Positions 1 to 64,000 of a DNA stretch of 64,000 bases are shown one piece after another. The first letter of the stretch is position 1; each line of letters starts with the position of its first letter. This DNA comes from Betaproteobacteria bacterium (GTDB taxonomy: Bacteria; Pseudomonadota; Gammaproteobacteria; Burkholderiales; Burkholderiaceae_A). The stretch is taken from contig VGHK01000003.1 of the NCBI GenBank assembly GCA_016868305.1, forward strand, positions 1 through 64,000, given 5' to 3'. The notes beneath the pieces are model-generated. The model had not been told where the DNA came from and ran no database searches. It saw only the letters and a program-made list of their open reading frames with translations. A program made the position numbers and the translations under genes.

Positions 1-54
1 TCGCAGCAGCTCTTTTTAATTAGGCTGGGTCAAAATATTTAGGAAAACCTAACC

Positions 55-630
55 ATGCTTAATCTGGTCCGCGCCATCGACTCTCTTAACAAGTCCATTG
101 GCCACTCGTTCGCCTGGTGTGTTCTGGTACTTACCGCCAGCACCTGCTTCGAAGTCTTTATGCGCTACGTGCTCAATTCGCCTACCGTCTGGGCCTTTGA
201 CATGAGCTACATGCTCTATGGCGCGCTTTTTATGATGTCTGGCGCCTATGCCCTATCGCGTGGCTCTCATGTGCGTGGTGACTTTATCTACCGCAAGTGG
301 AAGCCCACCACCCAGGCGCGGCTCGACCTGGTTCTCTACATCTTTTTCTTCTTCCCCGGTATTTTCGCCATGGTCTACACCGGGTCTCAGTATGGTTTTC
401 AGTCGGCCAGTATCCTGGAATCCAGTGTGAATAGCCCCGCCGGCGTTCCCGTCTGGCCGCTTAAGCTGGTGATCTTTGTGGCGGGCGTCACCCTGGCGCT
501 TGGCGGAATCGCCGAAGTGATGCGCTGCATTATTTGTATCCGTGAGGGCAAATGGCCTGGGCGGGAGGGTGATGTCGAAGAACTCGAGGTAGTTTTGCAG
601 CAGGAACATGGAAATAAGGAAGCCGCATGA
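55..630 (+). CDS. dctQ: TRAP transporter small permease (DctQ family)
   Basis: Small integral membrane subunit of a tripartite ATP-independent periplasmic (TRAP) transporter. It partners the large DctM subunit encoded next and a periplasmic binding protein whose gene is not in the window, probably just upstream. The 191-residue length and four hydrophobic segments fit DctQ. The family's region after helix 2 is visible as RYVLNSP, then a Gly/Ala-rich helix and SHVRGDFIYRKW. The ATG has an AGGA about ten bases upstream, and the stop overlaps the dctM start (ATGA), indicating translational coupling. The substrate cannot be read from this subunit; the downstream amidase suggests an amide or an amide-derived acid (inference). 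Confidence 0.9.
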   Translation: MLNLVRAIDSLNKSIGHSFAWCVLVLTASTCFEVFMRYVLNSPTVWAFDMSYMLYGALFMMSGAYALSRGSHVRGDFIYRKWKPTTQARLDLVLYIFFFFPGIFAMVYTGSQYGFQSASILESSVNSPAGVPVWPLKLVIFVAGVTLALGGIAEVMRCIICIREGKWPGREGDVEELEVVLQQEHGNKEAA

Positions 631-2036
631 GTGATCCCGTTATCGCCCTGGTAATGCTGGGGCTCTTTATCCTCGTTATTTTTCTGGGCTTTCCTATTGC
701 CTTCACGCTGATGGCAATGGGCATAGGATTTGGCATGTACGCCTACTGGGATCCTGCCTCCGCCATTCTCGAAAATCGAATCTTTTATCTCTTTGTTCAG
801 AACACCTTTAGTGTTATGAATAACGACGTCTTGATCTCGATCCCGCTCTTTTTGTTCATGGGCTATATCATCGAACGGGCGAATATTCTGGATCGTTTGT
901 TCCTGAGTCTTCAGGTGGGTCTTCGGTTTTTGCCTGGTTCCATGGCGGTGGCAGCCCTAGTTACCTGCGCCCTGTTTGCTACCGCAACGGGAATTGTGGG
1001 TGCAGTGGTAACGCTTATGGGGCTTATTGCTTTGCCCGCCATGCTAAAGGCAGGTTACGACCAAAAGCTCTCCAGTGGCGTCATTACCGCGGGGGGTACC
1101 CTAGGCATCCTTATTCCCCCCTCTATTCTCTTAATTGTCTATGCGGCCACCGCAAGTGTCTCTGTTGTCAAGCTATACGCGGCCGCCTTGATTCCTGGTT
1201 TTCTGCTGGCTGGTCTTTATGTGGTCTATGTAATCACACGCGCAGTGATTAACCCATCGCTTTGCCCAAAGCCTAAAGATGTTGCCACCTATACAGTGCT
1301 CGAGAGCGCTTTAATGGTTCTCAAGGCCTTTGTGCCTTTGTTTGCGCTGATTATGGCGGTACTAGGAAGCATCTTGTTTGGTCTTGCAACGCCGTCAGAG
1401 GCGGCTGCCATGGGGGCACTTGGCGGCATTATTCTGGCAGTCGCCTATCGTGCCTTTAGCTGGACCCGTCTCCGTGAGTCGGTCTATCTCACGGCCCGAA
1501 CCACAGCAATGGTCTGCTTTTTGTTCGTGGGTGCAGCCACCTTCTCGTCGGTGTTCTCGTACCTGGGCGGCGAGCATATCGTTAAAGACGCCATTATGGC
1601 GCTTGACCTAACGCCTGTGCAGTTTCTGCTGCTTGCGCAGTTGATTATCTTTATTTTGGGATGGCCTCTTGAGTGGTCAGAGATCATTGTTATCTTTGTG
1701 CCGATATTCCTGCCGCTCCTGCCCATATTTGATGTCGATCCCATTCTGTTTGGAATCCTCATTGCCATCAACCTGCAGACGTCATTTTTAACGCCACCTA
1801 TGGCAATGTCGGCGTATTACCTCAAAGGGGTGGCCCCGCGAGACCTGCAACTATGGACCATCTTTAAGGGCTGTTTTCCGTTCGTGGGTTTGGTGATTCT
1901 TACCTTAGCGCTGACCTATGCCTATCCCAGCCTGGTCACCTATCTGCCTGATCAGTTCTTTGGGCAGGCCAAAGAGATTCCCTACGATCCCAACGATGAG
2001 TCGGTGGTGGACCCCAATATCTTCAAGAGCCTCTAA
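627..2036 (+). CDS. dctM: TRAP transporter large permease (DctM family)
   Basis: Large 12-helix permease of the TRAP transporter, which uses the sodium or proton gradient to drive uptake of a solute delivered by the periplasmic binding protein. Visible family signatures are the N-terminal GFPIAFTLMA helix, the PLFLFMGYIIE segment and the GTLGILIPPS re-entrant loop typical of DctM. At 469 residues it is slightly longer than the usual 425-440 because of a charged C-terminal tail ending NIFKSL. Its start overlaps dctQ and its stop overlaps the amidase start (TAATG), so dctQ, dctM, the amidase and a small membrane protein form one coupled unit. Confidence 0.92.
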   Translation: MSDPVIALVMLGLFILVIFLGFPIAFTLMAMGIGFGMYAYWDPASAILENRIFYLFVQNTFSVMNNDVLISIPLFLFMGYIIERANILDRLFLSLQVGLRFLPGSMAVAALVTCALFATATGIVGAVVTLMGLIALPAMLKAGYDQKLSSGVITAGGTLGILIPPSILLIVYAATASVSVVKLYAAALIPGFLLAGLYVVYVITRAVINPSLCPKPKDVATYTVLESALMVLKAFVPLFALIMAVLGSILFGLATPSEAAAMGALGGIILAVAYRAFSWTRLRESVYLTARTTAMVCFLFVGAATFSSVFSYLGGEHIVKDAIMALDLTPVQFLLLAQLIIFILGWPLEWSEIIVIFVPIFLPLLPIFDVDPILFGILIAINLQTSFLTPPMAMSAYYLKGVAPRDLQLWTIFKGCFPFVGLVILTLALTYAYPSLVTYLPDQFFGQAKEIPYDPNDESVVDPNIFKSL

Positions 2037-3385
2037 TGTCAGGCGTTAAGCCGACGACCGAGTTTCTGGTCGAAGACTGGAGATCTGCCTTCGTTTCGGG
2101 TCGTCTTGATATTCGATCTACGCTGGGCGCGCATGGTGCCTTTGTTGAAATGGCGGATCACGAGGTGGCGGCCTTTGTTGCCCTGGGTGAGGCAGAGCGT
2201 AATGCTCAGATTGACACCCTGGAGCAGGTCAAGCAGTCCGGCCAACAGCCAGGGGCCCTTTATGGGGTTTCTGTTGGCCTCAAAGATATTGTCGATACCG
2301 AAGACTTTCCTACTTCCTACGGCAGCCCGATCTACGAAGGCCGTTATGCCATTGCTGACGCCACCGTTGCCCGACGGATTCGGCGTGCTGGTGGTCTGAT
2401 TCTTGGAAAGACAGCCACCACTGAGTTCGCGACCTTTCACCCTGCAAAGACCCGCAACCCCCACAACCCACGGCATACGCCAGGTGGGTCCTCCAGCGGA
2501 TCTGCCGCGGCCGTTGCAGCCGGATTTGTACCCGTGTCCATAGGTACACAGACCAATGGTTCGGTCATTCGGCCGGCGTCATTTTGTGGGGTCTATGGGT
2601 TTAAGCCGAGTTTCGGGCTGATTCCGCGTACAGGTATCTTTGAGACGTCGCCTTCTCTAGACCAGGTGGGTTTTTTTGGTAGAAGCCTTGAAGATATGGC
2701 TGCACTGGCCCAGGTTGTGTCGGGCGATGACGGTCGCGACCCCGCAACAAAGGGGCGGTCTCCGCACCGCTTCTTCGATATCTGCAGTGAAGACTTTCCG
2801 ATTCCTCCTCGGTTCTGCTTTGTGCATACCCCCTGGTGGGACCAGGTGGCGCCCGATGCCCGTGAGGCCTATGAGGCATTTCTAGAGCTCATGGGGTCTG
2901 ATATCGACAAGCTTGTTCTTCCTGATGTGGTGAACAAGGCGGTCGACTGGCACTCGGTTGTCTACGAGGCTGAGCTTGCTGCGTCTCTGACCAGAGAATG
3001 GAGCCACCATAGGCAGCAGCTAAGTTCTGGGCTGCAGGCCCGGCTTGAAAAAGCCCAGGGCATTAAGGCAGTAGACTATCTCATGGCCCAGTCTCGAATA
3101 GACCACGTGACAGATGCATTTGGTGAGTTTTTCGACATCTACGATGCCATCCTCTGTCCCGCAGCGCTCGGCACCGCCCCCGAGGGGCTCTCGTCAACCG
3201 GTAACCCGATTATGCAAACGGTGTGGACCTTTGGCGGTCTGCCCTGTGTAAGCCTCCCCTTTCTAAGCGGGGAAAACGGCCTTCCGCTTGGGGTGCAGGC
3301 GGTCGGCCCTTACCTACAAGACGGGCGGTTACTGCGCGCCTTGCGTTGGCTTGTGCGTACCTTTGACCAAAGGAGTAGCGAATGA
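2036..3385 (+). CDS. Amidase, amidase-signature family
   Basis: Cytoplasmic hydrolase of the amidase signature (AS) family, cleaving a carboxamide to acid plus ammonia or amine. The Ser-cisSer-Lys triad is visible: the lysine in GVSVGLKDIVDT, the Gly/Ser-rich GGSSSGSAAAVAAG with the cis-Ser, and the nucleophile region TQTNGSVIRPASF, where families usually show TGGSIRxPA. No signal peptide. The 449-residue length is typical. Overlaps between neighbouring starts and stops couple it to the TRAP permease upstream and a 68-residue membrane protein downstream, suggesting the transporter imports the substrate this enzyme degrades (inference). Specific substrate is unknown; the family also includes GatA and allophanate hydrolase, but nothing in the context supports those. 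Confidence 0.88.
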   Translation: MSGVKPTTEFLVEDWRSAFVSGRLDIRSTLGAHGAFVEMADHEVAAFVALGEAERNAQIDTLEQVKQSGQQPGALYGVSVGLKDIVDTEDFPTSYGSPIYEGRYAIADATVARRIRRAGGLILGKTATTEFATFHPAKTRNPHNPRHTPGGSSSGSAAAVAAGFVPVSIGTQTNGSVIRPASFCGVYGFKPSFGLIPRTGIFETSPSLDQVGFFGRSLEDMAALAQVVSGDDGRDPATKGRSPHRFFDICSEDFPIPPRFCFVHTPWWDQVAPDAREAYEAFLELMGSDIDKLVLPDVVNKAVDWHSVVYEAELAASLTREWSHHRQQLSSGLQARLEKAQGIKAVDYLMAQSRIDHVTDAFGEFFDIYDAILCPAALGTAPEGLSSTGNPIMQTVWTFGGLPCVSLPFLSGENGLPLGVQAVGPYLQDGRLLRALRWLVRTFDQRSSE

Positions 3386-3588
3386 CATCTACTAAAAATA
3401 CCGATAGCGAATCCGGGCGTACCTTAGAAACTAAGAAAACCAAGCTGGGGGGGTTTATTGGCCTAGCCCTTCTTTTGGCTTTTTTTACGCCTTATGTCGT
3501 CAAGCTTCCCCAGATCGATATCACACTTATTTTGATTGGTGGCATGGTGCTCGCCATCGTGGACTTCATCACGGAGCACAAAGACTAA
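3382..3588 (+). CDS. Small two-helix membrane protein, unknown function
   Basis: A 68-residue protein starting in an ATGA overlap with the amidase stop, which supports real translation. A polar 20-residue N-terminus rich in Ser, Thr and Lys is followed by two hydrophobic segments, about residues 23-42 and 47-62, with a short acidic and basic end (TEHKD). I do not recognise a family. Its position as last gene of the TRAP-amidase unit suggests an accessory membrane component, but this is inference only. The next gene converges from the other strand 18 bases away. Confidence 0.65.
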   Translation: MTSTKNTDSESGRTLETKKTKLGGFIGLALLLAFFTPYVVKLPQIDITLILIGGMVLAIVDFITEHKD

Positions 3589-3606
3589 GGCAGAGACTAA
3601 GGTTTA

Positions 3607-5010
3607 TTAAGGCTGGGTACCGCCCTCGGTGGCCGTGTTTTGGCCACTGCGGGTTCGCAAACCCTTAAGAATAAGAAGCGCAGCAACGCCCACAGCCATC
3701 ACCCACAGTGAAATATGCACTGCCTCTTTGCTTGCCGCGTAGCTAATACTTGAGTAGGCAAGGTAGCCGCAGGCCAGGCAGAACAAGATTGGAGTGATGG
3801 GGTAGAGCGGAACCCGAAAGATATCGGCTGCGGTGGTGTTGCCCGATGCGTCGCGCCAGCGTGCAATGAAAAGCGAAATGCCTACGAGAAATAAGAAGCT
3901 CCAGAACACCGGAGCCGTGAACTCCACCATGGCCTCAAAGCCATCGGCCTGAAAGGCACCAAAGACAATTAAGGCCAGGGCAATGGCGGCCTGCACGAGA
4001 TGCGCCGTGACCGGTGTTCCCCGGTCCGCCTGCCACTGGCCCAGACCCCTTAGGGAGACCCAGTCTTTACCCAGGGCATGGTTGGTGCGCGCCCCCACGA
4101 TCATGGTGGAGTTGATGCTGGTGAGGGCTGCAATTGCCACCAAAAGACCCAGCGCCTTTTCAGCCCAGGGGCCTAAAAAGATGCCTAGAACATCGGCCCC
4201 AGCAGCCTTACTGGCGGCCAGACCTGAAAGACCAAGACCGAAGAGAAGCGCGATATTTACCAGCAGATAAATACCGGTAATGACGGCCAGGCTGATGACT
4301 AGAACGCGCACGATCGCCCGGGGCCCTCCCTTTACCTCTGAGGAAATATAGGCCGCCTCATTCCATCCCCCGAAGGTGAGAAGTACAAAGACCATCGCGA
4401 GACCCAGGAGTCCCATGGGCGGTGTTGTGGCAAAGGCAGCGGTGGGAATGGTCTCGGGACGGGCCGCGGAAAACCCTGCCACGACGATAGCGGCGAGGCC
4501 GGTGAGCAGCAGGATAACAAGAACCGTTTGGATACGGCTGGACGCATGCAGGCCCACCAGGTTGGTCGTTGTGAGTACTGACACAATGCCAAAGGCCCAG
4601 AGTGCTGAGGAGTACTCCCCGAGGCTAAATACCCTGGTCATGTAGTCGCCAAACACAAAGGCTAAAAGGGCGATTGAACCGGTATTAATGACCATGGCCT
4701 TTGCCCAGGCGTAGAGAAAGGAAACATCCTTTCCAAAGGCGCGAGTAAGAAAGTGATAGTCGCCTCCGGTATGCGGATACCGGGTGCAGAGTTCTGCATA
4801 GACCAAGGCACCTGCAAGTGAGATTACGGCCCCAGCCACCCATACCGTTACCAGCCAGCCTGCATCTTGGGTGATTCCAGCCACCATGCTTGGGGTCTTA
4901 AAGATACCGGCCCCGACCACGATCCCCACCACAATGGAAATCGCAGCCAGGGCCTTGAGTACCTTTTGCGGCTCAGATGTCTGACTTGAGGTGTTGGAAG
5001 GGGTGGACAT
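3607..5010 (-). CDS. APC superfamily amino acid permease
   Basis: A 467-residue secondary transporter of the amino acid/polyamine/organocation superfamily with about 12 hydrophobic helices. The helix 1 signature IVVGIVVGAGIFKTPSMVAG is the substrate-binding unwound helix of this family. Further features are YPHTGGDYHFLTRAFG in the helix 3 region and a conserved FGGWNEAAYISSEVKG in helix 6. The form is close to LAT-like and SteT-like exchangers. The gene is monocistronic on the minus strand, convergent with the TRAP-amidase unit, with 113 bases upstream before the methyltransferase-like gene. The substrate cannot be told from sequence. Confidence 0.87.
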   Translation of the reverse strand: MSTPSNTSSQTSEPQKVLKALAAISIVVGIVVGAGIFKTPSMVAGITQDAGWLVTVWVAGAVISLAGALVYAELCTRYPHTGGDYHFLTRAFGKDVSFLYAWAKAMVINTGSIALLAFVFGDYMTRVFSLGEYSSALWAFGIVSVLTTTNLVGLHASSRIQTVLVILLLTGLAAIVVAGFSAARPETIPTAAFATTPPMGLLGLAMVFVLLTFGGWNEAAYISSEVKGGPRAIVRVLVISLAVITGIYLLVNIALLFGLGLSGLAASKAAGADVLGIFLGPWAEKALGLLVAIAALTSINSTMIVGARTNHALGKDWVSLRGLGQWQADRGTPVTAHLVQAAIALALIVFGAFQADGFEAMVEFTAPVFWSFLFLVGISLFIARWRDASGNTTAADIFRVPLYPITPILFCLACGYLAYSSISYAASKEAVHISLWVMAVGVAALLILKGLRTRSGQNTATEGGTQP

Positions 5011-5107
5011 GGTCGGCGGGCCTTTTTTATGGGAGTTGAATGACGGGGTAACACATTCGTGCGAAAGTTTTGGACTGACGGGAGTAGAGCATTACCACAA
5101 CGGGGTC

Positions 5108-5135
5108 TTAAAAAAGCAGACAGTTAACGCTGTCC
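5108..5135 (-). terminator. Rho-independent terminator of the methyltransferase-like gene
   Basis: Read on the minus strand: stem GACAG, loop CGTTAA, stem CTGTC, three bases, then six Ts. The hairpin contains the stop codon (TAA in the loop), so termination is set immediately at the gene's end. The stem is short but the U-tract is good. Confidence 0.6.
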
Positions 5136-5987
5136 GGAGAACTCCACAGCGGGGGCTGTGGTGATCAACTGGCCCGTAAGCTGCCGTCCACTGACGGTGG
5201 CAGTAACAGACACTTTGGATTTCTTGTCCGCTGTAGGATACTCGAACCGCATTTCTGCGCCATGCATACGGGCGGACTCTATGGGAATGGTCTGGCCGTT
5301 GATGGTAATGGTGCCCTGGAGCATTTGGTATTTTTGGGTGACCTTGAGCTGGGCTGGCTTGGTCTGCCCAGGAATCTTCAGGGACCAGTCGCCCGCGACC
5401 TGGGCCGGTACCACCCAGTAGAAGCCTCGTGCCACTGAGGTTTGAATGTTTTGGTCAGCCTCCCAGTCTCCCATGTCGAAGGAATGCGAGGCCACCCTGG
5501 TGCCCGGTTTCATTTTCAGGATGATGGGCCGCAGTCGAAGATTGAGGTCGGGCAGCAGGTAGAGCGTTACCACGTTTGCCTTGGAGAAATCTTCTACGAA
5601 GATATCCCCACGAATGATCTTGACCTTGCCGCCCACACCAGCGCGCTCGGCATTACGCTGGGCGAGGGAAGCCATGTCGGGGTTGAACTCAATGCCCACA
5701 GCCTGGGCACCGAACTGGCGGGCTGCAGCAATAGCGATCTTGCCATCGCCTGCGCCGAGGTCGTAGACGAGATCGTCTGAGGTAACACCGGCGGTCATGA
5801 GCATTCGATTGACCATTTCATCGGGGGTGGGCACCCAGATGACGTCTTTACCTTCCTGCCCGACTGATGGCCGGTATTTATCATCACCGAGTTGCTGCTG
5901 CGCAGACACACAGCCATTGGCAAGAACCAGGGCGGAGAGAAGTACACCACTACATAAGCTTCTAAGGGAGAGGCTGAACATGAACAA
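5124..5987 (-). CDS. Exported SAM-methyltransferase-like protein
   Basis: A 287-residue protein with an N-terminal signal sequence (hydrophobic residues about 8-24, then NGCVSAQQ, which could be cut by signal peptidase I; the Cys context is a poor lipobox). A class I methyltransferase fold follows: motif I VYDLGAGDGKIAIAAARQFG, an acidic strand-2 end VGIEFN, and DIF(V)ED near motif III. The last 85 or so residues form a separate beta-rich domain (from about GDWSLKIPG) of unknown role. A SAM-dependent fold behind a signal peptide is odd, because SAM is not expected outside the cytoplasm. Single gene with its own terminator, divergent from the AEC carrier gene. Confidence 0.75.
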   Translation of the reverse strand: MFMFSLSLRSLCSGVLLSALVLANGCVSAQQQLGDDKYRPSVGQEGKDVIWVPTPDEMVNRMLMTAGVTSDDLVYDLGAGDGKIAIAAARQFGAQAVGIEFNPDMASLAQRNAERAGVGGKVKIIRGDIFVEDFSKANVVTLYLLPDLNLRLRPIILKMKPGTRVASHSFDMGDWEADQNIQTSVARGFYWVVPAQVAGDWSLKIPGQTKPAQLKVTQKYQMLQGTITINGQTIPIESARMHGAEMRFEYPTADKKSKVSVTATVSGRQLTGQLITTAPAVEFSGQR

Positions 5988-6049
5988 TTCCTTTGTGGGG
6001 GGATAATGAACAGAAGGCTAAGCGTACCGCAATCGCGAAGGGAGGAGGA

Positions 6050-7009
6050 TTGGACGCTATTTTCCTGGTCACGGCACCTTTTTTCGGACTGGTGTTAATG
6101 GGCTATATTGCCGCAAGGGCAGGAATGGTGCCACTGTCGGCGATCCCAGGGCTTAACGGCTTTGTGCTGTATTTTGCCCTTCCTTGCATGCTTTTTGAGT
6201 TTGGGTCAAAAACTCCATTTGAGAAATTAGTAGATCCCCGAGTAGCCTTGGTCTATCTGGCCACGGGCCTCATTCTGGTGGGGCTGGCCGTAGCCTGGGC
6301 GCGTCGTAGGGGGCTTTCCTTGAAGGACGGGGCCTTTGGGGCGATCACGGCCGCCTTTCCAAATGCCGGATTTATTGGGGTGCCGCTTTTGGTCACGCTC
6401 ATGGGTGCCGAGGCGGCCGGGCCCTTAATACTAATGATTATCATTGACATGGTGTTTATCTCGTCTGGCTGTCTAGCTCTGGCTGAGTCGGACCATAAGG
6501 GCGGCGCCTGGACGACGTTGGTCTCTTCTTTTAAGGCGATTGTGCGAAACCCCATGCCGATTGCCATTGTTGTGGGAGCGGCTTCCTCTTGGCTCGGAAT
6601 CACTCTATATGGGCCGGTAGAGAAACTAGTGGGGCTCTTAAGCAATGCCGCCTCGCCCGTGGCACTTTTTACCATTGGGGCTGTGCTTTGGCGTTCCGCG
6701 GTCTATGCCCAGCGGGCCGATTTTCAGCATCAGCCCTACCTGGATGTTGTGGTTTTAAAGTTATTGGTACATCCCCTACTAATCTGGGTGCTTGGCATGG
6801 CACTGATCTCCCTAGCCTATGGTCCTGATCCGAAGACCTTGGCAGTCATGGTCTTGTGTGCGGCGCTGCCTTCTGCGAGCAATGTCTCTTTGCTTGCAGA
6901 GCGCTTCGGTGCGGACAATAGCCGGATCGCCCGTATTATCCTGGTGACTACCGTGGTGTCCTTTTTCAGCTTCTCGGTGGTCGCCTGGCTCATGGGCGTG
7001 GAGGCATAA
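6050..7009 (+). CDS. AEC family transporter (auxin efflux carrier type)
   Basis: Membrane transporter of the auxin efflux carrier family, about ten hydrophobic helices, 319 residues from the chosen start. The family core appears as FPNAGFIGVPLL in the first half and LPSASNVSLLAERFG in the second. The ORF track opens at a TTG at 5993 with no ribosome site and a polar leader. I prefer the in-frame TTG at 6050, directly behind GGAGGAGG, because the hydrophobic N-terminus starts there. Bacterial members are often malonate or organic acid permeases; the substrate here is unknown. Confidence 0.82.
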   Translation: MDAIFLVTAPFFGLVLMGYIAARAGMVPLSAIPGLNGFVLYFALPCMLFEFGSKTPFEKLVDPRVALVYLATGLILVGLAVAWARRRGLSLKDGAFGAITAAFPNAGFIGVPLLVTLMGAEAAGPLILMIIIDMVFISSGCLALAESDHKGGAWTTLVSSFKAIVRNPMPIAIVVGAASSWLGITLYGPVEKLVGLLSNAASPVALFTIGAVLWRSAVYAQRADFQHQPYLDVVVLKLLVHPLLIWVLGMALISLAYGPDPKTLAVMVLCAALPSASNVSLLAERFGADNSRIARIILVTTVVSFFSFSVVAWLMGVEA

Positions 7010-7383
7010 AAAAGAGAGGAACAGTGTGAATAGCCAGAGACGTCATTGGATTGGAAGGGGCCCTGGTGCTTGAGGACCCCAGGGTAAAGTCTCGCGCGGC
7101 GCGCACTGCTGGCTTTGATAGCAACATTGGGAAATACACGAGCCTGGCCTTCTTGGAGGCCGAAAAGCTTGCCTTTTAGGGGCTTTTTCGCACTACCTGC
7201 GGCAGGCTGGATCGTTCACGATGATTTGCAGCTCTGGGCATTCATGGTTTGATCTTCATCAAAGCAGGTAAGGGGACGTGACGGCACACTGAAAGTGTGG
7301 AAACCCCGTCTATACCTCCTACAACTCTTCGATCTCCTCTATCTCTTCTATCTGCCGCTTGATGGCGAAAGGGAGTACTAAAC
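7010..7383 (+). other. 374-base intergenic region upstream of the hemN remnant
   Basis: It holds no recognisable gene. Contents seen: an inverted repeat around CCCTGG...CCAGGG near 7070; an open frame from 7030 to the TAG at 7177-7179 (ending EAEKLAF) without a convincing start; a perfect FNR box at 7249-7262; a pyrimidine-rich stretch of CTCT/TCTAT repeats at about 7325-7355; and an AGGGAG ribosome site before the GTG at 7384. Confidence 0.6.
7249..7262 (+). promoter_or_regulatory. FNR/ANR-type binding site
   Basis: TTGATCTTCATCAA is an exact match to the FNR/ANR consensus TTGAT-N4-ATCAA, 122 bases before the hemN start. hemN is a classic target of oxygen-responsive FNR/ANR activators, so the site agrees with the gene it precedes. 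That the regulator binds here is inference. Confidence 0.75.
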
Positions 7384-8162
7384 GTGACCCATCTCATTTC
7401 AAGTGACCTCCTTCGCCAGTTTGATGTGCCTGGGCCAAGGTACACCTCTTACCCGACTGCAGACCGGTTTGTCGAAGCATTTACACAAGAGAATTATATC
7501 CAGGCTCTGACACAGCGAAGAGGGTCTGGCCAGTCCTTCCCCCTGTCTTTGTATTTACATATTCCTTTTTGCGAGTCGGTGTGTTACTACTGCGCCTGCA
7601 ATAAAGTGGTAACTCGCCAGCACGGGCGGGCTATGTCTACGTAGGCATGGACCACTTTGCCCTGCCCGACGATGCCCTAGCGGTTGCGAAAAGACAGGGA
7701 AGGCTGCATCGCAACTTTCAGGGCTACAGCACCCAGCCGGACTGCGACCTTATTGCTCTGGGCTTATCGGCTATCGGACGCATGGCAGGCAGCTACAGCC
7801 AGAACGCCAAAACAATCGAGGAATACAAAGATGCGCTAGACCAAGGCCGCCTGCCGATCGTGCGTGGCATGGCCATGTCTCGGGACGACCTGATTCGCAA
7901 GGCGGTAATCATGTCTGTCATGTGCCAAGGCGAGATTGACTTTCAGGCCTTCGAGACGAGCTATCTCATCGACTTAAAGAGCTACTTTGCTGCTGAGCTG
8001 GAGTCTCTGGAGGACCTTGCAGACCATGGGCTTGTAGTCATAGAGCCTGCAGGAATCCAAGTGACCGAATTAGGCTGGTTCTTGGTGCGGGCTATTGGTA
8101 TGGTCTTTGACAAATATCTGCAGGCCGATCGCGACCGCGCGCGTTTCTCGAAGATTATTTGA
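7384..8162 (+). pseudogene. hemN: hemN remnant: oxygen-independent coproporphyrinogen III oxidase with internal deletion
   Basis: HemN is a radical-SAM enzyme of anaerobic haem synthesis, normally about 455 residues. Two pieces remain. The first (7384-7644, GTG start) has the N-terminus with RYTSYPTAD and the intact iron-sulphur motif CESVCYYC, ending shortly after NKVVTRQ. The second has the C-terminal third: in another frame GYVYVGMDHFALPDD begins at about 7630 and continues to the TGA at 8162 (GRLHRNFQGY, LIRKAVIMS, ending RFSKII). By comparison with the E. coli protein about 200 central residues, roughly 600 bases, are missing and the frame is shifted, so no functional enzyme can be made. 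An assembly error is the main alternative. The end overlaps the convergent DUF2062 gene by 8 bases. Confidence 0.85.
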
Positions 8163-8748
8163 GGCTGTCTCTGTTCCGAGTTGTATTCGATTCGGCTTTT
8201 CTGTCTTTTGCCAGTCGTTGTTGTTTTCTGCTGACTCGTACGGCGATCACAATCCGCCACAGGGCAATGGTGAGAAAGTAGGAGATTACTGCTCCCACCA
8301 CGGCGAAGATAGACAGACCCAGAAACATGGGCTTAGCGACATCGCCCACCGCATGCCAGCTAAATAATGAGGCGGGTTCGGTCGGGAGCACGGTGCCTTC
8401 CATGGCCGCTATCGAGGCGGGGTCAGGAGGCTGCCCGAGGATCAGGGTTCCCAGTTGATAGGCCAGAATAAAGATCGGCGCATAGGTAAATGGGTTTGAT
8501 ATCAGCGTGCTAAAGATTGCAACAGGAATATTGGCGCGAAACAAAATGGCACAGACCACAGCGCCGACGCTCTGCAGAACCGGAATAAGAAAACCCCAGA
8601 ACACCCCGATAGCAACGCTTTTGGGTACGGTTCGGCGGTTGAACTGCCAGAGCCAGGGACGATGTAGCAAAGGGCCAAGCCAGCGCAGCAGGCGGCTGGA
8701 GTGAATGGTTTCGGGTGCGGGCAGCCACTTGCTCACAAACTTCTTCAT
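8155..8748 (-). CDS. DUF2062 family membrane protein
   Basis: A 197-residue protein matching the DUF2062 pattern: a basic N-terminus, RTVPKSVAIGVFWGFLIPV, then PVAIFSTLISNPFTYAPIF with the characteristic N-P-F/W-T motif, and two further hydrophobic segments near the C-terminus. The function of the family is unknown; some members are fused to or lie beside cell-envelope enzymes. It lies 42 bases downstream of the DUF1850 gene and may be the last gene of the TAXI transporter operon, though it could have its own promoter. Its 3' end overlaps the hemN remnant. Confidence 0.85.
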   Translation of the reverse strand: MKKFVSKWLPAPETIHSSRLLRWLGPLLHRPWLWQFNRRTVPKSVAIGVFWGFLIPVLQSVGAVVCAILFRANIPVAIFSTLISNPFTYAPIFILAYQLGTLILGQPPDPASIAAMEGTVLPTEPASLFSWHAVGDVAKPMFLGLSIFAVVGAVISYFLTIALWRIVIAVRVSRKQQRLAKDRKAESNTTRNRDSLK

Positions 8749-8790
8749 CGTGGCCGGGATTTTGTCAGGAAATGTGACGTTGTGGGGTCT

Positions 8791-9246
8791 TCATGGCGAA
8801 GTTTTTTCGCAGGCCCAGAGCAGGGTAACCCCGCCATCGGAGGGCATTATTTTAGACATATTGCGGCAGGTATCTGCAAGGCAGAGACTGAAGTCTTCGG
8901 TAAAAAACGACCGCGACAGTCGTAATGTGGGCAGAGCCACCTGCGCAGGTTGGTACTGGAACCAGCCATCGATTAACTGGCTGTCGGGCCCGGGTTCCAT
9001 ACCGGCCCCAGATCCCTTTACGCGCGCCCGCACAGGCACCAGCAGGATACCGGAATCTTCCCCTTGACCCGCCCGAACCTGAGCATCACGGGCCACCCGG
9101 TAGTCTTCTTCCCAGCGCTGCTTCTCAATGGAATGGGTCCAGGCGAGCGTAAAGGATTCTGTGGGAATGAATACGGTTGTCGCTGGGCTCATGGCAGCCT
9201 CCAGGGCAAGGCAGATACCCAGTATGCTGCTGCCTACGGTCGCCAC
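8791..9246 (-). CDS. DUF1850 protein associated with TAXI-TRAP transporters
   Basis: Small protein with the DUF1850 pattern: FTLAWTHSIEKQRWEEDYRV near the start, ARVKGSGAGMEPG in the middle, and FSLCLADTC near the end. The family is found mostly beside TAXI-type TRAP transporters, as here, and probably acts outside the cytoplasm. Start choice is open. The ORF begins with GTG at 9246, giving a signal-like segment of Gly, Leu and Ala residues, but its GGGGA site is too close. The ATG at 9192 has an ideal GGAGG five bases upstream but would lose that segment. Spacing to the permease is 16 bases. Function unknown. Confidence 0.78.
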   Translation of the reverse strand: MATVGSSILGICLALEAAMSPATTVFIPTESFTLAWTHSIEKQRWEEDYRVARDAQVRAGQGEDSGILLVPVRARVKGSGAGMEPGPDSQLIDGWFQYQPAQVALPTLRLSRSFFTEDFSLCLADTCRNMSKIMPSDGGVTLLWACEKTSP

Positions 9247-9262
9247 TCCCCGTGAACCCTGC

Positions 9263-11305
9263 CTACGGGGTTGGGGGTGCGATCTGCCCCGCTGCGATAC
9301 GCCGCTGCCGCCAGTAGTGCCAGGCTATCAACAGGGCCACCAGGCCAAGCCCGATTTCGTCGGTTATTGGCAGGGCGACCACCAACAGGCTTGCGGCACC
9401 AATCGCCCATAGCCTCTCCCACCAGGCCAGAGGCCCAAGGAGAAACCCGATAGCCCCAGCCCCCCACATGCCAATGGCCACCAGCGCCTTGAAGACGATC
9501 CAGGTGGTATCGAGCCAGGTGCCTGCCTGCAGCATGAGCGCTGGGCTATAGACAGCCATATAGGGAACAATAAATCCCGCAATGGCAACGCGTATGGCCT
9601 GCAGACTGATCTTCAGCCCCCGCTCTTTGGCAATCGGCGCGGCGGCGAAGGCCGCAAGGGCCACCGGCGGCGTGAGGTCTGCCATGATGCCAAAGTAAAA
9701 GACAAACATGTGCGAGACGATCAGGGGCACTCCCAGTTCAAGCAGTATGGGCGCGGCCAACGAACTGGTAATGATGTAGTTGGGGATCGTGGGAATGCCC
9801 ATGCCAAGCACCAGGCAGGTGATCATGGTGAGAAAAAGCGCCAGAAAGAGGCTCTGCTCCCCAATGCCGATGACCTTGCCACCCACTTCGGCCGCAACCC
9901 CTGTAAGGTTGATGACACCGATGATGACCCCTACCAGGGCGCAGGCAATGCCTACCGGCAGGGCATGCCGGGCCCCTTCCACCATGGCCTTGAGGGCCAA
10001 GGACCGTGTGTCTTGCCCCTGGCGCACGGCATAGCTCAGGCCAATAAGCAGGAAGATGACAACAAAAAAGATGCCCACCCCGTAGGCAAAAAATCCCGAG
10101 CAGCCTATGCCTAGCAGGATCCAAAAGACCATGCGTAGCGGCAGACTCGGTAGGCCTGAGGCAACACAGACTCCGAATATCAGAATGATGGTGAGCGCCA
10201 GGCCAACGCTGCCCGAGAATAAGGGCGTAAATCCGGAGAAAAGCAGGCCGACCAGGCCTGCCAGTGGAATGATGAGATACCACTGCTTCTTGATAGCGGC
10301 AAAGGGGTCGGGGCACTGGTCTTTGGGAAGCCCGAGCAGCGAGCACCGGCCGGCCTCGAGATGCACCATCCAGAAGGCGGTGGTGAAATAGAGCAAGGCA
10401 GGAATGAGCGCTGCGATACAGATCTGCAGGTACGGCACATTAATAGTCTCGGCCATGATGAACGCCACAGCGCCCATCACGGGGGGCATGATCTGCCCCC
10501 CCATGCTTGAGGTTGCCTCTACGCCCCCGGCAAAGGCTGGTCGATAGCCAAATTGCTTCATCAGGGGAATGGTGAGTTGGCCGGTGGTGACGACGTTGGC
10601 CACTCCCGACCCATTAATCGTTCCCATCAGCCCGGAGGAGATCACCGCAACCTTTGCAGGGCCGCCACGGGTATGCCCCACCGTACCCATAGCGAAGTCG
10701 GTGAATAGCCGGATCATACCGGCTTGCTCGAGAAAAGCGCCAAAGAGAATAAAGAGAAAAATATAGGTGGAAGAGACATAGGTTGGCGTGCCAAAAATAC
10801 CTTCTGTGCCAAAGCCCAGGGTGCCCACGACCTGATCAAGACCGAAGCCCCGGTGGGCCAGTGCGCCGGGCAGGTATTCTCCAAACATGGCGTAGGCCAA
10901 GAAAACCGCGCAGATGATCGGCAGTCCAAGCCCCATGACGCGTCGGGCAGCTTCAAATACCAATACGATGGTGACGATTCCTACCACCCAGTCGGCGGGG
11001 ATGAGTTCGCCGGCGCGCACGGTAAGGTCGGCCTCGTAGATCCAGTGATAAAAGCTCAGTCCAAACCCTGCCCAGGCCAATACCCACGAAATTGGGCCAG
11101 TGCGCCGGCCCTCTTGAGGCGATGCGGGATAGATCAGGTAAATAAGCAGAAGCAAAAAACCTACATGAAAGGCGCGAATCACCTGGCTTGAGAGCGGGTG
11201 AAACGAGGACATGACGAGCTGGAAGAGGCAGAAGGCAACCGCCACCCAGAAGATGGGCTTGGTCTTGTTCTGCGTGAAATAACTACCGAGAGCGGTATCG
11301 GTCAC
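9263..11305 (-). CDS. TRAP transporter fused 4TM/12TM permease (TAXI type)
   Basis: A 680-residue permease in which the small (DctQ-like) and large (DctM-like) TRAP subunits are fused, the usual arrangement for TAXI-type TRAP systems. The N-terminal part supplies several helices. The DctM-like part shows GAFLEQAGMIRLFTD, GPAKVAVISSGLMGTINGSG and MGGQIMPPVMGAVAFIMAE, all typical of the fused family. It is encoded after its binding protein and before a DUF1850 gene. The ATG at 11305 lies 85 bases after the binding-protein gene, and that gap contains a strong hairpin. The substrate is unknown; TAXI proteins often bind glutamate or other carboxylates. Confidence 0.93.
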   Translation of the reverse strand: MTDTALGSYFTQNKTKPIFWVAVAFCLFQLVMSSFHPLSSQVIRAFHVGFLLLLIYLIYPASPQEGRRTGPISWVLAWAGFGLSFYHWIYEADLTVRAGELIPADWVVGIVTIVLVFEAARRVMGLGLPIICAVFLAYAMFGEYLPGALAHRGFGLDQVVGTLGFGTEGIFGTPTYVSSTYIFLFILFGAFLEQAGMIRLFTDFAMGTVGHTRGGPAKVAVISSGLMGTINGSGVANVVTTGQLTIPLMKQFGYRPAFAGGVEATSSMGGQIMPPVMGAVAFIMAETINVPYLQICIAALIPALLYFTTAFWMVHLEAGRCSLLGLPKDQCPDPFAAIKKQWYLIIPLAGLVGLLFSGFTPLFSGSVGLALTIILIFGVCVASGLPSLPLRMVFWILLGIGCSGFFAYGVGIFFVVIFLLIGLSYAVRQGQDTRSLALKAMVEGARHALPVGIACALVGVIIGVINLTGVAAEVGGKVIGIGEQSLFLALFLTMITCLVLGMGIPTIPNYIITSSLAAPILLELGVPLIVSHMFVFYFGIMADLTPPVALAAFAAAPIAKERGLKISLQAIRVAIAGFIVPYMAVYSPALMLQAGTWLDTTWIVFKALVAIGMWGAGAIGFLLGPLAWWERLWAIGAASLLVVALPITDEIGLGLVALLIAWHYWRQRRIAAGQIAPPTP

Positions 11306-11338
11306 GTATCTGTCCCTTGGAGGCCCACCTAGAGAAAC

Positions 11339-11367
11339 GCCCCGCCTTCCTTTCGGGAAAGCGGGGC
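11339..11367 (-). repeat. Intercistronic hairpin between TAXI binding protein and permease genes
   Basis: GCCCCGC, mismatch, TTCC, five-base loop, GGAA, GCGGGGC form a stable 11-pair stem with one mismatch. No U-tract follows in the direction of transcription, so it is more likely an mRNA-stabilising or processing element than a full terminator. Such elements are common after binding-protein genes that need higher expression than the permease. Confidence 0.6.
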
Positions 11368-11390
11368 GGGACCACGGACTCTTCGAGGGT

Positions 11391-12362
11391 TTACTTTAGA
11401 ACACCCACTTCACGGTAGTAGCGCTCAGCGCCTGGGTGGAGCGGTACGGGCATTCCTTTTGTGGCATTGGGCCGTTGCATTGCCTTCGCGGCGTTGTGGG
11501 CGGCATGCATCGTATCAAGGTTGTCATACAGGGCCTTGGTCATTTGATAGGCAAGCTCATCCGACACGCCCGTATGGGTCACCAGGAAGTTGGGGATCGC
11601 TGCCGTAGGAATATCGGTGGTCTGCCCGGTGTAGGTATTGGCTGGAATAACCGTAGGCTGGTAGGCAGGATCACCGACCTTGGCCACAACATCGGCAGGG
11701 ATAGGAATAACCACGATCTTGATTGCGGTGGACAGGTCACGGATGGAGGCAACCCCAAGCCCCGCAGACTGCAGGGTGGCATCGAGCTGGCGGTTCTTGA
11801 TGAGCTCTACTGACTCGGCAAATGGCAGATATTCCACCCTGGCGAGGTCGTTGTAGGTAAGCCCTGCTGCCCGGAAGATCGCACGGGCATTGAGTTCCGT
11901 GCCCGAACGCGCGGCGCCCACCGAAAGCCTCTTGCCTTTGAGGTCCGCAAGGGTTCTGATACCTGAGTCGACATTGGCAACAATCTGGATGTAGTTGTTG
12001 TACGTGGCAGACAGGCCCCGAAGCTTATCGAGCTTGGTCTTGAACCCGGCATCTTCTACGCCATTCCAGGCGTCTGATAAGGCGTCGGCCAGGGTGAAGG
12101 CCAGTTCACCGCGGCCTGCCTGAAGCAGGTTGAGGTTTTCGGCCGAGGCCTTTGTCACCTGTGCCGTGGACCGGACATTAGGGATTGCCTTGGCGTAGAC
12201 CTGCGACAGCGCTACCCCGAGCGGGTAGTAGACCCCTGCCTGGCCTCCCGTAAGAACATTGACGAACTGCTGCTGAGCCTGAACCGCTGGCAGTGAGAAA
12301 ATCGCTGCAGAGGCGATAATGGCGGCGAAAGACCTCCGCAGGACACGATGGGTAAGGGTCAT
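11391..12362 (-). CDS. TAXI family TRAP transporter periplasmic binding protein
   Basis: Periplasmic solute receptor of the TAXI type. The start is the ATG at 12362, behind CAGGAG with good spacing; the longer ORF-track version adds 44 residues without support. A signal peptide runs to about residue 29 (SLPAVQAQQQ). The mature protein opens FVNVLTGGQAGVYYPLGVAL, the hallmark of the family, and contains GKRLSVGAARSGTELNARAI, the family's central segment. Length 323 matches. It is the first gene of the operon with the fused permease and DUF1850 genes. Ligand not identifiable. Confidence 0.92.
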   Translation of the reverse strand: MTLTHRVLRRSFAAIIASAAIFSLPAVQAQQQFVNVLTGGQAGVYYPLGVALSQVYAKAIPNVRSTAQVTKASAENLNLLQAGRGELAFTLADALSDAWNGVEDAGFKTKLDKLRGLSATYNNYIQIVANVDSGIRTLADLKGKRLSVGAARSGTELNARAIFRAAGLTYNDLARVEYLPFAESVELIKNRQLDATLQSAGLGVASIRDLSTAIKIVVIPIPADVVAKVGDPAYQPTVIPANTYTGQTTDIPTAAIPNFLVTHTGVSDELAYQMTKALYDNLDTMHAAHNAAKAMQRPNATKGMPVPLHPGAERYYREVGVLK

Positions 12363-12468
12363 AACTGGCTCCTGTGTGTATCGTTGTAAGTAACTGCGCA
12401 ACGTATCACAGTGCCATGTACGCGTGCGGATCCCTATCGGGAGTTTTACCAATAAGAGGAAGATAAGA

Positions 12469-12771
12469 ATGAACCTTGCGCATGACCTGACCACCGCAGA
12501 TAGCCCTATGAGCTTTGAGGCCTATGAGGCTTTTATTGCCCCTATTCGTGCCCGGTACGAGCGTACCCAGCGGCTCTTTGGGGGCGTCTTTTTCTTGTTG
12601 TTTATCGCGGCATGCGCCGCGCTGTATTTTGAAGAGGTCAGCCAGGGGCTGCTTTTTGGGCTTATCTCGATCTACTTTTTGGTGCGTTCCACAGAAGCCT
12701 CTCTGGCCATGGATGTGCTTGATGGCCAGAGGGTTGCTCTTTTGGTGCATCGACCCGATGCCTCAGGGTAA
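12469..12771 (+). CDS. Small membrane protein, unknown function
   Basis: A 100-residue protein starting at the ATG at 12469 behind AAGAGGA; the ORF track begins at an upstream GTG without support. Residues about 38-56 (FGGVFFLLFIAACAALYF) and 62-75 are hydrophobic, giving one or two membrane helices between a charged N-terminus and a polar C-terminus. It is divergent from the TAXI operon and convergent with the kinase/ZorAB-type operon. I do not recognise a family; it appears to stand alone. Confidence 0.6.
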   Translation: MNLAHDLTTADSPMSFEAYEAFIAPIRARYERTQRLFGGVFFLLFIAACAALYFEEVSQGLLFGLISIYFLVRSTEASLAMDVLDGQRVALLVHRPDASG

Positions 12772-12820
12772 GCCGAAGTCTGGTGCTGGCAGTTCCCAAA
12801 GGGTCTGGATCTGCCCTAGC

Positions 12821-13369
12821 TTAGTCCCCCTGAAGGCTGCGCAGTCGATTCAGTGCGTCTTGGTTCCGGCGTCGACGACGTTCATGCTGCTGGCGCTCGG
12901 CGGGCTGCGAGGCTTTCGCGGTTGGTTCGGCAGTTTCGGGCTGCCCCTTATGCGTTGAGGGTGGCGCAGCAGGCGCACTCATGGCAATGGCCTGTTGGGG
13001 CGGTGTTGGCACCTGATCGGTGGGGGCCGAAGGCGCAGCTGACTGGTCTTGAGCTTCCAGATCCGGAAGGTCATCGGCCAGGGCGCCTTTGGGCAGGCCG
13101 ATGGGATTGAGGATTTTCGAAGACGTGCGGTCTCGGCTGTAGTGCACAGGCACTTTGGGCGCGGTCTTCATTCGGCGTGCGGAGGGCGCGCCCGCTCCGA
13201 CACCTGCTTGGGTCGGCGGTGCAGGGTCAGGCTGCCCGAGCCGCATCACCGACTCGGCGTCGAGCAGTCGAGGGGTCCATCCACGAGGGGGGGCTGCCAG
13301 ACTGTCTGCGCCCATAGAGAGCCGCAACTGGTTGAGGCCAGGGTGGTCCAGAAAGTTGCTGAGCTTCAT
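12821..13369 (-). CDS. Proline/alanine-rich protein, last gene of the ZorAB-kinase operon
   Basis: A 182-residue soluble protein beginning 9 bases after the ZorB-like stop, so clearly in the same transcript. The N-terminal 50 residues look structured (NFLDHPGLNQLRLSMGADSL). The middle is low-complexity, rich in Pro, Ala and Gln. The C-terminus is basic and helical (ERRRRRNQDALNRLRSLQGD). No signal peptide or membrane segment. I do not recognise a family. Low complexity and many Ser/Thr make it a conceivable substrate of the operon's kinase, but that is speculation. Confidence 0.6.
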   Translation of the reverse strand: MKLSNFLDHPGLNQLRLSMGADSLAAPPRGWTPRLLDAESVMRLGQPDPAPPTQAGVGAGAPSARRMKTAPKVPVHYSRDRTSSKILNPIGLPKGALADDLPDLEAQDQSAAPSAPTDQVPTPPQQAIAMSAPAAPPSTHKGQPETAEPTAKASQPAERQQHERRRRRNQDALNRLRSLQGD

Positions 13370-13378
13370 CGCGCGGTA

Positions 13379-14074
13379 TCAGTATGCGGGGGCTGCGATG
13401 GACCGTGCGATCTTCGCCAGCCGCTCATCCGCATTGGTAACGATTCGAAATTCCACCCGCTGCGAGGCCGCCTCGTCAATACGTTGTCCCTGGCTCAAGA
13501 TGGGCCGCGATGAGGAAAGGCCATTGGCGGTCAGGCGCTCAATAAGCCAGGCCTCTTGAGCCCTCGCGCTGGGCAGCTGCATGACATATTCCAATGTGGA
13601 GCGCGTTCGCGCCTGAGACAGGGCCATGTTCTTAAAATAGGCATCTAGCCGGGATGGCGCGGCAGACCAGAAGGTGGAGGTATGTCCTTCGATGCGAACC
13701 TCTTTCACCGTATCAATGAACTTCTCGTTGGTAAGAATTGCGAGATAGCGGGGAATGAAGTCTTTCAGGATGTTCTGAAAGAGCGGCCTGAGCTGGTCGG
13801 ATCCGGTACTGAAGAGAACTTCAGGATTCTTAAATCGGATTGTCATATCTCCCAGAAGCTCTGCATCCCATTCCTGAAAGTTTTCGGCAAACTCGCTCTG
13901 CAGGGCACGGTGCAGGTCTTCCCGCGTGATTTCATACTCTTTGACGATAAGGGTAGTGGTCTGCTCAACCCGCGTCATGTAGAGGGCCGCCAGCAGCAGA
14001 AAGACCATCATCAGGCCCATCATGAGGTCGCTTAGCGGAATCCAGTGGCTGTTGTTACCGGAGCTGTCTGACAT
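13379..14074 (-). CDS. ZorB-like MotB/OmpA-domain stator protein
   Basis: A 231-residue inner-membrane protein with a single N-terminal helix (about 13-33, IPLSDLMMGLMMVFLLLAAL) carrying an Asp at position 16, the place of the proton- or ion-carrying Asp of MotB and ZorB. A helical linker leads to an OmpA-like peptidoglycan-binding domain with VRIEGHTS, LSQARTRSTLEYVM and a late QRVEFRIV. This combination matches ZorB of Zorya systems better than flagellar MotB, and no flagellar genes are near. It follows the ZorA-like gene after 75 bases. Probable role: peptidoglycan-anchored ion-channel subunit of a membrane motor, with ZorA (family-based inference). Confidence 0.85.
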   Translation of the reverse strand: MSDSSGNNSHWIPLSDLMMGLMMVFLLLAALYMTRVEQTTTLIVKEYEITREDLHRALQSEFAENFQEWDAELLGDMTIRFKNPEVLFSTGSDQLRPLFQNILKDFIPRYLAILTNEKFIDTVKEVRIEGHTSTFWSAAPSRLDAYFKNMALSQARTRSTLEYVMQLPSARAQEAWLIERLTANGLSSSRPILSQGQRIDEAASQRVEFRIVTNADERLAKIARSIAAPAY

Positions 14075-14149
14075 ACCAGGGGGCCTGAGGGGGTGCTCTT
14101 ATGGGAGAGTCTGGGAAGGGGGCTGCGGGGCTATGGCGTCTGAGGGCGC

Positions 14150-15511
14150 TTAGATTTTCCGAGCCATCTGCACCACCTCGCGTAGCCGCTCGGTAAGGGG
14201 CAGGTAGTCTTCTACAAACCGGTTGCTAAGCGCAGCAAGCTGACCCGCCAGAGCCTCCAGGGCGTCGTTAAGCTCTTTTTGCAGGCCCTTATCGAGCGCT
14301 AACACCCCTTCTTTGATGACACGGGCATTGTCCTGCAGGCCTTTTTTGAGTTCGTCCTGGGCCTGGCTGATGACTTCGCTGATCTGCTTTCGGAAGTCTG
14401 CCTGGCTGAGCTGCATCTGCACCCCAAGGTTCTCCGTGGCCCTTGCCATGGCCTGCTGCACGCGGGCGAGCTCCTCTTCCTGGGTCTTTGCGGTGCTGGC
14501 GACAATCCCACGCAGCTCTTGGTTGGCACCCAGAATCTCACCGGCCATTTCGTCAGAGACTGCGATGATCTTGTCTCGGATCTGACCAAGGCCTTGTTCC
14601 ACCTGGGTGAGCATCTCACTGGCCTTCTGCGAGAAGGTAGGCGTTACCGCACTCATCTGACCGAGCACATCGGCAAGGGCGCGCTGCTGGGCGAGCAGCA
14701 TGTCGCGGCCATTATTTAAGAACTCGATCTGCTCGGCCAAGGCCTGGGCGACCTTCTCGAATTGTCCAGCACTGGCCACGATGGTCTGCAGCGTGGCCGC
14801 TGCCTGGGCCAGTTCGCCAGCGGCCTCTCGTTGGCGCGCCTGCAGCAGGTCGAGCTCGTCTTTGTACTGCTGCTGCCAGACCACGAGGCGCTCCACCGCA
14901 AGGTTGAGCTGTTTGAAGTTGTCGCCGAACTGACTGCTAAGCTTTTCGTTGAAGTCACGAATCACTGATTCGAGCGCCTGAACGATTGCCTTCTGGTTGT
15001 TCTCCACCATGTGGGTGGCAAAGCCCCGGAACTCGGCGATCAGGGCCTCAGACTGGGCGCTTGCCTCTTCACGACCGCCAGAAATCTGGCTGCTGAGGCT
15101 CTGGGGCTCTGGGCCGGTAATCGCCCGGCGCAGACCCTGCAGGGCCACGACCACATCGTTGAGACTGGCGTTTCCGGCGGGGCCGTCTTCTTCTTCTTCG
15201 ATCTCTTGGCGCACCTTACGAAACCGCTGGGCAAATCGCAGCGTGAGGGCGCCGAAGACGCCTGCGAGCGAGGCCCAGAATGCGGTACGGATGCCCCCCA
15301 GAAGGCTAGGCACACTAGACTGAATGTCGTTGGGGTTAAAGCCGAAGAGTGCCACGGTGATTCCGGTAAAGCAGCCGAGAATGCCCATGGTGGTAAGCAC
15401 CTCGGGGCCATGGACTACGCTGAACCGGTCGAACCGAATATGAAAGAAGAGGGTCACCAGAGCAATGCTGGCGATAAAGAGAATCTCGAGAAGCAGGGTG
15501 ACATTGGTCAT
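14150..15511 (-). CDS. ZorA-like MotA/ExbB-family protein with long helical tail
   Basis: A 453-residue protein with three N-terminal membrane helices (about 5-26, 38-58, 68-92). The second carries LTTMGILGCFTGITVALFGF and the third SVPSLLGGIRTAFWASLAG, the MotA/TolQ/ExbB channel core. From about residue 120 to the end it is almost entirely predicted helix rich in Ala, Gln, Glu and Leu, including QLNLAVERLVVWQQQYKDEL, a segment I associate with ZorA tails. Such cytoplasmic tails are what distinguish ZorA from ExbB. With the ZorB-like product it should form an ion-driven complex. No ZorC, ZorD or ZorE gene is nearby; upstream lie a kinase, phosphatase and vWA gene. Confidence 0.87.
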   Translation of the reverse strand: MTNVTLLLEILFIASIALVTLFFHIRFDRFSVVHGPEVLTTMGILGCFTGITVALFGFNPNDIQSSVPSLLGGIRTAFWASLAGVFGALTLRFAQRFRKVRQEIEEEEDGPAGNASLNDVVVALQGLRRAITGPEPQSLSSQISGGREEASAQSEALIAEFRGFATHMVENNQKAIVQALESVIRDFNEKLSSQFGDNFKQLNLAVERLVVWQQQYKDELDLLQARQREAAGELAQAAATLQTIVASAGQFEKVAQALAEQIEFLNNGRDMLLAQQRALADVLGQMSAVTPTFSQKASEMLTQVEQGLGQIRDKIIAVSDEMAGEILGANQELRGIVASTAKTQEEELARVQQAMARATENLGVQMQLSQADFRKQISEVISQAQDELKKGLQDNARVIKEGVLALDKGLQKELNDALEALAGQLAALSNRFVEDYLPLTERLREVVQMARKI

Positions 15512-15578
15512 GAGACGAAGCCTAGAGGATTGTTACGTGTCCGCCAAGAAGTATGCACGCGCATGCCCAGTCTACCCT

Positions 15579-17105
15579 TTAGGAACGTTTGATCTGCGCG
15601 AGGATCTGCTGGTTGCGATGTCGGGGCAGCCGGGTGGAGATAGCCCGCGTCTTAAGCCTTTGTTTGGCAGCCTGGTTATTGCCGGCAAGCCGGAAACGCG
15701 CCTCCTCCACGGGTATGCGGTGGATCTGCGCGGGGCTATTGACCACCAGGCTCGCCTCCCCGATACCCTGGGAGAAAGAAGGGTGCGAGAGATACTGAAT
15801 CGGCTGAACCACCTCGGTCACTGCCACCCACTGCCCCACCCAGGCATAGTTCGGTAAGAGCCTGCTATCGAGTCCAGGGGTTTCGAGGAGTTCCGGCAGA
15901 ATCTTCACCCGCACCACATTACCACTGGATAGCGCCTGGAAGTCGATGTAGATATAAGGCCGCAAGGCAAGCTCCAATCCGAACCGGGTCTTTCCGGCGC
16001 GCACCTCTACCACCTGGCCAATGAGTTCGACTCGCCGACCAACAAGCCGTGCCACCTTGGGGAAGCTTGCTGCGGCAACCACTTCAAATGATCCCAGGTA
16101 GACCTTCGGGGGTGGGGGCAGGGCCGATCGGGAGACAGCCTGCTCAGCGCTGTTAGGCTTGACAGGGCGGGCCGCAGCCAGATCTTTGACGGGGACATTT
16201 CCCCGATAAAAGTCCTCTGCGCGCGGTACCCGATCGATGGGGGCCATGCAGATGAGGGCGAACTGTTTGACTGGCACGCTCAGACTGGCAACCCGCGCGG
16301 CCATGCCGAACGTCTGTGAGGCAAGGGGGTCGGCAAAGTCGGTTCCGCGAAAGACCAGGCCCTCTTCATCGCTATAGGTGCGGTCGTAGATCTCGGGTAG
16401 AGCCTCCAGTAGGCGCAAAGACAGATCGAGCACAATGAAGGCAAAGTCGTCGAGGCGAAGGTTAAAAAAGCTTTCGTTACGCAGCGGATGCTGAAAGTTC
16501 ACATGCCCAAGCTCAGAGGCCTTTAGACTTGAGAGTTGGGGAACAAACATACCGTCATAGTCGATAAGGGTGAGGCTATCGGCCTCGGGGCTCACCAGTA
16601 TGTTTCCGAGCTGTATATCGCCATGGGCAATCTCAAGCCTGCGCAGGTCTGCGCAGAGGTCTCGCAGGGATAGCCGCAGCTGCCGGAGTTTGAGCGTATG
16701 TTTGTGATGAACAGCCAGATAGTCTCCCAGGGTCTGGCCTTTGGCCCAGGCCATCTTTAACAATGGCACCCGGTTGCCCTCCACCAGCATACCTCCGGGT
16801 TCGTAGTCAAAGGCCACGAAGGTCTCTCTTCCCAGGGTGCGGTTTGCCGCATGGGTTGCCTTTGCAATGGCGCTGTAGCGCTGTTCAATCTCTTTGGAAA
16901 CCCGCGTGAAGCAGCGCAATGCCAGGGCCTTGCCATGGGCCGTTGCCTTAAACACCAGTGCGAAGTTACCCGAACGTGCCCGTGGCATGCCCAGGGCGTT
17001 GGTCTCAATCTTTGCCTGATGTAGATCGGGGTCTGCGAATACCTGACGCGGTGGCTGCTGCAGCGCGCGCAGGTACTGCTCTAGGTTGGGCAGGGTGAGA
17101 GCCAT
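15579..17105 (-). CDS. TerY-P type protein kinase with C-terminal OB-like domain
   Basis: A 508-residue predicted cytoplasmic serine/threonine kinase. The glycine loop appears as RSGNFALVF (44-52). The catalytic loop is HGDIQLGN (161-168) with Asp 163 and Asn 168, and the DFG-equivalent is IDYDGMFVP (Asp 182). The HGDxQxGN and DYDGM forms are those of the TerY-P kinase group, not eukaryotic-type PknB. The usual VAIK lysine reads ALALRCF, so Arg 64 may replace it. Residues about 340-440 (RRVELIGQVVEVRAGKTRFG..., ...GQWVAVTEVVQ) look like an OB fold, as in TerY-P kinases. Its ATG overlaps the PP2C stop by one base (TAATG). Probable role: phosphorylating a partner, with the PP2C and vWA proteins as counterparts. 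Confidence 0.82.
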   Translation of the reverse strand: MALTLPNLEQYLRALQQPPRQVFADPDLHQAKIETNALGMPRARSGNFALVFKATAHGKALALRCFTRVSKEIEQRYSAIAKATHAANRTLGRETFVAFDYEPGGMLVEGNRVPLLKMAWAKGQTLGDYLAVHHKHTLKLRQLRLSLRDLCADLRRLEIAHGDIQLGNILVSPEADSLTLIDYDGMFVPQLSSLKASELGHVNFQHPLRNESFFNLRLDDFAFIVLDLSLRLLEALPEIYDRTYSDEEGLVFRGTDFADPLASQTFGMAARVASLSVPVKQFALICMAPIDRVPRAEDFYRGNVPVKDLAAARPVKPNSAEQAVSRSALPPPPKVYLGSFEVVAAASFPKVARLVGRRVELIGQVVEVRAGKTRFGLELALRPYIYIDFQALSSGNVVRVKILPELLETPGLDSRLLPNYAWVGQWVAVTEVVQPIQYLSHPSFSQGIGEASLVVNSPAQIHRIPVEEARFRLAGNNQAAKQRLKTRAISTRLPRHRNQQILAQIKRS

Positions 17106-17851
17106 TATCCGAGGTCTACGATAGCCAGGGTGGTATCGTCTTTGCGCATCTTCCCTTGCAATCGCGACTGGGTGATCCAGTAGCGAAAATCGTTCTCAGG
17201 GAGGTTTAATGCCTTTTCACACTGCGTCCATTCTCCCGCTATGGCAAGCTCCAGGGCATAGCAGCCCAGGGCATCGGTCATGAGGAACATCCGCTGTCCC
17301 AGGACTTCGCTTTTGGGCAGTCGTCTGACCGACCAACGGCTGCGCTCCCGTTCAAAGACCACACTGTCGCCGCGTGCATCGGAAGACAAAAGCACCGGGT
17401 GCTTTTTGAATTCATCCGGGGTCTGCAGCACATGACTCTGAATCTGGCCCCGGGGATCCTTCCAAAGCGCCACGGTGTCTCCAATGCCAAGGACCAGAAC
17501 GTCTGGGCCGGCATCGACCAGACCGAGAATACTGGAGAAATTGCCCCTATCGAAGGCTGCCTGCTGCGACCAGGACAGCTTCCTCTGGGCAACGATTCCC
17601 AGAAACATTGTGCGCGCCTGTATAACGATGCTGCGAATGGCGGTGTCGTTAAGCGCAGGTGTTGGAGTCTGGGAGAAGGTCTGGGTAAAGACCTGACAGA
17701 GCAGCCTTCCCCAGGTACGCGAATCAAACGATTCGCTGGCGCCATCGCTCATGGCACATGCAAACCCTTCCGTCGTCCAGAAAAAGAAGTCATCGTTGGC
17801 GTCGGGGTAATCGGGATCCTTCGGGAAGGAGAGGCTTCGAACTACCCGCAT
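17105..17851 (-). CDS. PP2C-family protein phosphatase
   Basis: A 248-residue metal-dependent Ser/Thr phosphatase. Metal-binding and core motifs are visible: ANDDFF (Asp 20/21), AMSDGASESFDS (Asp 36), LGIGDTVAL, LMTDALGCY (equivalent of the SDG motif) and the C-terminal KDDTTLAIVDLG (Asp 238/239). It is a minimal single-domain enzyme without membrane segments. It starts 6 bases after the vWA gene and its stop overlaps the kinase start, so the three are tightly coupled. In TerY-P systems the phosphatase opposes the kinase. A T6SS PppA role is less likely, since the kinase type and neighbours differ and the tss genes lie 38 kb away. Confidence 0.88.
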   Translation of the reverse strand: MRVVRSLSFPKDPDYPDANDDFFFWTTEGFACAMSDGASESFDSRTWGRLLCQVFTQTFSQTPTPALNDTAIRSIVIQARTMFLGIVAQRKLSWSQQAAFDRGNFSSILGLVDAGPDVLVLGIGDTVALWKDPRGQIQSHVLQTPDEFKKHPVLLSSDARGDSVVFERERSRWSVRRLPKSEVLGQRMFLMTDALGCYALELAIAGEWTQCEKALNLPENDFRYWITQSRLQGKMRKDDTTLAIVDLG

Positions 17852-17857
17852 AGAGAC

Positions 17858-18706
17858 TTAACGCAGCATCAGGGATTGCGAAGAGGCTCGGGTGCCAATA
17901 TCGAAAAATTCCACTACCTCGACTGGCTCGACGTTGAAAAAAAAGCCCCGGGCATGGGGTGACACCTGATAGCCCTTTTCCCTGGCGGCCTGGGCAACCG
18001 CAGCGGGAAGCTCGCTCGACATGCGAAACAAGCTCTTGCCGTAAGGGTCGATTACATGGTTTTCATCGTCTGCAAACTTAAGCGGACTGCCCTTGGCCTG
18101 ACCGCTATGCAGGTTGAACAGCAGGATGTCGCCATCATCGGTACCAATCTGTCGCAGCTGCTCTGCCACCGGCTCTGGGTCGCCATCGGAGGGCTCGCCA
18201 TCGGTGACATGCAAGACCGTGGGGGGATAAGACTCGGCATGCTCATCGCACCAGACCGCTAGAGACTCCGCAGCGATACGGAGCGCCTTGCGCATAGGGG
18301 TGCCGCCATCGGCCTGGGGCGTAAACCAGATCGGAAACTGAATGGTCTGTTCGATAACTCCGCCCGCGCCGTCGGGAACCTTCTGTCGCCTTTGCTCAAT
18401 CGAAATCGGACTCTTCTCAAAGTCAGAAATCGGGTGAAACATTTTTGATGCAAAGGGGCCTTTCAAGGCATTTCCTACCTGTGCCCCCCCGTAGCCAATG
18501 GCACCGATTTCAAAGTAGTCGCGAACGCCCTCAGACTTTGAGCAACGGGCAATGAGGTTGACCACCACCCGGTTTAAGGCGTCGCTGACAAACTGGGCGC
18601 GCGACATCTTGGTCTGGCCTACAGGGTCTGCCATGGACCCAGACTGGTCTATGAGGAATAAAAACGCCGTAGGACTGGTACGACTAATTTCGGCGCTGTA
18701 GCTCAT
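17858..18706 (-). CDS. vWA-domain protein (TerY-like)
   Basis: A 282-residue cytoplasmic von Willebrand A domain protein with a complete metal-ion-dependent adhesion site: DQSGS (Asp 20, Ser 22, Ser 24), the DGGTPM threonine, and VTDGEPSDGDPE carrying the third-site Asp. Such domains mediate regulated, Mg-dependent protein contacts. The start is the ATG behind TAGGAG with seven bases of spacing. It lies 17 bases after the membrane-anchored Pro-rich gene and 6 bases before the PP2C gene. Together with the phosphatase and kinase it makes the TerY-P triad described in comparative work on Ter stress systems and reported among candidate phage-defence operons. Confidence 0.87.
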   Translation of the reverse strand: MSYSAEISRTSPTAFLFLIDQSGSMADPVGQTKMSRAQFVSDALNRVVVNLIARCSKSEGVRDYFEIGAIGYGGAQVGNALKGPFASKMFHPISDFEKSPISIEQRRQKVPDGAGGVIEQTIQFPIWFTPQADGGTPMRKALRIAAESLAVWCDEHAESYPPTVLHVTDGEPSDGDPEPVAEQLRQIGTDDGDILLFNLHSGQAKGSPLKFADDENHVIDPYGKSLFRMSSELPAAVAQAAREKGYQVSPHARGFFFNVEPVEVVEFFDIGTRASSQSLMLR

Positions 18707-18723
18707 GGCAGTTCTCCTAAAGA

Positions 18724-19587
18724 TTATTTCTTAAATGTCTCACGCAGACTTTCCGAAATCGCCTTCGCGCGCTCCTCCATGCTGTCACAGTTCGCGGTGA
18801 GGGTGACCTCAGGCTTTACAGGAATCGAGCCCGTGTCGTAGTGGAAGTCTGGAAACCGGGCATTGGCGAGAAGCTTGATGCGCTGATTGGGCAGTGCCTG
18901 AAGGCTGGCCTTGCCATCGGCGAATTCCGCGGTTGGCCCGTCTGGCATCACCTTTGCCATGAATGCGCGCTCGTGAAAGGGGCATTCATTAATGAGGGTG
19001 ACCGAGACCCTGATGGGCTGGGGCGGGGCGACAACCTTCGAGAACAGGCCGATTGCTGCCTTGGCAGGCTCTGTTTCCAATAGACGCGTGAGGTTAAATC
19101 CCAGCCAGATGACGGCGACGGTTGCTGAGACTGCGCCTAAGGCTATCCCCCAGTTGCGAAGGCGGGTAACCGGATCGGAGGGCTCCTCAGGCGGTACCCA
19201 GAGTACCTTTGCCCTGCGCGGTGCATCCTCGTCTTCCAGGGGTGGGCTAAGCGGCGCACCGCCTGCCATGGGGTTGGCATCGTAGGGCGGCGCAGGGTAG
19301 GGGTCCCAAAGGTCTTCTCCAGCACTCGGGCCGCTCGTACTAGCCGCGGTTTTAGACCCTTCGTTGTCTGCCTCGGGAGGCTCAAACCAGTCGGCGCCCC
19401 GGGCAGACTGGGATGCCCTTGGCTTTTTGGTCGCACCCGGTGGAAGCGCCTGCGGCGGGATGGGGGGAAGATCGGGCTGAGATGCTACCGGGCCAGAGGT
19501 GGCCGCCGCGGGCGCGCCGGGCACGACGGGAACGGCAGACTCTTGTTCCGCAGCAATCTCTTCCAGGCTTCTTGGTTTGATTACCAT
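18724..19587 (-). CDS. Single-pass membrane protein with Pro-rich N-terminus, first gene of the ZorAB-kinase operon
   Basis: A 287-residue protein of unknown family. Residues 1-145 are disordered, rich in Pro, Ala, Ser and acidic residues. One membrane helix spans about 146-165 (WGIALGAVSATVAVIWLGF). The rest, about 190-270, is a small beta-rich domain with two cysteines (202 and 267) that could form a disulphide outside the cytoplasm, followed by a helical tail. This topology suggests a sensor or anchor linking the periplasm to the cytoplasmic kinase, phosphatase and vWA proteins (inference). It opens the operon; the divergent adhesin-E-like gene begins 83 bases away, so the promoter must lie in that gap. 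Confidence 0.7.
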   Translation of the reverse strand: MVIKPRSLEEIAAEQESAVPVVPGAPAAATSGPVASQPDLPPIPPQALPPGATKKPRASQSARGADWFEPPEADNEGSKTAASTSGPSAGEDLWDPYPAPPYDANPMAGGAPLSPPLEDEDAPRRAKVLWVPPEEPSDPVTRLRNWGIALGAVSATVAVIWLGFNLTRLLETEPAKAAIGLFSKVVAPPQPIRVSVTLINECPFHERAFMAKVMPDGPTAEFADGKASLQALPNQRIKLLANARFPDFHYDTGSIPVKPEVTLTANCDSMEERAKAISESLRETFKK

Positions 19588-19670
19588 CGCCCAATATTAA
19601 CTGCTTACGACTCAATATCTGCGTACAACTGTCGATGCAAAATTATGGAAAGTTACCCGATTGCCCTGAA

Positions 19671-20069
19671 ATGCTGACGCGATTACGCCTCGCAACCCTT
19701 CTCTTTGTTGGCCTTTTCCTGGCGCCCTTAGGCACGGAGGCTGCCTACCTAATTCTTGAGCGTAACCGGTATAAGGTTGCCTACGTGGATCTTGCCACCG
19801 TTCAGGTAACCGAAAAGGGCCGAAAGTTTCTCGTGATTCACGACTTTTTAAACCCTGACCTGCTCGGTCACATGTCCCGGCGGCATGTGGAGGAGATTGA
19901 CTGTCTGGGAAAGCGTGCGCGCACGGTGGCCTATGCCTTGTTTACTGGCAAACGCGGAACGGGCAGGTCAAGCCTGGGCGAGGCCGGGGGCGAGACCACC
20001 CCCTGGAAGCCGATTCGTGGCAAGCAGGACCCTATGGAAGTCGCCCGTGCCCGTTTGTGCCCGGTCTAA
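19671..20069 (+). CDS. Secreted surface-adhesin-E-like protein
   Basis: A 132-residue exported protein. The ATG at 19671 directly begins a signal peptide (RLRLATLLFVGLFLAPLGTEA); the ORF-track start 36 bases upstream adds polar residues before it. The mature part has YKVAYVDLATVQVTEKG, VIHDFL and EEIDCLGKRARTVAY, the pattern of the small beta-rich family related to Haemophilus surface adhesin protein E, where a conserved Cys pair closes the fold (Cys in EIDCLG and near the C-terminal LCPV). Many members have no known adhesin role. Divergent from the kinase/ZorAB-type operon; no link is implied. Confidence 0.62.
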   Translation: MLTRLRLATLLFVGLFLAPLGTEAAYLILERNRYKVAYVDLATVQVTEKGRKFLVIHDFLNPDLLGHMSRRHVEEIDCLGKRARTVAYALFTGKRGTGRSSLGEAGGETTPWKPIRGKQDPMEVARARLCPV

Positions 20070-20339
20070 TGCGCGGTGGCAGACAAAATTTCTTGCGCGT
20101 CGACCGCTTCTTGGTTTAGGTCTTGTTTGGCCTAAGCATGGTCACCACCAGCGTGATCACTGTGAGGGGCAGAACAAATCCCATCAAGGCATCCGAAAAT
20201 ATTCAAGTCCAAGCAAGAACAAAAAAAGATCGGACACGGAAGATCCTTCGGCGCGTTGAGAAACCAAAGCCGCAATCATGGCATGAATGTTCTCGGGCAT
20301 ACTTCTGCAGCAATTCACGTGCTTTTGAAAGGAATCGGG

Positions 20340-20855
20340 ATGAAAGCTGCGCCCACCACCGACCTCTGCGATGCCCACGAGCCGCTTTTGGCCTCTGGGG
20401 TTCTTCGGGTTCTCCCGCCGGTTTTTCAGAACTATGGCGGCGCGGAGTCGATGGCGGGTCAGGTGGTTACCTTGAAGTGCTTTGAGGACAATGCCCTGGT
20501 GCGCTCCACCCTGGAGACCCAGGGTCGTGGTCGTGTCCTCATGGTTGACGCTGGGGGAAGCGATCGTTGCGCCTTGGTAGGGGGAAACCTCGCCGCGATT
20601 GCCCAGGCAAAAGGCTGGGCTGGTATCGTGCTACATGGGTGTGTGCGAGACCTTGCGGAGCTTATCGAGGCGCAGCTTGGTATCTGGGCGATTGCCTCGC
20701 ACCCCCGGCGTGCAGCGAAGCTGGGCCTGGGCCAACAGGACATTGCGATCGATATGGCCGGAGTACTGGTGCAGCCCGGCGAATGGTGTTATGCCGACGC
20801 GGATGGTATTTTGGTGTCGCAAAAGTCTCTGCATGGCGCGGGGTCTAGCGTCTGA
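20340..20855 (+). CDS. rraA: RraA family protein
   Basis: A 171-residue protein of the RraA/4-hydroxy-4-methyl-2-oxoglutarate aldolase family. Family segments: [12 protein letters not shown] at the N-terminus, [54 protein letters not shown] and [20 protein letters not shown]. The metal- and pyruvate-binding Gly-Asn-Leu and Arg-Asp positions are present. The start is the ATG at 20340 behind AAAGGA; the ORF-track start is 28 codons too early. In E. coli RraA inhibits RNase E, and an RNase E gene is in this window, but family members can instead be aldolases; the sequence alone does not decide. Confidence 0.88.
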
Positions 20856-20893
20856 CAAATTGGTACCCGGATAAAAAGCCTGGCCATTTGTCA
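20853..20893. repeat. Inverted repeat at the rraA stop codon
   Basis: TGACAAAT (including the TGA stop) is matched by ATTTGTCA, with GG/CC extending the stem past one bulged T; the loop is about 20 bases. It can fold in the transcript or act as a protein site. No U-tract follows directly. Confidence 0.5.
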
Positions 20894-20937
20894 AATGAAG
20901 AATTTCAGGCGGTCAATTTTTAACCACCCTAGCTCGA

Positions 20938-20960
20938 GCCCGAATACGGGTCATTTTTTT
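20938..20960 (+). terminator. Weak Rho-independent terminator after rraA
   Basis: CCCG-AATA-CGGG followed by TCA and seven Ts. The stem is only four strong pairs, so efficiency is doubtful, but position between rraA and parE fits. Confidence 0.4.
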
Positions 20961-21017
20961 GTAACAAACCCGGTTTTTTCCACATAGCCTGGGGATAACT
21001 TTTTTAAATTTTTTTGT

Positions 21018-22979
21018 GTGACGAAATCTAACTACGACGAATCCTCTATTCGGGTGCTCAAGGGTCTTGAGCCGGTGCGCCAACGGCCCGGCATGTATAC
21101 CCGCACTGAGAACCCATTGCATATCCTGCAAGAGGTAATTGATAACGCTGCCGATGAGGCGCTTGCCGGGTATGCGCGCACTATCTTGGTGACCTTACAT
21201 GTCGATGGCAGTGTTAGCGTTGCCGATGACGGCCGGGGCATACCTGTAGGGCCGCACCCCGAGGAAAAGGTGCCGGTGGTCGAGATTGTCTATACCAGGC
21301 TGCATGCCGGGGGCAAGTTCGATAAGGGCTCTGGCGGGGCCTATGCATTTTCGGGCGGTCTGCATGGGGTGGGTGTCTCGGTCACCAATGCCCTGTCAAC
21401 GAGGCTTGACGTTACCGTATGGCGTGATGGGGCCGAGTGGCAGATCGGTTTTGCAGGCGGGGAGGTCGTTGCGCCGCTGCAAAAAATCTCCAGGCTGAAA
21501 GACAGCCGATCGGGCACAAAGGTGCAGGTCTGGCCAGACCCGAAGTATTTCGACGACCGTGTTATTCCGCACCAAGAACTTGCTCGCAGCCTCAAGGCCC
21601 GTGCTGTGCTGCTGCCAGGGGTCACCACGATCTTGCTGTCTGAGAAAACCGGGCAGACCGAGCAATGGAAATACACCGGCGGCCTTGAAGACTACCTTCG
21701 CGAGTCGCTTGCCGATGCCGAGCTGGTGGTGCCCCTATGGAGTCACGAAGGCTACGTGGGAAAAGCAGATGACACCTTTGCCGAAGGCGAGGGAGCCCAA
21801 TGGGTACTCGCCTTCACCCAAGAAGGTGGTGTGGTGCGTGAGTCGTTTGTCAACCTTATTCCTACTACGGCAGGCGGTACCCATGAGGCCGGACTGCGCG
21901 ACGGCCTGTTTCAGGCGGTAAAGGGCTTTGTCGAGCAGCATGGCCTGCTGCCCAAGGGTGTCAAGCTCCTGCCCGAGGACGTCTTTGCGCGGGTGAGCTT
22001 TATCTTGTCTGCAAAGGTGCTTGACCCGCAGTTTCAGGGCCAGACCAAAGAAAAACTCACTAGTCGCGATGCGCTGCGTCTGGTTGCCAGCCAGACCAAG
22101 GGTCCCTTTGAGCTCTGGCTGCATCGTGACCTTGAGGCCGGAAAGAAAATTGCCGAGCTCGCCATTCGCGCGGCCCAGTCACGACAGCGTTCTGCCCAAA
22201 AGGTTGAAAAGAAAAAAGGCTCAGGGGTTGCCGTATTGCCGGGGAAGCTTACCGATTGCGAGTCCACCGACCTGCAGCGCAACGAGCTTTTTCTGGTCGA
22301 GGGCGACTCTGCCGGTGGCTCTGCCAAGATGGGCCGCGACAAAGAGTTTCAGGCCATTCTGCCGCTGCGCGGCAAGGTATTGAACACCTGGGAGGCTGAG
22401 CGTGACAGGCTTTTTGCCAATGCGGAGGTGCACGATATTTCGGTGGCCTTGGGCGTGGACCCGCATGGCCCGCAGGAGGCGGTCGATCTCTCAGGGTTGC
22501 GCTATGGCAAGGTCTGCATTCTCTCGGATGCCGATGTCGACGGCGCCCATATTCAGGTCTTGCTGCTTACGCTTTTTTTTCGGCACTTCCCGCAGCTCAT
22601 CGACCGCGGCCACATTTTTGTGGCTCGGCCCCCGCTGTTTCGGGTCGATGTTGAGGCCCGTGCCAAAAAGCCTGCACGTAAGATCTATGCCCTTGACGAA
22701 GGAGAGCTTACCCATGTGCTGGATAAGCTCAGGCAGGAAGGGCTCCGAGAAACGGCCTGGAGCATCTCGCGGTTTAAGGGCCTGGGCGAGATGAGTGCCG
22801 AGCAGCTCTGGGAGACCACGCTTAATCCCGATACCCGGCGGCTCCTGCCCATTAGCCTGGGTGCCTGGTCTGTGGGCGAGACCGGGCAGCGGTTTAACCT
22901 GCTCATGGGCAGAGGCGAGGCTGCCTCGCGTCGCAGTTGGTTAGAAGAAAAAGGCCATCAGGCCGAGGTAGATATCTAA
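21018..22979 (+). CDS. parE: DNA topoisomerase IV subunit B
   Basis: ATPase subunit of topoisomerase IV, which decatenates daughter chromosomes. A GTG start gives the standard opening [20 protein letters not shown]. The GHKL ATPase elements follow: [22 protein letters not shown] and the [14 protein letters not shown] lid. The Toprim part shows [14 protein letters not shown] and [14 protein letters not shown]. ParE is told from GyrB by its 653-residue length without the long enterobacterial GyrB insert, and by the partner gene that follows in a TAATG overlap. No clear ribosome site precedes the GTG; the upstream 60 bases are T-rich. Confidence 0.95.
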
Positions 22980-25378
22980 TGCCAGGACCACGGTCGCAAG
23001 ACCCCACGCTTGATTTGTTTTCTGAGCCTGAGGCGCGGGGCACACCCCCGCCGCCCGCGCCCCCGCAGTCCGGTCTGCCCGGGGGCATTGCATTCGATGG
23101 CGAATCGATATCCCTTGCGGATTTTGCCGAGCGCGCCTATCTCGACTATGCGGTGTCGGTGGTAAAGGGCCGCGCCCTACCTGATCTCTGCGACGGTCTA
23201 AAGCCGGTGCAGCGTCGCATTCTGTTCGCCATGGACCGCATGTCGTTGGCCGCCAATGCCAAGCCAGTGAAGTCGGCCCGGGTAGTTGGAGATGTGCTGG
23301 GCAAATACCATCCGCATGGTGACCAGTCTGCCTATGACGCGCTCGTGCGTCTGGCCCAGGGGTTTACGGTGCGCTACCCCCTTATTGATGGCCAGGGAAA
23401 TTTTGGCTCGCGCGATGGTGATGGTGCGGCCGCTATGCGCTACACCGAGGCACGGCTAACACGGTTTGCCGATTTACTGCTCTCCGAGATCGACGAGGGC
23501 ACCGTTGACTTCGGCCCGAACTACGATGGCTCAATGACCGAGCCGCTGCGGATGCCCGCCCGGCTTCCGGTCTGTCTTCTCAATGGCGCCTCGGGCATTG
23601 CCGTGGGCATGGCCACCGAGATTCCGCCGCATAACCTGCGTGAGGTTGCCGCCGCCGCCTTGGCCATGCTGGACACGCCTGATCTTTCTATGGCCGACCT
23701 TATGCGGCTCATGCCTGGCCCCGACTTTCCTGGCGGGGGGCAGGTGATCTCTTCTGCAGACGAGATTGTCGCTGCCTATAGCGCGGGCAAGGGTTCTCTA
23801 AAAATGCGCGCCCGGTGGGTCTTCGAAGAGCTTGCCCGCGGCCAGTGGCAGCTTGTGGTTACTGAGCTGCCCCACGGCGTTTCGGCCCAGAAGGTACTCG
23901 AAGAGATCGAAGAGCTCACCAATCCCAAGGTGAAAACCGGCAAGAAGTCTCTCCTACCAGACCAGCAGCAGACCAGGCAGCTTATCCTGGGTCAGCTTGA
24001 GTCGGTGCGCGACGAATCGGGAAAGGATGCCGCAGTACGACTTGTCTTTGAGCCGCGCAGCTCGCGGCTGGATCGTGACGAGTTTGTCACTCTGCTGCTG
24101 GCCCATACCTCGCTGCAGAGTTCTGTGGCCATGAACCTGGTGGCTGTTGACTTCGAGGGCCGACCAAGGGCCTTGTCCTTGCGCGATATTCTGGGCCAGT
24201 GGCTGCAGTTTCGGGTACAGACGGTGCGACGACGGTCTGCCCATCGACTGGCCCAGGCGGAGAAACGAATTCATGTGCTTGAGGGCCGCACCATCGCCCT
24301 GGCCCGGATTGATGATGTCATCCGTGTCATTCGCGAGAGCGACGAGCCCAAGCCGGCACTCATGTCTGAGTTTGGGCTTACCGAGGTACAGGCAGAAGAC
24401 ATTCTCGAGATTCGACTGCGCCAGCTTGCCCGGCTTGAGGCCATTAAAATCGAGAAAGAGCTCGCAGACCTTCGCGAGCAGGCCGATCGGCTGAGGCATC
24501 TGCTCGACAATGAAAAGGCACTGAAGAAGGCGGTCGGCAAAGAAATCTCCGAAGATGCCAAGACCTTTGGCGATGACCGACGCACCATCATTAAAGAAGA
24601 GGCCCGGGCCACGGTGGAGGTGCCGGTGCTTGATGAGCCGGTTACCGTGGTGGTCTCTGTCAATGGCTGGGTGCGCGCCCGTCAGGGGCATGGCCACGAC
24701 CCTATGGCCTTTGGCTTTAAGACGGGAGACGCGCTCTACGCCACCTTCGAATGCCGCACCGTGGATGCCCTGGTTGCCTTATCCAATACCGGCCGAAGCT
24801 ATAGCGTGGCGGTTGGGGGCCTTCCCGGAGCCCGAGGCGATGGCGCGCCCATGACCTCCATGATTGACTTAGAGGCTGGCAGCCGGCTCGTTGCCTTTGT
24901 TGCTGCGGATGCCGCAGCAACACTGATGGTTGGCACCGCCCGTGGCCAAGGTTTTCTTACCCGGCTCGAGGGACTTGTCGGCCGCAATCGCAGCGGCAAG
25001 CAGTTTATGACTCTTGATGCCGGTGACGAGCCCAGCATTCTCAGGCTGCTTCCAAGTCCTCAGGGTGCCCTGGCAGGTCTCACCGCCGAAGGCCGGCTGC
25101 TGATCTTCGGTCTTGATGAGGTAAAAGACTTGCCTACGGGGGGAAGGGGGGTGATCCTGATGGAGCTTGAGTCTTCTAAAGACAGCCTGATTGACCTGGC
25201 CTGGGTTCCGGATTCGGGCCTTGTGGTGCGCGGCGAGGGGCGGTCGGGTAGGCCTGCCGAGCAGCAGCTCTCGCGAAAGGAGCTTATGCCTTTTGTGGGC
25301 AAGCGTGCCCGTAAGGGCAAGTCTTTGGGCTTAAAGTTTCGACCCCTCGGGCTTGCGGCGCCGCAGGCTAAGCCCTGA
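22979..25378 (+). CDS. parC: DNA topoisomerase IV subunit A
   Basis: Breakage-reunion subunit of topoisomerase IV. The start is the ATG overlapping the parE stop; the ORF track starts 14 codons upstream inside parE. After a Pro-rich leader of about 45 residues come [18 protein letters not shown], the winged-helix DNA-binding region [19 protein letters not shown], and the active-site tyrosine in [13 protein letters not shown] coiled-coil arm and a C-terminal beta-pinwheel domain follow ([17 protein letters not shown]). At 799 residues it is a little longer than the E. coli protein (752). Co-translated with parE. Confidence 0.94.
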
Positions 25379-25410
25379 CCCTTGAAATCCGGGGCTCTGC
25401 CCTCACGTTA
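25379..25410 (+). promoter_or_regulatory. Predicted heat-shock (sigma-32) promoter of htpG
   Basis: CCCTTGAA matches the sigma-32 -35 element exactly. After a 14-base spacer comes CCTCACGTTA, a partial match to CCCCATNTA. It lies about 90 bases before htpG, a classic sigma-32 target, and starts one base after the parC stop. Confidence 0.6.
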
Positions 25411-25498
25411 CCCAATTGAAATTTGGAGGGTTCTGCCCGTGCCCAGTATTTTGCGGCAGGCCGCTAATGGCTTTACCTATATGACCATGGAGTAGCGC

Positions 25499-27511
25499 AT
25501 GTCTAAAGAAACCATGTCTTTTCAGACAGAAGTGAAGCAGCTTCTGCACCTCATGATTCATTCCCTATACAGCAACCGCGATATCTTTCTGCGTGAGCTG
25601 GTATCCAATGCCTCAGATGCCTGCGACAAGCTGCGGCTTGAGGCCCTGGCCAACGATGGGTTGTTTGAGGGCGACCCTGAGCTAAAGATTCGGGTGTCGT
25701 TTGACCCTCAGGAAAAGACGATTACCGTGGAAGACAATGGCATTGGCATGACCCGCGATGAGGTCATTGCAAATCTGGGAACCATCGCCCGTTCTGGTAC
25801 CAAGGAATTCTTTAGTAAGCTGTCTGGCGACTCTGCAAAAGACTCTGCCCTTATTGGCCAGTTTGGCGTGGGCTTTTATTCGTCATTTATTGTTGCCCAA
25901 CATGTAACGGTGCTCACCCGTCGCGCGGGGGCTGCTGCAGACCAGGCGGTTCGCTGGGAGTCTGATGGCACCGGAGACTTCAGCCTTGAGTCTGCCCATC
26001 GCACCGCCCGCGGCACTGCGGTTATTCTCAAGCTGCGGGCCCCCGAAGGTGAGGGCGAAGATCAGAAGAGCCATGACGACCTGCTCTCGCACTGGAAGCT
26101 CAAAGAGATTCTGAAGCGTTATTCCGATCACATCGGGCTTCCCATCGAAATGAAAAAGCGCGACTGGAACGAGAAGAAAAAAGAGTACGAGGAGAAGGAC
26201 GAATGGGAGGTGGTGAACCAGGCCTCCGCCCTCTGGACGCGGTCAAAGTCTGAGATCACCGAAGACCAGTACAAAGAGTTCTATAAGAGCTTGGCCCATG
26301 GCTTTGATGACCCTCTGGCCTACACCCATAACCGGGTGGAAGGACGCACCGAGTACACCCAGCTTCTGTATCTGCCCACCAAGGCGCCCTTCGATCTCTA
26401 CGACAGGCAGTCACGCCATGGCCTAAAGCTCTACATTAAGCGTGTCTTTATCATGGACGATGCAGAGCAGCTGCTGCCCAACTATCTGCGTTTCGTCCGC
26501 GGTATCGTCGATTCCGCCGATCTCCCGCTGAACATATCGCGGGAGATTCTGCAGGAGAGCCGTGATATCAAGGCGATCCGAGAGGGGTGTGCCAAGCGCA
26601 TTCTCAGCCTTCTTGAAGACCTGGCAGAAAACAAACCGGAGGACTACAAGACCTTCTGGCAGGAGTTCGGGCAGTGTATTAAAGAGGGCTTTGGCGAAGA
26701 CTTTGCGAACAAGGATCGTCTGGCAGGTCTTGCCCGTTTTGTGAGTACCCAGTCTTCTGGCGATACCCCAGAGGCGTCTCTTAAGAGCTATATCAGCCGT
26801 ATGAAAGACGGGCAGGAGAAGGTCTATGTGCTCACGGCCGACTCGCTGACAGCCGCGCGGTCAAGCCCGCACCTTGAGATCTTCAAAAAGAAGGGCATTG
26901 AGGTGCTGCTGCTCACCGACCGCATCGACGAATGGGTGCTTAACTTCCTCACCGAGTTCAACGGTAAGCAGATTCAGTCTGTCGCCAAGGGCGCGCTCGA
27001 CCTCAGTAAGGTTAAGGATGCCGAGGCGCCCGAGTCGGCCAAGGCACAAGAGAAGGCTCTGAAGGATGCCCAGACAAAGGCCAAGCCTGCCATCGAAAAG
27101 GCATCGAAGATTCTTGGTGACAAGGTAAAAGAGGTGCGTCTTACCCAGCGGCTCACCGATTCGGCCTGCTGCCTGGTTTCTGAGGACCATGACATGAGCG
27201 GACATCTGGAGCGACTGCTCAAGGCCTCGGGCCAGAAGACCCCGGACCGCAAGCCGATCTTGGAGCTCAACCCGCAGCACCCTCTGGTGCTGGCCCTGAT
27301 CGCCGAAAGCGATGCGGGGGGTGGCCAGATCGTGGGCAGCGATGGCCAGGCCGTTTCCGAGGGCATCTCAGACACCCTGCGCGATCTGGTATGGCTTCTT
27401 CACGACCAGGCGCTCCTCTCGGAGGGCGGCCAGCCCGAAGACCCCGCGAGCTTTGTCCGTCGGCTCAATGGTTTTCTGCTCAAAGGACTGGGGGTGGGTG
27501 CAAGGTCATGA
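25499..27511 (+). CDS. htpG: Molecular chaperone HtpG (Hsp90)
   Basis: Cytoplasmic Hsp90 chaperone, ATP-dependent dimer, 670 residues (E. coli 624). The GHKL nucleotide site is complete: [30 protein letters not shown] and [14 protein letters not shown] with the lid. The middle domain has the catalytic-arginine region [20 protein letters not shown]. The C-terminal dimerisation domain carries a charged insert around [19 protein letters not shown] that accounts for some extra length. The ATG follows GGAG at six bases. Preceded by a predicted sigma-32 promoter. Confidence 0.96.
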
Positions 27512-27573
27512 ATCAGTATCCCTCTGGCCAGTAGTGCTGCGCTGCAAGCGGGTGAGGAGGGGGGCGCCTCTGG

Positions 27574-27597
27574 TAATATGCGTGAGTGTGAATATTA
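27574..27597. repeat. AT-rich inverted repeat upstream of cytochrome c genes
   Basis: TAATAT and ATATTA separated by 12 bases form a perfect 6-base dyad ending 10 bases before the cytochrome ATG. It could be an operator half-site pair or part of the promoter; no known regulator consensus is matched. Confidence 0.35.
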
Positions 27598-27607
27598 AGG
27601 GGGCAAC

Positions 27608-27952
27608 ATGACAATAAAGACATCTGTGGCGGGCATTGGCTGCGGGCTGCTTCTGGCGGCCGGGGCTTTAGTATCGCTGCCCGCCTCGGCTGCAGGAAGC
27701 GCGGCCGAAGGCGCGAAGAAGAACTCCATGTGCATAGGATGCCATGGCATTCCAGAGTACAAAACGGCATTTCCGCATCTCTACCGCGTTCCCAAAATTG
27801 CCGGTCAGAGCGAGGCCTATATTGTCGCTGCAATGAGCGCCTACCGTTCGAGTGAGCGTAGTCATCCCAGCATGGTGGCAATCGCCAAGACCCTTACAGA
27901 CCAGGACATTGCAGACCTTGCGGCCTTTTACGCCCGCGGCGGTGCGCGCTAA
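27608..27952 (+). CDS. Periplasmic monohaem cytochrome c (class I)
   Basis: A 114-residue exported cytochrome. A signal peptide ends near PASAAG; the haem-binding motif is CIGCHG, and a later Met (near SHPSMVAIAKTL) is a candidate axial ligand in the c553/c4-half pattern, followed by the C-terminal helix DIADLAAFYARGG. It probably carries electrons between a dehydrogenase or bc1 complex and a terminal oxidase (family-level inference). It lies 19 bases before a second cytochrome c, so both are co-transcribed. Confidence 0.9.
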   Translation: MTIKTSVAGIGCGLLLAAGALVSLPASAAGSAAEGAKKNSMCIGCHGIPEYKTAFPHLYRVPKIAGQSEAYIVAAMSAYRSSERSHPSMVAIAKTLTDQDIADLAAFYARGGAR

Positions 27953-27971
27953 CTACCGGGGAAGATAAAAA

Positions 27972-28343
27972 ATGACATCAGACACGTTTGCAGTAAGCGG
28001 TGCGTTAAGGCGTCTTGTGCTCGGGGGCCTTGTGGCAGCCTGCTTGGGGTTGTCTATGGGCCTTGCCCATGCGGGTAACATCGTCCTTGGTAAAGAAAAA
28101 GCAGCCCAGGCCTGCGTGGCCTGTCATGGCGCAGATGGAGTGAAGGCAATTGATCCCAGCTATCCTGTTCTGGCAGGTCAGTACGAAGACTTTTTAGTTC
28201 GGGCGCTTACCGACTACAAAACGGGTGCCAGAAAAAATGCCATCATGGCTGGCATGGCCGCCCCGCTTACCAAAGAAGAAATCGCTAATCTGGCTGCCTA
28301 CTACGCCTCGCTTCCGGGCCCGTTAAAGATTATCAAGCGATAA
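27972..28343 (+). CDS. Periplasmic monohaem cytochrome c (class I)
   Basis: A 123-residue exported cytochrome related to the one just upstream. Signal peptide to about GLAHAG, haem motif CVACHGADG, PVLAGQYEDFLVRALTDYKTG in the middle, Met-ligand region MAGMAAPLTKEEI and final helix LAAYYASLPG. It resembles one half of a dihaem cytochrome c4, and the adjacent pair may descend from a duplication or do c4-like work as two polypeptides. Convergent with moaA; only four bases separate the stops. Confidence 0.9.
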   Translation: MTSDTFAVSGALRRLVLGGLVAACLGLSMGLAHAGNIVLGKEKAAQACVACHGADGVKAIDPSYPVLAGQYEDFLVRALTDYKTGARKNAIMAGMAAPLTKEEIANLAAYYASLPGPLKIIKR

Positions 28344-28347
28344 TCGG

Positions 28348-29493
28348 CTAGCCCCCGATATAGCTCATCTCCACCTTCGCCCGCGCCAGCGGGCGATTTT
28401 GTTTTTCCCGCAGCATGGCATCTCGCAGTTCGGAATACCGGTCTTCTCGGTGACGCCAGATTTTTTGAATCATCTGGCTGAGCATGGCATCGTCGGGCTG
28501 GGCTCTTACCGCCTGGCGCAGGTCAAAGCCCGAGGAGGCAAAAAGGCAGGTGTACAAAAGCCCTTCTGATGAGATGCGCGCGCGGGAGCATTCACCGCAA
28601 AAGGGTTTGCTAATCGAAGAGATCACGCCCACTTCTACATTGGGCAGGTCACGATAACGCCAGCGCTCGGAGACCTCGTTGGGAGTGGACCGCCCCACCG
28701 GCACAAGCGGGAATGACTGCGAGATGCGTGCGATTACCTCTTCAGACGCTACCACCTGATCAGCATGCCAGTCATTGGAGTTTCCGACATCCATAAACTC
28801 AATGAACCGCACCGTAGGGCCCAGTTCCCTAAATTTCTCGGCAATCGGAAGAATCTCGGCGTCGTTTACGCCCTTTTGAATAACCGTATTTACCTTCACC
28901 CTAAGACCGGCTGCCTGGGCTGCTGCAATTCCCGCAAGTACTTGATCGGGGCTGCTATCGGTGAGCCCTGCCATTTGTCGAAACCGGTTGGGGTCTAAGG
29001 CATCCAGGCTTACGGTAACGCGATTAAGCCCGGCGTCACGCAGGGCCTGCGCCTTTTGCGCAAGCAGTACCCCGTTGGTGGTGAGCGCAATTTCAACAGG
29101 CTGACCGCTGATTGTTTTCAGTGCTGCTAGGTCTGCGATCAATTCTTCGAGCCCCTTGCGCAGCAGTGGCTCGCCGCCGGTGATGCGCAGCTTCTCTACG
29201 CCTAGCCCCAGAAAAACCCGCGCCAGACGGGTAATCTCAGCAAAACTTAAGAGCTCATCGCGCGACAGAAAGACATAGTCTTTGTGGAAGACTTCTTTCG
29301 GCATGCAATAGCCGCAGCGAAAGTTGCACTGATCAATAACCGAGATACGCAGATCTCGCAATGGCCGGCCGCGGCGGTCCGCAAGAGAGACAGAGCCGTC
29401 GTCTGCCACCGGTTCCTGTCCATCGACCACCGGAACCTCTCTGCGGCGAAAGGCGTCCGATGAGATGGGGATAATGCGGTGGCCCTCGCTCAT
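28348..29493 (-). CDS. moaA: GTP 3',8-cyclase MoaA (molybdenum cofactor synthesis)
   Basis: Radical-SAM enzyme that cyclises GTP in the first step of molybdopterin synthesis. The N-terminal cluster is CNFRCGYCMPKEVF, the SAM-binding stretch KLRITGGEPLLRKG, and the C-terminal cluster FCGECSRARIS...TCLF. It ends in Gly-Gly (YIGG), the essential tail. At 381 residues it is longer than the usual 330 owing to an N-terminal extension of about 45 residues. In related Burkholderiales moaA is near rne, as here, but no mobA or moeA gene is adjacent in this window. Confidence 0.95.
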   Translation of the reverse strand: MSEGHRIIPISSDAFRRREVPVVDGQEPVADDGSVSLADRRGRPLRDLRISVIDQCNFRCGYCMPKEVFHKDYVFLSRDELLSFAEITRLARVFLGLGVEKLRITGGEPLLRKGLEELIADLAALKTISGQPVEIALTTNGVLLAQKAQALRDAGLNRVTVSLDALDPNRFRQMAGLTDSSPDQVLAGIAAAQAAGLRVKVNTVIQKGVNDAEILPIAEKFRELGPTVRFIEFMDVGNSNDWHADQVVASEEVIARISQSFPLVPVGRSTPNEVSERWRYRDLPNVEVGVISSISKPFCGECSRARISSEGLLYTCLFASSGFDLRQAVRAQPDDAMLSQMIQKIWRHREDRYSELRDAMLREKQNRPLARAKVEMSYIGG

Positions 29494-29517
29494 ATCTGGC
29501 CTAAGGCTGCATCGTTT

Positions 29518-32298
29518 TCATGACTTCGTCTCGACCATGGTCAGAGGCTCATCCGCGCTGACGGGGGCTGCTCTTTTGAGCCGACGGCCTAAGGCTGGAG
29601 GTGGCTCTGCTGGGTCCTGCGAAAGGGCGATCGCCTTTTCGGGGTCGGTTTGTACCCACTGCAGACCAGCCTTTTCGAGGTCTTCTTCCAGGGGTGCAGC
29701 CGGGCTGACCGCGACCGCAATGGGGAGCACACTTGGCTCGGGGTCGACTGCGAATCTCGGAGAGGCTTCAGGCGTCGCAGGTGGCTCAGGTGTCTCAGGC
29801 GCCTGAGGCGGTTCAATCGCTTCAACCGGTTGAGCCGCCTGCGCTGGCTTGCGCGTTTCGGTTGGTTCGTGCACGACGGCTGAGGCGTACAAACCCGTAA
29901 CAGGCTCGGAATACCCAGACGGCGCCGACGAAGATGCTACCGCAGCCGATTCCGGAAGGCTGGGAACAATGATGGGGTCGGTGGCCATCTCGGGGATGGG
30001 CGGCTGACTGCCAGCCTCCTCTGCGGAGATGATATCGGTACCCGCGCTGGCCTCTGAACGACCCCCGCGACGGCGACGCCGGCGGGGGCGCTCTGCATTG
30101 CCCACAGCATCCGGTCCAGAGTCTGTCTGCGATAGCGAGGCCCGGTTATCCAAGCCCTCGGGCGTTTCTGCCAGGTCGGCTACAACGGGCGAGAGGGGCT
30201 GGTCCTGCAGGGGCGCTGCGGGCTCACGGCGGTCTTTCTGCTCGCGTTCTTTGCCGTTACGGCCTTCTCGGGATTCGCGCGGCTCTCGCGTTTCCCGGGG
30301 CTCTCGCGGCTGTTTCGGCTCTCTGGGCTCCCGCTGCTCGCGTCCTTGCGCCTCCTTGGTATCGCGCCCGTGGGAGCGGCCATTGCGTCCCTCGCGCCCC
30401 TCTCGAGGCTCTCGGGCTTCGCGGGGTTCTCTACCCTGCTCCCGCGCCTTGCCATGACCATGGCCTGGCTCACCGGCTGAGGCACTGCGGCCTTCACCTC
30501 GATCACGCTCTCGCCGACGGTCTTGCCCTCTGCCGCTGCGGCTACCGTTGGCATCCCCTTTACCAGGGCGACTGTGTGCGGTTGTCTTGGGCTTGGCGGG
30601 CGCCTGGGGCTCTGTCTTGAAAAACCCAAAGAGCTTGGACCAAAAGGACGGCGCAGTCTCTGCCACGGCCTCACGCTGCGGTGCAGGGGTTGCTGGCGTG
30701 ATTCCCTTTACCACAGCCTCCTGTCGTGGCTTTGCGGGGGCCGCGTCTTCTTTCTTTGCCTCGTAGGGAGACTCGGAGGCCGGCTGGTCGGCCATGGCAT
30801 AGCTGGCCTTGGTGTCTTCCAGGCGCGGATCATCGTGGCGCAGCCGCTCGATGGTGTAGTTGGGTGTCTCAATGAACTTGTTGGGGATTAAGACAATCGT
30901 GACCTTTAAGCGGGCCTCAAGCTTGGCAATATCGGTGCGCTTTTCATTGAGCAGGAAGCTTGCAACCTCCACAGGCACCTGCACGTGTACCGCTGCAGTG
31001 CCTTCCTTCATGGCCTCTTCCTGCAGGATACGCAGAATATGCAGGGCGCTGGAGTCGATATCGCGAATTACGCCCGTGCCATTACACCGGGGGCAGGTGA
31101 TATGCGATCCCTCGTTGAGGGCAGGGCGCAGTCGCTGACGCGAGAGCTCCATAAGGCCAAACCGCGAAATCTTACCCATCTGCACTCGGGCACGGTCGTG
31201 GTGAAGGGCATCACGTAGGCGTTGCTCCACGTCGCGCTGGGCCTTGGCCGACTCCATATCTATAAAGTCAATGACAATTAACCCGCCGAGGTCGCGCAGC
31301 CGAAGCTGGCGACCCACCTCTTCGGCCGCCTCCAGGTTAGTACGCAGTGCGGTTTCTTCAATGTCCGAGCCGCGGGTGGACCGGGCCGAGTTCACATCGA
31401 CGGCGACCAGTGCCTCGGTATGGTCTATCACCAGGGCACCTCCCGAAGGAAGCTGCACCATGCGCGAATAGGCCGTTTCGATCTGATGCTCAATCTGAAA
31501 CCGGGAGTAGAGGGGAATGTCATCGCGATAGCGCTTTACCCGCGGCGCGAGATCGGGCATCACGTGCAGCATGAACTGCCGGGCCTGCTCGTAGATGTCA
31601 TCGGTATCGATAAGAATCTCGCCGATATCGGGGTGAAAGTAGTCACGGATGGCCCGAATCACCAGGCTGGATTCTTGATAGATCAGGTAGGCACCGGGCT
31701 GCAGGGTACGGGCGTCGTCTACGGCCTTCCAGAGCTGCAGCAGGTAATTGAGGTCCCATTGCAGCTCGTCCACCGTGCGCCCGATACCGGCCGTGCGGGC
31801 AATCATGCTCATGCCGTTGGGTACGGCCAGCTGGTCCATGGCATCTTTGAGTTCCTGCCGGTCTTCGCCCTCAATGCGGCGAGAGACGCCGCCACCCCGG
31901 GGGTTGTTGGGCATCAGCACCAGATAGCGGCCTGCCAGTGAAATAAAGGTGGTCAGAGCGGCGCCTTTGTTTCCGCGCTCTTCTTTTTCGATCTGAACCA
32001 GAAGCTCGGTGCCCTCGGCAATCGCATCCTGAATCCGGGCACGACCGACATCCACGCCAGGCTTAAAGTACTCACGGGCAATTTCTTTAAACGGCAGAAA
32101 ACCATGCCGCTCCTCGCCGTAGTTTACAAAGCAGGCTTCCAGGCTGGGCTCCACCCGAGTAACCACGCCCTTATAGATATTACTTTTGCGCTGTTCGCGC
32201 CCAGCGGTTTCGATATCGAGGTCGACGAGCCTTTGGCCATCGACAATAGCAACACGCAGTTCCTCAGAGTGCGTGGCGTTAAACAACATACGTTTCAT
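29518..32298 (-). CDS. rne: Ribonuclease E
   Basis: Essential endoribonuclease that starts mRNA decay and matures rRNA and tRNA; scaffold of the degradosome at the inner membrane. The start MKRMLFNA is the usual one, behind GGGAG; the ORF track begins five codons early. The S1 RNA-binding domain is at 35-120, the DNase I-like catalytic core includes [11 protein letters not shown] and VIDFIDME with its catalytic Asp residues, and the Zn-link is CPRCNGTG. After about residue 510 the protein is disordered: Arg/Glu/Gly-rich repeats at about 610-695 ([12 protein letters not shown] type) and a Pro/Ala-rich tail. Length 926 against 1061 in E. coli. Confidence 0.95.
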
Positions 32299-32721
32299 GC
32301 AGACTTCTCCCAAACAACCCCCTGCGCCGCAGCTTTGCGATGCGCTAGCAGGGGTAACGCCGATCTACTGTCGGCAAAAGAGCGTCTGGGAAAGGGGCAG
32401 AGGTGGCCTATTTAGCCGAGCAGAGCACAGCCCCCCGAGAACCAGGGGGTTGATCGAAGGGGGAGACATGGGGGAACGAATAAGCAGCCCCGCACTAAAA
32501 GGGGGGCGCTTAGGAATCCTGTTACTGGAAACATCCGCCAAATTCATAGGTTCGATTCTGATCGACTTTCGAGGCCGGGCCGCAATCTCAGGTGAGTGCT
32601 CCACGGACAAAACTCATTTCTGTGTACGGACTCATCGGACGGAAAAGGCCAAGGCAGGGGTGTCCGGAATTCAGCACATCAGGCCTTTTTTACATAAGGC
32701 TAAGGCATAGTATACCCAAGA
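32299..32721. other. Divergent rne/rluC intergenic region with structured rne leader
   Basis: 423 bases without a gene. On the rne side two hairpins are visible: GCCGA/TCGGC (32359-32375) and CCCCC/GGGGG (32431-32449). A long structured leader here fits RNase E autoregulation through its 5' untranslated region, known in E. coli, but no sequence match to the E. coli element can be claimed. On the rluC side a promoter lies at 32689-32716. Nothing else was recognised. Confidence 0.5.
32689..32716 (+). promoter_or_regulatory. Predicted sigma-70 promoter of rluC
   Basis: TTTACA, 16 bases, TATACC. The predicted transcript start falls at or within a base or two of the rluC ATG at 32722, which has no ribosome site, suggesting a leaderless or near-leaderless mRNA. 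Confidence 0.45.
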
Positions 32722-33810
32722 ATGGATAAAAACCCCTTTTCTAACCGACCCTTACCCGTGAATCCTGACCTTGTTCCCGCGCCCCTTGCGGCTGGGCGGT
32801 CGGGCCAGCGGCTTCTGGTTACTGAGGATGCCGATGGACAGCGTATCGATAATTTTCTGCTGGGCCATTTTAAGGGGGTTCCGAAAACCCGGGTCTACCG
32901 CATGCTGCGGACCGGCGAGGTCCGTGTCGACGGGGGGCGTATCAGGCCCGATTTTCGGCTTCAGGCCGGCCAGTGGCTCAGGCTGCCCCCCGTGAGGGTG
33001 CCAACCCCGGCCGAGCAGTCTGCGGAGTCTTCCCGGATGCAGGCGCAGAGGGCAGCAGAGTTCTCGGGCCGGCTGTCGGTATTGCTTGAGGATCAGGGGC
33101 TGCTCGCGGTCCATAAGCCGCCAGGAATCGCGGTTCATGGGGGGAGCGGCATTTCGCTGGGGGTGATCGAGGCCCTTCGGGCCACCCGACCCCCGGGATT
33201 TCTTGAGCTCGTCCATCGGCTCGACCGCGACACCTCGGGGGTACTGCTGCTTGCAACAGCCCGCAAGTCTCTCCTGCACGCCCACCGCCAGCTTCAGGAG
33301 GGCAGGATGCGTAAGCAGTATCTTGCCTGTGTGCTGGGAGACTGGTCAGCCGATGGTCAGTTGGATCGGCCCATGCAGGAGCCGTTGTGTAAGACCGTCG
33401 CAGCCAATGGTGAACGCTGGGTGCATGTCCACCCCGAAGGCCAGCCTTCGCTGACCAAGGCACGCCTGCTTGCATCGCTACAGCACCCAGACTTTGGCCC
33501 GGTCAGCCTGTTGCTCTGCGAGCCGCTGACGGGCCGCACCCATCAGATTCGGGTGCATCTGATGCACCGCGGCTTTCCTATTCTCGGTGATCTGAAATAC
33601 GGCCCCGCGCAAGAGAAGACGCCGATAATGACAAGGCTTACCGGTGCAGTCTCTGGGCGCCGTATGATGCTGCATGCCTGGAAGCTGTCTTTTGACCTGC
33701 CAGACTCGGGGCTTATCTCTCGCACCACGCGCACCACCATTACCGCCGAACCGGATGAGGATTTTGTGACTCGTTTGCATGCACTAGGTTTGCCATGGCC
33801 GGCCCGATAA
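32722..33810 (+). CDS. rluC: 23S rRNA pseudouridine synthase, RluC type
   Basis: Isomerises specific uridines of 23S rRNA (positions 955, 2504 and 2580 in E. coli). An S4 RNA-binding domain occupies about 30-95 (RIDNFLLGHFKGVPKTRVYRM). The catalytic domain contains HRLDRDTSGVLLLA with the catalytic Asp, and the GRTHQIRVH motif. Length 362 against 319 in E. coli, from a longer N-terminus. Divergent from rne, the usual arrangement. No ribosome site precedes the ATG. The end overlaps the HAD phosphatase start by 16 bases. Confidence 0.92.
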   Translation: MDKNPFSNRPLPVNPDLVPAPLAAGRSGQRLLVTEDADGQRIDNFLLGHFKGVPKTRVYRMLRTGEVRVDGGRIRPDFRLQAGQWLRLPPVRVPTPAEQSAESSRMQAQRAAEFSGRLSVLLEDQGLLAVHKPPGIAVHGGSGISLGVIEALRATRPPGFLELVHRLDRDTSGVLLLATARKSLLHAHRQLQEGRMRKQYLACVLGDWSADGQLDRPMQEPLCKTVAANGERWVHVHPEGQPSLTKARLLASLQHPDFGPVSLLLCEPLTGRTHQIRVHLMHRGFPILGDLKYGPAQEKTPIMTRLTGAVSGRRMMLHAWKLSFDLPDSGLISRTTRTTITAEPDEDFVTRLHALGLPWPAR

Positions 33811-34505
33811 GGCATCCCCAGGTGGTTATCTTCGACTGGGATGGCACCCTGGTCGATTCCACCCAGACCATCGCCCAGGCGATTCGCCTGTCTTGCCAGG
33901 ATCTCGGTCTTGCAGTGCCATCTCTGAAAGACGCCCAGTATGTGATTGGGCTGGGCCTGCAGGATGCCCTGCGTCGGGTGGCGCCCGACCTTCCTGCCGA
34001 ACGAGCGCCCGAACTCAGCCTGCGTTTTCGGTATCACTATCTATCGCGCGATCATCTGCTTGAGCCGTTTGATGGGATTCGCCCCCTGCTGCAGGACCTG
34101 CAGGCCGCCGGGGTGGTCATGACCGTGGCCACCGGCAAATCCCGCCAGGGCCTAGAGCGGGCCTTTGATGCCACCCAGACCCGGGATTTCTTTACCTTCT
34201 CCCGGTGTGCCGACGAGTCGGTTCCTAAGCCCGGCCCAGAGATGGTCTTGGAGATCTGCGAATACCTCGACTGTGATCCGCGTGATGCCCTGGTCGTTGG
34301 GGACACCACCCATGATATTCAGATGGCCCATTCGGCCGGGGCCCAGGCGCTTGCGGTCGGCTATGGCGCGCATGAGCCTGAGGCGCTGCGTAGCCTTTCC
34401 CCGCTCGACTGTCTAGAGACAGTGCATGCCCTAGACCTATGGGTTCGCAGGCACCTGCTTGATTTTTCGGTCGGCCTTCACCGACCGCCCCCGCCTTCCC
34501 CTTAA
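33795..34505 (+). CDS. HAD-family phosphatase, phosphoglycolate-phosphatase-like
   Basis: Haloacid-dehalogenase hydrolase of subfamily IA, 236 residues. Motif I is FDWDGTLVDST, motif II lies in VATGKS, motif III is the lysine in SVPKPGPEM, and motif IV is VVGDTTHDIQMAHSAG. A helical cap follows motif I. The start overlaps rluC, so they are co-transcribed, a common arrangement in betaproteobacteria. Substrate cannot be fixed; phosphoglycolate or another small sugar phosphate is likely. Confidence 0.9.
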   Translation: MAGPIRHPQVVIFDWDGTLVDSTQTIAQAIRLSCQDLGLAVPSLKDAQYVIGLGLQDALRRVAPDLPAERAPELSLRFRYHYLSRDHLLEPFDGIRPLLQDLQAAGVVMTVATGKSRQGLERAFDATQTRDFFTFSRCADESVPKPGPEMVLEICEYLDCDPRDALVVGDTTHDIQMAHSAGAQALAVGYGAHEPEALRSLSPLDCLETVHALDLWVRRHLLDFSVGLHRPPPPSP

Positions 34506-34536
34506 CCCCTTTTTTTCCTGTTCTGCGAGACCCACT

Positions 34537-35511
34537 ATGGATACACAGCCGAGCCTTTCTGACCCATCCACTCAGATTACCGTCATGGAGAAGATACTCA
34601 TGGCGCATTTGGAGGAGCAGCGTCGCGCGCGGCGCTGGGCGATGCTGCGTCGTTTCATTACCCTGGGGGTGTTGGTAGGGATTGCCGTCATCCTCAGTCA
34701 GTCATTGTCAGGCTTTTCCGCCTCCGGTGGCCCAGAGGGGCGGCATACTGCGGTCATTAGTCTAAACGGCACCATTGAGGTCGATGGGCAGGTGGATGCG
34801 GTACAGGTGAATGAATCGCTTCGGGCTGCGTTTGATGAGCCGCAGGCCGCCGGCATTATTCTGCGGATGAACACCCCGGGGGGGAGCCCGGTTCAGTCCT
34901 CTTTAATCTATGAGGAAATTCTTCGGCTGCGCGCCCTACATCCTGATAAGAAGTTGATTGCAGTGGTGGAGGATGTCTGCGCCTCAGGCGGCTACTTCAT
35001 TGCCTCTGCCGCAGACCAGATTGTCGTAAATCAATCCAGCCTGGTGGGGTCGATTGGCGTTCTTATGAACGGCTTTGGCGCTCAGGGGCTGATTAACAAG
35101 CTTGGCATTGAGCGACGTCTTATCACCGCCGGCGAGAACAAGGCCATGCTCGATCCCTTTCTGCCAGTGAACCCCGCCCATCAGAAGGCCACCCAGGCGC
35201 TGATCGATGAGGTGCACCAGCATTTCATTGCCTCGGTGAAGCAGGGCCGAGGCGACCGGCTAAAGCCCGACCCGCAGATTTTTTCGGGAATGGTCTATAG
35301 CGGAGAAGGCAGCGTTGCCGTAGGGCTGGCAGATGGTCTTGGCTCAGTCGAGAGTGTTGCCCGTGAGGTCTTTCAGGCCGAAGAGCTGATTGACTATACC
35401 TACCGGGCCACGGTTCTGGAGGTCTTTGCCAGAAGGCTGGGGGCATCTATCGCGCAGACGCTGGCCCAGACTATGGGCTCGGCTCCAGCGGGTCTAGCCC
35501 CAATGCGATAA
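34537..35511 (+). CDS. sppA: Signal peptide peptidase SppA-type S49 protease
   Basis: Membrane-anchored serine protease that degrades cleaved signal peptides. 324 residues, the short single-domain form. One membrane helix at about 38-58 (ITLGVLVGIAVILSQSLSGF). The Ser/Lys dyad regions are visible: the nucleophile in VCASGGYFIASAAD and the lysine in ERRLITAGENKAMLDPF; MNTPGGSP is the family glycine loop. The ATG at 34537 is chosen because the N-terminus then fits; the ORF track starts inside the HAD gene. Its last 41 bases overlap the convergent maf gene. Confidence 0.9.
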   Translation: MDTQPSLSDPSTQITVMEKILMAHLEEQRRARRWAMLRRFITLGVLVGIAVILSQSLSGFSASGGPEGRHTAVISLNGTIEVDGQVDAVQVNESLRAAFDEPQAAGIILRMNTPGGSPVQSSLIYEEILRLRALHPDKKLIAVVEDVCASGGYFIASAADQIVVNQSSLVGSIGVLMNGFGAQGLINKLGIERRLITAGENKAMLDPFLPVNPAHQKATQALIDEVHQHFIASVKQGRGDRLKPDPQIFSGMVYSGEGSVAVGLADGLGSVESVAREVFQAEELIDYTYRATVLEVFARRLGASIAQTLAQTMGSAPAGLAPMR

Positions 35512-36187
35512 GGCCGTCGGTTACTGCGATAAGCGGCAGGCCAATGAGGGCTGTCGGGTCGTCCGAGTCGATCGAGGCGATCAGCGTAAGCCCCAGGCCC
35601 TCGGCCTTGGCAGCACCAGCGCAGTCGATTGGATTTTCCAGTGCCAGATAACGGGCGAGTCTTTCGGGGGGTAGTTCCTGGGCAGAACGCCAGGTAACCG
35701 TAGTGCCCACCGAGGCGATTCGAAGGTCTTGGATCTGCCCTATCTTTCCTTTCTGCCCCTGGTCAGCCAGTTTTTCGACCGGGGATACCCGGGCAAGGCA
35801 GACCGCGGTGTGAAAGACCGTGGTCTTACCTGCCTGAAACTGCAGCTGCTCCAGGGCCTTTTCAACGGTGCCCGGTTTGCCCAGGCGTCTGCCCGCGCAG
35901 ACGGCTACCTGGTCTGACCCAATAACAATTGCTCCGGGGTGGCGTTGGGCAACGGCCAGGGCCTTCTCCCTGGCGAGCCGCTCGGCCATGGTAGGGGCAT
36001 CCTCCCCGGCGACAGGGGTTTCGTCTACACCGGGTGCCTCGGCGGTAAAGGGCAGGCCCAGTCGCGAGAGCAGCATCTTCCGGTAGGTGCTGGTTGAGGC
36101 CAGAATGACCGGCGAATGGACCACAGAGGCACTGGGAGGCGGTGGCTGGTTTACATAAATGGCGGGGGAGTCGCGGTCAGTGGCCAT
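35471..36187 (-). CDS. Maf-family nucleotide pyrophosphatase (YceF type)
   Basis: Hydrolyses non-canonical or methylated nucleoside triphosphates (YceF prefers m7GTP). Core motifs: VILASTSTYRKMLLSRLGLPF, DETPVAGE, ERLAREKALAVAQ, IVIGSDQVAVCAG with the catalytic Asp, and GKPGTVEKALEQL. At 238 residues it is longer than the usual 195: about 25 extra N-terminal residues and an insert at KLADQGQKGKIGQIQDLR. Divergent from yceD with only 18 bases between starts, so one of them may start later. Part of the conserved maf-yceD-rpmF-plsX order. Confidence 0.88.
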   Translation of the reverse strand: MATDRDSPAIYVNQPPPPSASVVHSPVILASTSTYRKMLLSRLGLPFTAEAPGVDETPVAGEDAPTMAERLAREKALAVAQRHPGAIVIGSDQVAVCAGRRLGKPGTVEKALEQLQFQAGKTTVFHTAVCLARVSPVEKLADQGQKGKIGQIQDLRIASVGTTVTWRSAQELPPERLARYLALENPIDCAGAAKAEGLGLTLIASIDSDDPTALIGLPLIAVTDGLIALGLDPLEPSP

Positions 36188-36205
36188 GTCGTTATCATCG
36201 CATTC

Positions 36206-36784
36206 ATGCAGAACCCAGCCAAACCAGACTTCCTTCAGCCTATAGCCAAGAAACGCCTGCAGGCTGACTTCCCGTCCGGTTTTGCGATAGACACAGACAT
36301 TGCTGTCGATGACTTTCGGCGCCTGGCCTCAGCGGGCATTGCACTGCGCGGGCCGCTTAGGGTGACAGCCCAGTTCAATGGCAGAGACCGCTTGGCAATC
36401 CAGCTTACTGGGGAGGCAACAGTTGCCTGTGCCCGATGCCTTGCGCCGGCGGGCCAGCAGATTTCGGCCGACTGTCGATTTCGTCTCTTTGAGACAGAGG
36501 CTCAGGCAGACCAGGCCGTCTCGGCCTTAGATCCGGAAGAGCCGGTATGCGATGCCGACGGCCAGAGTCTTGTGGACCTGATTGAAGATGAGGTCTTGAT
36601 GCAGATGACCGAACCGGTTTTGCATACCGACTGCGCGATACCAAGCGGTGCCGCACCAATGGCGGGCGCGCTGCCCGGCGCTGCCGCGAGCCCAAGGGCT
36701 GATGGTCAGGCCGACGACCGTCAGCGGCCCTTTGCCGGGCTCGGCGAACTCCTGGCCCAGACAAGACCAAGCAAAGGGTCGTAA
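36206..36784 (+). CDS. yceD: YceD/DUF177 family protein, 23S rRNA accumulation protein
   Basis: A 192-residue protein of the YceD (DUF177) family, linked to 23S rRNA and ribosome assembly. The metal-binding-like CARCL is present in VACARCLAP, and the later family stretch [18 protein letters not shown] low-complexity Ala/Gly segment precedes the last helix. The ATG at 36206 is used because the ORF track extends into the divergent maf gene. rpmF follows after 49 bases, the usual pairing. Confidence 0.87.
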
Positions 36785-36791
36785 GTGCCGC

Positions 36792-36797
36792 TATAAT
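36792..36797 (+). promoter_or_regulatory. Candidate -10 element upstream of rpmF
   Basis: A perfect TATAAT lies 37 bases before the rpmF ATG, just after the yceD stop. No good -35 is seen 16-18 bases upstream, so strength is uncertain. Confidence 0.4.
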
Positions 36798-36833
36798 CGA
36801 AGGATTTTTCCAAGCCCTTGGAGCCGAAATACC

Positions 36834-37019
36834 ATGGCCGTTCAGCAAAACAAAAAATCTCCTTCGAAGCGTGGCATGCATCGCTCCCACGATTTTCTCA
36901 GCAACCCCCCAACGGCGGTAGAGCCCACCACGGGCGAGGTGCATCGTCGTCACCATATCAGTCCATCGGGCTTTTACCGCGGCAAAAAGGTAGTTAAAAC
37001 GCCTGGCACCGACGCGTAA
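36834..37019 (+). CDS. rpmF: 50S ribosomal protein L32
   Basis: A 61-residue basic ribosomal protein, opening [20 protein letters not shown], the characteristic L32 N-terminus. The rest, [15 protein letters not shown], is the usual end; the zinc-binding cysteines of some L32 forms are absent, as in other proteobacterial C-minus copies. It lies inside a longer ORF-track entry whose upstream extension has no support. A GGAG lies 11 bases upstream of the ATG. Confidence 0.95.
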
Positions 37020-37072
37020 TCGCGCGTTCTGTTTTTCGAAGTCTCCGTTCGTTTCGGCCTTAGCCAGTCGCT

Positions 37073-38104
37073 ATGTCGGTCTGCGTTGCCGTAGACTGCA
37101 TGGGGGGTGACCATGGCCTCTCGGTCACGCTCCCTGCCTCTGCGGATTTTCTGAATAGACACCCTCAGGCACGTCTTATTCTGGTAGGACAGCAGCAGGC
37201 GGTCTTGGCAGAGGTTGCCCGCCTGGTGGGCAGGTCAGGCAGGCAGTTCAGCGTCTTGCAAGATTCCGCCAGGGTGACCATCGTGCATGCAGAGCAGGTG
37301 GTCGGTATGGACGATCCGCCGGCAGTGGCATTAAAGTCCAAACGGCAGTCTTCCATGCGCCATGCCTTTCAGGCGGTTGCCGACGGCAAGGCCGATGCGG
37401 CGGTAAGCGCCGGAAACACAGGCGCTCTCATGGCCATTTCGCGTTATGTTTTGAAGACCCTCGAGGGCATTGACAGGCCCGCCATTGCCACCGCTATTCC
37501 CAATCGCCAGGGTGGATCCACCTTGATGCTCGACCTTGGCGCCAATGTCGACTGCGGGCCGGAACATCTTTTCCAGTTTGCGGTAATGGGCGCGGCCTTG
37601 GTTTCGGTTATGCAGGACAAGCCCACCCCTACTGTCGCACTTCTGAACGTAGGCGAAGAGGCTATTAAGGGCAATGAGGTGGTGAAACAGGCTGCTGACC
37701 TTTTGCGAGCCAGCGGACTGCGGTTTATCGGCAATGTCGAGGGTAATGATGTTTATAAAGGCGGCACCGATGTCGTGGTCTGCGATGGCTTTGTGGGCAA
37801 TGTGGCCCTGAAGAGTTCCGAGGGCGTTGCCCAGATGCTTGGGGCATTTCTGCGCGAGGAATTCAAGCGCAACTGGGCAACCAAGTTTGCCGCGGTGGTG
37901 GCCAGCCCGGTACTGCGGGCATTTGCCGCACGGGTTGATCCGCGCCGCTATAACGGCGCGGTTTTGTTGGGGCTGCGCGGTGTGGTGGTCAAGAGCCACG
38001 GTTCGGCAGATGCCTATGCCTTTCGCCATGCCTTGGAACGCGCGGCCGATGCCGCGGAACATGGCCTGATTGCCCGCATCTCGGGGGCCCTGCAGGCAGG
38101 CTAA
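37073..38104 (+). CDS. plsX: Phosphate acyltransferase PlsX
   Basis: Converts acyl-ACP to acyl phosphate, the acyl donor for phosphatidic acid synthesis by PlsY. 343 residues. Family signatures: [11 protein letters not shown] at the start, [33 protein letters not shown] and [17 protein letters not shown]. It follows rpmF after 53 bases and precedes fabH by 11, in the conserved rpmF-plsX-fabHDG-acpP-fabF group that links ribosomal and membrane lipid synthesis. Confidence 0.96.
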
Positions 38105-38115
38105 ACTCTGGGGCT

Positions 38116-39117
38116 ATGGCCAATTCACATCTGCAGGGTGGGGCGCCCTTCTCAAGGATTGTAGGAACCGGCCGGTTTCTGCCCGGTGAGCCGGTTACCA
38201 ACGATGCGCTCGCCCAGCGGCTCGCGGGCCATGGTGTTGAGACCAGCGACGCCTGGATTCAAGAGCGCACCGGTATCACGCAGCGTTATCTGGCGTCTGC
38301 GGAAGTCTCTTGCAGCGACCTTGCGGTAAACGCGGCGCGCATCGCCATGGCAGATGCGGGAATCGGGGCCGACCAGATCGACATGATTCTGGTGGCGACG
38401 TCCACGCCCGACATGATCTTTCCCTCCACTGCCTGCCTGGTGCAGAAAAAGCTGGGTATTACGCAGGGCGCGGCATTTGATGTGCAGGCGGTCTGTAGTG
38501 GCTTTGTCTATGCCTTGGCAACTGCCGACCTTTTTATTCGTGCGGGGAAGGCCCGCAATGCCCTGGTGATTGGCGCCGAGGTTTTTTCGCGCATTCTCGA
38601 CTGGAATGACCGTGGCACCTGTGTTCTCTTTGGAGATGGTGCCGGGGCTGTGGTGCTTCGGGCAAGCCAGACCCCGGGGGTTCTTGCCCACCGACTGCAT
38701 GCCCGAGGTGAGTACGAAGGCATTCTTCGCACGCCAGGGCAGATCAGCCATGGTAATGCCACGGGCCATCCTTTTCTGACCATGGACGGACAGGCAGTCT
38801 TCAAGCTCGCAGTCCAGGTGCTCGAGTCGTCTGCGCGCGAGGTCTTGTCCGATGCGCAGATGCAGCCAGACCAGGTCGACTGGCTCATTCCCCACCAGGC
38901 CAACGTGCGCATTCTGCAGTTCACGGCCAAGCGGCTTGGGCTCCCGCTGTCCAAGCTGGTGGTGACGGTCGATCAGCACGGTAATACCTCTGCCGCCTCG
39001 GTGCCCATGGCCCTGGATGTCGCGCGTCGCGATGGACGCGTGCAGCCTGGCCACCATGTTCTCTTGCAAGGTGTTGGCGGCGGCTTTACCTGGGGTGCTG
39101 CCCTGGTACGCATGTAG
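38116..39117 (+). CDS. fabH: 3-oxoacyl-ACP synthase III
   Basis: Initiates fatty-acid synthesis by condensing acetyl-CoA with malonyl-ACP. 333 residues. The catalytic triad is visible: Cys in [16 protein letters not shown], His in IPHQANVRI and Asn in [11 protein letters not shown]. The C-terminal [13 protein letters not shown] is typical. It is 11 bases after plsX and 55 before fabD; the ATG opens an ordinary thiolase-fold N-terminus with an extra ten residues. Confidence 0.96.
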
Positions 39118-39172
39118 CCTCCGGCCGCATTCTGAATGACTACTTTCTGGCTGATGAAGAAGGGCAATACCA

Positions 39173-40114
39173 GTGAATAGACAAGACTTGGCATTTCTAT
39201 TTCCGGGTCAGGGCTCCCAGGCTGTGGGTATGCTCGCCGGATTCGGTGCGAATCGGGCAGTCGCCGAGGCTGTGGCGGCGGCCTCCGGTGCAATCGGACT
39301 CGATATTGCCGGCCTTGTGGCAGAGGGTCCGGCAGAGACGCTCAACCTCACGGTGAACACGCAACCCGTGATGCTCGCCTGCGCCGTGGGCTTTTTTCAG
39401 GCCTATCGCGCTGCCGGTGGACCCATGCCCTCTGCCATGGCGGGGCATAGTCTGGGGGAGTACTCGGCTTTGGTGGCCGCCGGCGCGCTGCCGCTTTCTG
39501 AGGCAGCCTCGCTGGTGCGGTTTCGGGCCGAGGCCATGCAGCAGGCGGTACCGGTAGGTCAGGGGGGAATGGCGGCAGTCCTGGGTCTTGCCTCTCAGAA
39601 AGTAGAAGAAGTCTGCCGTGGACTGTCCCGGCCGCAGGCAGTTGTTGAGGCGGTGAACTTTAACGCGCCCGATCAGACCGTGATTGCCGGCCATCTGGCG
39701 GCAGTGGAGGCGGCCTGTGGGGCGCTCAAGGCTGCCGGTGCCAAGCGAGCCCTAATGCTGCCGGTGTCTGCCCCCTTTCATTCGTCACTTCTTGCCCCGG
39801 CGGCCCAGGCGCTTTCTGATCGACTCGCACAGGTGGTCTTTTCGCAAGTGCAGGTACCCGTCTGGCACAACCTCAATGCCCAGCCCTGTGGAGATGCCCC
39901 GGCAATCCGGCAGGCGCTGGCCGCACAGGCCAAGAGCCCCGTGCTCTGGACACAGACGATCGAGGGACTTGCCAAGGTTGGAATTTCCACCTTCGTAGAG
40001 TGTGGTCCGGGCAAGGTTTTGGCGGGCCTGGTCAAGCGAATCAGCCCCGAGGCACGGGTACTCAACATCTTTGACCAGGCCTCGCTTGACGCCTGTAGGG
40101 AGGCCTTGCAATGA
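39173..40114 (+). CDS. fabD: Malonyl-CoA:ACP transacylase
   Basis: Transfers malonyl from CoA to AcpP, 313 residues. LFPGQGSQAVGM opens the fold, the nucleophile is in AGHSLGEYSALVAAG, the substrate-binding Arg in VRFRAEAMQ, and the His in LPVSAPFHSSLL. GTG start at 39173 region; the stop overlaps the fabG ATG (ATGA), so FabD and FabG are translationally coupled. Confidence 0.95.
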   Translation: MNRQDLAFLFPGQGSQAVGMLAGFGANRAVAEAVAAASGAIGLDIAGLVAEGPAETLNLTVNTQPVMLACAVGFFQAYRAAGGPMPSAMAGHSLGEYSALVAAGALPLSEAASLVRFRAEAMQQAVPVGQGGMAAVLGLASQKVEEVCRGLSRPQAVVEAVNFNAPDQTVIAGHLAAVEAACGALKAAGAKRALMLPVSAPFHSSLLAPAAQALSDRLAQVVFSQVQVPVWHNLNAQPCGDAPAIRQALAAQAKSPVLWTQTIEGLAKVGISTFVECGPGKVLAGLVKRISPEARVLNIFDQASLDACREALQ

Positions 40115-40845
40115 CCCGTGTTGCCCTTGTCACTGGCGCTAGCCGGGGAATTGGCCAGGCCATTGCGCTAGCGCTGGGCCAGTCGGGTTGCCAGGTTGTT
40201 GGCACGGCCACCACCGATGCTGGTGCCCAGGCGATCAGCGATTTTCTTGAGCAGTCGGGCGTGCACGGAAAGGGCATGCGGCTGCAGGTAACCGAGCCCG
40301 GCGCCTGTGAGGCACTTATTGAGGCCATTCTGAAAGACTATGGCCGTCTCGACATTCTGGTGAACAATGCAGGGATCACCCGCGACAACCTCGCGATGCG
40401 CATGAAAGACGAAGAGTGGGATGCGGTGATTCAGACCAACCTCACTGCGGTATTTAAGTTAAACCGTGCCGTCTTGCGCCCGATGATGAAAGCCCGATGG
40501 GGGCGGATTATTCAGATCACCTCCGTGGTGGGCGTGAGCGGCAACCCCGGGCAGGCCAACTACGCGGCGGCCAAGGCAGGGGTCGCGGGCATGAGTCGGG
40601 CCCTGGCCCGCGAGATCGCCAGCCGCGGTATTACGGTCAATTGCGTGGCCCCGGGCTTTATCGATACCGACATGACCCGGGCGCTCAGCGAAGACCAGAT
40701 CAGCGCCCTCACTGCGCAGATTCCCGCCCAACGTCTGGGAAAACCCACCGATATCGCCGCATCTGTCGTTTTTTTGGCCTCCGAGGATGCCGGCTACATC
40801 ACCGGCATTACCCTGAATGTCAACGGCGGCATGGTGATGAACTGA
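40111..40845 (+). CDS. fabG: 3-oxoacyl-ACP reductase
   Basis: NADPH-dependent short-chain dehydrogenase/reductase reducing 3-oxoacyl-ACP, 244 residues. The dinucleotide loop is VTGASRGIGQAIA, the structural motif NNAGITRDN, the catalytic Ser in QITSVVGVSGNPGQ, and YAAAKAGVAGMS holds the Tyr and Lys. The C-terminus ITGITLNVNGGMVM is standard. Coupled to fabD by overlap; acpP follows after 47 bases. Confidence 0.96.
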   Translation: MTRVALVTGASRGIGQAIALALGQSGCQVVGTATTDAGAQAISDFLEQSGVHGKGMRLQVTEPGACEALIEAILKDYGRLDILVNNAGITRDNLAMRMKDEEWDAVIQTNLTAVFKLNRAVLRPMMKARWGRIIQITSVVGVSGNPGQANYAAAKAGVAGMSRALAREIASRGITVNCVAPGFIDTDMTRALSEDQISALTAQIPAQRLGKPTDIAASVVFLASEDAGYITGITLNVNGGMVMN

Positions 40846-40851
40846 TACAAT
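40843..40851 (+). promoter_or_regulatory. Candidate extended -10 promoter for acpP
   Basis: TGATACAAT, an extended -10 element that overlaps the fabG stop codon and lies 42 bases before the acpP ATG. No strong -35 is visible, as is acceptable for extended -10 promoters. acpP is usually expressed far above its neighbours, which fits a promoter here. Confidence 0.45.
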
Positions 40852-40892
40852 CCGCTGTCTTAACTCCCTTTGGTGACGAGAGGAAATAAACC

Positions 40893-41132
40893 ATGGAAGA
40901 TATCGAGAAGCGCGTCAAGGCGATCGTTTCTGAGCAGCTTGGCGTGAAGCTAGAGGACATCAAAAACGAGTCCAAATTCGTTGATGACCTCGGCGCCGAT
41001 TCGCTCGACACCGTTGAGCTGGTAATGGCCCTAGAAGACGCCTTTGAGTGCGAGATTCCCGACGAAGAGGCCGAGAAGATCACCACCGTCCAGCAGGCAA
41101 TCGACTACGTCAACGCCAACCTCAAAAAGTAG
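40893..41132 (+). CDS. acpP: Acyl carrier protein
   Basis: Carries growing acyl chains on a 4'-phosphopantetheine arm, 79 residues, very acidic. The modified serine is in [16 protein letters not shown] clear ribosome site (GAGAGGAAATAAACC) precedes the ATG. The phosphopantetheinyl transferase AcpS that activates it is encoded about 11 kb downstream in the same block. Confidence 0.97.
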
Positions 41133-41209
41133 CAGCAGCGGGTGGCTGTGGCGGCCCCGTCGCTCCGACGCGGGCGCTCCTCCGGGCCAACCCCTCACCA
41201 CAGCCGCAC

Positions 41210-42460
41210 ATGGCCCATTCCTATCCCGGTCTTAGGCGCAGGGTAGTTGTTACCGGGCTGGGCTGTGTATCTCCAGTCGGAAACACGCCATTGGATGCCT
41301 GGCAGTCGCTGCTTGCCGGTTCCTCTGGAATTCAAACGGTCACTCGTTTTGACCACTCCGGTCTGCCCGTGCACTTCGCCGGTGAGGTCAAGGGGTTTTC
41401 GATTGAGGACTACATCCCTGCCAAAGAGGCGCGCCATATGGATACCTTCATCCACTATGGCATTGCGGCGGGCTTACAGGCGCTCGACGATTCGGGGCTG
41501 GTGGTTACCGATGCCAACACCGAGCGCATTGGCGTGATGGTGGGATCTGGAATTGGCGGCCTGCCGATGATCGAAGACACCCATTCCGAATACACCAATC
41601 GGGGGGCGCGGCGTATTTCGCCGTTTTTTGTTCCCGGCTCGATCATCAACATGATCTCCGGACACCTCAGTATTCTGCGCAATCTGCAGGGGCCGAACCT
41701 GGCCGCAGTAACGGCCTGCACTACCGGTTTGCATAGTATTGGTCTAGCCGCCCGTCTCATCCAGTATGGTGATGCCGATGTCATGGTGGCAGGCGGGGCC
41801 GAGTCCACGATCTCTCCGCTTGGTATCGGGGGGTTTGCTGCGGCAAGGGCACTTTCAACACGTAACGATGACCCCGCCACCGCGTCTCGGCCCTGGGACA
41901 AGGACCGCGACGGGTTCGTGCTCGGCGAAGGCGCGGGGGTGGTAGTGCTTGAGGAATATGAGCATGCCAAGGCCCGTGGCGCCACTATCTATGCAGAGCT
42001 CCGCGGGGTGGGCTTCTCTGGTGATGCATTCCACATGACGGCGCCAGACCGCGAGGGCCCCCGTCGGTGCATGGTCAATGCCCTCAAAGATGCCGGGGTG
42101 TCTGCCGAAGAGGTCCACTATGTGAACGCCCATGGAACCTCAACGCCCCTGGGCGATAAAAACGAAACCGAGGCGATCAAGCTTGCCTTGGGCGATCAGG
42201 CGCGAAAGCTGGTGGTCAATTCCACCAAGTCAATGACCGGCCATCTTTTGGGCGGTGCGGGTGGCCTGGAGTCTGTCTTTACCGTAATGGCCTTGCACCA
42301 GCAGGTCAGCCCGCCGACCATCAATATTTTCAATCAAGACCCTGAGTGCGATCTCGACTACTGCGCCAATCAGGCCCGTCAAATGCCGATATCGGTGGCG
42401 GTAAAAAACAACTTCGGTTTTGGGGGAACCAACGGCACTTTGGTCTTTTCGCGCATCTAA
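41210..42460 (+). CDS. fabF: 3-oxoacyl-ACP synthase II
   Basis: Elongating condensing enzyme, 416 residues from the ATG at 41210 (the ORF track starts inside acpP in another frame). RRVVVTGLGCVSPVG opens the fold. The Cys-His-His triad is visible: TACTTGLHSIG, NAHGTSTPLGD and KSMTGHLLGGAG, and the C-terminal NNFGFGGTNGTLVF is standard. It lies 77 bases after acpP; rpoE begins 6 bases after its stop. Confidence 0.96.
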   Translation: MAHSYPGLRRRVVVTGLGCVSPVGNTPLDAWQSLLAGSSGIQTVTRFDHSGLPVHFAGEVKGFSIEDYIPAKEARHMDTFIHYGIAAGLQALDDSGLVVTDANTERIGVMVGSGIGGLPMIEDTHSEYTNRGARRISPFFVPGSIINMISGHLSILRNLQGPNLAAVTACTTGLHSIGLAARLIQYGDADVMVAGGAESTISPLGIGGFAAARALSTRNDDPATASRPWDKDRDGFVLGEGAGVVVLEEYEHAKARGATIYAELRGVGFSGDAFHMTAPDREGPRRCMVNALKDAGVSAEEVHYVNAHGTSTPLGDKNETEAIKLALGDQARKLVVNSTKSMTGHLLGGAGGLESVFTVMALHQQVSPPTINIFNQDPECDLDYCANQARQMPISVAVKNNFGFGGTNGTLVFSRI

Positions 42461-42466
42461 GGGTTT

Positions 42467-43069
42467 ATGGAACGCGAGGCCGATCAGGTCTTAGTCCGCC
42501 GCGTTCAGGATGGCGACCAGGCTGCCTTTAACCTTCTGGTTCTGAAGTACCAGCGTAAGGTGCTTCGGCTCGTGTCGCGAATCGTGCGCGATCCTTCTGA
42601 GGTGGAAGACGTGGTGCAAGAGGCTTTTGTGAAGGCCTACCGGGCCCTGCCCAAGTTTCGCGGCGAAAGCGCCTTCTACACCTGGCTCTACCGAATAGCG
42701 GTAAACACCGCTAAAAACCATTTGGTGTCTCTGGGCAAGCAGCCGATTCCCATGACAGACCTTACACCGGACGCGGATGATACGGAATCTTTTGAGGCCC
42801 GGTCTGTCGTAACAGACAACCAGACGCCGGAATCGCTCTTGCTGAGTCGGCAGATTGCCGAAACAGTGAATCAGTCGATTGAGTCTCTTCCGGCCGAGCT
42901 CCGCACGGCGATTACCTTGCGGGAAATTGAGGGTTTATCGTATGAGGAGATTGCAGAAGCTATGAACTGCCCAATTGGTACCGTCCGGTCGCGCATCTTT
43001 CGTGCCCGGGAGTTTATTTCGGCCGCCCTGCGGCCTTTGCTCGATACCCCTGACCATAAACGCTGGTGA
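42467..43069 (+). CDS. rpoE: RNA polymerase sigma-E factor (ECF)
   Basis: Extracytoplasmic-function sigma factor directing the envelope-stress response, 200 residues. Region 2 shows DQAAFNLLVLKYQRKVLRLV and VEDVVQEAFVKAYRALPKF; region 4 shows LREIEGLSYEEIAEAMNCP and GTVRSRIFRARE. The stop overlaps the anti-sigma gene start (TGATG), so the two proteins are made in coupled amounts. It follows fabF by 6 bases, as in related betaproteobacteria. Confidence 0.95.
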   Translation: MEREADQVLVRRVQDGDQAAFNLLVLKYQRKVLRLVSRIVRDPSEVEDVVQEAFVKAYRALPKFRGESAFYTWLYRIAVNTAKNHLVSLGKQPIPMTDLTPDADDTESFEARSVVTDNQTPESLLLSRQIAETVNQSIESLPAELRTAITLREIEGLSYEEIAEAMNCPIGTVRSRIFRAREFISAALRPLLDTPDHKRW

Positions 43070-43731
43070 TGCCTATGCCCCACTCCCCCTCACGACCCCC
43101 GTCACAATCCCCCGCACCCTCCTCTATGCAGCCCGCAAACCCTCCCCGCGACGCAGCCTCCCGCCCTGGCGCCTCCGCCGCAGACGCGCCGAGCGGCGGC
43201 CTGCAAGCCGTGGCGGCGGAATCCATTTCCGCCTTTATTGACAACAGCCTCACCGAGGCTCAGGCGCTTCGGGCTGCTGAGCGGCTTTCTCGGTCTGAAG
43301 CCTACCGGGCCGCTGCGTTACGGTACTGGCTGATCTCTGATGTTCTCGGTTCCGTAGGCTCTTCCGACCACCGTCCCAACCTCTGCGCCAAGATTGCAGA
43401 CCGTATTTCCAAGGAGCCTGTGTTCATGCCCCAGCCGGTTCGGTCCGCGCCTGCCCGGTCGTCGGGCCGTTCTTTGGGGCCTGGGCTCAGGCTTGCAGCC
43501 TCGGTTGCCGGCCTTGCATTTGTGGGTGCTGGTGCCTTTTTTCTACTCAGCCTTCCCACAGCGCCGGATTCCGAAACCCTATTGGCTGGAACAGGTACTC
43601 CCCCGGCTGTGGGCTCTGTCCCAGCGCTTGACCCGCGGGTGATGCGTGCCTCCTTTGACAGCCCGCAGGCCCGGGCCCTGCTCGACGCCCATGGCGCCTC
43701 CCATGTCCGGCTTAGAATGGACGACCGGTAG
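43069..43731 (+). CDS. rseA: Anti-sigma-E factor, RseA/MucA type
   Basis: Single-pass inner-membrane protein that holds RpoE inactive until regulated proteolysis. The N-terminal 45 residues are a Pro/Ser/Ala-rich extension. The recognisable anti-sigma domain starts near AAESISAFIDNSLTEAQALR and includes YRAAALRYWLISDVLG. One membrane helix lies at about 145-165 (LAASVAGLAFVGAGAFFLLSL), followed by a short periplasmic end. Start could be the ATG at 43069, the overlapping GTG at 43066 or the ATG at 43075. Sequence of this family is poorly conserved, so the call rests also on position between rpoE and rseB. Confidence 0.85.
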   Translation: MPMPHSPSRPPSQSPAPSSMQPANPPRDAASRPGASAADAPSGGLQAVAAESISAFIDNSLTEAQALRAAERLSRSEAYRAAALRYWLISDVLGSVGSSDHRPNLCAKIADRISKEPVFMPQPVRSAPARSSGRSLGPGLRLAASVAGLAFVGAGAFFLLSLPTAPDSETLLAGTGTPPAVGSVPALDPRVMRASFDSPQARALLDAHGASHVRLRMDDR

Positions 43732-43740
43732 CCTTCCACT

Positions 43741-44742
43741 ATGCGCTCTGTCATTTCCCTGCCATACGGTCACCTTTCCATGAGGGGCCTGTTGTCCTTG
43801 TTTGCGACCGCGTTTATCGCGTGCGGTGCGGCCTACTCGGGTGCCGCATGGGCGGAGTCTGACGCCGAGTTGGTGCAAAAGATTAGTCGGTCTGTTCAGT
43901 CGCTAAATTTCGAGGGTACCTATGTGCACCAGCAAGACGGTGGCCTTTACACCGCCCGTGTCTACCACCGCGTCTCTGCCAACGGAGAGCGCGTTACGCG
44001 CGTGCAGTCGCTTGATGGTCCGAGCCGCGAGGTGATCCGTTCTTCGCGAGAGATGCGGGCCTACCTTCCCGAGCAAAAGGTCATTCGCATCTATAAGGGT
44101 CCCATGGTGCGGCCCGACTTCCCCGCTATGTTTGTGGCCAACCCGTCTTGGGTGCTTGACCACTACCAAATTGAGCGGCGCCCCGGTAAGCGCATTGCGG
44201 ACCAAGAAACCGAGCTGCTGGTGTTTGTTCCCAGAGACCAGTTTCGTTGGCGTGTTCACTGCTGGCTAGAAAAACGCCATCATCTGCCGGTAAAACTCCA
44301 GCTGCTTGACCCTCAGGGACTGGTGCTCGAAGAGTACGCATTCTCCGAAGTGAAGATCAATCCGTCGCAGTCGCCGCAGGTGTCCCCGTCATTTCAGGGG
44401 GTATCCGACTGGAAGCGGGTCTATGCACCCATGGTGCCCAAAGAGGTGTCTCAGTCGATTGCCGCGGCTGGGCCTATGATCGGTTTTCGCCCAGTAGCCT
44501 CGGCCATGGTCTCTGAGCCATCGATCAGGTCCGTTGAGCAGTATGTCCTGTCTGACGGGCTGGCCGTGGTCTCGATTTTTATTGGCCCCTTGGTGGGGGC
44601 TGATGCACAGGCATCAGAGGTCTCTCGCAAGGGTTCTTTGAGCATGGTCGTGCGCAAGAAAGGCAGCCATTCCATAACTGCCATCGGCGAGGTTCCCACC
44701 GAAACCGTACAAGACCTTGTGGAGCGGTTTACGCCCCAGTAG
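43741..44742 (+). CDS. rseB: Periplasmic sigma-E regulator RseB/MucB
   Basis: Binds the periplasmic part of the anti-sigma factor and shields it from proteolysis until envelope damage is sensed. 333 residues. A signal peptide ends around YSGAAWAES. The lipoprotein-LolA-like first domain has LNFEGTYVHQQDGGLYTARVYH, and the family stretch DHYQIERRPGKRIADQE. The smaller second domain follows. Directly downstream of rseA; a terminator-like hairpin separates it from mucD. Confidence 0.92.
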   Translation: MRSVISLPYGHLSMRGLLSLFATAFIACGAAYSGAAWAESDAELVQKISRSVQSLNFEGTYVHQQDGGLYTARVYHRVSANGERVTRVQSLDGPSREVIRSSREMRAYLPEQKVIRIYKGPMVRPDFPAMFVANPSWVLDHYQIERRPGKRIADQETELLVFVPRDQFRWRVHCWLEKRHHLPVKLQLLDPQGLVLEEYAFSEVKINPSQSPQVSPSFQGVSDWKRVYAPMVPKEVSQSIAAAGPMIGFRPVASAMVSEPSIRSVEQYVLSDGLAVVSIFIGPLVGADAQASEVSRKGSLSMVVRKKGSHSITAIGEVPTETVQDLVERFTPQ

Positions 44743-44783
44743 CCCAGTGTTTTTTCGCCTTGTGCGGCACCGATAATTTTTTT

Positions 44784-44809
44784 GGCCAGGTTTTCCTGGC
44801 CTCGTTTTT
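44784..44809 (+). terminator. Terminator-like hairpin between rseB and mucD
   Basis: GGCCAGG-TTTT-CCTGGCC, a perfect 7-pair stem, followed by TCGTTTTT. It ends only 18 bases before the mucD ATG and just before its ribosome site. A weak promoter (-10 GATAAT at 44772-44777) would start transcription at about the hairpin, in which case it would be a 5' stem-loop of the mucD mRNA. Confidence 0.65.
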
Positions 44810-44827
44810 CAGAAAGAGGAAGTCACT

Positions 44828-46342
44828 ATGCGCTTGAATAGACGTTTTTTTGTCACTGGTCTGGTATCGATGATTCTGGGGGTATCACTGTCTCTTAGCG
44901 TATCCCAGGCTTTCGCCCAGCGAGGGCTTCCCGATTTCACCGAACTCGTCGAGAAGGCCGGACCGGCAGTGGTTAATATTCGCACGCTCGAGCGGGCGAA
45001 GTCTCGAGGGCAGGGGTCAGGCCCGTCGGCTCCGCGTGGAATGCCACCAGGCATGGATGAAAACGATCCGTTTTATGAGTTCTTTCGCCGGTTCTTTCCC
45101 CCAGGCCATCCGGGCGCACCCGGAGCCCCCAGCGCGCCCGGTGGCGGCCGCGGTGAGCGCGGCCCCGATAGCCAGGCACCCGGAAGCCCAGACTCCGGGG
45201 CCCAGCGCCCGCGCGGGGTTGGTAGCGGCTTTATCATCTCTGCCGATGGCTATATTCTCTCGAACCATCACGTGGTCGAGGGTGCCGATGAGGTAATCGT
45301 TACCCTTGCCGATCAGCGTGAGTTTAAGGCCCGGGTGGTGGGCTCAGACCAGCGCACTGATGTGGCCTTGCTCAAGATCGATGCCTCCGGCCTGCCTACG
45401 CTGCCGCTGGGGGACCCCTCCAGAATAAAGGTGGGTGCCTGGGTCCTGGCCATCGGGTCCCCGTTTGGCCTGGAAAACACCGTTACGGCTGGTATTGTTA
45501 GTGCCAAAGGACGTGAAACAGGCGACTACCTTCCGTTTATCCAGACCGATGTTGCCGTGAATCCGGGCAATTCAGGGGGGCCGTTGTTGAACATGGATGG
45601 TGAGGTAATTGGCATTAACTCCCAGATCTACAGCCGTACCGGGGGTTTTATGGGCATCTCGTTTGCGATTCCGATCGATGAGGCCCGTCGGGTAGCCGAT
45701 CAGCTGCGCCAGTCCGGTCGGGTGGTACGTGGTCGTATCGGGGTGGCCATCGGTGACGTTACCCGAGAGGTTGCCGAGGCCTTGGGCCTGAAGGGCAATA
45801 ATGGCGCCTTGGTGCGCAATGTCGATCCGGATGGCCCGGCGGCAAAGGCCGGAATTGAGCCTGGTGACATCGTGTTGGCTTTTGCCGGGCGGCCGGTAAA
45901 TCGAATGTCAGACCTTCCTCGGCTGGTGGGCAATACCGTACCAGGCCGCACTGAGAGCATTGAGGTCTGGCGCCGCGGGGAGCGCAAGCAGCTGCGAATC
46001 CAGGTGGTCGAGCTGGAACCTGAGGCCCGGGCGCAGGCAGCCCCCGCCTCCAACGCCCCAAAGCCTGCTGCGGTGAATTGGCTCGGTCTGGGAGTGTCTG
46101 AGCTCTCCGATGCCCAGAAAAGCCAGCTTCGGCTAACCCAGGGCGTATTTGTCTCGGCAGCCTCGGGCCTGTCCGAACGGGCAGGAATCCGCCAGGGTGA
46201 CATAATCCTGTCCGTGGACAGGACTTCGGTAGGCTCGGTTGCTCAGTTTTCTACCCTAGTCGAGCGGCTAGACCGGAAGCGGCCCGTGGCACTACTGGTG
46301 CATCGGGACAACGCATCTTCCTGGATTGTAGTAAAACCGTAG
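44828..46342 (+). CDS. mucD: Periplasmic serine protease DegP/MucD (Do family)
   Basis: Protease-chaperone for damaged envelope proteins, 504 residues. Signal peptide to about SQAFAQRG. The catalytic triad is complete: His in SNHHVVEGADEVIV, Asp in RTDVALLKID and Ser in NPGNSGGPLLNM. Two PDZ domains follow (GRIGVAIGDVTREVAEALGL and LGLGVSELSDAQKSQLRL). The loop before the protease core holds an unusual Gly/Pro/Ala-rich linker (HPGAPGAPSAPGGGRG). It is the fourth member of the rpoE-rseA-rseB-mucD envelope-stress group. The ATG follows GAGGA. Confidence 0.95.
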   Translation: MRLNRRFFVTGLVSMILGVSLSLSVSQAFAQRGLPDFTELVEKAGPAVVNIRTLERAKSRGQGSGPSAPRGMPPGMDENDPFYEFFRRFFPPGHPGAPGAPSAPGGGRGERGPDSQAPGSPDSGAQRPRGVGSGFIISADGYILSNHHVVEGADEVIVTLADQREFKARVVGSDQRTDVALLKIDASGLPTLPLGDPSRIKVGAWVLAIGSPFGLENTVTAGIVSAKGRETGDYLPFIQTDVAVNPGNSGGPLLNMDGEVIGINSQIYSRTGGFMGISFAIPIDEARRVADQLRQSGRVVRGRIGVAIGDVTREVAEALGLKGNNGALVRNVDPDGPAAKAGIEPGDIVLAFAGRPVNRMSDLPRLVGNTVPGRTESIEVWRRGERKQLRIQVVELEPEARAQAAPASNAPKPAAVNWLGLGVSELSDAQKSQLRLTQGVFVSAASGLSERAGIRQGDIILSVDRTSVGSVAQFSTLVERLDRKRPVALLVHRDNASSWIVVKP

Positions 46343-46360
46343 CCAAGTCAATGACTTGGC
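46342..46360. repeat. Perfect palindrome upstream of lepA
   Basis: GCCAAGTCA-A-TGACTTGGC, a perfect 9-base inverted repeat about one central base, starting at the last base of the mucD stop codon. In RNA it would form GCCAAG/CTTGGC with a seven-base loop. No U-tract follows. It may be an operator, a weak terminator or a translational element for lepA 24 bases downstream. Confidence 0.5.
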
Positions 46361-46383
46361 GTATATAAGCCTGTGTTGTTAAT

Positions 46384-48174
46384 TTGCAAAACATTCGTAA
46401 CTTTTCGATTATTGCCCATATCGACCATGGAAAGAGCACCCTGGCCGACCGCATCATCCAGATCTGTGGCGGCCTGCCCGACCGCGAGATGGAGGCGCAG
46501 GTGCTCGACTCCATGGACCTCGAACGCGAGCGTGGCATCACCATCAAGGCGCAGACGGCCGCGCTGAAATACAGAGCCCGTGATGGCCAGGTGTATGCCC
46601 TAAACCTTATCGACACCCCAGGGCATGTTGACTTTTCCTACGAGGTAAGCCGGTCGTTATCCGCCTGCGAAGGGGCGCTTCTGGTGGTAGATGCCTCCCA
46701 GGGGGTAGAGGCTCAGACGGTGGCGAACTGTTACACCGCCATAGAGCTGGGCGTTGAGGTCTGTCCGGTTCTCAACAAGATCGACCTGCCTGCTGCCGAT
46801 CCGGAGCAGGCCATTCAAGAAATCGAAGACGTCATCGGTATTCAGGCCTCCGATGCCATCCGCGCGAGCGCCAAAACAGGCGAGGGCGTCGAAGACATTC
46901 TTGAGATGATTGTGGCAAAGATTCCGCCGCCCAAAGGCGACTCCACGGCGCCGCTGCAGGCGCTGATTATTGACTCCTGGTTCGATAACTATGTGGGCGT
47001 GGTCATGCTGGTGCGGGTGGTCAATGGCACCTTAAAGGCCCGCGACAAAATTCTGTTGATGGCCACCGGAAGCACCCATCCGGCAGAGCAGCTGGGTGTC
47101 TTTACGCCCAAGTCGGTAGCCCGAGAGTCGCTCAGTGCAGGCGAGGTGGGCTTTGTGATTACCGGAATTAAAGAACTGAAAGCAGCCAAGGTGGGCGATA
47201 CCCTTACCCTGGCAGGCCGGCCCGCAGCCGCGCCGCTACCGGGGTTTAAAGAGGTGAAGCCGCAGGTATTTGCGGGGCTGTATCCGGTGGAATCAAGCGA
47301 GTACGACATAATGCGCGATGCCCTAGAGAAGCTTCAGCTCAACGATGCGGCCTTGCAGTTTGAGCCTGAGGTGTCGCAGGCCTTGGGCTTTGGGTTTCGT
47401 TGTGGATTTCTGGGGCTGCTGCACATGGACATTGTGCAGGAGCGGCTAGAGCGCGAGTACGACATCGACCTGATTACCACCGCGCCCACGGTTGTTTATC
47501 AGGTGCTCATGAAGGACGGCACGGTAATTGATGTTGACAACCCATCCAAGATGCCAGAGCCATCGCGTATTGAAGAGATTCGCGAGCCGATTGTGACCGT
47601 GTCTTTGTTTATGCCCCAAGACTATGTGGGCGTGGTGATGACCCTGTGCACCGGTAAGCGGGGTGTTCACACCGGCATGACCTATGCCGGCCGCCAGGTA
47701 AATCTCACCTACGAGATTCCCATGAATGAGATCGTGCTCGACTTCTTTGACAAGTTAAAGTCAATATCACGTGGCTATGCCTCGATGGACTATGAATTCA
47801 AAGAGTATCGTGCCTCCGACGTGGTGAAGATGGATATTCTTATTAATGGTGATAGGGTCGATACCCTGTCGGTAATCGTGCATCGTGGCGGGGCGCAGGC
47901 GCGTGGGCGCGAGCTTGCGGCCAAGCTGCGCGAGCTTATTCCCCGGCAGATGTTTGATGTCGCCGTACAGGCGGCAATCGGCGTGAATATTCTGGCCCGC
48001 GAAAATATCAAGGCCTTGCGCAAAAACGTGCTCGCCAAATGCTATGGCGGTGACATTACCCGCAAGCGCAAGCTTTTAGAAAAACAAAAGGCAGGTAAAA
48101 AACGTATGAAGCAGGTCGGAACGGTAGAGATACCGCAGGAGGCTTTCCTTGCCATATTAAAGGTGGACGGCTAG
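46384..48174 (+). CDS. lepA: Elongation factor 4 (LepA)
   Basis: Ribosome-bound GTPase related to EF-G, 596 residues. The start is a TTG; the encoded sequence [20 protein letters not shown] matches the family's first residues exactly, so this start is firm although no ribosome site is seen. G motifs: [26 protein letters not shown] and [11 protein letters not shown]. The LepA-specific C-terminal domain includes [17 protein letters not shown]. It is followed by lepB after 4 bases, the classic lepA-lepB pair. Confidence 0.96.
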
Positions 48175-48178
48175 CACC

Positions 48179-48979
48179 ATGAACTTCGCGCTTATTCTCT
48201 TGGTGCTCTGTCTGGTAACGGGCTTGCTCTGGTTCGCCGATCGTCTGGTCTGGAGAAAGTCCCGCCCAGCAGGCGCCCCACGGCCCGCTCTCTTGGAGTA
48301 CACAGCAGGTTTTTTTCCGGTCATATTCGTTGTCTTTGTTATTCGATCTTTCTTATTTGAACCTTTTAATATTCCCTCGGGGTCGATGATTCCTACGCTC
48401 CGTATTGGCGATCTTATTCTTGTGAAGAAGTACAGCTACGGGGTGCGGCTGCCGGTATCGCATACGCTGGTATTTGCAACCGGGCTGCCCCAGCGCGGCG
48501 ATGTTGCAGTGTTTCGCTATCCGCTGGACACTTCTGTGGACTACATCAAGCGCATCGTGGGCGTTCCGGGCGATTCGGTGGTCTATGAGAATAAGCAGCT
48601 CACGATCAACGGAGTGGCTGTTTCTAAAAAGGCTCAGGGCAGTTTTGTCGATGGCACTACGGCAAGGGTGTCGCGTCAGTATGGCGAGACCCTTGATAGC
48701 CGCAGCTACAGCACCTTAAACGACAATGGTTCTGGCGATTTTTATCTTTTGGAGTCGTTCCCCCATAAAGACGCCTGCCAACGGACAGCGCTTGGGCTGC
48801 GGTGCACAGTGCCTGCAGGGCATTACTTCGCCATGGGAGACAATCGCGATAACTCTGCCGACAGCCGTGTCTGGGGATTCGTACCCGAGGCCAATCTGGT
48901 GGGGCAGGCCTTTATGGTCTGGTTTAATGCCGGCGAGGTCTTCTCTGGGCAATTCGACCGTCTGGGATTTTTCGAGTAG
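48179..48979 (+). CDS. lepB: Signal peptidase I
   Basis: Inner-membrane serine protease that removes signal peptides from exported proteins, 266 residues. Two N-terminal hydrophobic segments (about 2-18 and 38-57). The Ser in NIPSGSMIPTLRIGDLILV is the nucleophile, and the general-base Lys is in VDYIKRIVGVPGD. The box MGDNRDNSADSRVWGFVP is present. Four bases after lepA and six before rnc, in the conserved lepA-lepB-rnc-era-recO-pdxJ-acpS operon. Confidence 0.95.
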   Translation: MNFALILLVLCLVTGLLWFADRLVWRKSRPAGAPRPALLEYTAGFFPVIFVVFVIRSFLFEPFNIPSGSMIPTLRIGDLILVKKYSYGVRLPVSHTLVFATGLPQRGDVAVFRYPLDTSVDYIKRIVGVPGDSVVYENKQLTINGVAVSKKAQGSFVDGTTARVSRQYGETLDSRSYSTLNDNGSGDFYLLESFPHKDACQRTALGLRCTVPAGHYFAMGDNRDNSADSRVWGFVPEANLVGQAFMVWFNAGEVFSGQFDRLGFFE

Positions 48980-48985
48980 CCGGTT

Positions 48986-49792
48986 ATGTCTGCAGCCGAT
49001 GATAATTTTCTTTCTTGTCTTGAGGGCCTGCAGGAGAAGATCCGGTATCGCTTCAATGATCCCGAACGGGCCAGGCTGGCCCTTACCCATCGCAGCTATA
49101 GCGCACAGCATTATGAGCGGCTGGAGTTCCTTGGCGACAGCGTTTTGAACCTTGCGGTTTCGAGCCTTTTGTATCGAGAACTGCATGGCTTTACCGAGGG
49201 CGACCTCAGCCGCGTGCGGTCAAACCTGGTGCGCCAGCAGGCACTGCACGATATTGCTCAGACCTTGTCTCTGCACCAGCATCTTTTTCTGGGAGATGGC
49301 GAGCGCAAGAGCGGTGGGCTGCGACGTCCGTCTATTCTTGCCGACGCCCTGGAGGCATTGATCGGGGCCGTATTTATCGACGGTGGCTATGATGCGGCCG
49401 CCCAGGTGGTCGAGCGGTTTTATCGTCCGATTCTCAACCAGGTAGACCCCAAGACCCTGGGTAAAGATGCCAAGACGCTTCTGCAAGAGTTTTTGCAGGG
49501 CCACGGCATGCCCTTGCCAATTTACCAGGTGGTGGCCACGCATGGGGCAGCCCATAACCAGGTGTTTGAAGTGGAATGCCTGGTAAGCAAGCTTGCCATC
49601 ACCGTGCTGGGTTCCGGATCGTCTCGCCGGGCGGCAGAGCAGGTGGCGGCTACGGAAGCGCTAGAGGCGGTAAATCGTGCGCTTACCGAGGCACCGAAAA
49701 AAGGGCGCCGCTCCAAAAAGGCAGAGCCCGCCCCTCAGGGCAAGCTCGAGTTCTTGTTGCCAAAGCAGACGCCGAGGCTCGAAGAAGGCTGA
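48986..49792 (+). CDS. rnc: Ribonuclease III
   Basis: Double-strand-specific endonuclease that processes rRNA precursors and structured mRNAs, 268 residues. The catalytic signature is [16 protein letters not shown]; the second acidic site is in [17 protein letters not shown]. The dsRNA-binding domain is at about 155-225 ([23 protein letters not shown]). A basic and Pro-rich tail of about 40 residues extends beyond E. coli's 226. The era ATG follows one base after its stop. Confidence 0.95.
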
Positions 49793-49793
49793 C

Positions 49794-50723
49794 ATGGCTC
49801 ACCGGGTTGGCTTTGTGGCGCTTGTCGGACGGCCCAATGTGGGGAAGTCGAGTCTTCTGAATGCCTTGGTGGGCATGAACCTGGCCATCACCTCGCGCAA
49901 GGCGCAGACCACACGGCATCGTATTCTTGGGGTGCGCACCACGGAGTCGCACCAGATTTTTTTTGTTGACACCCCTGGCATTCAGCACAGCCACACGGCT
50001 GCGCTTAATCGGCAGTTGAATCGCACCGCACTGTCGGCCCTGCAAGAGGTATCTGCCGTGACCTGGGTGATTGAGGCGCATAAACTGCGGCCCGAAGACG
50101 AGGCAGTTCTGGCCCGTATTCCGCCTGCCATGCCGGTGGTGGTGGCGATGAACAAGGCCGACCGTCTGGCTACTGAGGCTGACAAGGCAAAGGCATTTGC
50201 CCTGGTTGCGCAGTTGCAAAGCCTAAGGCCAAACCAGCCAGATCGGCCCGGTTTTAAGGCAATTGTTCCCGTATCGGCGGTCACGGGGTTTCAGGTGGAT
50301 GTTCTGGCCCAGGCGCTGGCCGATTGTCTTCCCGAGGGCCCTGCCCAGGTGGATGCCGATACCGTCACCGATCGCAGTACGCGTTTTTTTGTGGCCGAGA
50401 TCATTCGTGAAAAACTCTTTCGGTTTTTAGGGGATGAGCTTCCCTACGAGGCCGCAGTGGTGATCGACCAGTTCTCCGAAGAACCGGCCCAGGCGGACAG
50501 GCCGGCGAGGCTTGCGGTGGCGGCCACCATTATTGTGGGAAGAGACTCACACAAACCTATGGTGCTGGGCGAAGGCGGTGCTAGGCTGCGGCAGATTGGC
50601 TCGCAGGCACGCCACGATATTGCAGCCTTTTGCGATGCGCAGGTGCGGCTTGACCTTTGGGTGAAGGTGAAAGAAAACTGGGCTGACACCGAGTCGCTGG
50701 TGCGCAGTTTTGGTTACGAATAG
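49794..50723 (+). CDS. era: GTPase Era
   Basis: Essential GTPase that binds 16S rRNA and helps 30S maturation, 309 residues. G1 is GRPNVGKSSLLNALVG, G3 DTPGIQ, G4 NKADRLA. The C-terminal KH domain has GEGGARLRQIGSQARHDIAAF. The ATG at 49794 is chosen; the ORF-track start lies inside rnc in another frame. Coupled to rnc as in most proteobacteria. Confidence 0.95.
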   Translation: MAHRVGFVALVGRPNVGKSSLLNALVGMNLAITSRKAQTTRHRILGVRTTESHQIFFVDTPGIQHSHTAALNRQLNRTALSALQEVSAVTWVIEAHKLRPEDEAVLARIPPAMPVVVAMNKADRLATEADKAKAFALVAQLQSLRPNQPDRPGFKAIVPVSAVTGFQVDVLAQALADCLPEGPAQVDADTVTDRSTRFFVAEIIREKLFRFLGDELPYEAAVVIDQFSEEPAQADRPARLAVAATIIVGRDSHKPMVLGEGGARLRQIGSQARHDIAAFCDAQVRLDLWVKVKENWADTESLVRSFGYE

Positions 50724-50745
50724 GGAATAGGGCGAGGCGCTAGAC

Positions 50746-51516
50746 ATGGTTCAGGGCTATGTGCTGCACAGTCTGGCCTGGCGAGAAACGAGCCTTATTG
50801 TGGAGGTGTTTACTCGGGAAGAAGGACGGCTGGGCCTGGTTGCCCGCGGGGCGCGACGCCCCCGTTCTCCGCTGCGCGGCCTGCTGCAGCCTTTTCAGCC
50901 ACTTGGGCTTCGGTATTCTGCCAAGGGGGAGTTGCGTAGCCTCATGGGGGCAGAATGGCTGGGGGGGGTGGGTACACCTTCCGGCGACTGCCTTCTCGCA
51001 GGGTTTTACCTTAACGAGCTCTTGATGCGGCTGATGCCCCGCGAAGACCCCCACCCATTGCTCTTCGATGCCTACGAGGCGGCCATGCACCGACTGTCAG
51101 AGGCTGGGCCAGAGGTGGGTGCGGTTCTGCGTTGGTTCGAATGTCGGCTGTTACGGGAAATGGGCGTTGCTCCCGAATTCGATACCGTGCAGGGTATGAC
51201 AGTGGAGGCGGCAGGCCAGTATGCGCTGGTATTTGGCGAGCCGGTGGTTGTGGCAAATGGGCAGGCAATTGCGGAGTCCGCGGGCATGCTGGTCTCGGGT
51301 CAGACGTTGTTGGCCTTGTCGCGATACGATGCGTCAGCAAACGGGCAGAGGTTAGACGACATGCATGCAGAGGTGAGCCTTGAGGCAAAAAGGCTGCTTC
51401 GGGGCCTGATTCGGCATCAGCTTGGGGAGTCTGGTCTGCAGTCCCGGCAGGCCATGATAGGGCTTGCACGACTGCGGCAGCGGCTGCTTGGTATCGGGTC
51501 AGAGACACCTCATTAG
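50746..51516 (+). CDS. recO: DNA repair protein RecO
   Basis: Loads RecA in the RecFOR pathway with RecR. 256 residues. The N-terminal OB fold is visible as GYVLHSLAWRETSLIVEVFTREEGRLGLVARGAR, with the conserved RSPLRGLLQPFQPL. The helical domain follows (LLAGFYLNELLMRLMPREDP). No zinc site is seen, as is usual in proteobacterial RecO. In the operon after era and before pdxJ. Confidence 0.93.
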   Translation: MVQGYVLHSLAWRETSLIVEVFTREEGRLGLVARGARRPRSPLRGLLQPFQPLGLRYSAKGELRSLMGAEWLGGVGTPSGDCLLAGFYLNELLMRLMPREDPHPLLFDAYEAAMHRLSEAGPEVGAVLRWFECRLLREMGVAPEFDTVQGMTVEAAGQYALVFGEPVVVANGQAIAESAGMLVSGQTLLALSRYDASANGQRLDDMHAEVSLEAKRLLRGLIRHQLGESGLQSRQAMIGLARLRQRLLGIGSETPH

Positions 51517-51599
51517 AGTGTTGGGGCGACACCGGATGCCAGCTTTGCGGACAATAGCGATGAGCGTTTCTGACCCAAAAAAATAGGACGAAGATCACC

Positions 51600-52358
51600 A
51601 TGATAGAGCTTGGCGTGAACATAGACCATGTTGCGACCCTGCGGCAGGCAAGGCGCAGCTATGACCCCGACCCGATATGGGCCGCGGTGGAGGCCCATCT
51701 GGGTGGCGCCGATGGCATTACGGTGCACCTGCGCGAGGACCGTCGTCATATTCAAGACGAAGATGTGGGCCGGCTGCGCGACCTTACCCAGATTAAGCTC
51801 AACCTTGAAATGGCGGCCACCGTTGAGATGGTAGGCATTGCCGTGCGGCTCAAGCCCGAAATGGCCATGCTGGTGCCTGAAGGACGGCAGGAGGTGACCA
51901 CCGAGGGAGGCCTTGATCTTATTGGTCAGCAGGCGTCGCTGCGGTCTACGCTAGATCGGCTGAAGTCGGCAGACATTAGTGTGAGCGCCTTCATTGATGC
52001 TGACTTGGCGCAGATTGACATGGCTGCCGCCCTGGGCGTAGAGGTCTGTGAGGTGCACACTGGGCCTTATGCGGAGGTGTTCTATGCCCAAGGGCGTGAC
52101 GCTGAGCAGCCCGCGGTGCGTGCCGAACTCGAAAAGATTCGCGTCGCTGGCCGGGCGATTCAAGAACGCGGCATGCGGTTTAACGCGGGCCATGCCTTGA
52201 ACTACTTTAACGTGCAGCCAGTCGCGGCGATTGCTGGGGTACGCGAATTGCATATCGGACATGCCATCGTCTCGCGTGCGGTTTTCGTGGGACTGCGCGA
52301 GGCTGTGCGCGAGATGAAGCGGCTGATGCGTGAGGCTGCTTATACGGGCCGTCAATGA
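51600..52358 (+). CDS. pdxJ: Pyridoxine 5'-phosphate synthase
   Basis: Condenses 3-amino-2-oxopropyl phosphate with 1-deoxyxylulose 5-phosphate to make pyridoxine 5'-phosphate. 252 residues, TIM barrel. LGVNIDHVATLRQARR is the N-terminal family signature with the active-site His; GADGITVHLREDRRHIQDEDV follows, and EVCEVHTGPYAE and RFNAGHALNYFNVQP carry further active-site residues. The stop overlaps the acpS ATG. Confidence 0.96.
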   Translation: MIELGVNIDHVATLRQARRSYDPDPIWAAVEAHLGGADGITVHLREDRRHIQDEDVGRLRDLTQIKLNLEMAATVEMVGIAVRLKPEMAMLVPEGRQEVTTEGGLDLIGQQASLRSTLDRLKSADISVSAFIDADLAQIDMAAALGVEVCEVHTGPYAEVFYAQGRDAEQPAVRAELEKIRVAGRAIQERGMRFNAGHALNYFNVQPVAAIAGVRELHIGHAIVSRAVFVGLREAVREMKRLMREAAYTGRQ

Positions 52359-52762
52359 TCGCCGGTGTTGGTACTGATCGGGTGCTTATTAGCCGAATCC
52401 AGGCGATTCTCCTGCGCTGGGGCGACCGGTTTGTGGCCCGGGTACTGGGCCCTTTAGAGCAGTCAGAGTTTTATCGACGCAAGGCCCAGTCTGAACTGCG
52501 TGCGGCCTCGTACCTGGCCAAACGGTTCGCCGCCAAAGAGGCCTTTGGTAAGGCGCTTGGCTGTGGGCTTGCTTTCCCTATGAGCCTACATAGCCTCGAG
52601 GTACTCAATAATCCCAAGGGGGCTCCGTATCCGGTGTTTCATAAGGCATTGGCTGAGCATATGCAGAGGCAGCAGCTCAAAGGCTTTGTCTCCTTGTCTG
52701 ACGAGCAGGATGCCGCAATTGCCTTTGCCCTCATTGAATATGCACCGATCCAAAACCATTAG
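52355..52762 (+). CDS. acpS: Holo-ACP synthase
   Basis: Transfers 4'-phosphopantetheine from CoA to apo-AcpP, 135 residues. The family opening is IAGVGTDRVLISRIQAIL with the Mg-binding Asp, and the second motif AKRFAAKEAFGKALG with its Glu and Lys. Overlaps pdxJ by four bases (ATGA); nagZ follows after 15 bases. Confidence 0.94.
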   Translation: MIAGVGTDRVLISRIQAILLRWGDRFVARVLGPLEQSEFYRRKAQSELRAASYLAKRFAAKEAFGKALGCGLAFPMSLHSLEVLNNPKGAPYPVFHKALAEHMQRQQLKGFVSLSDEQDAAIAFALIEYAPIQNH

Positions 52763-52777
52763 GGGGTAAGCCTTACC

Positions 52778-53803
52778 GTGTCTGGTCCTTTTATTATTGA
52801 TCTGCAAGGCCTGGTTGCTACCGCCGAGGAGCTTGAGATTCTCGCCCACCCCTGGGTGGGCGGCGTCATTCTCTTTACGCGAAATTTCTCCGATCGTGAT
52901 CAGCTGTGTGGTCTCACGCAGCAGCTGCGTCAGGTGCGGCGGTCCGATGGTGTGCCTTTGCTTATTTCCGTAGACCATGAAGGCGGCCGGGTACAACGCT
53001 TTCGCGAAGGGTTCACAGCACTGCCTGCCTTTGGCACGCTGGGCATGCGCCTCACCGAGGCATTGGCAGATGCCGATGGGGTGCCCCGAACTGGCGCCGT
53101 AGAGGCGGCCTTGGCGCTTGCCCGGCAGGCGGGCCAAGACCTGGCTTTTGAGCTCAAGGCGGTGGGCGTCGACTTTAGCTACACCCCCGTGCTCGACCTC
53201 GACTATGGCCGCAGCGCGGTGATTGGTAATCGGTCCTTTGGCAGGCTTCCGCAGATTGTCACGCTTGCGGCCACGGCCGTATTGCAGGGTCTGGCCCAGG
53301 CGGGATTCCGTTCCTGCGGAAAGCATTTTCCAGGGCATGGCTGGGCGGAGGCCGATTCACACCATGCGCTGCCGGTCGATGACCGGCCACTCGATCAGAT
53401 CCTCGCGAACGATGTCTGGCCTTACGCGCGACTCTGTTCTGGGCCTTTCGATCGTGCGCTGGTGCAGGCTGTGATGCCTGCCCATGTGGTCTATAGCCAG
53501 GTCGATGCCCAGCCCGCGGGGTTCTCTTCACGGTGGATACGTGAGATCTTGCGGGGCCGTATCGGGTTCGAAGGGGTTGTGATTAGCGACGATCTCTCTA
53601 TGGCCGGTGCCGCCGTCTATGCCGATGTGGCCGATCGTGCCCAGGCTGCCTTTGAGGCAGGCTGTGACGCCACGCTTATTTGCAACCGGCCCGACCTGGC
53701 GATTCAGGCGCTCGACGCGGTGCCAGCACGTATGCCAGGGTTCTTGCATGACCCCCTGCGTCGGCATTTGTCGCTCCTGATGCCCCGGGCGACCTCGGTC
53801 TAG
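52778..53803 (+). CDS. nagZ: Beta-N-acetylhexosaminidase NagZ
   Basis: Cytoplasmic glycosidase of family GH3 that removes GlcNAc from anhydro-muropeptides during cell-wall recycling. 341 residues from a GTG with AGGGGG upstream. Signatures: GVILFTRNFSDRDQL, SVDHEGGRVQRFREGFTALP, the catalytic-loop sequence CGKHFPGHGWAEADSHHALP with its Asp-His dyad, and GVVISDDLSMAGA holding the nucleophile Asp. It lies after acpS in the conserved order. Confidence 0.95.
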   Translation: MSGPFIIDLQGLVATAEELEILAHPWVGGVILFTRNFSDRDQLCGLTQQLRQVRRSDGVPLLISVDHEGGRVQRFREGFTALPAFGTLGMRLTEALADADGVPRTGAVEAALALARQAGQDLAFELKAVGVDFSYTPVLDLDYGRSAVIGNRSFGRLPQIVTLAATAVLQGLAQAGFRSCGKHFPGHGWAEADSHHALPVDDRPLDQILANDVWPYARLCSGPFDRALVQAVMPAHVVYSQVDAQPAGFSSRWIREILRGRIGFEGVVISDDLSMAGAAVYADVADRAQAAFEAGCDATLICNRPDLAIQALDAVPARMPGFLHDPLRRHLSLLMPRATSV

Positions 53804-53852
53804 GCGTACGCACGTGATGGCGTTTTTGGGTAGCTCAGGCGCGGCATAGTGT

Positions 53853-54521
53853 ATGCGGTCAACGCCTGAGATCTACGACCCTGACTGTCAGCGCTGCCCG
53901 AGGCTCGTGGCCTTTCTTGGCAAAGTGCAGCAGAAGCACCCCAGCTATTTTTGCAGGCCGGTACCCCCCTTTGGCGACCCACAGGCGGCACTGTTGGTGG
54001 TGGGGCTGGCGCCCGGCATGCATGGGGCCAACGCGACTGGGCGTCCCTTTACCGGTGATGCCTGTAGCGATCTGCTCTATGGCAGCCTATACGATCAGGG
54101 CTTTTCCACTGGCCCGCGGTCGGTACATGCCGAAGATGGTCTTACGATGATGAGCTGCCGCGTGACCAACGCAGTGAAATGTCTTCCGCCCGATAACAAG
54201 CCGCTTCCGATAGAGGCGAGCAACTGCCGGCCTTTTCTGCAGGCAGAGATCGCCGCAGTTGCGCCGCGTGTCATTCTCTGCCTAGGCGCCGTCTCGCACG
54301 ATGCGGTGGTGCGATGTTTCGATCTGACCCAGTGGGGTATAAGGCGCGCTGATCTGGCCTTTGCCCACGGTGCGGAATACCAGTTGGGTAGGTTCGTAGT
54401 CATCGATAGCTACCATCCCAGCCGATACAACATCAATACCGGACGGCTCACAGAGGCGATGTTTAAGGCGGTTGTGGCCCGGGCCCGTACGTTTGTAAAT
54501 GTAACAGCACAATCGCTATGA
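53853..54521 (+). CDS. Uracil-DNA glycosylase, family 5 (UdgB type)
   Basis: Base-excision repair enzyme removing uracil and other deaminated bases. 222 residues. The catalytic region [19 protein letters not shown] matches the family 5 (UdgB) pattern, where the Asp/Asn of family 1 is absent, and [15 protein letters not shown] is the second signature. An Fe-S cluster is likely: Cys pairs in [11 protein letters not shown] and in AVKCLPP...NCRPFL. It sits between nagZ and uvrC, and its end overlaps the uvrC start (ATGA), tying it to DNA repair. Confidence 0.87.
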
Positions 54522-56368
54522 CTTCCGCCCCCTCGTCAACCGATTTCAACCAAGACGCGTTTGATGCCAAGGCATTTATGGCGAATCTGCCAGGCCTGCC
54601 TGGTGTCTATCGGTTTATCAATACCCAGGGCCAGCTGCTTTACGTGGGTAAGGCCAAGGACCTCAGAAAGCGGGTGTCGTCTTACTTTCAGAAGACAGGT
54701 CATAGCCCCCGCATCGCCCATATGGTCTCGCAGATTGCGGCTGCCGAATTTACCGTGGTGCGCTCCGAGGCAGAGGCCCTGCTGCTAGAAAACAACCTTA
54801 TTAAGACGCAGGCTCCGCGCTACAACATTCTTTTTCGCGATGACAAGTCGTATCCGTTTCTGCGTATGAGTCGGCATCGGTATCCACGCATCTCCTACTA
54901 TCGCGGCGCGGTTGACAAAAATGCCGATTACTTCGGTCCGTTTCCCAATGCCTGGGCGGTAAAAGAGAGTATTCAGATTCTGCAAAAAGTCTTTCGCCTG
55001 CGTAGCTGCACGGACAACGTACTGTCGAATCGCTCGCGGCCGTGTCTTTTGCATCAGATACACCGGTGCAGCGCGCCCTGTGTCCAAGAGATTTCCGACG
55101 AAGACTACGGCCGAGATGTGGGCAGGGCCCTGTCTTTTCTGCGCGGCGGCCACGAGGAGGTGCTATCGGCATTGCAGGCCGATATGCAGAAGGCATCAGA
55201 CCAGCTCGATTTTGAGGCGGCAGCGGTCTACCGTGACCAGATCGGGGCGCTTTCGCGCGTACTGCAGCAGCATTCTATGGAAACGGAGTCGGTGCAGGAC
55301 TGCGACATTCTTGCCGTGGTGGGTGATGGCCAGCGGGCCGTAGTAAACCTCGCGATGGTGCGCGGGGGACGGCACCTGGGCGATCGTCCCTACTTTTCGG
55401 CTGCGATACATGGCCCCGAATCAGACGACACCCTGGATGAGGCCCTCTTAGCCTTTGCGAGCCAGCATTATCTCGATACACCGCCCGCCTCTACCCTTGT
55501 GGTCAACCGTGAGTCGGCTGTGCCTGCGCTTTTAGACTGGCTGGCGACAGGGCAGGCCAAAGGGGTGCGTGTGCTCCATGCACCGCAGGGCAAGCGTCGT
55601 GACTGGCTGCGGCTGGCAGAAGACAATGCCCGGCTTGCCCTGGTGCGGCGGGCGCAGGAGCAGGGGGGGGCAGAAGCCCGCACCCGACTGCTTGCCGAGA
55701 CCCTGGGCTTGGCCAGTGACACCGAAGACCTGGCCGAACTTCGCATCGAGTGTTTTGATATCAGTCACACTAGTGGTGAGGCAACCCAGGCCTCCTGCGT
55801 GGTCTACCATCACCATGCCATGCAGTCGTCTGATTATCGACGTTTCAATATTCGCGATATCACCGCGGGCGACGACTATGCAGCCGTGCGCCAGGCGCTT
55901 ACGCGTCGCTATGAGCAGGCTGAGACCCTACCAGACCTGGTGCTTATCGATGGTGGAAAGGGCCAGCTGTCGGTAGCCATGGATGTCTTTGCAGGGCTAG
56001 GCCATGACACCGGTATTCTGCTGGGCGTGGCCAAGGGCGAAGGCCGCAAAGTGGGTCTGGAGCGGCTGATATTTCCTGACGGGAGAGAGCTCGCACTCGG
56101 ACGAGACCACGGTGCGCTCATGCTGATCGCTGAGATACGCGACGAGGCCCATCGGTTTGCCATTTCCGGAATGCGGGCCAAGCGGGCCAAGGCCCGGATC
56201 GGCTCGGTACTCGATGAGATCGAAGGGGTCGGCCCGAAACGCCGGCAACGGCTACTTGCTCGGTTTGGTGGCCTGCAGGGACTAAAAAAAGCCTCGGTCG
56301 ACGAATTGGCTACCGTCGAAGGGGTCTCGCACGGCCTTGCCGAAGAGATCTACAGACGGCTGCATTAG
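54518..56368 (+). CDS. uvrC: UvrABC system protein C
   Basis: Makes both incisions in nucleotide excision repair. 616 residues. The GIY-YIG nuclease domain is at about 25-105 ([31 protein letters not shown]). The UVR domain follows at about 205-240, then the RNase H-like C-terminal nuclease ([19 protein letters not shown] with catalytic Asp; [12 protein letters not shown]) and tandem helix-hairpin-helix motifs ([18 protein letters not shown]). Coupled to the uracil glycosylase gene upstream. Confidence 0.96.
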
Positions 56369-56442
56369 GGCCAAATAGAGCCACGAGGGGCCATGTGGGG
56401 TCACCTAACCATTTACTGGCACTTAAGGCCACATACGGCTTG

Positions 56443-56462
56443 CATACCACCAGCGGTGTATG
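56443..56462. repeat. Hairpin between convergent uvrC and tssA
   Basis: CATAC-(C)-ACC-AGC-GGT-GTATG, an eight-pair stem with one bulge, flanked by a direct repeat GGCTTGCAT at 56437 and 56462. No U-tract, so a full terminator is doubtful. Confidence 0.35.
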
Positions 56463-56469
56463 GCTTGCA

Positions 56470-57546
56470 TTACTGGGGCGGGCTGCTCGACTGTTCCTTG
56501 TCTTCAGGAGTAAATCCTTTTTCCAGTCCCAGGCTGGTGAGAATAGACCACAGCGATGAGCCACGGGCGGCCTCTGCCTGGGCGATCTCGGCTAAGGACA
56601 GGCCCGCCCAGTCAACGGCCCTTGCCAATAGCAGGGGTGCTGGGCTGTGGGGGTCGAGCTTTTCCAGGCGTTCGGTCAGCCGTGCTAGTTCCAAATAAGC
56701 CTGACGCCTATCTGGATCGCGGGACTGCCGGCTACCAGTGTCGGCCGCCGCAGCATGCGTTGCCTCCTCAGTCAGGTGTGCAGGCTGGTCGAAGGATTCT
56801 TCAGGATTGACATCTTTGCGCAGCCGGCCACAGGCTGTTGCGGTCTGTGCCAGCAGGGTATCGAGCGCTGAAAAGCTGGGATCGCGGGAAGGTGTAAGTT
56901 CCTGCAATAGTGCAGCAAGCCCCGTGAGATGGCCTCGGATGGCATCGACCAGACTGCTGACCGCGAGAAGCTGCGCCTGGTCAGACTGTGACAGGCTTGC
57001 CCGAAGGGCCTCTGCGGTGGGCTTTGCTGTTAACTTGCCAGTCTGCTGTCCTGCTGCTAACCGCTCCCAGTCATCAAGCGAAACGCCATACGAACGACTG
57101 GCGGTCTGGGGCAGGAGCATGACCTTCTGCCGAAGGGTGGCCGGTAGTTTTTGATTGAGCCAGAGAAAAGGGGCGAGCCGCGGGGAATTGTCCTCCTGAT
57201 CATCGGCTGGCCAGAGATGCGGCCAGAATCGACTGCAGAGTTCGGTCAGCAGAATCAGCCCGTGATCAAGCCCCACAAGCCCGTGCCGGTGAATCCAGGC
57301 TTCGCAGAGCCAGACCACCAGGTTGAGGTCCTTGCTTTGCTGCTCCAAAATAAGACCGATCTTTTGCTCGATCGCCTCCCAGTCGGCGCTCAGCAGAGGC
57401 CGAGTCCACTCCCCCATGGGCAGCGTGGGGTCCTCTTGAATGCGCATGCGGCTGATCTGCTGATAGACCTCTGCATACCGAAGCCAGTCCCCACATGGCT
57501 GGTCTGCGGAAATAGGCGCATAGAAGCGGTCGAGTGTTTCAGTCAC
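56470..57546 (-). CDS. tssA: Type VI secretion protein TssA (ImpA N-terminal family)
   Basis: Cytoplasmic cap and assembly protein of the type VI secretion tail. 358 residues from the GTG at 57546, which overlaps the tssM stop; the ORF track's TTG is further upstream. The ImpA N-terminal domain is clear: ISADQPCGDWLRY and WEAIEQKIGLILEQQSKDLNLVVWLCEAWIHRHGLVG. The C-terminus is a shorter, variable helical domain. It is the last gene of the cluster in this window and converges with uvrC. Confidence 0.87.
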   Translation of the reverse strand: MTETLDRFYAPISADQPCGDWLRYAEVYQQISRMRIQEDPTLPMGEWTRPLLSADWEAIEQKIGLILEQQSKDLNLVVWLCEAWIHRHGLVGLDHGLILLTELCSRFWPHLWPADDQEDNSPRLAPFLWLNQKLPATLRQKVMLLPQTASRSYGVSLDDWERLAAGQQTGKLTAKPTAEALRASLSQSDQAQLLAVSSLVDAIRGHLTGLAALLQELTPSRDPSFSALDTLLAQTATACGRLRKDVNPEESFDQPAHLTEEATHAAAADTGSRQSRDPDRRQAYLELARLTERLEKLDPHSPAPLLLARAVDWAGLSLAEIAQAEAARGSSLWSILTSLGLEKGFTPEDKEQSSSPPQ

Positions 57547-60500
57547 GGGCTTCCCCCGTTCGCTGCGCAAGGCTCGGAGCCCGTATGGCAAAGGTCTTGG
57601 GCCAGGCCAGAGGCGCCTGGCTGCCTGGGGCCGAGAAGCTCAGACCGACAAAGACTGTCGCTGCCTGGGTTGACAGGGCATTGGGCTGATCAGCAGGAAC
57701 CAAAGGAATGGTGAAGACGAGGGTGATCTTGCCGGGATCGGCTTCCTCAATGACAGACGATTTGAAGACCGCCACCATATCGAAAATAGACCAGGGGCCT
57801 CCCAAGCGCAGGCTGACGGTGCGGCCAGAAACGCGCATCAGTGCTGGCGGTTTGACTGCCGAGGGAATGAGCGGGGACTGGTCTGCAAATCGAAGCACCA
57901 GGCGCGTGTCGTCTCCAGGGCGCCAGATCATAGGTTTTTCAGAACGGCCGGTTGTCTCTACTGACTGACGGCCGATTCCAAAAGTCCAGCTCGCAATCTT
58001 ATTGCCTTCGGTCTCTTGTTGCGGATGGTCACGCAGCGTCACTGTCACCGCCAGTCCTGGCACCTGACCAGTCTCTGGGCTGTAGAGCGGCAGAAGAAGG
58101 CGACGTATTCCTTCCCACTGGGTGAGGAAGCCCTGAATGGCGTCTCTCTGACCCGGGGGCAGACTCTCTAGAGAGAGCTTGCCGTTGAGCACTGGGGTCG
58201 ATTCCAATAACCGTTTCATGGCGGCTCGGTCCGCGGCTAAGGGCTGGCCGGATTCATTGGCCAGCATCTCAGAAGTGAGCGCCGCCAATGGACGGCGATT
58301 GGCCAGGGTACGGTTGAAATCTTGGGAGAAGGCCGACCAGCGCTGGGCAAATCCCTCGAGACTTTCCATCTGGCAGTTTGCGAGAAGGGCTCGGTGCAGC
58401 TCTGCATACCGATGGTCGAAAAACCCGATAGGACGAAGCGGGGCTGGCGCTGCCGAAAGGCGTGCTGCGCAGCTTCTGGGGCTAGTGCTGTCTGTGACCA
58501 TGGTTAGAAAGCCTTCAAGCCGAGAAAGCCCGGAACGCGGGTCTTTCGCCCGGTACTGGTCGATGTCTTTGATAAAGCTCGCCCAGAAATCTCGGTCCGC
58601 CCGTGCGTTTGCCGGCAGCGCACGACGGTAGGCCGACGCTCGAACATAAAACGCTTCCATACGCTCTCTCTGGGCACCGAGGTAGTCCTGCAGAGCGGCG
58701 GCATCAAAGGGCAGCAGCGCCGTTCCCAGGTTTTCGCCGAGCTGGGGAAGCCCGATAAGGCTATAGGCTGAGAGCTGTAGAAATGACCCCTGAAGATCGA
58801 TAAGCCGGGTGCGCGCGTCAGAGGCCAGCATGGCCATGATGGTTGCCGAGGCCTGTGAATCTCCCATGGCGTTGAGGTCATTGGCTAGGCTTACAAGACG
58901 GGTGCGAGTCGCCTCGTAGTCTTCAAGGGCTATGGGAGGCTCTGAGGAATTAGGCGCCCTGGATTGATGAGCGACTTCCAGAATATCGTCGACCTTTTGG
59001 CTGGTCTGAAAAGAAACGCGTCGCTGTATCGGTTCTTGAAAGGCGTTGGGAAATCTATGCAGCTCATCTGCGAGGAATCGCTTATACGCGCCGACGATCG
59101 ATGAAGCCCTGGATAGTCCTGCCGCATCCCATGCGATGAGTTCAGCCTCCGGGGAGGCGACTAAGACACCGGTATTGACCGGTACCATAAAGGGCTGCAG
59201 ACGCAGGGCCTCTATGCTTGCCGCAAGTGATTTTCTCGATCCATTTTGCACCGGCGCAACGCCGGGCTCCTGACTGATCACAAGGCCTGGAAATCCAGGA
59301 GGTGGCACGAGGTCTTTAATGGCGCCTGCGAGCTGACTCGCCGCACGCGAGGTATTTAGCTGCATCTGCTCAGTAGCGCCTGGTCCAAGAATGCCGAGCG
59401 TTCGCGCGAGTCGGGTCTGTGACTCAAGTGCCTGCCCGAGAGACGGCTCGGGCCCAGACAGCCATTCACCCCCGCCCGCCTGCAGAAGTCTTTGCTGCTC
59501 GATTAGGCTAAGGTGAAACGATGTAATGAGTGCGAGGATTTCTGCCGAGGTCTGCTCCGATTTATCAAGCAGGTCCTCTTCGATTTCTCTCACCTTCGTT
59601 TCTGAAACCAATAAGGGATTCCGTTCCACCAGCTGGGTCAGAAGCGCCTGGTGTACTTTCGCTAGCCCGCACTGGCTAACCTGGCTGATCAGCGATGCGT
59701 CAATCAGCTGGGGAACGGCCTGGATACTGGCCTGAAAGAGCGCCGTGCTATCGGTTAGGGGGCCAAGAAATTCTTTGTCAAGGGCATAGCGCAGAACCAG
59801 TCTCAGGTCCTCTTCTGCGGTTGGTGATTTGGCCTGCAGTCGCTTTAGGGCAGAGAGGCTTTTGTCTAGCGCGACCAGTTCCCTGAGGTAATGAACCAGC
59901 CGCAGGTATTCGGGCTGCTGATCAATGGCAAGGGTGCGCAGCGCTGCGGTGTCCGTCGCAGAGACCTGCGCAAGGGGCGGTCGGCATTCCGACGGCGCAT
60001 AGATCAACGCATCGGTCCGAGGGTCGAAACCAACCCCAGTTAACTCAGCGGCTTTGCGGTAGATGGAGCGTCGAATGGTCTCAAGGGCTACCTGTTTGAA
60101 TTCCTCTTCTAGCCTGAGCTGCAACTGACTGAGCAAGGGATCGAAGATGGGCAGGCTTCCAGGCAGAAACAGGTTGATCCTAATCCCGCTTCTGTCTGCG
60201 CCAACTTCCGAAACCCGATTCATCTGCAGCTGCTCAAGGCCCAAAACAAGCGATACAGCCGTCTTCTTGCGCCAGTCGAGCCCAAAGGTGGCATCGTCTG
60301 TCTGACTCGCAGCCCGATGCTCCGCGTCTCGGTTAAGCCCTTCAATGCCTTCAGCCAAGGTTGGGAAGACTCGCCCAATCTGAAACGATGCGTAGGTGAG
60401 ACCAATGGCCCATAGGCCAATAAACCCGATCGCGACAGCCCGAAGCACCTTGCCCTGTATCGGCCGGGCAAGCTGGCTAGATCGGGCTGCGCGGCTTAGC

Positions 60501-61519
60501 CCAAACTCGGCAAAGACTTTCTGAGTAAAGAGGTCTTTGACAAAGACTGGCCGCTCGTGCTGACCTGTGAAATAAAGCCCTCGAAAAAAACAAGGCTCGT
60601 GAAAAGTCTGGCTGCCCATGAGCTGCTGGGTAAAGGTCTTGAGTCCCCAAGACAGTGATTCGATCTGCTTGGGCAGAAGGAGCAGAGCGGTCTGAGCCTG
60701 AGGCGGATGGCCGCAGGCCAGTTCGGTCGACAGCAGCAGAAGGCTAGCCTGGAGGCTGGAAACTGCCTCACCAATCCAGTGGGTGTGAAATCTTTGCGTG
60801 GGGTCATACGGGGAGGACCAGCCCAGCATGGAGTCACGCATATCCTGCGGAAGGCAGTTCAGTGCCTGAAAGCCGGGCAGTTCCTCCATGCCAGTGACGA
60901 CCAGATAGGCGGTCAGCCGGATGCCATAGCGATTCTGTGCGATACCAATTCGGCGAGATGCCCGGCTGGCCCGCAACTCCAGCGCAGCTCGGCCCTCGGG
61001 CGTCTGCGCCTGCAACAGCAGTGAGGCGGGCAGACTAACGACGATCGAATCAATCGGCCGATAGGGTCGATAGCTGCCTGCAAGACCCACGAAGTCTTCC
61101 CAGCGCTTTTCATCTGCGGGTCGATCACTCGCGCCAAGGCTGTCTGCGGAAAAGCCGATGACCACACCCTGATCGAAGATCATGGCCAGAGGCTGATGCG
61201 GGTCACGCGGTGCGTCCTCCGAGACCTGCTGACTGCCAGGCAGCGGTGTCTGAGACAGCAGCAGAGCATCGGCTCTATCTTCTGAGAGCACGACGATCCA
61301 GGGCACGTCATAGCGCTTTTTTGCCGCCCCGAGCTGTTGGTCCACACGACCAGACAGCCTCTGGAAAAGCGTGGCAATCGCCGCCTGTGGCAGCAGCTTC
61401 ACACCATCGGTCTGCTCGCCTCGTCGAAGTGCTGCAGCGACTGCCAGCCAGAGGATGACCAGCAGTAAGACGATGAGAAGAATGATGGCCCAGATGGGCA
61501 GCCCACTAAACATCGGCAT
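57539..61519 (-). CDS. tssM: Type VI secretion membrane protein TssM (IcmF)
   Basis: Large inner-membrane component that joins TssJ and TssL into the trans-envelope complex. 1326 residues. Membrane helices at about 8-28 (IWAIILLIVLLLVILWLAV) and near 355-380 (LRAVAIGFIGLWAIGLTYASF), then a large periplasmic region. In the cytoplasmic domain, where many TssM proteins carry a Walker A after the PWYLVIG strand, this one reads PWIVVLSEDRADALLLSQ, so no P-loop. The C-terminal IcmF region ends in a beta domain. Start overlaps the tssL stop by 14 bases. Confidence 0.92.
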   Translation of the reverse strand: MPMFSGLPIWAIILLIVLLLVILWLAVAAALRRGEQTDGVKLLPQAAIATLFQRLSGRVDQQLGAAKKRYDVPWIVVLSEDRADALLLSQTPLPGSQQVSEDAPRDPHQPLAMIFDQGVVIGFSADSLGASDRPADEKRWEDFVGLAGSYRPYRPIDSIVVSLPASLLLQAQTPEGRAALELRASRASRRIGIAQNRYGIRLTAYLVVTGMEELPGFQALNCLPQDMRDSMLGWSSPYDPTQRFHTHWIGEAVSSLQASLLLLSTELACGHPPQAQTALLLLPKQIESLSWGLKTFTQQLMGSQTFHEPCFFRGLYFTGQHERPVFVKDLFTQKVFAEFGLSRAARSSQLARPIQGKVLRAVAIGFIGLWAIGLTYASFQIGRVFPTLAEGIEGLNRDAEHRAASQTDDATFGLDWRKKTAVSLVLGLEQLQMNRVSEVGADRSGIRINLFLPGSLPIFDPLLSQLQLRLEEEFKQVALETIRRSIYRKAAELTGVGFDPRTDALIYAPSECRPPLAQVSATDTAALRTLAIDQQPEYLRLVHYLRELVALDKSLSALKRLQAKSPTAEEDLRLVLRYALDKEFLGPLTDSTALFQASIQAVPQLIDASLISQVSQCGLAKVHQALLTQLVERNPLLVSETKVREIEEDLLDKSEQTSAEILALITSFHLSLIEQQRLLQAGGGEWLSGPEPSLGQALESQTRLARTLGILGPGATEQMQLNTSRAASQLAGAIKDLVPPPGFPGLVISQEPGVAPVQNGSRKSLAASIEALRLQPFMVPVNTGVLVASPEAELIAWDAAGLSRASSIVGAYKRFLADELHRFPNAFQEPIQRRVSFQTSQKVDDILEVAHQSRAPNSSEPPIALEDYEATRTRLVSLANDLNAMGDSQASATIMAMLASDARTRLIDLQGSFLQLSAYSLIGLPQLGENLGTALLPFDAAALQDYLGAQRERMEAFYVRASAYRRALPANARADRDFWASFIKDIDQYRAKDPRSGLSRLEGFLTMVTDSTSPRSCAARLSAAPAPLRPIGFFDHRYAELHRALLANCQMESLEGFAQRWSAFSQDFNRTLANRRPLAALTSEMLANESGQPLAADRAAMKRLLESTPVLNGKLSLESLPPGQRDAIQGFLTQWEGIRRLLLPLYSPETGQVPGLAVTVTLRDHPQQETEGNKIASWTFGIGRQSVETTGRSEKPMIWRPGDDTRLVLRFADQSPLIPSAVKPPALMRVSGRTVSLRLGGPWSIFDMVAVFKSSVIEEADPGKITLVFTIPLVPADQPNALSTQAATVFVGLSFSAPGSQAPLAWPKTFAIRAPSLAQRTGEARD

Positions 61520-62393
61520 GCCCTGTTGGTGAAGGGTGCTGCAGTCGGGATTGGGGACGGTCCATTAGGGCATCACGCACAGGGTAGGAGACCGCCAGCC
61601 AGATGATCTGTGAGGCAGCGAGCAGGAATAGGCATGCCGCCACGAAGAGCGCAACCCCTCGGGTTATGCGAAATACCCGTACGGGAACCAGATGCGACAG
61701 CACGTGCCGGTAGGCCTGTTCGCTCACCACCCGGCGCTGGGCGGATGCGATACGGGAACGGGCCGAAAGCGCCTCAGGTTCGCGCCGATAGGCGCGGCGA
61801 AACAGGCCATGGCGCAGCATCTGATGGGCCCGCGCAGCCATTGCCTCTGCGCCATCACGCAGCCGACCCTCGAATCCGGCATTTAAGGCCAGCAGGTAGA
61901 CTGCCGCGAGTGCGTCTGCATGGGCCGAAGGGTCTGAGAGCAATACTTCGACCCGGTCGATAATATGGTCCCCCGAGAAACTTGAGCCATATAACTGTCG
62001 TTCAACCAGGTAGCGAAAAAACACCTCTCGGCCGGGCCAGGGCCGGTGTAGCAAGAGTTCGTCTGCAACGGCTGCCTTCAAAAATCGCACCTCGTCAGCG
62101 ATCTCCCGGTCCGACTGCTGCCCTATTGATGCGAGCTCCAGGTCTTGGGCTGACAGCAGTCTCATCACCTCGGCACTGGCCTGACTTGCCACGGCATTTG
62201 CCTCAGGCTGACCAGCGCCCGCGGTTAAGGGCTGGCCTGAGGCATCGCCATCGGTGCGTATGGGCCCCTGGGTCGGGTTCAGCAGACTCTCTATAGCAGC
62301 CAGAAGATCAAGCAGATGACGCACGTGAATAGGGTAGGCCTGCGCCTGTTGGGACCCCGCCACTGGCTCAAGAGAAAATGCGTTATCGCGCAT
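61506..62393 (-). CDS. tssL: Type VI secretion protein TssL (DotU)
   Basis: Inner-membrane TssM partner. 295 residues. The DotU cytoplasmic domain has the pattern DEVRFLKAAVADELLLHRPWPG, EVFFRYLVERQLYG and the helical repeats LAAVYLLALNAGFEGRLR. One C-terminal membrane helix lies at about 245-270 (GVALFVAACLFLLAASQIIWLA). There is no OmpA peptidoglycan-binding domain; if one is used it must be a separate protein. An acidic, disordered segment near residues 40-75 is unusual. 42 bases after tssK. Confidence 0.9.
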   Translation of the reverse strand: MRDNAFSLEPVAGSQQAQAYPIHVRHLLDLLAAIESLLNPTQGPIRTDGDASGQPLTAGAGQPEANAVASQASAEVMRLLSAQDLELASIGQQSDREIADEVRFLKAAVADELLLHRPWPGREVFFRYLVERQLYGSSFSGDHIIDRVEVLLSDPSAHADALAAVYLLALNAGFEGRLRDGAEAMAARAHQMLRHGLFRRAYRREPEALSARSRIASAQRRVVSEQAYRHVLSHLVPVRVFRITRGVALFVAACLFLLAASQIIWLAVSYPVRDALMDRPQSRLQHPSPTGHADV

Positions 62394-62435
62394 GACAAAG
62401 GCGTGCAGTGGAGTGGGATCTGCAGGGAATAGCGG

Positions 62436-63770
62436 TCATCTCGCAGGCCGTGCGGTGTTGGCAACGTAGAGAACTACCGCCTTTGGCGGCTGCATCTGCG
62501 CAGAACGTGTGGTGGGGGCGATAACCAGTTGGGCTTCTGGCTCTCGTAGCTCTTCGGAGGGAATCAGCTCATAAAAGACTGTGCCAGGCAGGGGTTTGAG
62601 CGAGAGCTCTTCGGCCGCCGCAATCCGTGTCCTGCGCAGCCCCAGGACCCGCCGCTCCTGTAGCTCGGCATAACGGCTTGCCGGCCCAATGACGGCGGTC
62701 TCCATAAACAAGACCAGGTTTTCAGTCGAGGGTCCTTGCACCCCGACCACCAGCCGGCCATCGATCCAAGTGGGTTGTAGGTCAAGGGCAAAGACACCCT
62801 CACGAAAGCCAAAGCGGATCTCTCGGTAGCTCTGGCTAATCTCCTGGACTGCCTGTTCAATCTGACCGAGCAGCCGGTCGAATGCCGAATAGGGGTCCTC
62901 ATGCTGGTAGGCGGGTGTCGGTGGGGGAACGCTTGCCAAATGCAACTGACTGAGCTGCGCAGACATTCCCACTAATGCCGTGTAGGCGTTCCATGGGTGA
63001 ATCTCGGTGGATTGGGAAATCGCCTCTGCTGCTGGCAGAGCCAATACCATGCAGCTCAGTTGCTGCTGGACCAGTAGCTTTTCCTGCAGCCGCGAGGGGT
63101 CGGTCATGCCAGCCACCTGTCGCGCCACAAAGCTCGCCTTTGACCGTAGGTCTGCTGCGAGGCTGCGCAGCCGCGCAACCAGGGCCGGAGCGGCCGAGAA
63201 CCGCAACAGGGCTGGTAGCGTCTGAGTCATTCGCAGCGAGCCCCCTTCGTTGCGCACAGCGCCTAAGCGCAGGCGGGTGAACGACCCCGAGGGTGGTGGA
63301 CCAAGGGCCAGTGACAGGTTGAGCTTTAGCCTGGGTACGTCAATCGGCATCGCCTCGGAGACAAGGTCTGCTACTGGCGGCTCGTGGGCCGACAGGTACC
63401 GACCCGGTCGGTCCTCTGATTCGACGGCATGGGCGGTTGGCAGACGCAAGAAAAGATCAAGCGGCTCGTCTGTCGTCTGATTAAGCGCATCTGCTGCATC
63501 GATTTCAAGCGGGGGGTCTTCCTCGGCCTCGTACCAGACCGGGGTTCCATCCGGGAAGACGGCACGTAGCGAGAGCACCCGTATTCGGCCGCCGCTGAGC
63601 AGCGCGTTATCGAACTCCAGCCTCTCCACGCCCCAGCCCATGGGCTGCGATAGATAGGCCTTGAGCGCAGAATCAGTGGCTCGATGCAGGGCATCTTGCT
63701 GAAAATGCTGGGGGCTCAGAAGCATCCCCTCATGCCACTGTACTGGCAGGCTGGGTCGTTGAATGGTCAT
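62436..63770 (-). CDS. tssK: Type VI secretion baseplate protein TssK
   Basis: Baseplate component linking the tail to the membrane complex. 444 residues. The conserved opening is VQWHEGMLLSPQHFQQDALHR, followed by GWGVERLEFDNALLSGGRI, both characteristic. The C-terminal segment LPGTVFYELIPSEE is typical of TssK. Its ATG overlaps the tssJ stop (ATGA), so the outer-membrane lipoprotein and TssK are coupled. Confidence 0.94.
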   Translation of the reverse strand: MTIQRPSLPVQWHEGMLLSPQHFQQDALHRATDSALKAYLSQPMGWGVERLEFDNALLSGGRIRVLSLRAVFPDGTPVWYEAEEDPPLEIDAADALNQTTDEPLDLFLRLPTAHAVESEDRPGRYLSAHEPPVADLVSEAMPIDVPRLKLNLSLALGPPPSGSFTRLRLGAVRNEGGSLRMTQTLPALLRFSAAPALVARLRSLAADLRSKASFVARQVAGMTDPSRLQEKLLVQQQLSCMVLALPAAEAISQSTEIHPWNAYTALVGMSAQLSQLHLASVPPPTPAYQHEDPYSAFDRLLGQIEQAVQEISQSYREIRFGFREGVFALDLQPTWIDGRLVVGVQGPSTENLVLFMETAVIGPASRYAELQERRVLGLRRTRIAAAEELSLKPLPGTVFYELIPSEELREPEAQLVIAPTTRSAQMQPPKAVVLYVANTARPAR

Positions 63771-64000
63771 CGGGGGACTCCTTGACGAACGGCCTGGCTC
63801 GGGCCGAAATCGATAAGCACCCTTGGGGCCAAGGGGTCGAGTGTGAGGCGGTGATCTCCGGGGGAGCGATAGCCGGTGAACAGAAAAACCCGCAGAGCCC
63901 GTTCGGTAGGCAGATCCTTCTGTAACACCCGCAGGCTGTCCCCCGGGGTCAGCTCCCAGCTGCGAATAACCAGGTCATCAGGCGCTGCCTGCTGGAGAGA
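63767..64000 (-). CDS. tssJ: Type VI secretion lipoprotein TssJ, C-terminal part (cut by window edge)
   Basis: Not in the ORF track. On the minus strand a frame is open from the window edge to the TGA at 63767, giving the last 77 residues. The visible part has LTPGDSLRVLQKDLPTERALRVFLFTGYRS, the pattern of the TssJ beta-sandwich (LxPGxS...lavfayRd), and ends VRQGVPR. TssJ is the outer-membrane lipoprotein of the type VI membrane complex; its signal peptide and lipobox are outside the window. The stop overlaps the tssK start. Confidence 0.75.
   Translation of the reverse strand, partial: SLQQAAPDDLVIRSWELTPGDSLRVLQKDLPTERALRVFLFTGYRSPGDHRLTLDPLAPRVLIDFGPSQAVRQGVPR

What the first reader, a model, noticed from the sequence alone, without database searches (positions are those of the whole stretch)
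14150..15511. ZorA-like protein with a helical tail of over 300 residues
Three-helix MotA/ExbB core (to about residue 92) is followed by an almost wholly helical Ala/Gln/Glu-rich tail to residue 453, including VVWQQQYKDEL. ExbB, TolQ and MotA lack this. In Zorya the cytoplasmic ZorA tail passes the signal to effectors. With no Zorya effector gene nearby, this tail might contact the kinase, phosphatase or vWA protein.
Basis: partly seen in the sequence, partly recalled or inferred. Interest (0 to 1): 0.55.

Follow-up and report, generated by a model that had tools for sequence, protein, structure and literature searches.

The report
Phage-defence motor wired to kinase triad
The gene encodes a ZorA subunit of a known bacterial anti-phage membrane motor (Zorya type II), but here the motor has lost its usual DNA-nicking partner ZorE; it is followed by a small protein that keeps only ZorE's first 20 amino acids and is preceded by a second known defence module (kinase, phosphatase, vWA protein), so the motor may report to a signalling switch instead of a nuclease.

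Summary
14150-15511 (-) encodes a 453-aa protein with a three-helix core and a ~350-residue helical tail. It is a ZorA of the Zorya II family: PADLOC ZorA2 2e-129, ZorB2 1e-89 for the next gene, and E 8.5e-59 to the solved Zorya II ZorA 8VVI. The long tail is therefore normal for the family, and its conserved segments (WQQQYKDEL; LSxxFVxDYxPLTERLREVV) are shared with ZorE-bearing Zorya II.

The surroundings are unusual. ZorE is absent from the locus and genome. Directly upstream lies a TerY-P triad (vWA, PP2C, STK-OB kinase). Directly downstream of zorB is a 182-aa protein (g7) whose N-terminus matches the N-terminus of ZorE but which lacks the HNH nuclease. The C-terminus of some g7 proteins resembles that of the neighbouring kinase. 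In 26 genomes of the family, ZorAB occurs in 7, always directly 3' of TerY-P; at the same sites others carry TerY-P alone. ZorAB-g7 forms one clade nested inside ZorE-type Zorya II.

Most likely this is a Zorya II motor whose ZorE was replaced by a ZorE-N-terminus adaptor, probably feeding TerY-P. The motif matches are computed; the wiring is inferred. Two genomes carry ZorAB-g7 without detected TerY-P.

The parts
14150..15511 (-). zorA (g5), 453 aa: MotA/ExbB-type core plus long helical cytoplasmic tail
   Evidence: PADLOC ZorA2 2.2e-129 full length; 8VVI ZorA E 8.5e-59
15236..15511 (-). ZorA three-helix membrane core, residues 1-92
   Evidence: hydrophobic segments; alignment of core
14153..15199 (-). 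ZorA helical tail, residues 105-453
   Evidence: five prolines, hydrophobic period 3.66
14840..15034 (-). tail segment 1, residues 160-224, ...VIRDFN..L..QFG.NFK.LN...WQQQYKDEL, conserved in nearly all Zorya II ZorA examined
14171..14242 (-). tail-end motif QLAALSNRFVEDYLPLTERLREVV, residues 424-447; varies together with the ZorE/g7 N-terminal motif
13379..14074 (-). zorB (g6), 231 aa: ion-channel Asp16 (LSDLMMGLMMVF) and OmpA-type peptidoglycan-binding domain
   Evidence: PADLOC ZorB2 1.3e-89; 8VVI ZorB 3.2e-55; OmpA
12821..13369 (-). g7, 182 aa, no Pfam/PADLOC family at the thresholds used: ZorE-type N-terminal motif plus low-complexity linker plus kinase-like C-terminal motif; no HNH domain
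13307..13369 (-). g7 residues 1-21 MKLSNFLDHPGLNQLRLSMGA, matching the ZorE N-terminus
   Evidence: ZorE N-termini 28.6-34.1 bits against 4.7 for the best unrelated protein of 423
12836..12868 (-). g7 C-terminal motif RNQDALNRLRS, like the C-terminus of the STK-OB kinase
   Evidence: 21.2 bits against 10.3 for the best unrelated of 472
15579..17105 (-). STK-OB kinase (g4), 508 aa: HGDIQLGN and DYDG motifs kept, OB-fold C-terminal part
   Evidence: PADLOC STK_OB 1.9e-127; motifs
15585..15617 (-). kinase C-terminal motif RNQQILAQIKR
17105..17851 (-). PP2C phosphatase (g3), 248 aa; conserved SDGAS, GD and DDTT motifs
   Evidence: PADLOC PP2C 2.2e-46; Pfam PP2C_2 8e-9
17858..18706 (-). TerY-type vWA protein (g2), 282 aa; MIDAS DQSGS, GGTP, TDG kept
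   Evidence: PADLOC TerY 9.1e-125
18724..19587 (-). g1, 287 aa single-pass membrane protein (TM 146-167), linked to TerY-P in at least four genomes of the window's own genus
   Evidence: 30-45% identity in L084, L085, L086; TM

Best explanation
The protein is ZorA of a Zorya II-family motor whose effector ZorE has been replaced. ZorA and ZorB form the usual 5:2 ion-driven complex (by homology to 8VVI): ZorB binds peptidoglycan, and ion flow rotates the ZorA tail bundle when the envelope is disturbed by a phage (as described for Zorya II, PMC11890865). In ordinary Zorya II the motor then recruits the HNH nickase ZorE to the membrane. Here the gene after zorB makes g7, which keeps ZorE's N-terminal ~20 residues, proposed here to be the element that docks on the conserved end of the ZorA tail, and has a disordered linker in place of the nuclease. 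In the window and some relatives the other end of g7 carries the same short C-terminal motif as the TerY-P kinase encoded upstream, so g7 is proposed to bring the kinase/phosphatase/vWA switch, or whatever binds the kinase C-terminus, to the activated motor. Shown by sequence: family membership, loss of ZorE, the N-terminal motif match, the C-terminal motif match in three g7 proteins, conserved gene order, and gain or loss of zorA-zorB-g7 as a unit next to TerY-P. Inferred: docking to the ZorA tail, the bridge to TerY-P, and the defence output.
For: Family. ZorE is absent from the genome, while the same search rings in the E. coli control. ZorE directly follows zorB in all 25 other full-length Zorya II loci where the downstream gene could be read. 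g7 follows zorB in all nine non-ZorE loci of this clade (in L008 only its first 67 codons before the contig end). A 20-residue profile of the g7 N-terminus scores ZorE N-termini of the nearest ZorE systems at 28.6-34.1 bits (10.1 for L060) against 4.7 for the best unrelated of 423 proteins. The ZorA tail-end motif and the ZorE N-terminal motif weaken together (Spearman 0.62, p 0.003, n=20, not corrected for kinship; E. coli and Psychrobacter fit). Kinase C-terminal profile: g7 of window, L009, L011 score 20.7-24.7 bits against 10.3 for the best unrelated of 472. All 26 family genomes: TerY-P in 12, ZorAB in 7, all 7 directly 3' of the kinase gene (chance ~0.001 by hypergeometric worked by hand, kinship ignored). 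At the same chromosomal sites L084, L086 and L088 have TerY-P without zorA-zorB-g7, flanking genes kept. Tree: nine g7-type ZorAB are one clade (100/99), sister to ZorE-bearing L015/L016/L052 (99/99). [quoted passage not shown]
Against: L014 and L017 carry ZorAB-g7 next to a tRNA-Lys gene, and no TerY-type vWA was found in those genomes (MAGs of unknown completeness); their g7 lacks the kinase-like motif, so ZorAB-g7 can apparently exist without TerY-P. The C-terminal motif is absent from g7 of L010 and L013 and not visible in L008 (contig end) or L012. TerY-P occurs without ZorAB in five family genomes and in all four more distant loci read, so it does not need the motor. Motif tests were chosen after seeing the similarity. 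No complex could be modelled.
Confidence: 0.5

Rival explanations
1. ZorAB-g7 and TerY-P are two independent defence cassettes sharing a defence hot spot and perhaps a promoter. g7 is the third component of its own three-gene Zorya variant, recruiting a host factor or acting itself, and TerY-P is the known stand-alone system.
For: ZorAB-g7 without detected TerY-P in L014/L017; TerY-P without ZorAB in five family genomes and four distant ones; TerY-P is reported as stand-alone antiphage defence (PMC11090510 citing Gao et al. 2020; PMC10889362).
Against: Within the family ZorAB-g7 is never apart from TerY-P (7 of 7, same order and strand). g7 shares the kinase C-terminal motif in three TerY-P-linked loci and in neither unlinked one.
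Confidence: 0.35
2. The ZorA tail itself contacts the kinase, PP2C or vWA protein directly, without g7.
For: Gene order is conserved and the kinase and ZorA genes are neighbours; the ZorA tail is known to be needed for defence in Zorya I and II (PMC11890865).
Against: The most conserved tail segments are shared with ZorE-bearing Zorya II and with L014/L017, where no TerY-P was detected, so no tail feature specific to TerY-P was found; g7, with ZorE's N-terminus, offers a simpler link.
Confidence: 0.1
3. g7 is only a decaying remnant of ZorE (nuclease lost) and the ZorAB complex is a relic or has a non-defence role.
For: g7 is short, variable in length and rich in low-complexity sequence; zorA-zorB-g7 is absent at the same site in several relatives.
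Against: g7 is kept in all nine loci with a conserved N-terminus and, in most, a second conserved motif YSRD....KILHP; ZorA and ZorB keep long open frames, the channel Asp and the peptidoglycan-binding domain. A relic would not be expected to keep open, conserved genes across several genera.
Confidence: 0.05

Closest known systems
Zorya type II (ZorA-ZorB-ZorE)
   Same: ZorA and ZorB belong to the same families (PADLOC ZorA2/ZorB2; 8VVI homologues), including tail segments, channel Asp and OmpA domain
   Different: No ZorE nuclease in locus or genome; g7 with only ZorE's N-terminal motif in its place; TerY-P triad directly upstream
TerY-P defence triad with STK-OB kinase (Gao et al. 2020, as cited in PMC11090510; PMC10889362)
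   Same: vWA (TerY), PP2C and STK-OB in the same order, with catalytic and MIDAS motifs kept
   Different: Here followed by zorA-zorB-g7 in seven genomes; g1 membrane protein added in the window's genus
Zorya type I (ZorABCD) and type III (ZorABFG)
   Same: ZorAB motor with long ZorA tail
   Different: Sequence far from type I and III models (best ZorA1 4e-9, ZorA3 0.15); no ZorC, ZorD, ZorF or ZorG recognised among the seven proteins
ExbB/TolQ/MotA
   Same: Three-helix proton-channel core
   Different: PF01618 below cut-off; long tail; four ordinary paralogues exist elsewhere in the genome

Membership tests
ZorA2 (Zorya II ZorA protein family) | Full-length similarity to ZorA2 models or solved ZorA2, beyond the MotA core | tested here: met
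   PADLOC PDLC00639 residues 7-452, 2.2e-129; 8VVI E 8.5e-59 including the tail end
ZorA2 (Zorya II ZorA protein family) | NCBIfam equivalog cut-off of E. coli-type ZorA2/ZorB2 | tested here: not met
   118.9 against 700 bits for ZorA2, 193 against 400 for ZorB2: same family, not an equivalog of the E. coli proteins
ZorA2 (Zorya II ZorA protein family) | Long helical cytoplasmic tail | tested here: met
   composition and period 3.66; helices in a low-confidence model
Zorya type II system | ZorE HNH nickase encoded with zorAB | tested here: not met
   no ZorE in locus or genome (positive control E. coli)
Zorya type II system | ZorB with channel Asp and peptidoglycan-binding OmpA domain | tested here: met
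Zorya type I / type III | ZorC+ZorD or ZorF+ZorG in the operon | tested here: not met
   no such hit among the seven proteins
ExbB/TolQ/MotA | PF01618 above gathering cut-off; no long C-terminal tail | tested here: not met
   20.5 against 22.9 bits; tail present
TerY-P (STK-OB) triad | Adjacent TerY-vWA, PP2C and STK-OB kinase with intact motifs | tested here: met
TerY-P (STK-OB) triad | Stand-alone antiphage activity | not testable with these tools
   reported for other members (PMC11090510, PMC10889362)
ZorE | HNH nuclease domain (for g7) | tested here: not met
   no Pfam or PADLOC hit for g7; only the N-terminal motif is shared

The most novel reading that the evidence does not exclude
A new Zorya variant in which the envelope-sensing ZorAB motor drives a protein-phosphorylation switch (TerY-P) through an adaptor that reuses ZorE's ZorA-docking peptide at one end and a copy of the kinase's C-terminal motif at the other: two independently known defence systems joined by a two-ended linker protein.
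Probability: 0.38. Interest if true: 0.8.

Novelty: new variant of a known kind. Interest (0 to 1): 0.55.

Why it matters
How the ZorA tail hands its signal to effectors is not settled in the papers read here. The comparison gives a testable answer: a ~20-residue N-terminal motif common to ZorE and g7, whose strength follows the conserved end of the ZorA tail, is the likely docking element. It also suggests that Zorya motors are output-neutral and can be re-plugged from a nuclease to a kinase/phosphatase switch, and it offers a possible sensor for TerY-P in this lineage. No paper found in the searched library describes ZorAB with TerY-P as one operon (most subscription papers are not held).

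Tried and rejected
ExbB/TolQ/MotA placement: rejected. Tail specific to TerY-P: rejected, since conserved segments are shared with ZorE systems. Downstream genes of relatives as hidden effectors (DUF502, PepN-like M1 peptidase, PQQ protein): housekeeping or shared with TerY-P-only genomes. A second g7 motif (YSRD....KILHP) resembles ZorE's YPRDL...KPLHT but not above background (9-10 bits against 10.4): not claimed. STK-OB and ZorAB together outside this family: not found in ~400 genomes of the phylum, plasmids or viral contigs. A ZorB-only tree was spoiled by a wrongly framed L052 sequence and was redone with ZorA+ZorB. A tRNA scan of L014/L017 found nothing because the tRNA genes are cut by the contig end; they were read by eye.

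Full report
Observation. The ORF at 14150-15511 (-) encodes 453 residues. The first ~92 residues are a three-helix MotA/ExbB-type core; the tail has five prolines in 349 residues and a hydrophobic period of 3.66 residues that none of 500 shuffles reached. An AlphaFold2 model is helical almost throughout but of low confidence.

Identity. PADLOC calls the protein ZorA2 over its whole length at 2.2e-129 and the next protein ZorB2 at 1.3e-89. Against solved structures it matches the type II ZorA of Sulfuricurvum kujiense, 8VVI, at 8.5e-59, including the tail end, and its neighbour matches 8VVI ZorB at 3.2e-55. NCBI's stricter equivalog cut-offs for E. coli ZorA2 and ZorB2 are not reached. The same genome holds four ordinary MotA_ExbB proteins at 92-137 bits; this one lies below the family cut-off. 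So it is a divergent ZorA2, and the long tail is what that family has: in 8VVI residues 100-378 are the tail (PMC11890865).

Operon. On the minus strand, in order: g1 (287 aa, one membrane helix), vWA/TerY, PP2C, STK-OB kinase, ZorA, ZorB, g7 (182 aa); gaps are at most 75 bases and no promoter-like site lies between the genes (the only hit is inside zorA, and the scan covers sigma-70-type sites only). PADLOC assigns TerY 9e-125, PP2C 2e-46 and STK_OB 2e-127: the triad published as the TerY-P-like defence system with an OB-fold kinase (PMC11090510). MIDAS, PP2C and kinase motifs are intact.

Missing effector. No ZorE is found in the genome, with E. coli as positive control. In every other full-length Zorya II locus whose downstream gene could be read (25 loci from genomes, plasmids and viral contigs), ZorE follows ZorB directly. 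The exceptions are this clade and two phage contigs with short, reversed ZorB-ZorA pairs (L109, L117).

g7. In the nine non-ZorE loci of this clade zorB is followed by a small gene with a conserved start, MK[LI]xxFxxxxxLNxLRxxMxA (L008 is cut by the contig end). A profile of those 20 residues scores the N-termini of ZorE from the nearest ZorE systems at 28.6-34.1 bits (10.1 for L060); the best unrelated protein of 423 gets 4.7. g7 has no HNH domain. ZorE with a degenerate N-terminus (for example E. coli) goes with a degenerate ZorA tail end, and intact with intact (Spearman 0.62, n=20, p 0.003). Kinship inflates this figure, but it fits docking of the motif on the tail end. The C-termini of g7 from the window, L009 and L011 match the C-terminus of this family's STK-OB kinases (20.7-24.7 bits against 10.3 for the best unrelated of 472). 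Both profiles were built after the resemblance had been noticed.

Linkage. All 26 held genomes of the family were searched: TerY-P kinase in 12, ZorAB in 7, all 7 directly 3' of the kinase in the same order. The chromosomal site is the same with and without ZorAB: L084 and L086 have g1-vWA-PP2C-kinase followed directly by the gene that in the window lies beyond g7, and L088 has the triad followed directly by a ~198-aa gene in the place of the DUF502 gene that in L009-L011 lies beyond g7. On a tree of the triad the presence of ZorAB changes at least four times, so the three genes come and go as a unit while TerY-P stays. Two MAG contigs (L014, L017) carry ZorAB-g7 beside a tRNA-Lys gene; no TerY-type vWA was detected in those genomes, and their g7 lacks the kinase-like end.

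Evolution. On a ZorA+ZorB tree rooted by type I sequences, the nine g7-type pairs form one clade (100/99) next to ZorE-bearing L015, L016 and L052 (99/99), inside ZorE-bearing Zorya II. The parsimonious reading is one replacement of ZorE by g7.

Mechanism. ZorE in known Zorya II is directed to the membrane by ZorAB only during infection (PMC11890865). The simplest reading is that ZorE's N-terminal motif is the docking element and that g7 keeps it while carrying a different load. In the TerY-P-linked loci that load may be the TerY-P switch. I put the integrated model at 0.5, the two-cassette rival at 0.35, direct tail-enzyme contact at 0.1 and decay at 0.05.

Limits. The genomes are mostly metagenome-assembled; organism names are withheld for most; no complexes could be predicted; the literature held is open-access only.

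Noticed in passing
L109:7977-9463 and L117:7565-9037: Two viral contigs carry a reversed zorB-zorA pair with a short ZorA (256-258 aa) and no ZorE, in similar gene surroundings.
   Followed up: no
L062:3-8319 and L063:1508-8935: A Zorya II set (ZorA-ZorB-ZorE) is followed, after a 112-aa ORF, by a Zorya I-like ZorA (862 aa) and ZorB; in L062 a ZorC-like gene comes next: two Zorya types in tandem.
   Followed up: partly
L089, L105, L106 kinase C-termini: More distant STK-OB kinases end in a membrane helix or an aromatic amphipathic helix instead of the NQxIIxxIK motif, suggesting the C-terminus places the kinase.
   Followed up: partly
L014:1-50, L017:1-71: ZorAB-g7 lies directly downstream of a tRNA-Lys gene in two MAG contigs, a typical insertion site.
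   Followed up: partly
window 18724-19587: g1, a single-pass membrane protein with a proline-rich N-terminal half and a conserved C-terminal half, accompanies TerY-P in at least four genomes of the window's genus, with or without ZorAB.
   Followed up: partly
window 19635-20069: An Adhesin_E (PF16747) gene lies upstream of the operon; a homologue sits upstream of the triad in L084 and another Adhesin_E gene in L009.
   Followed up: no
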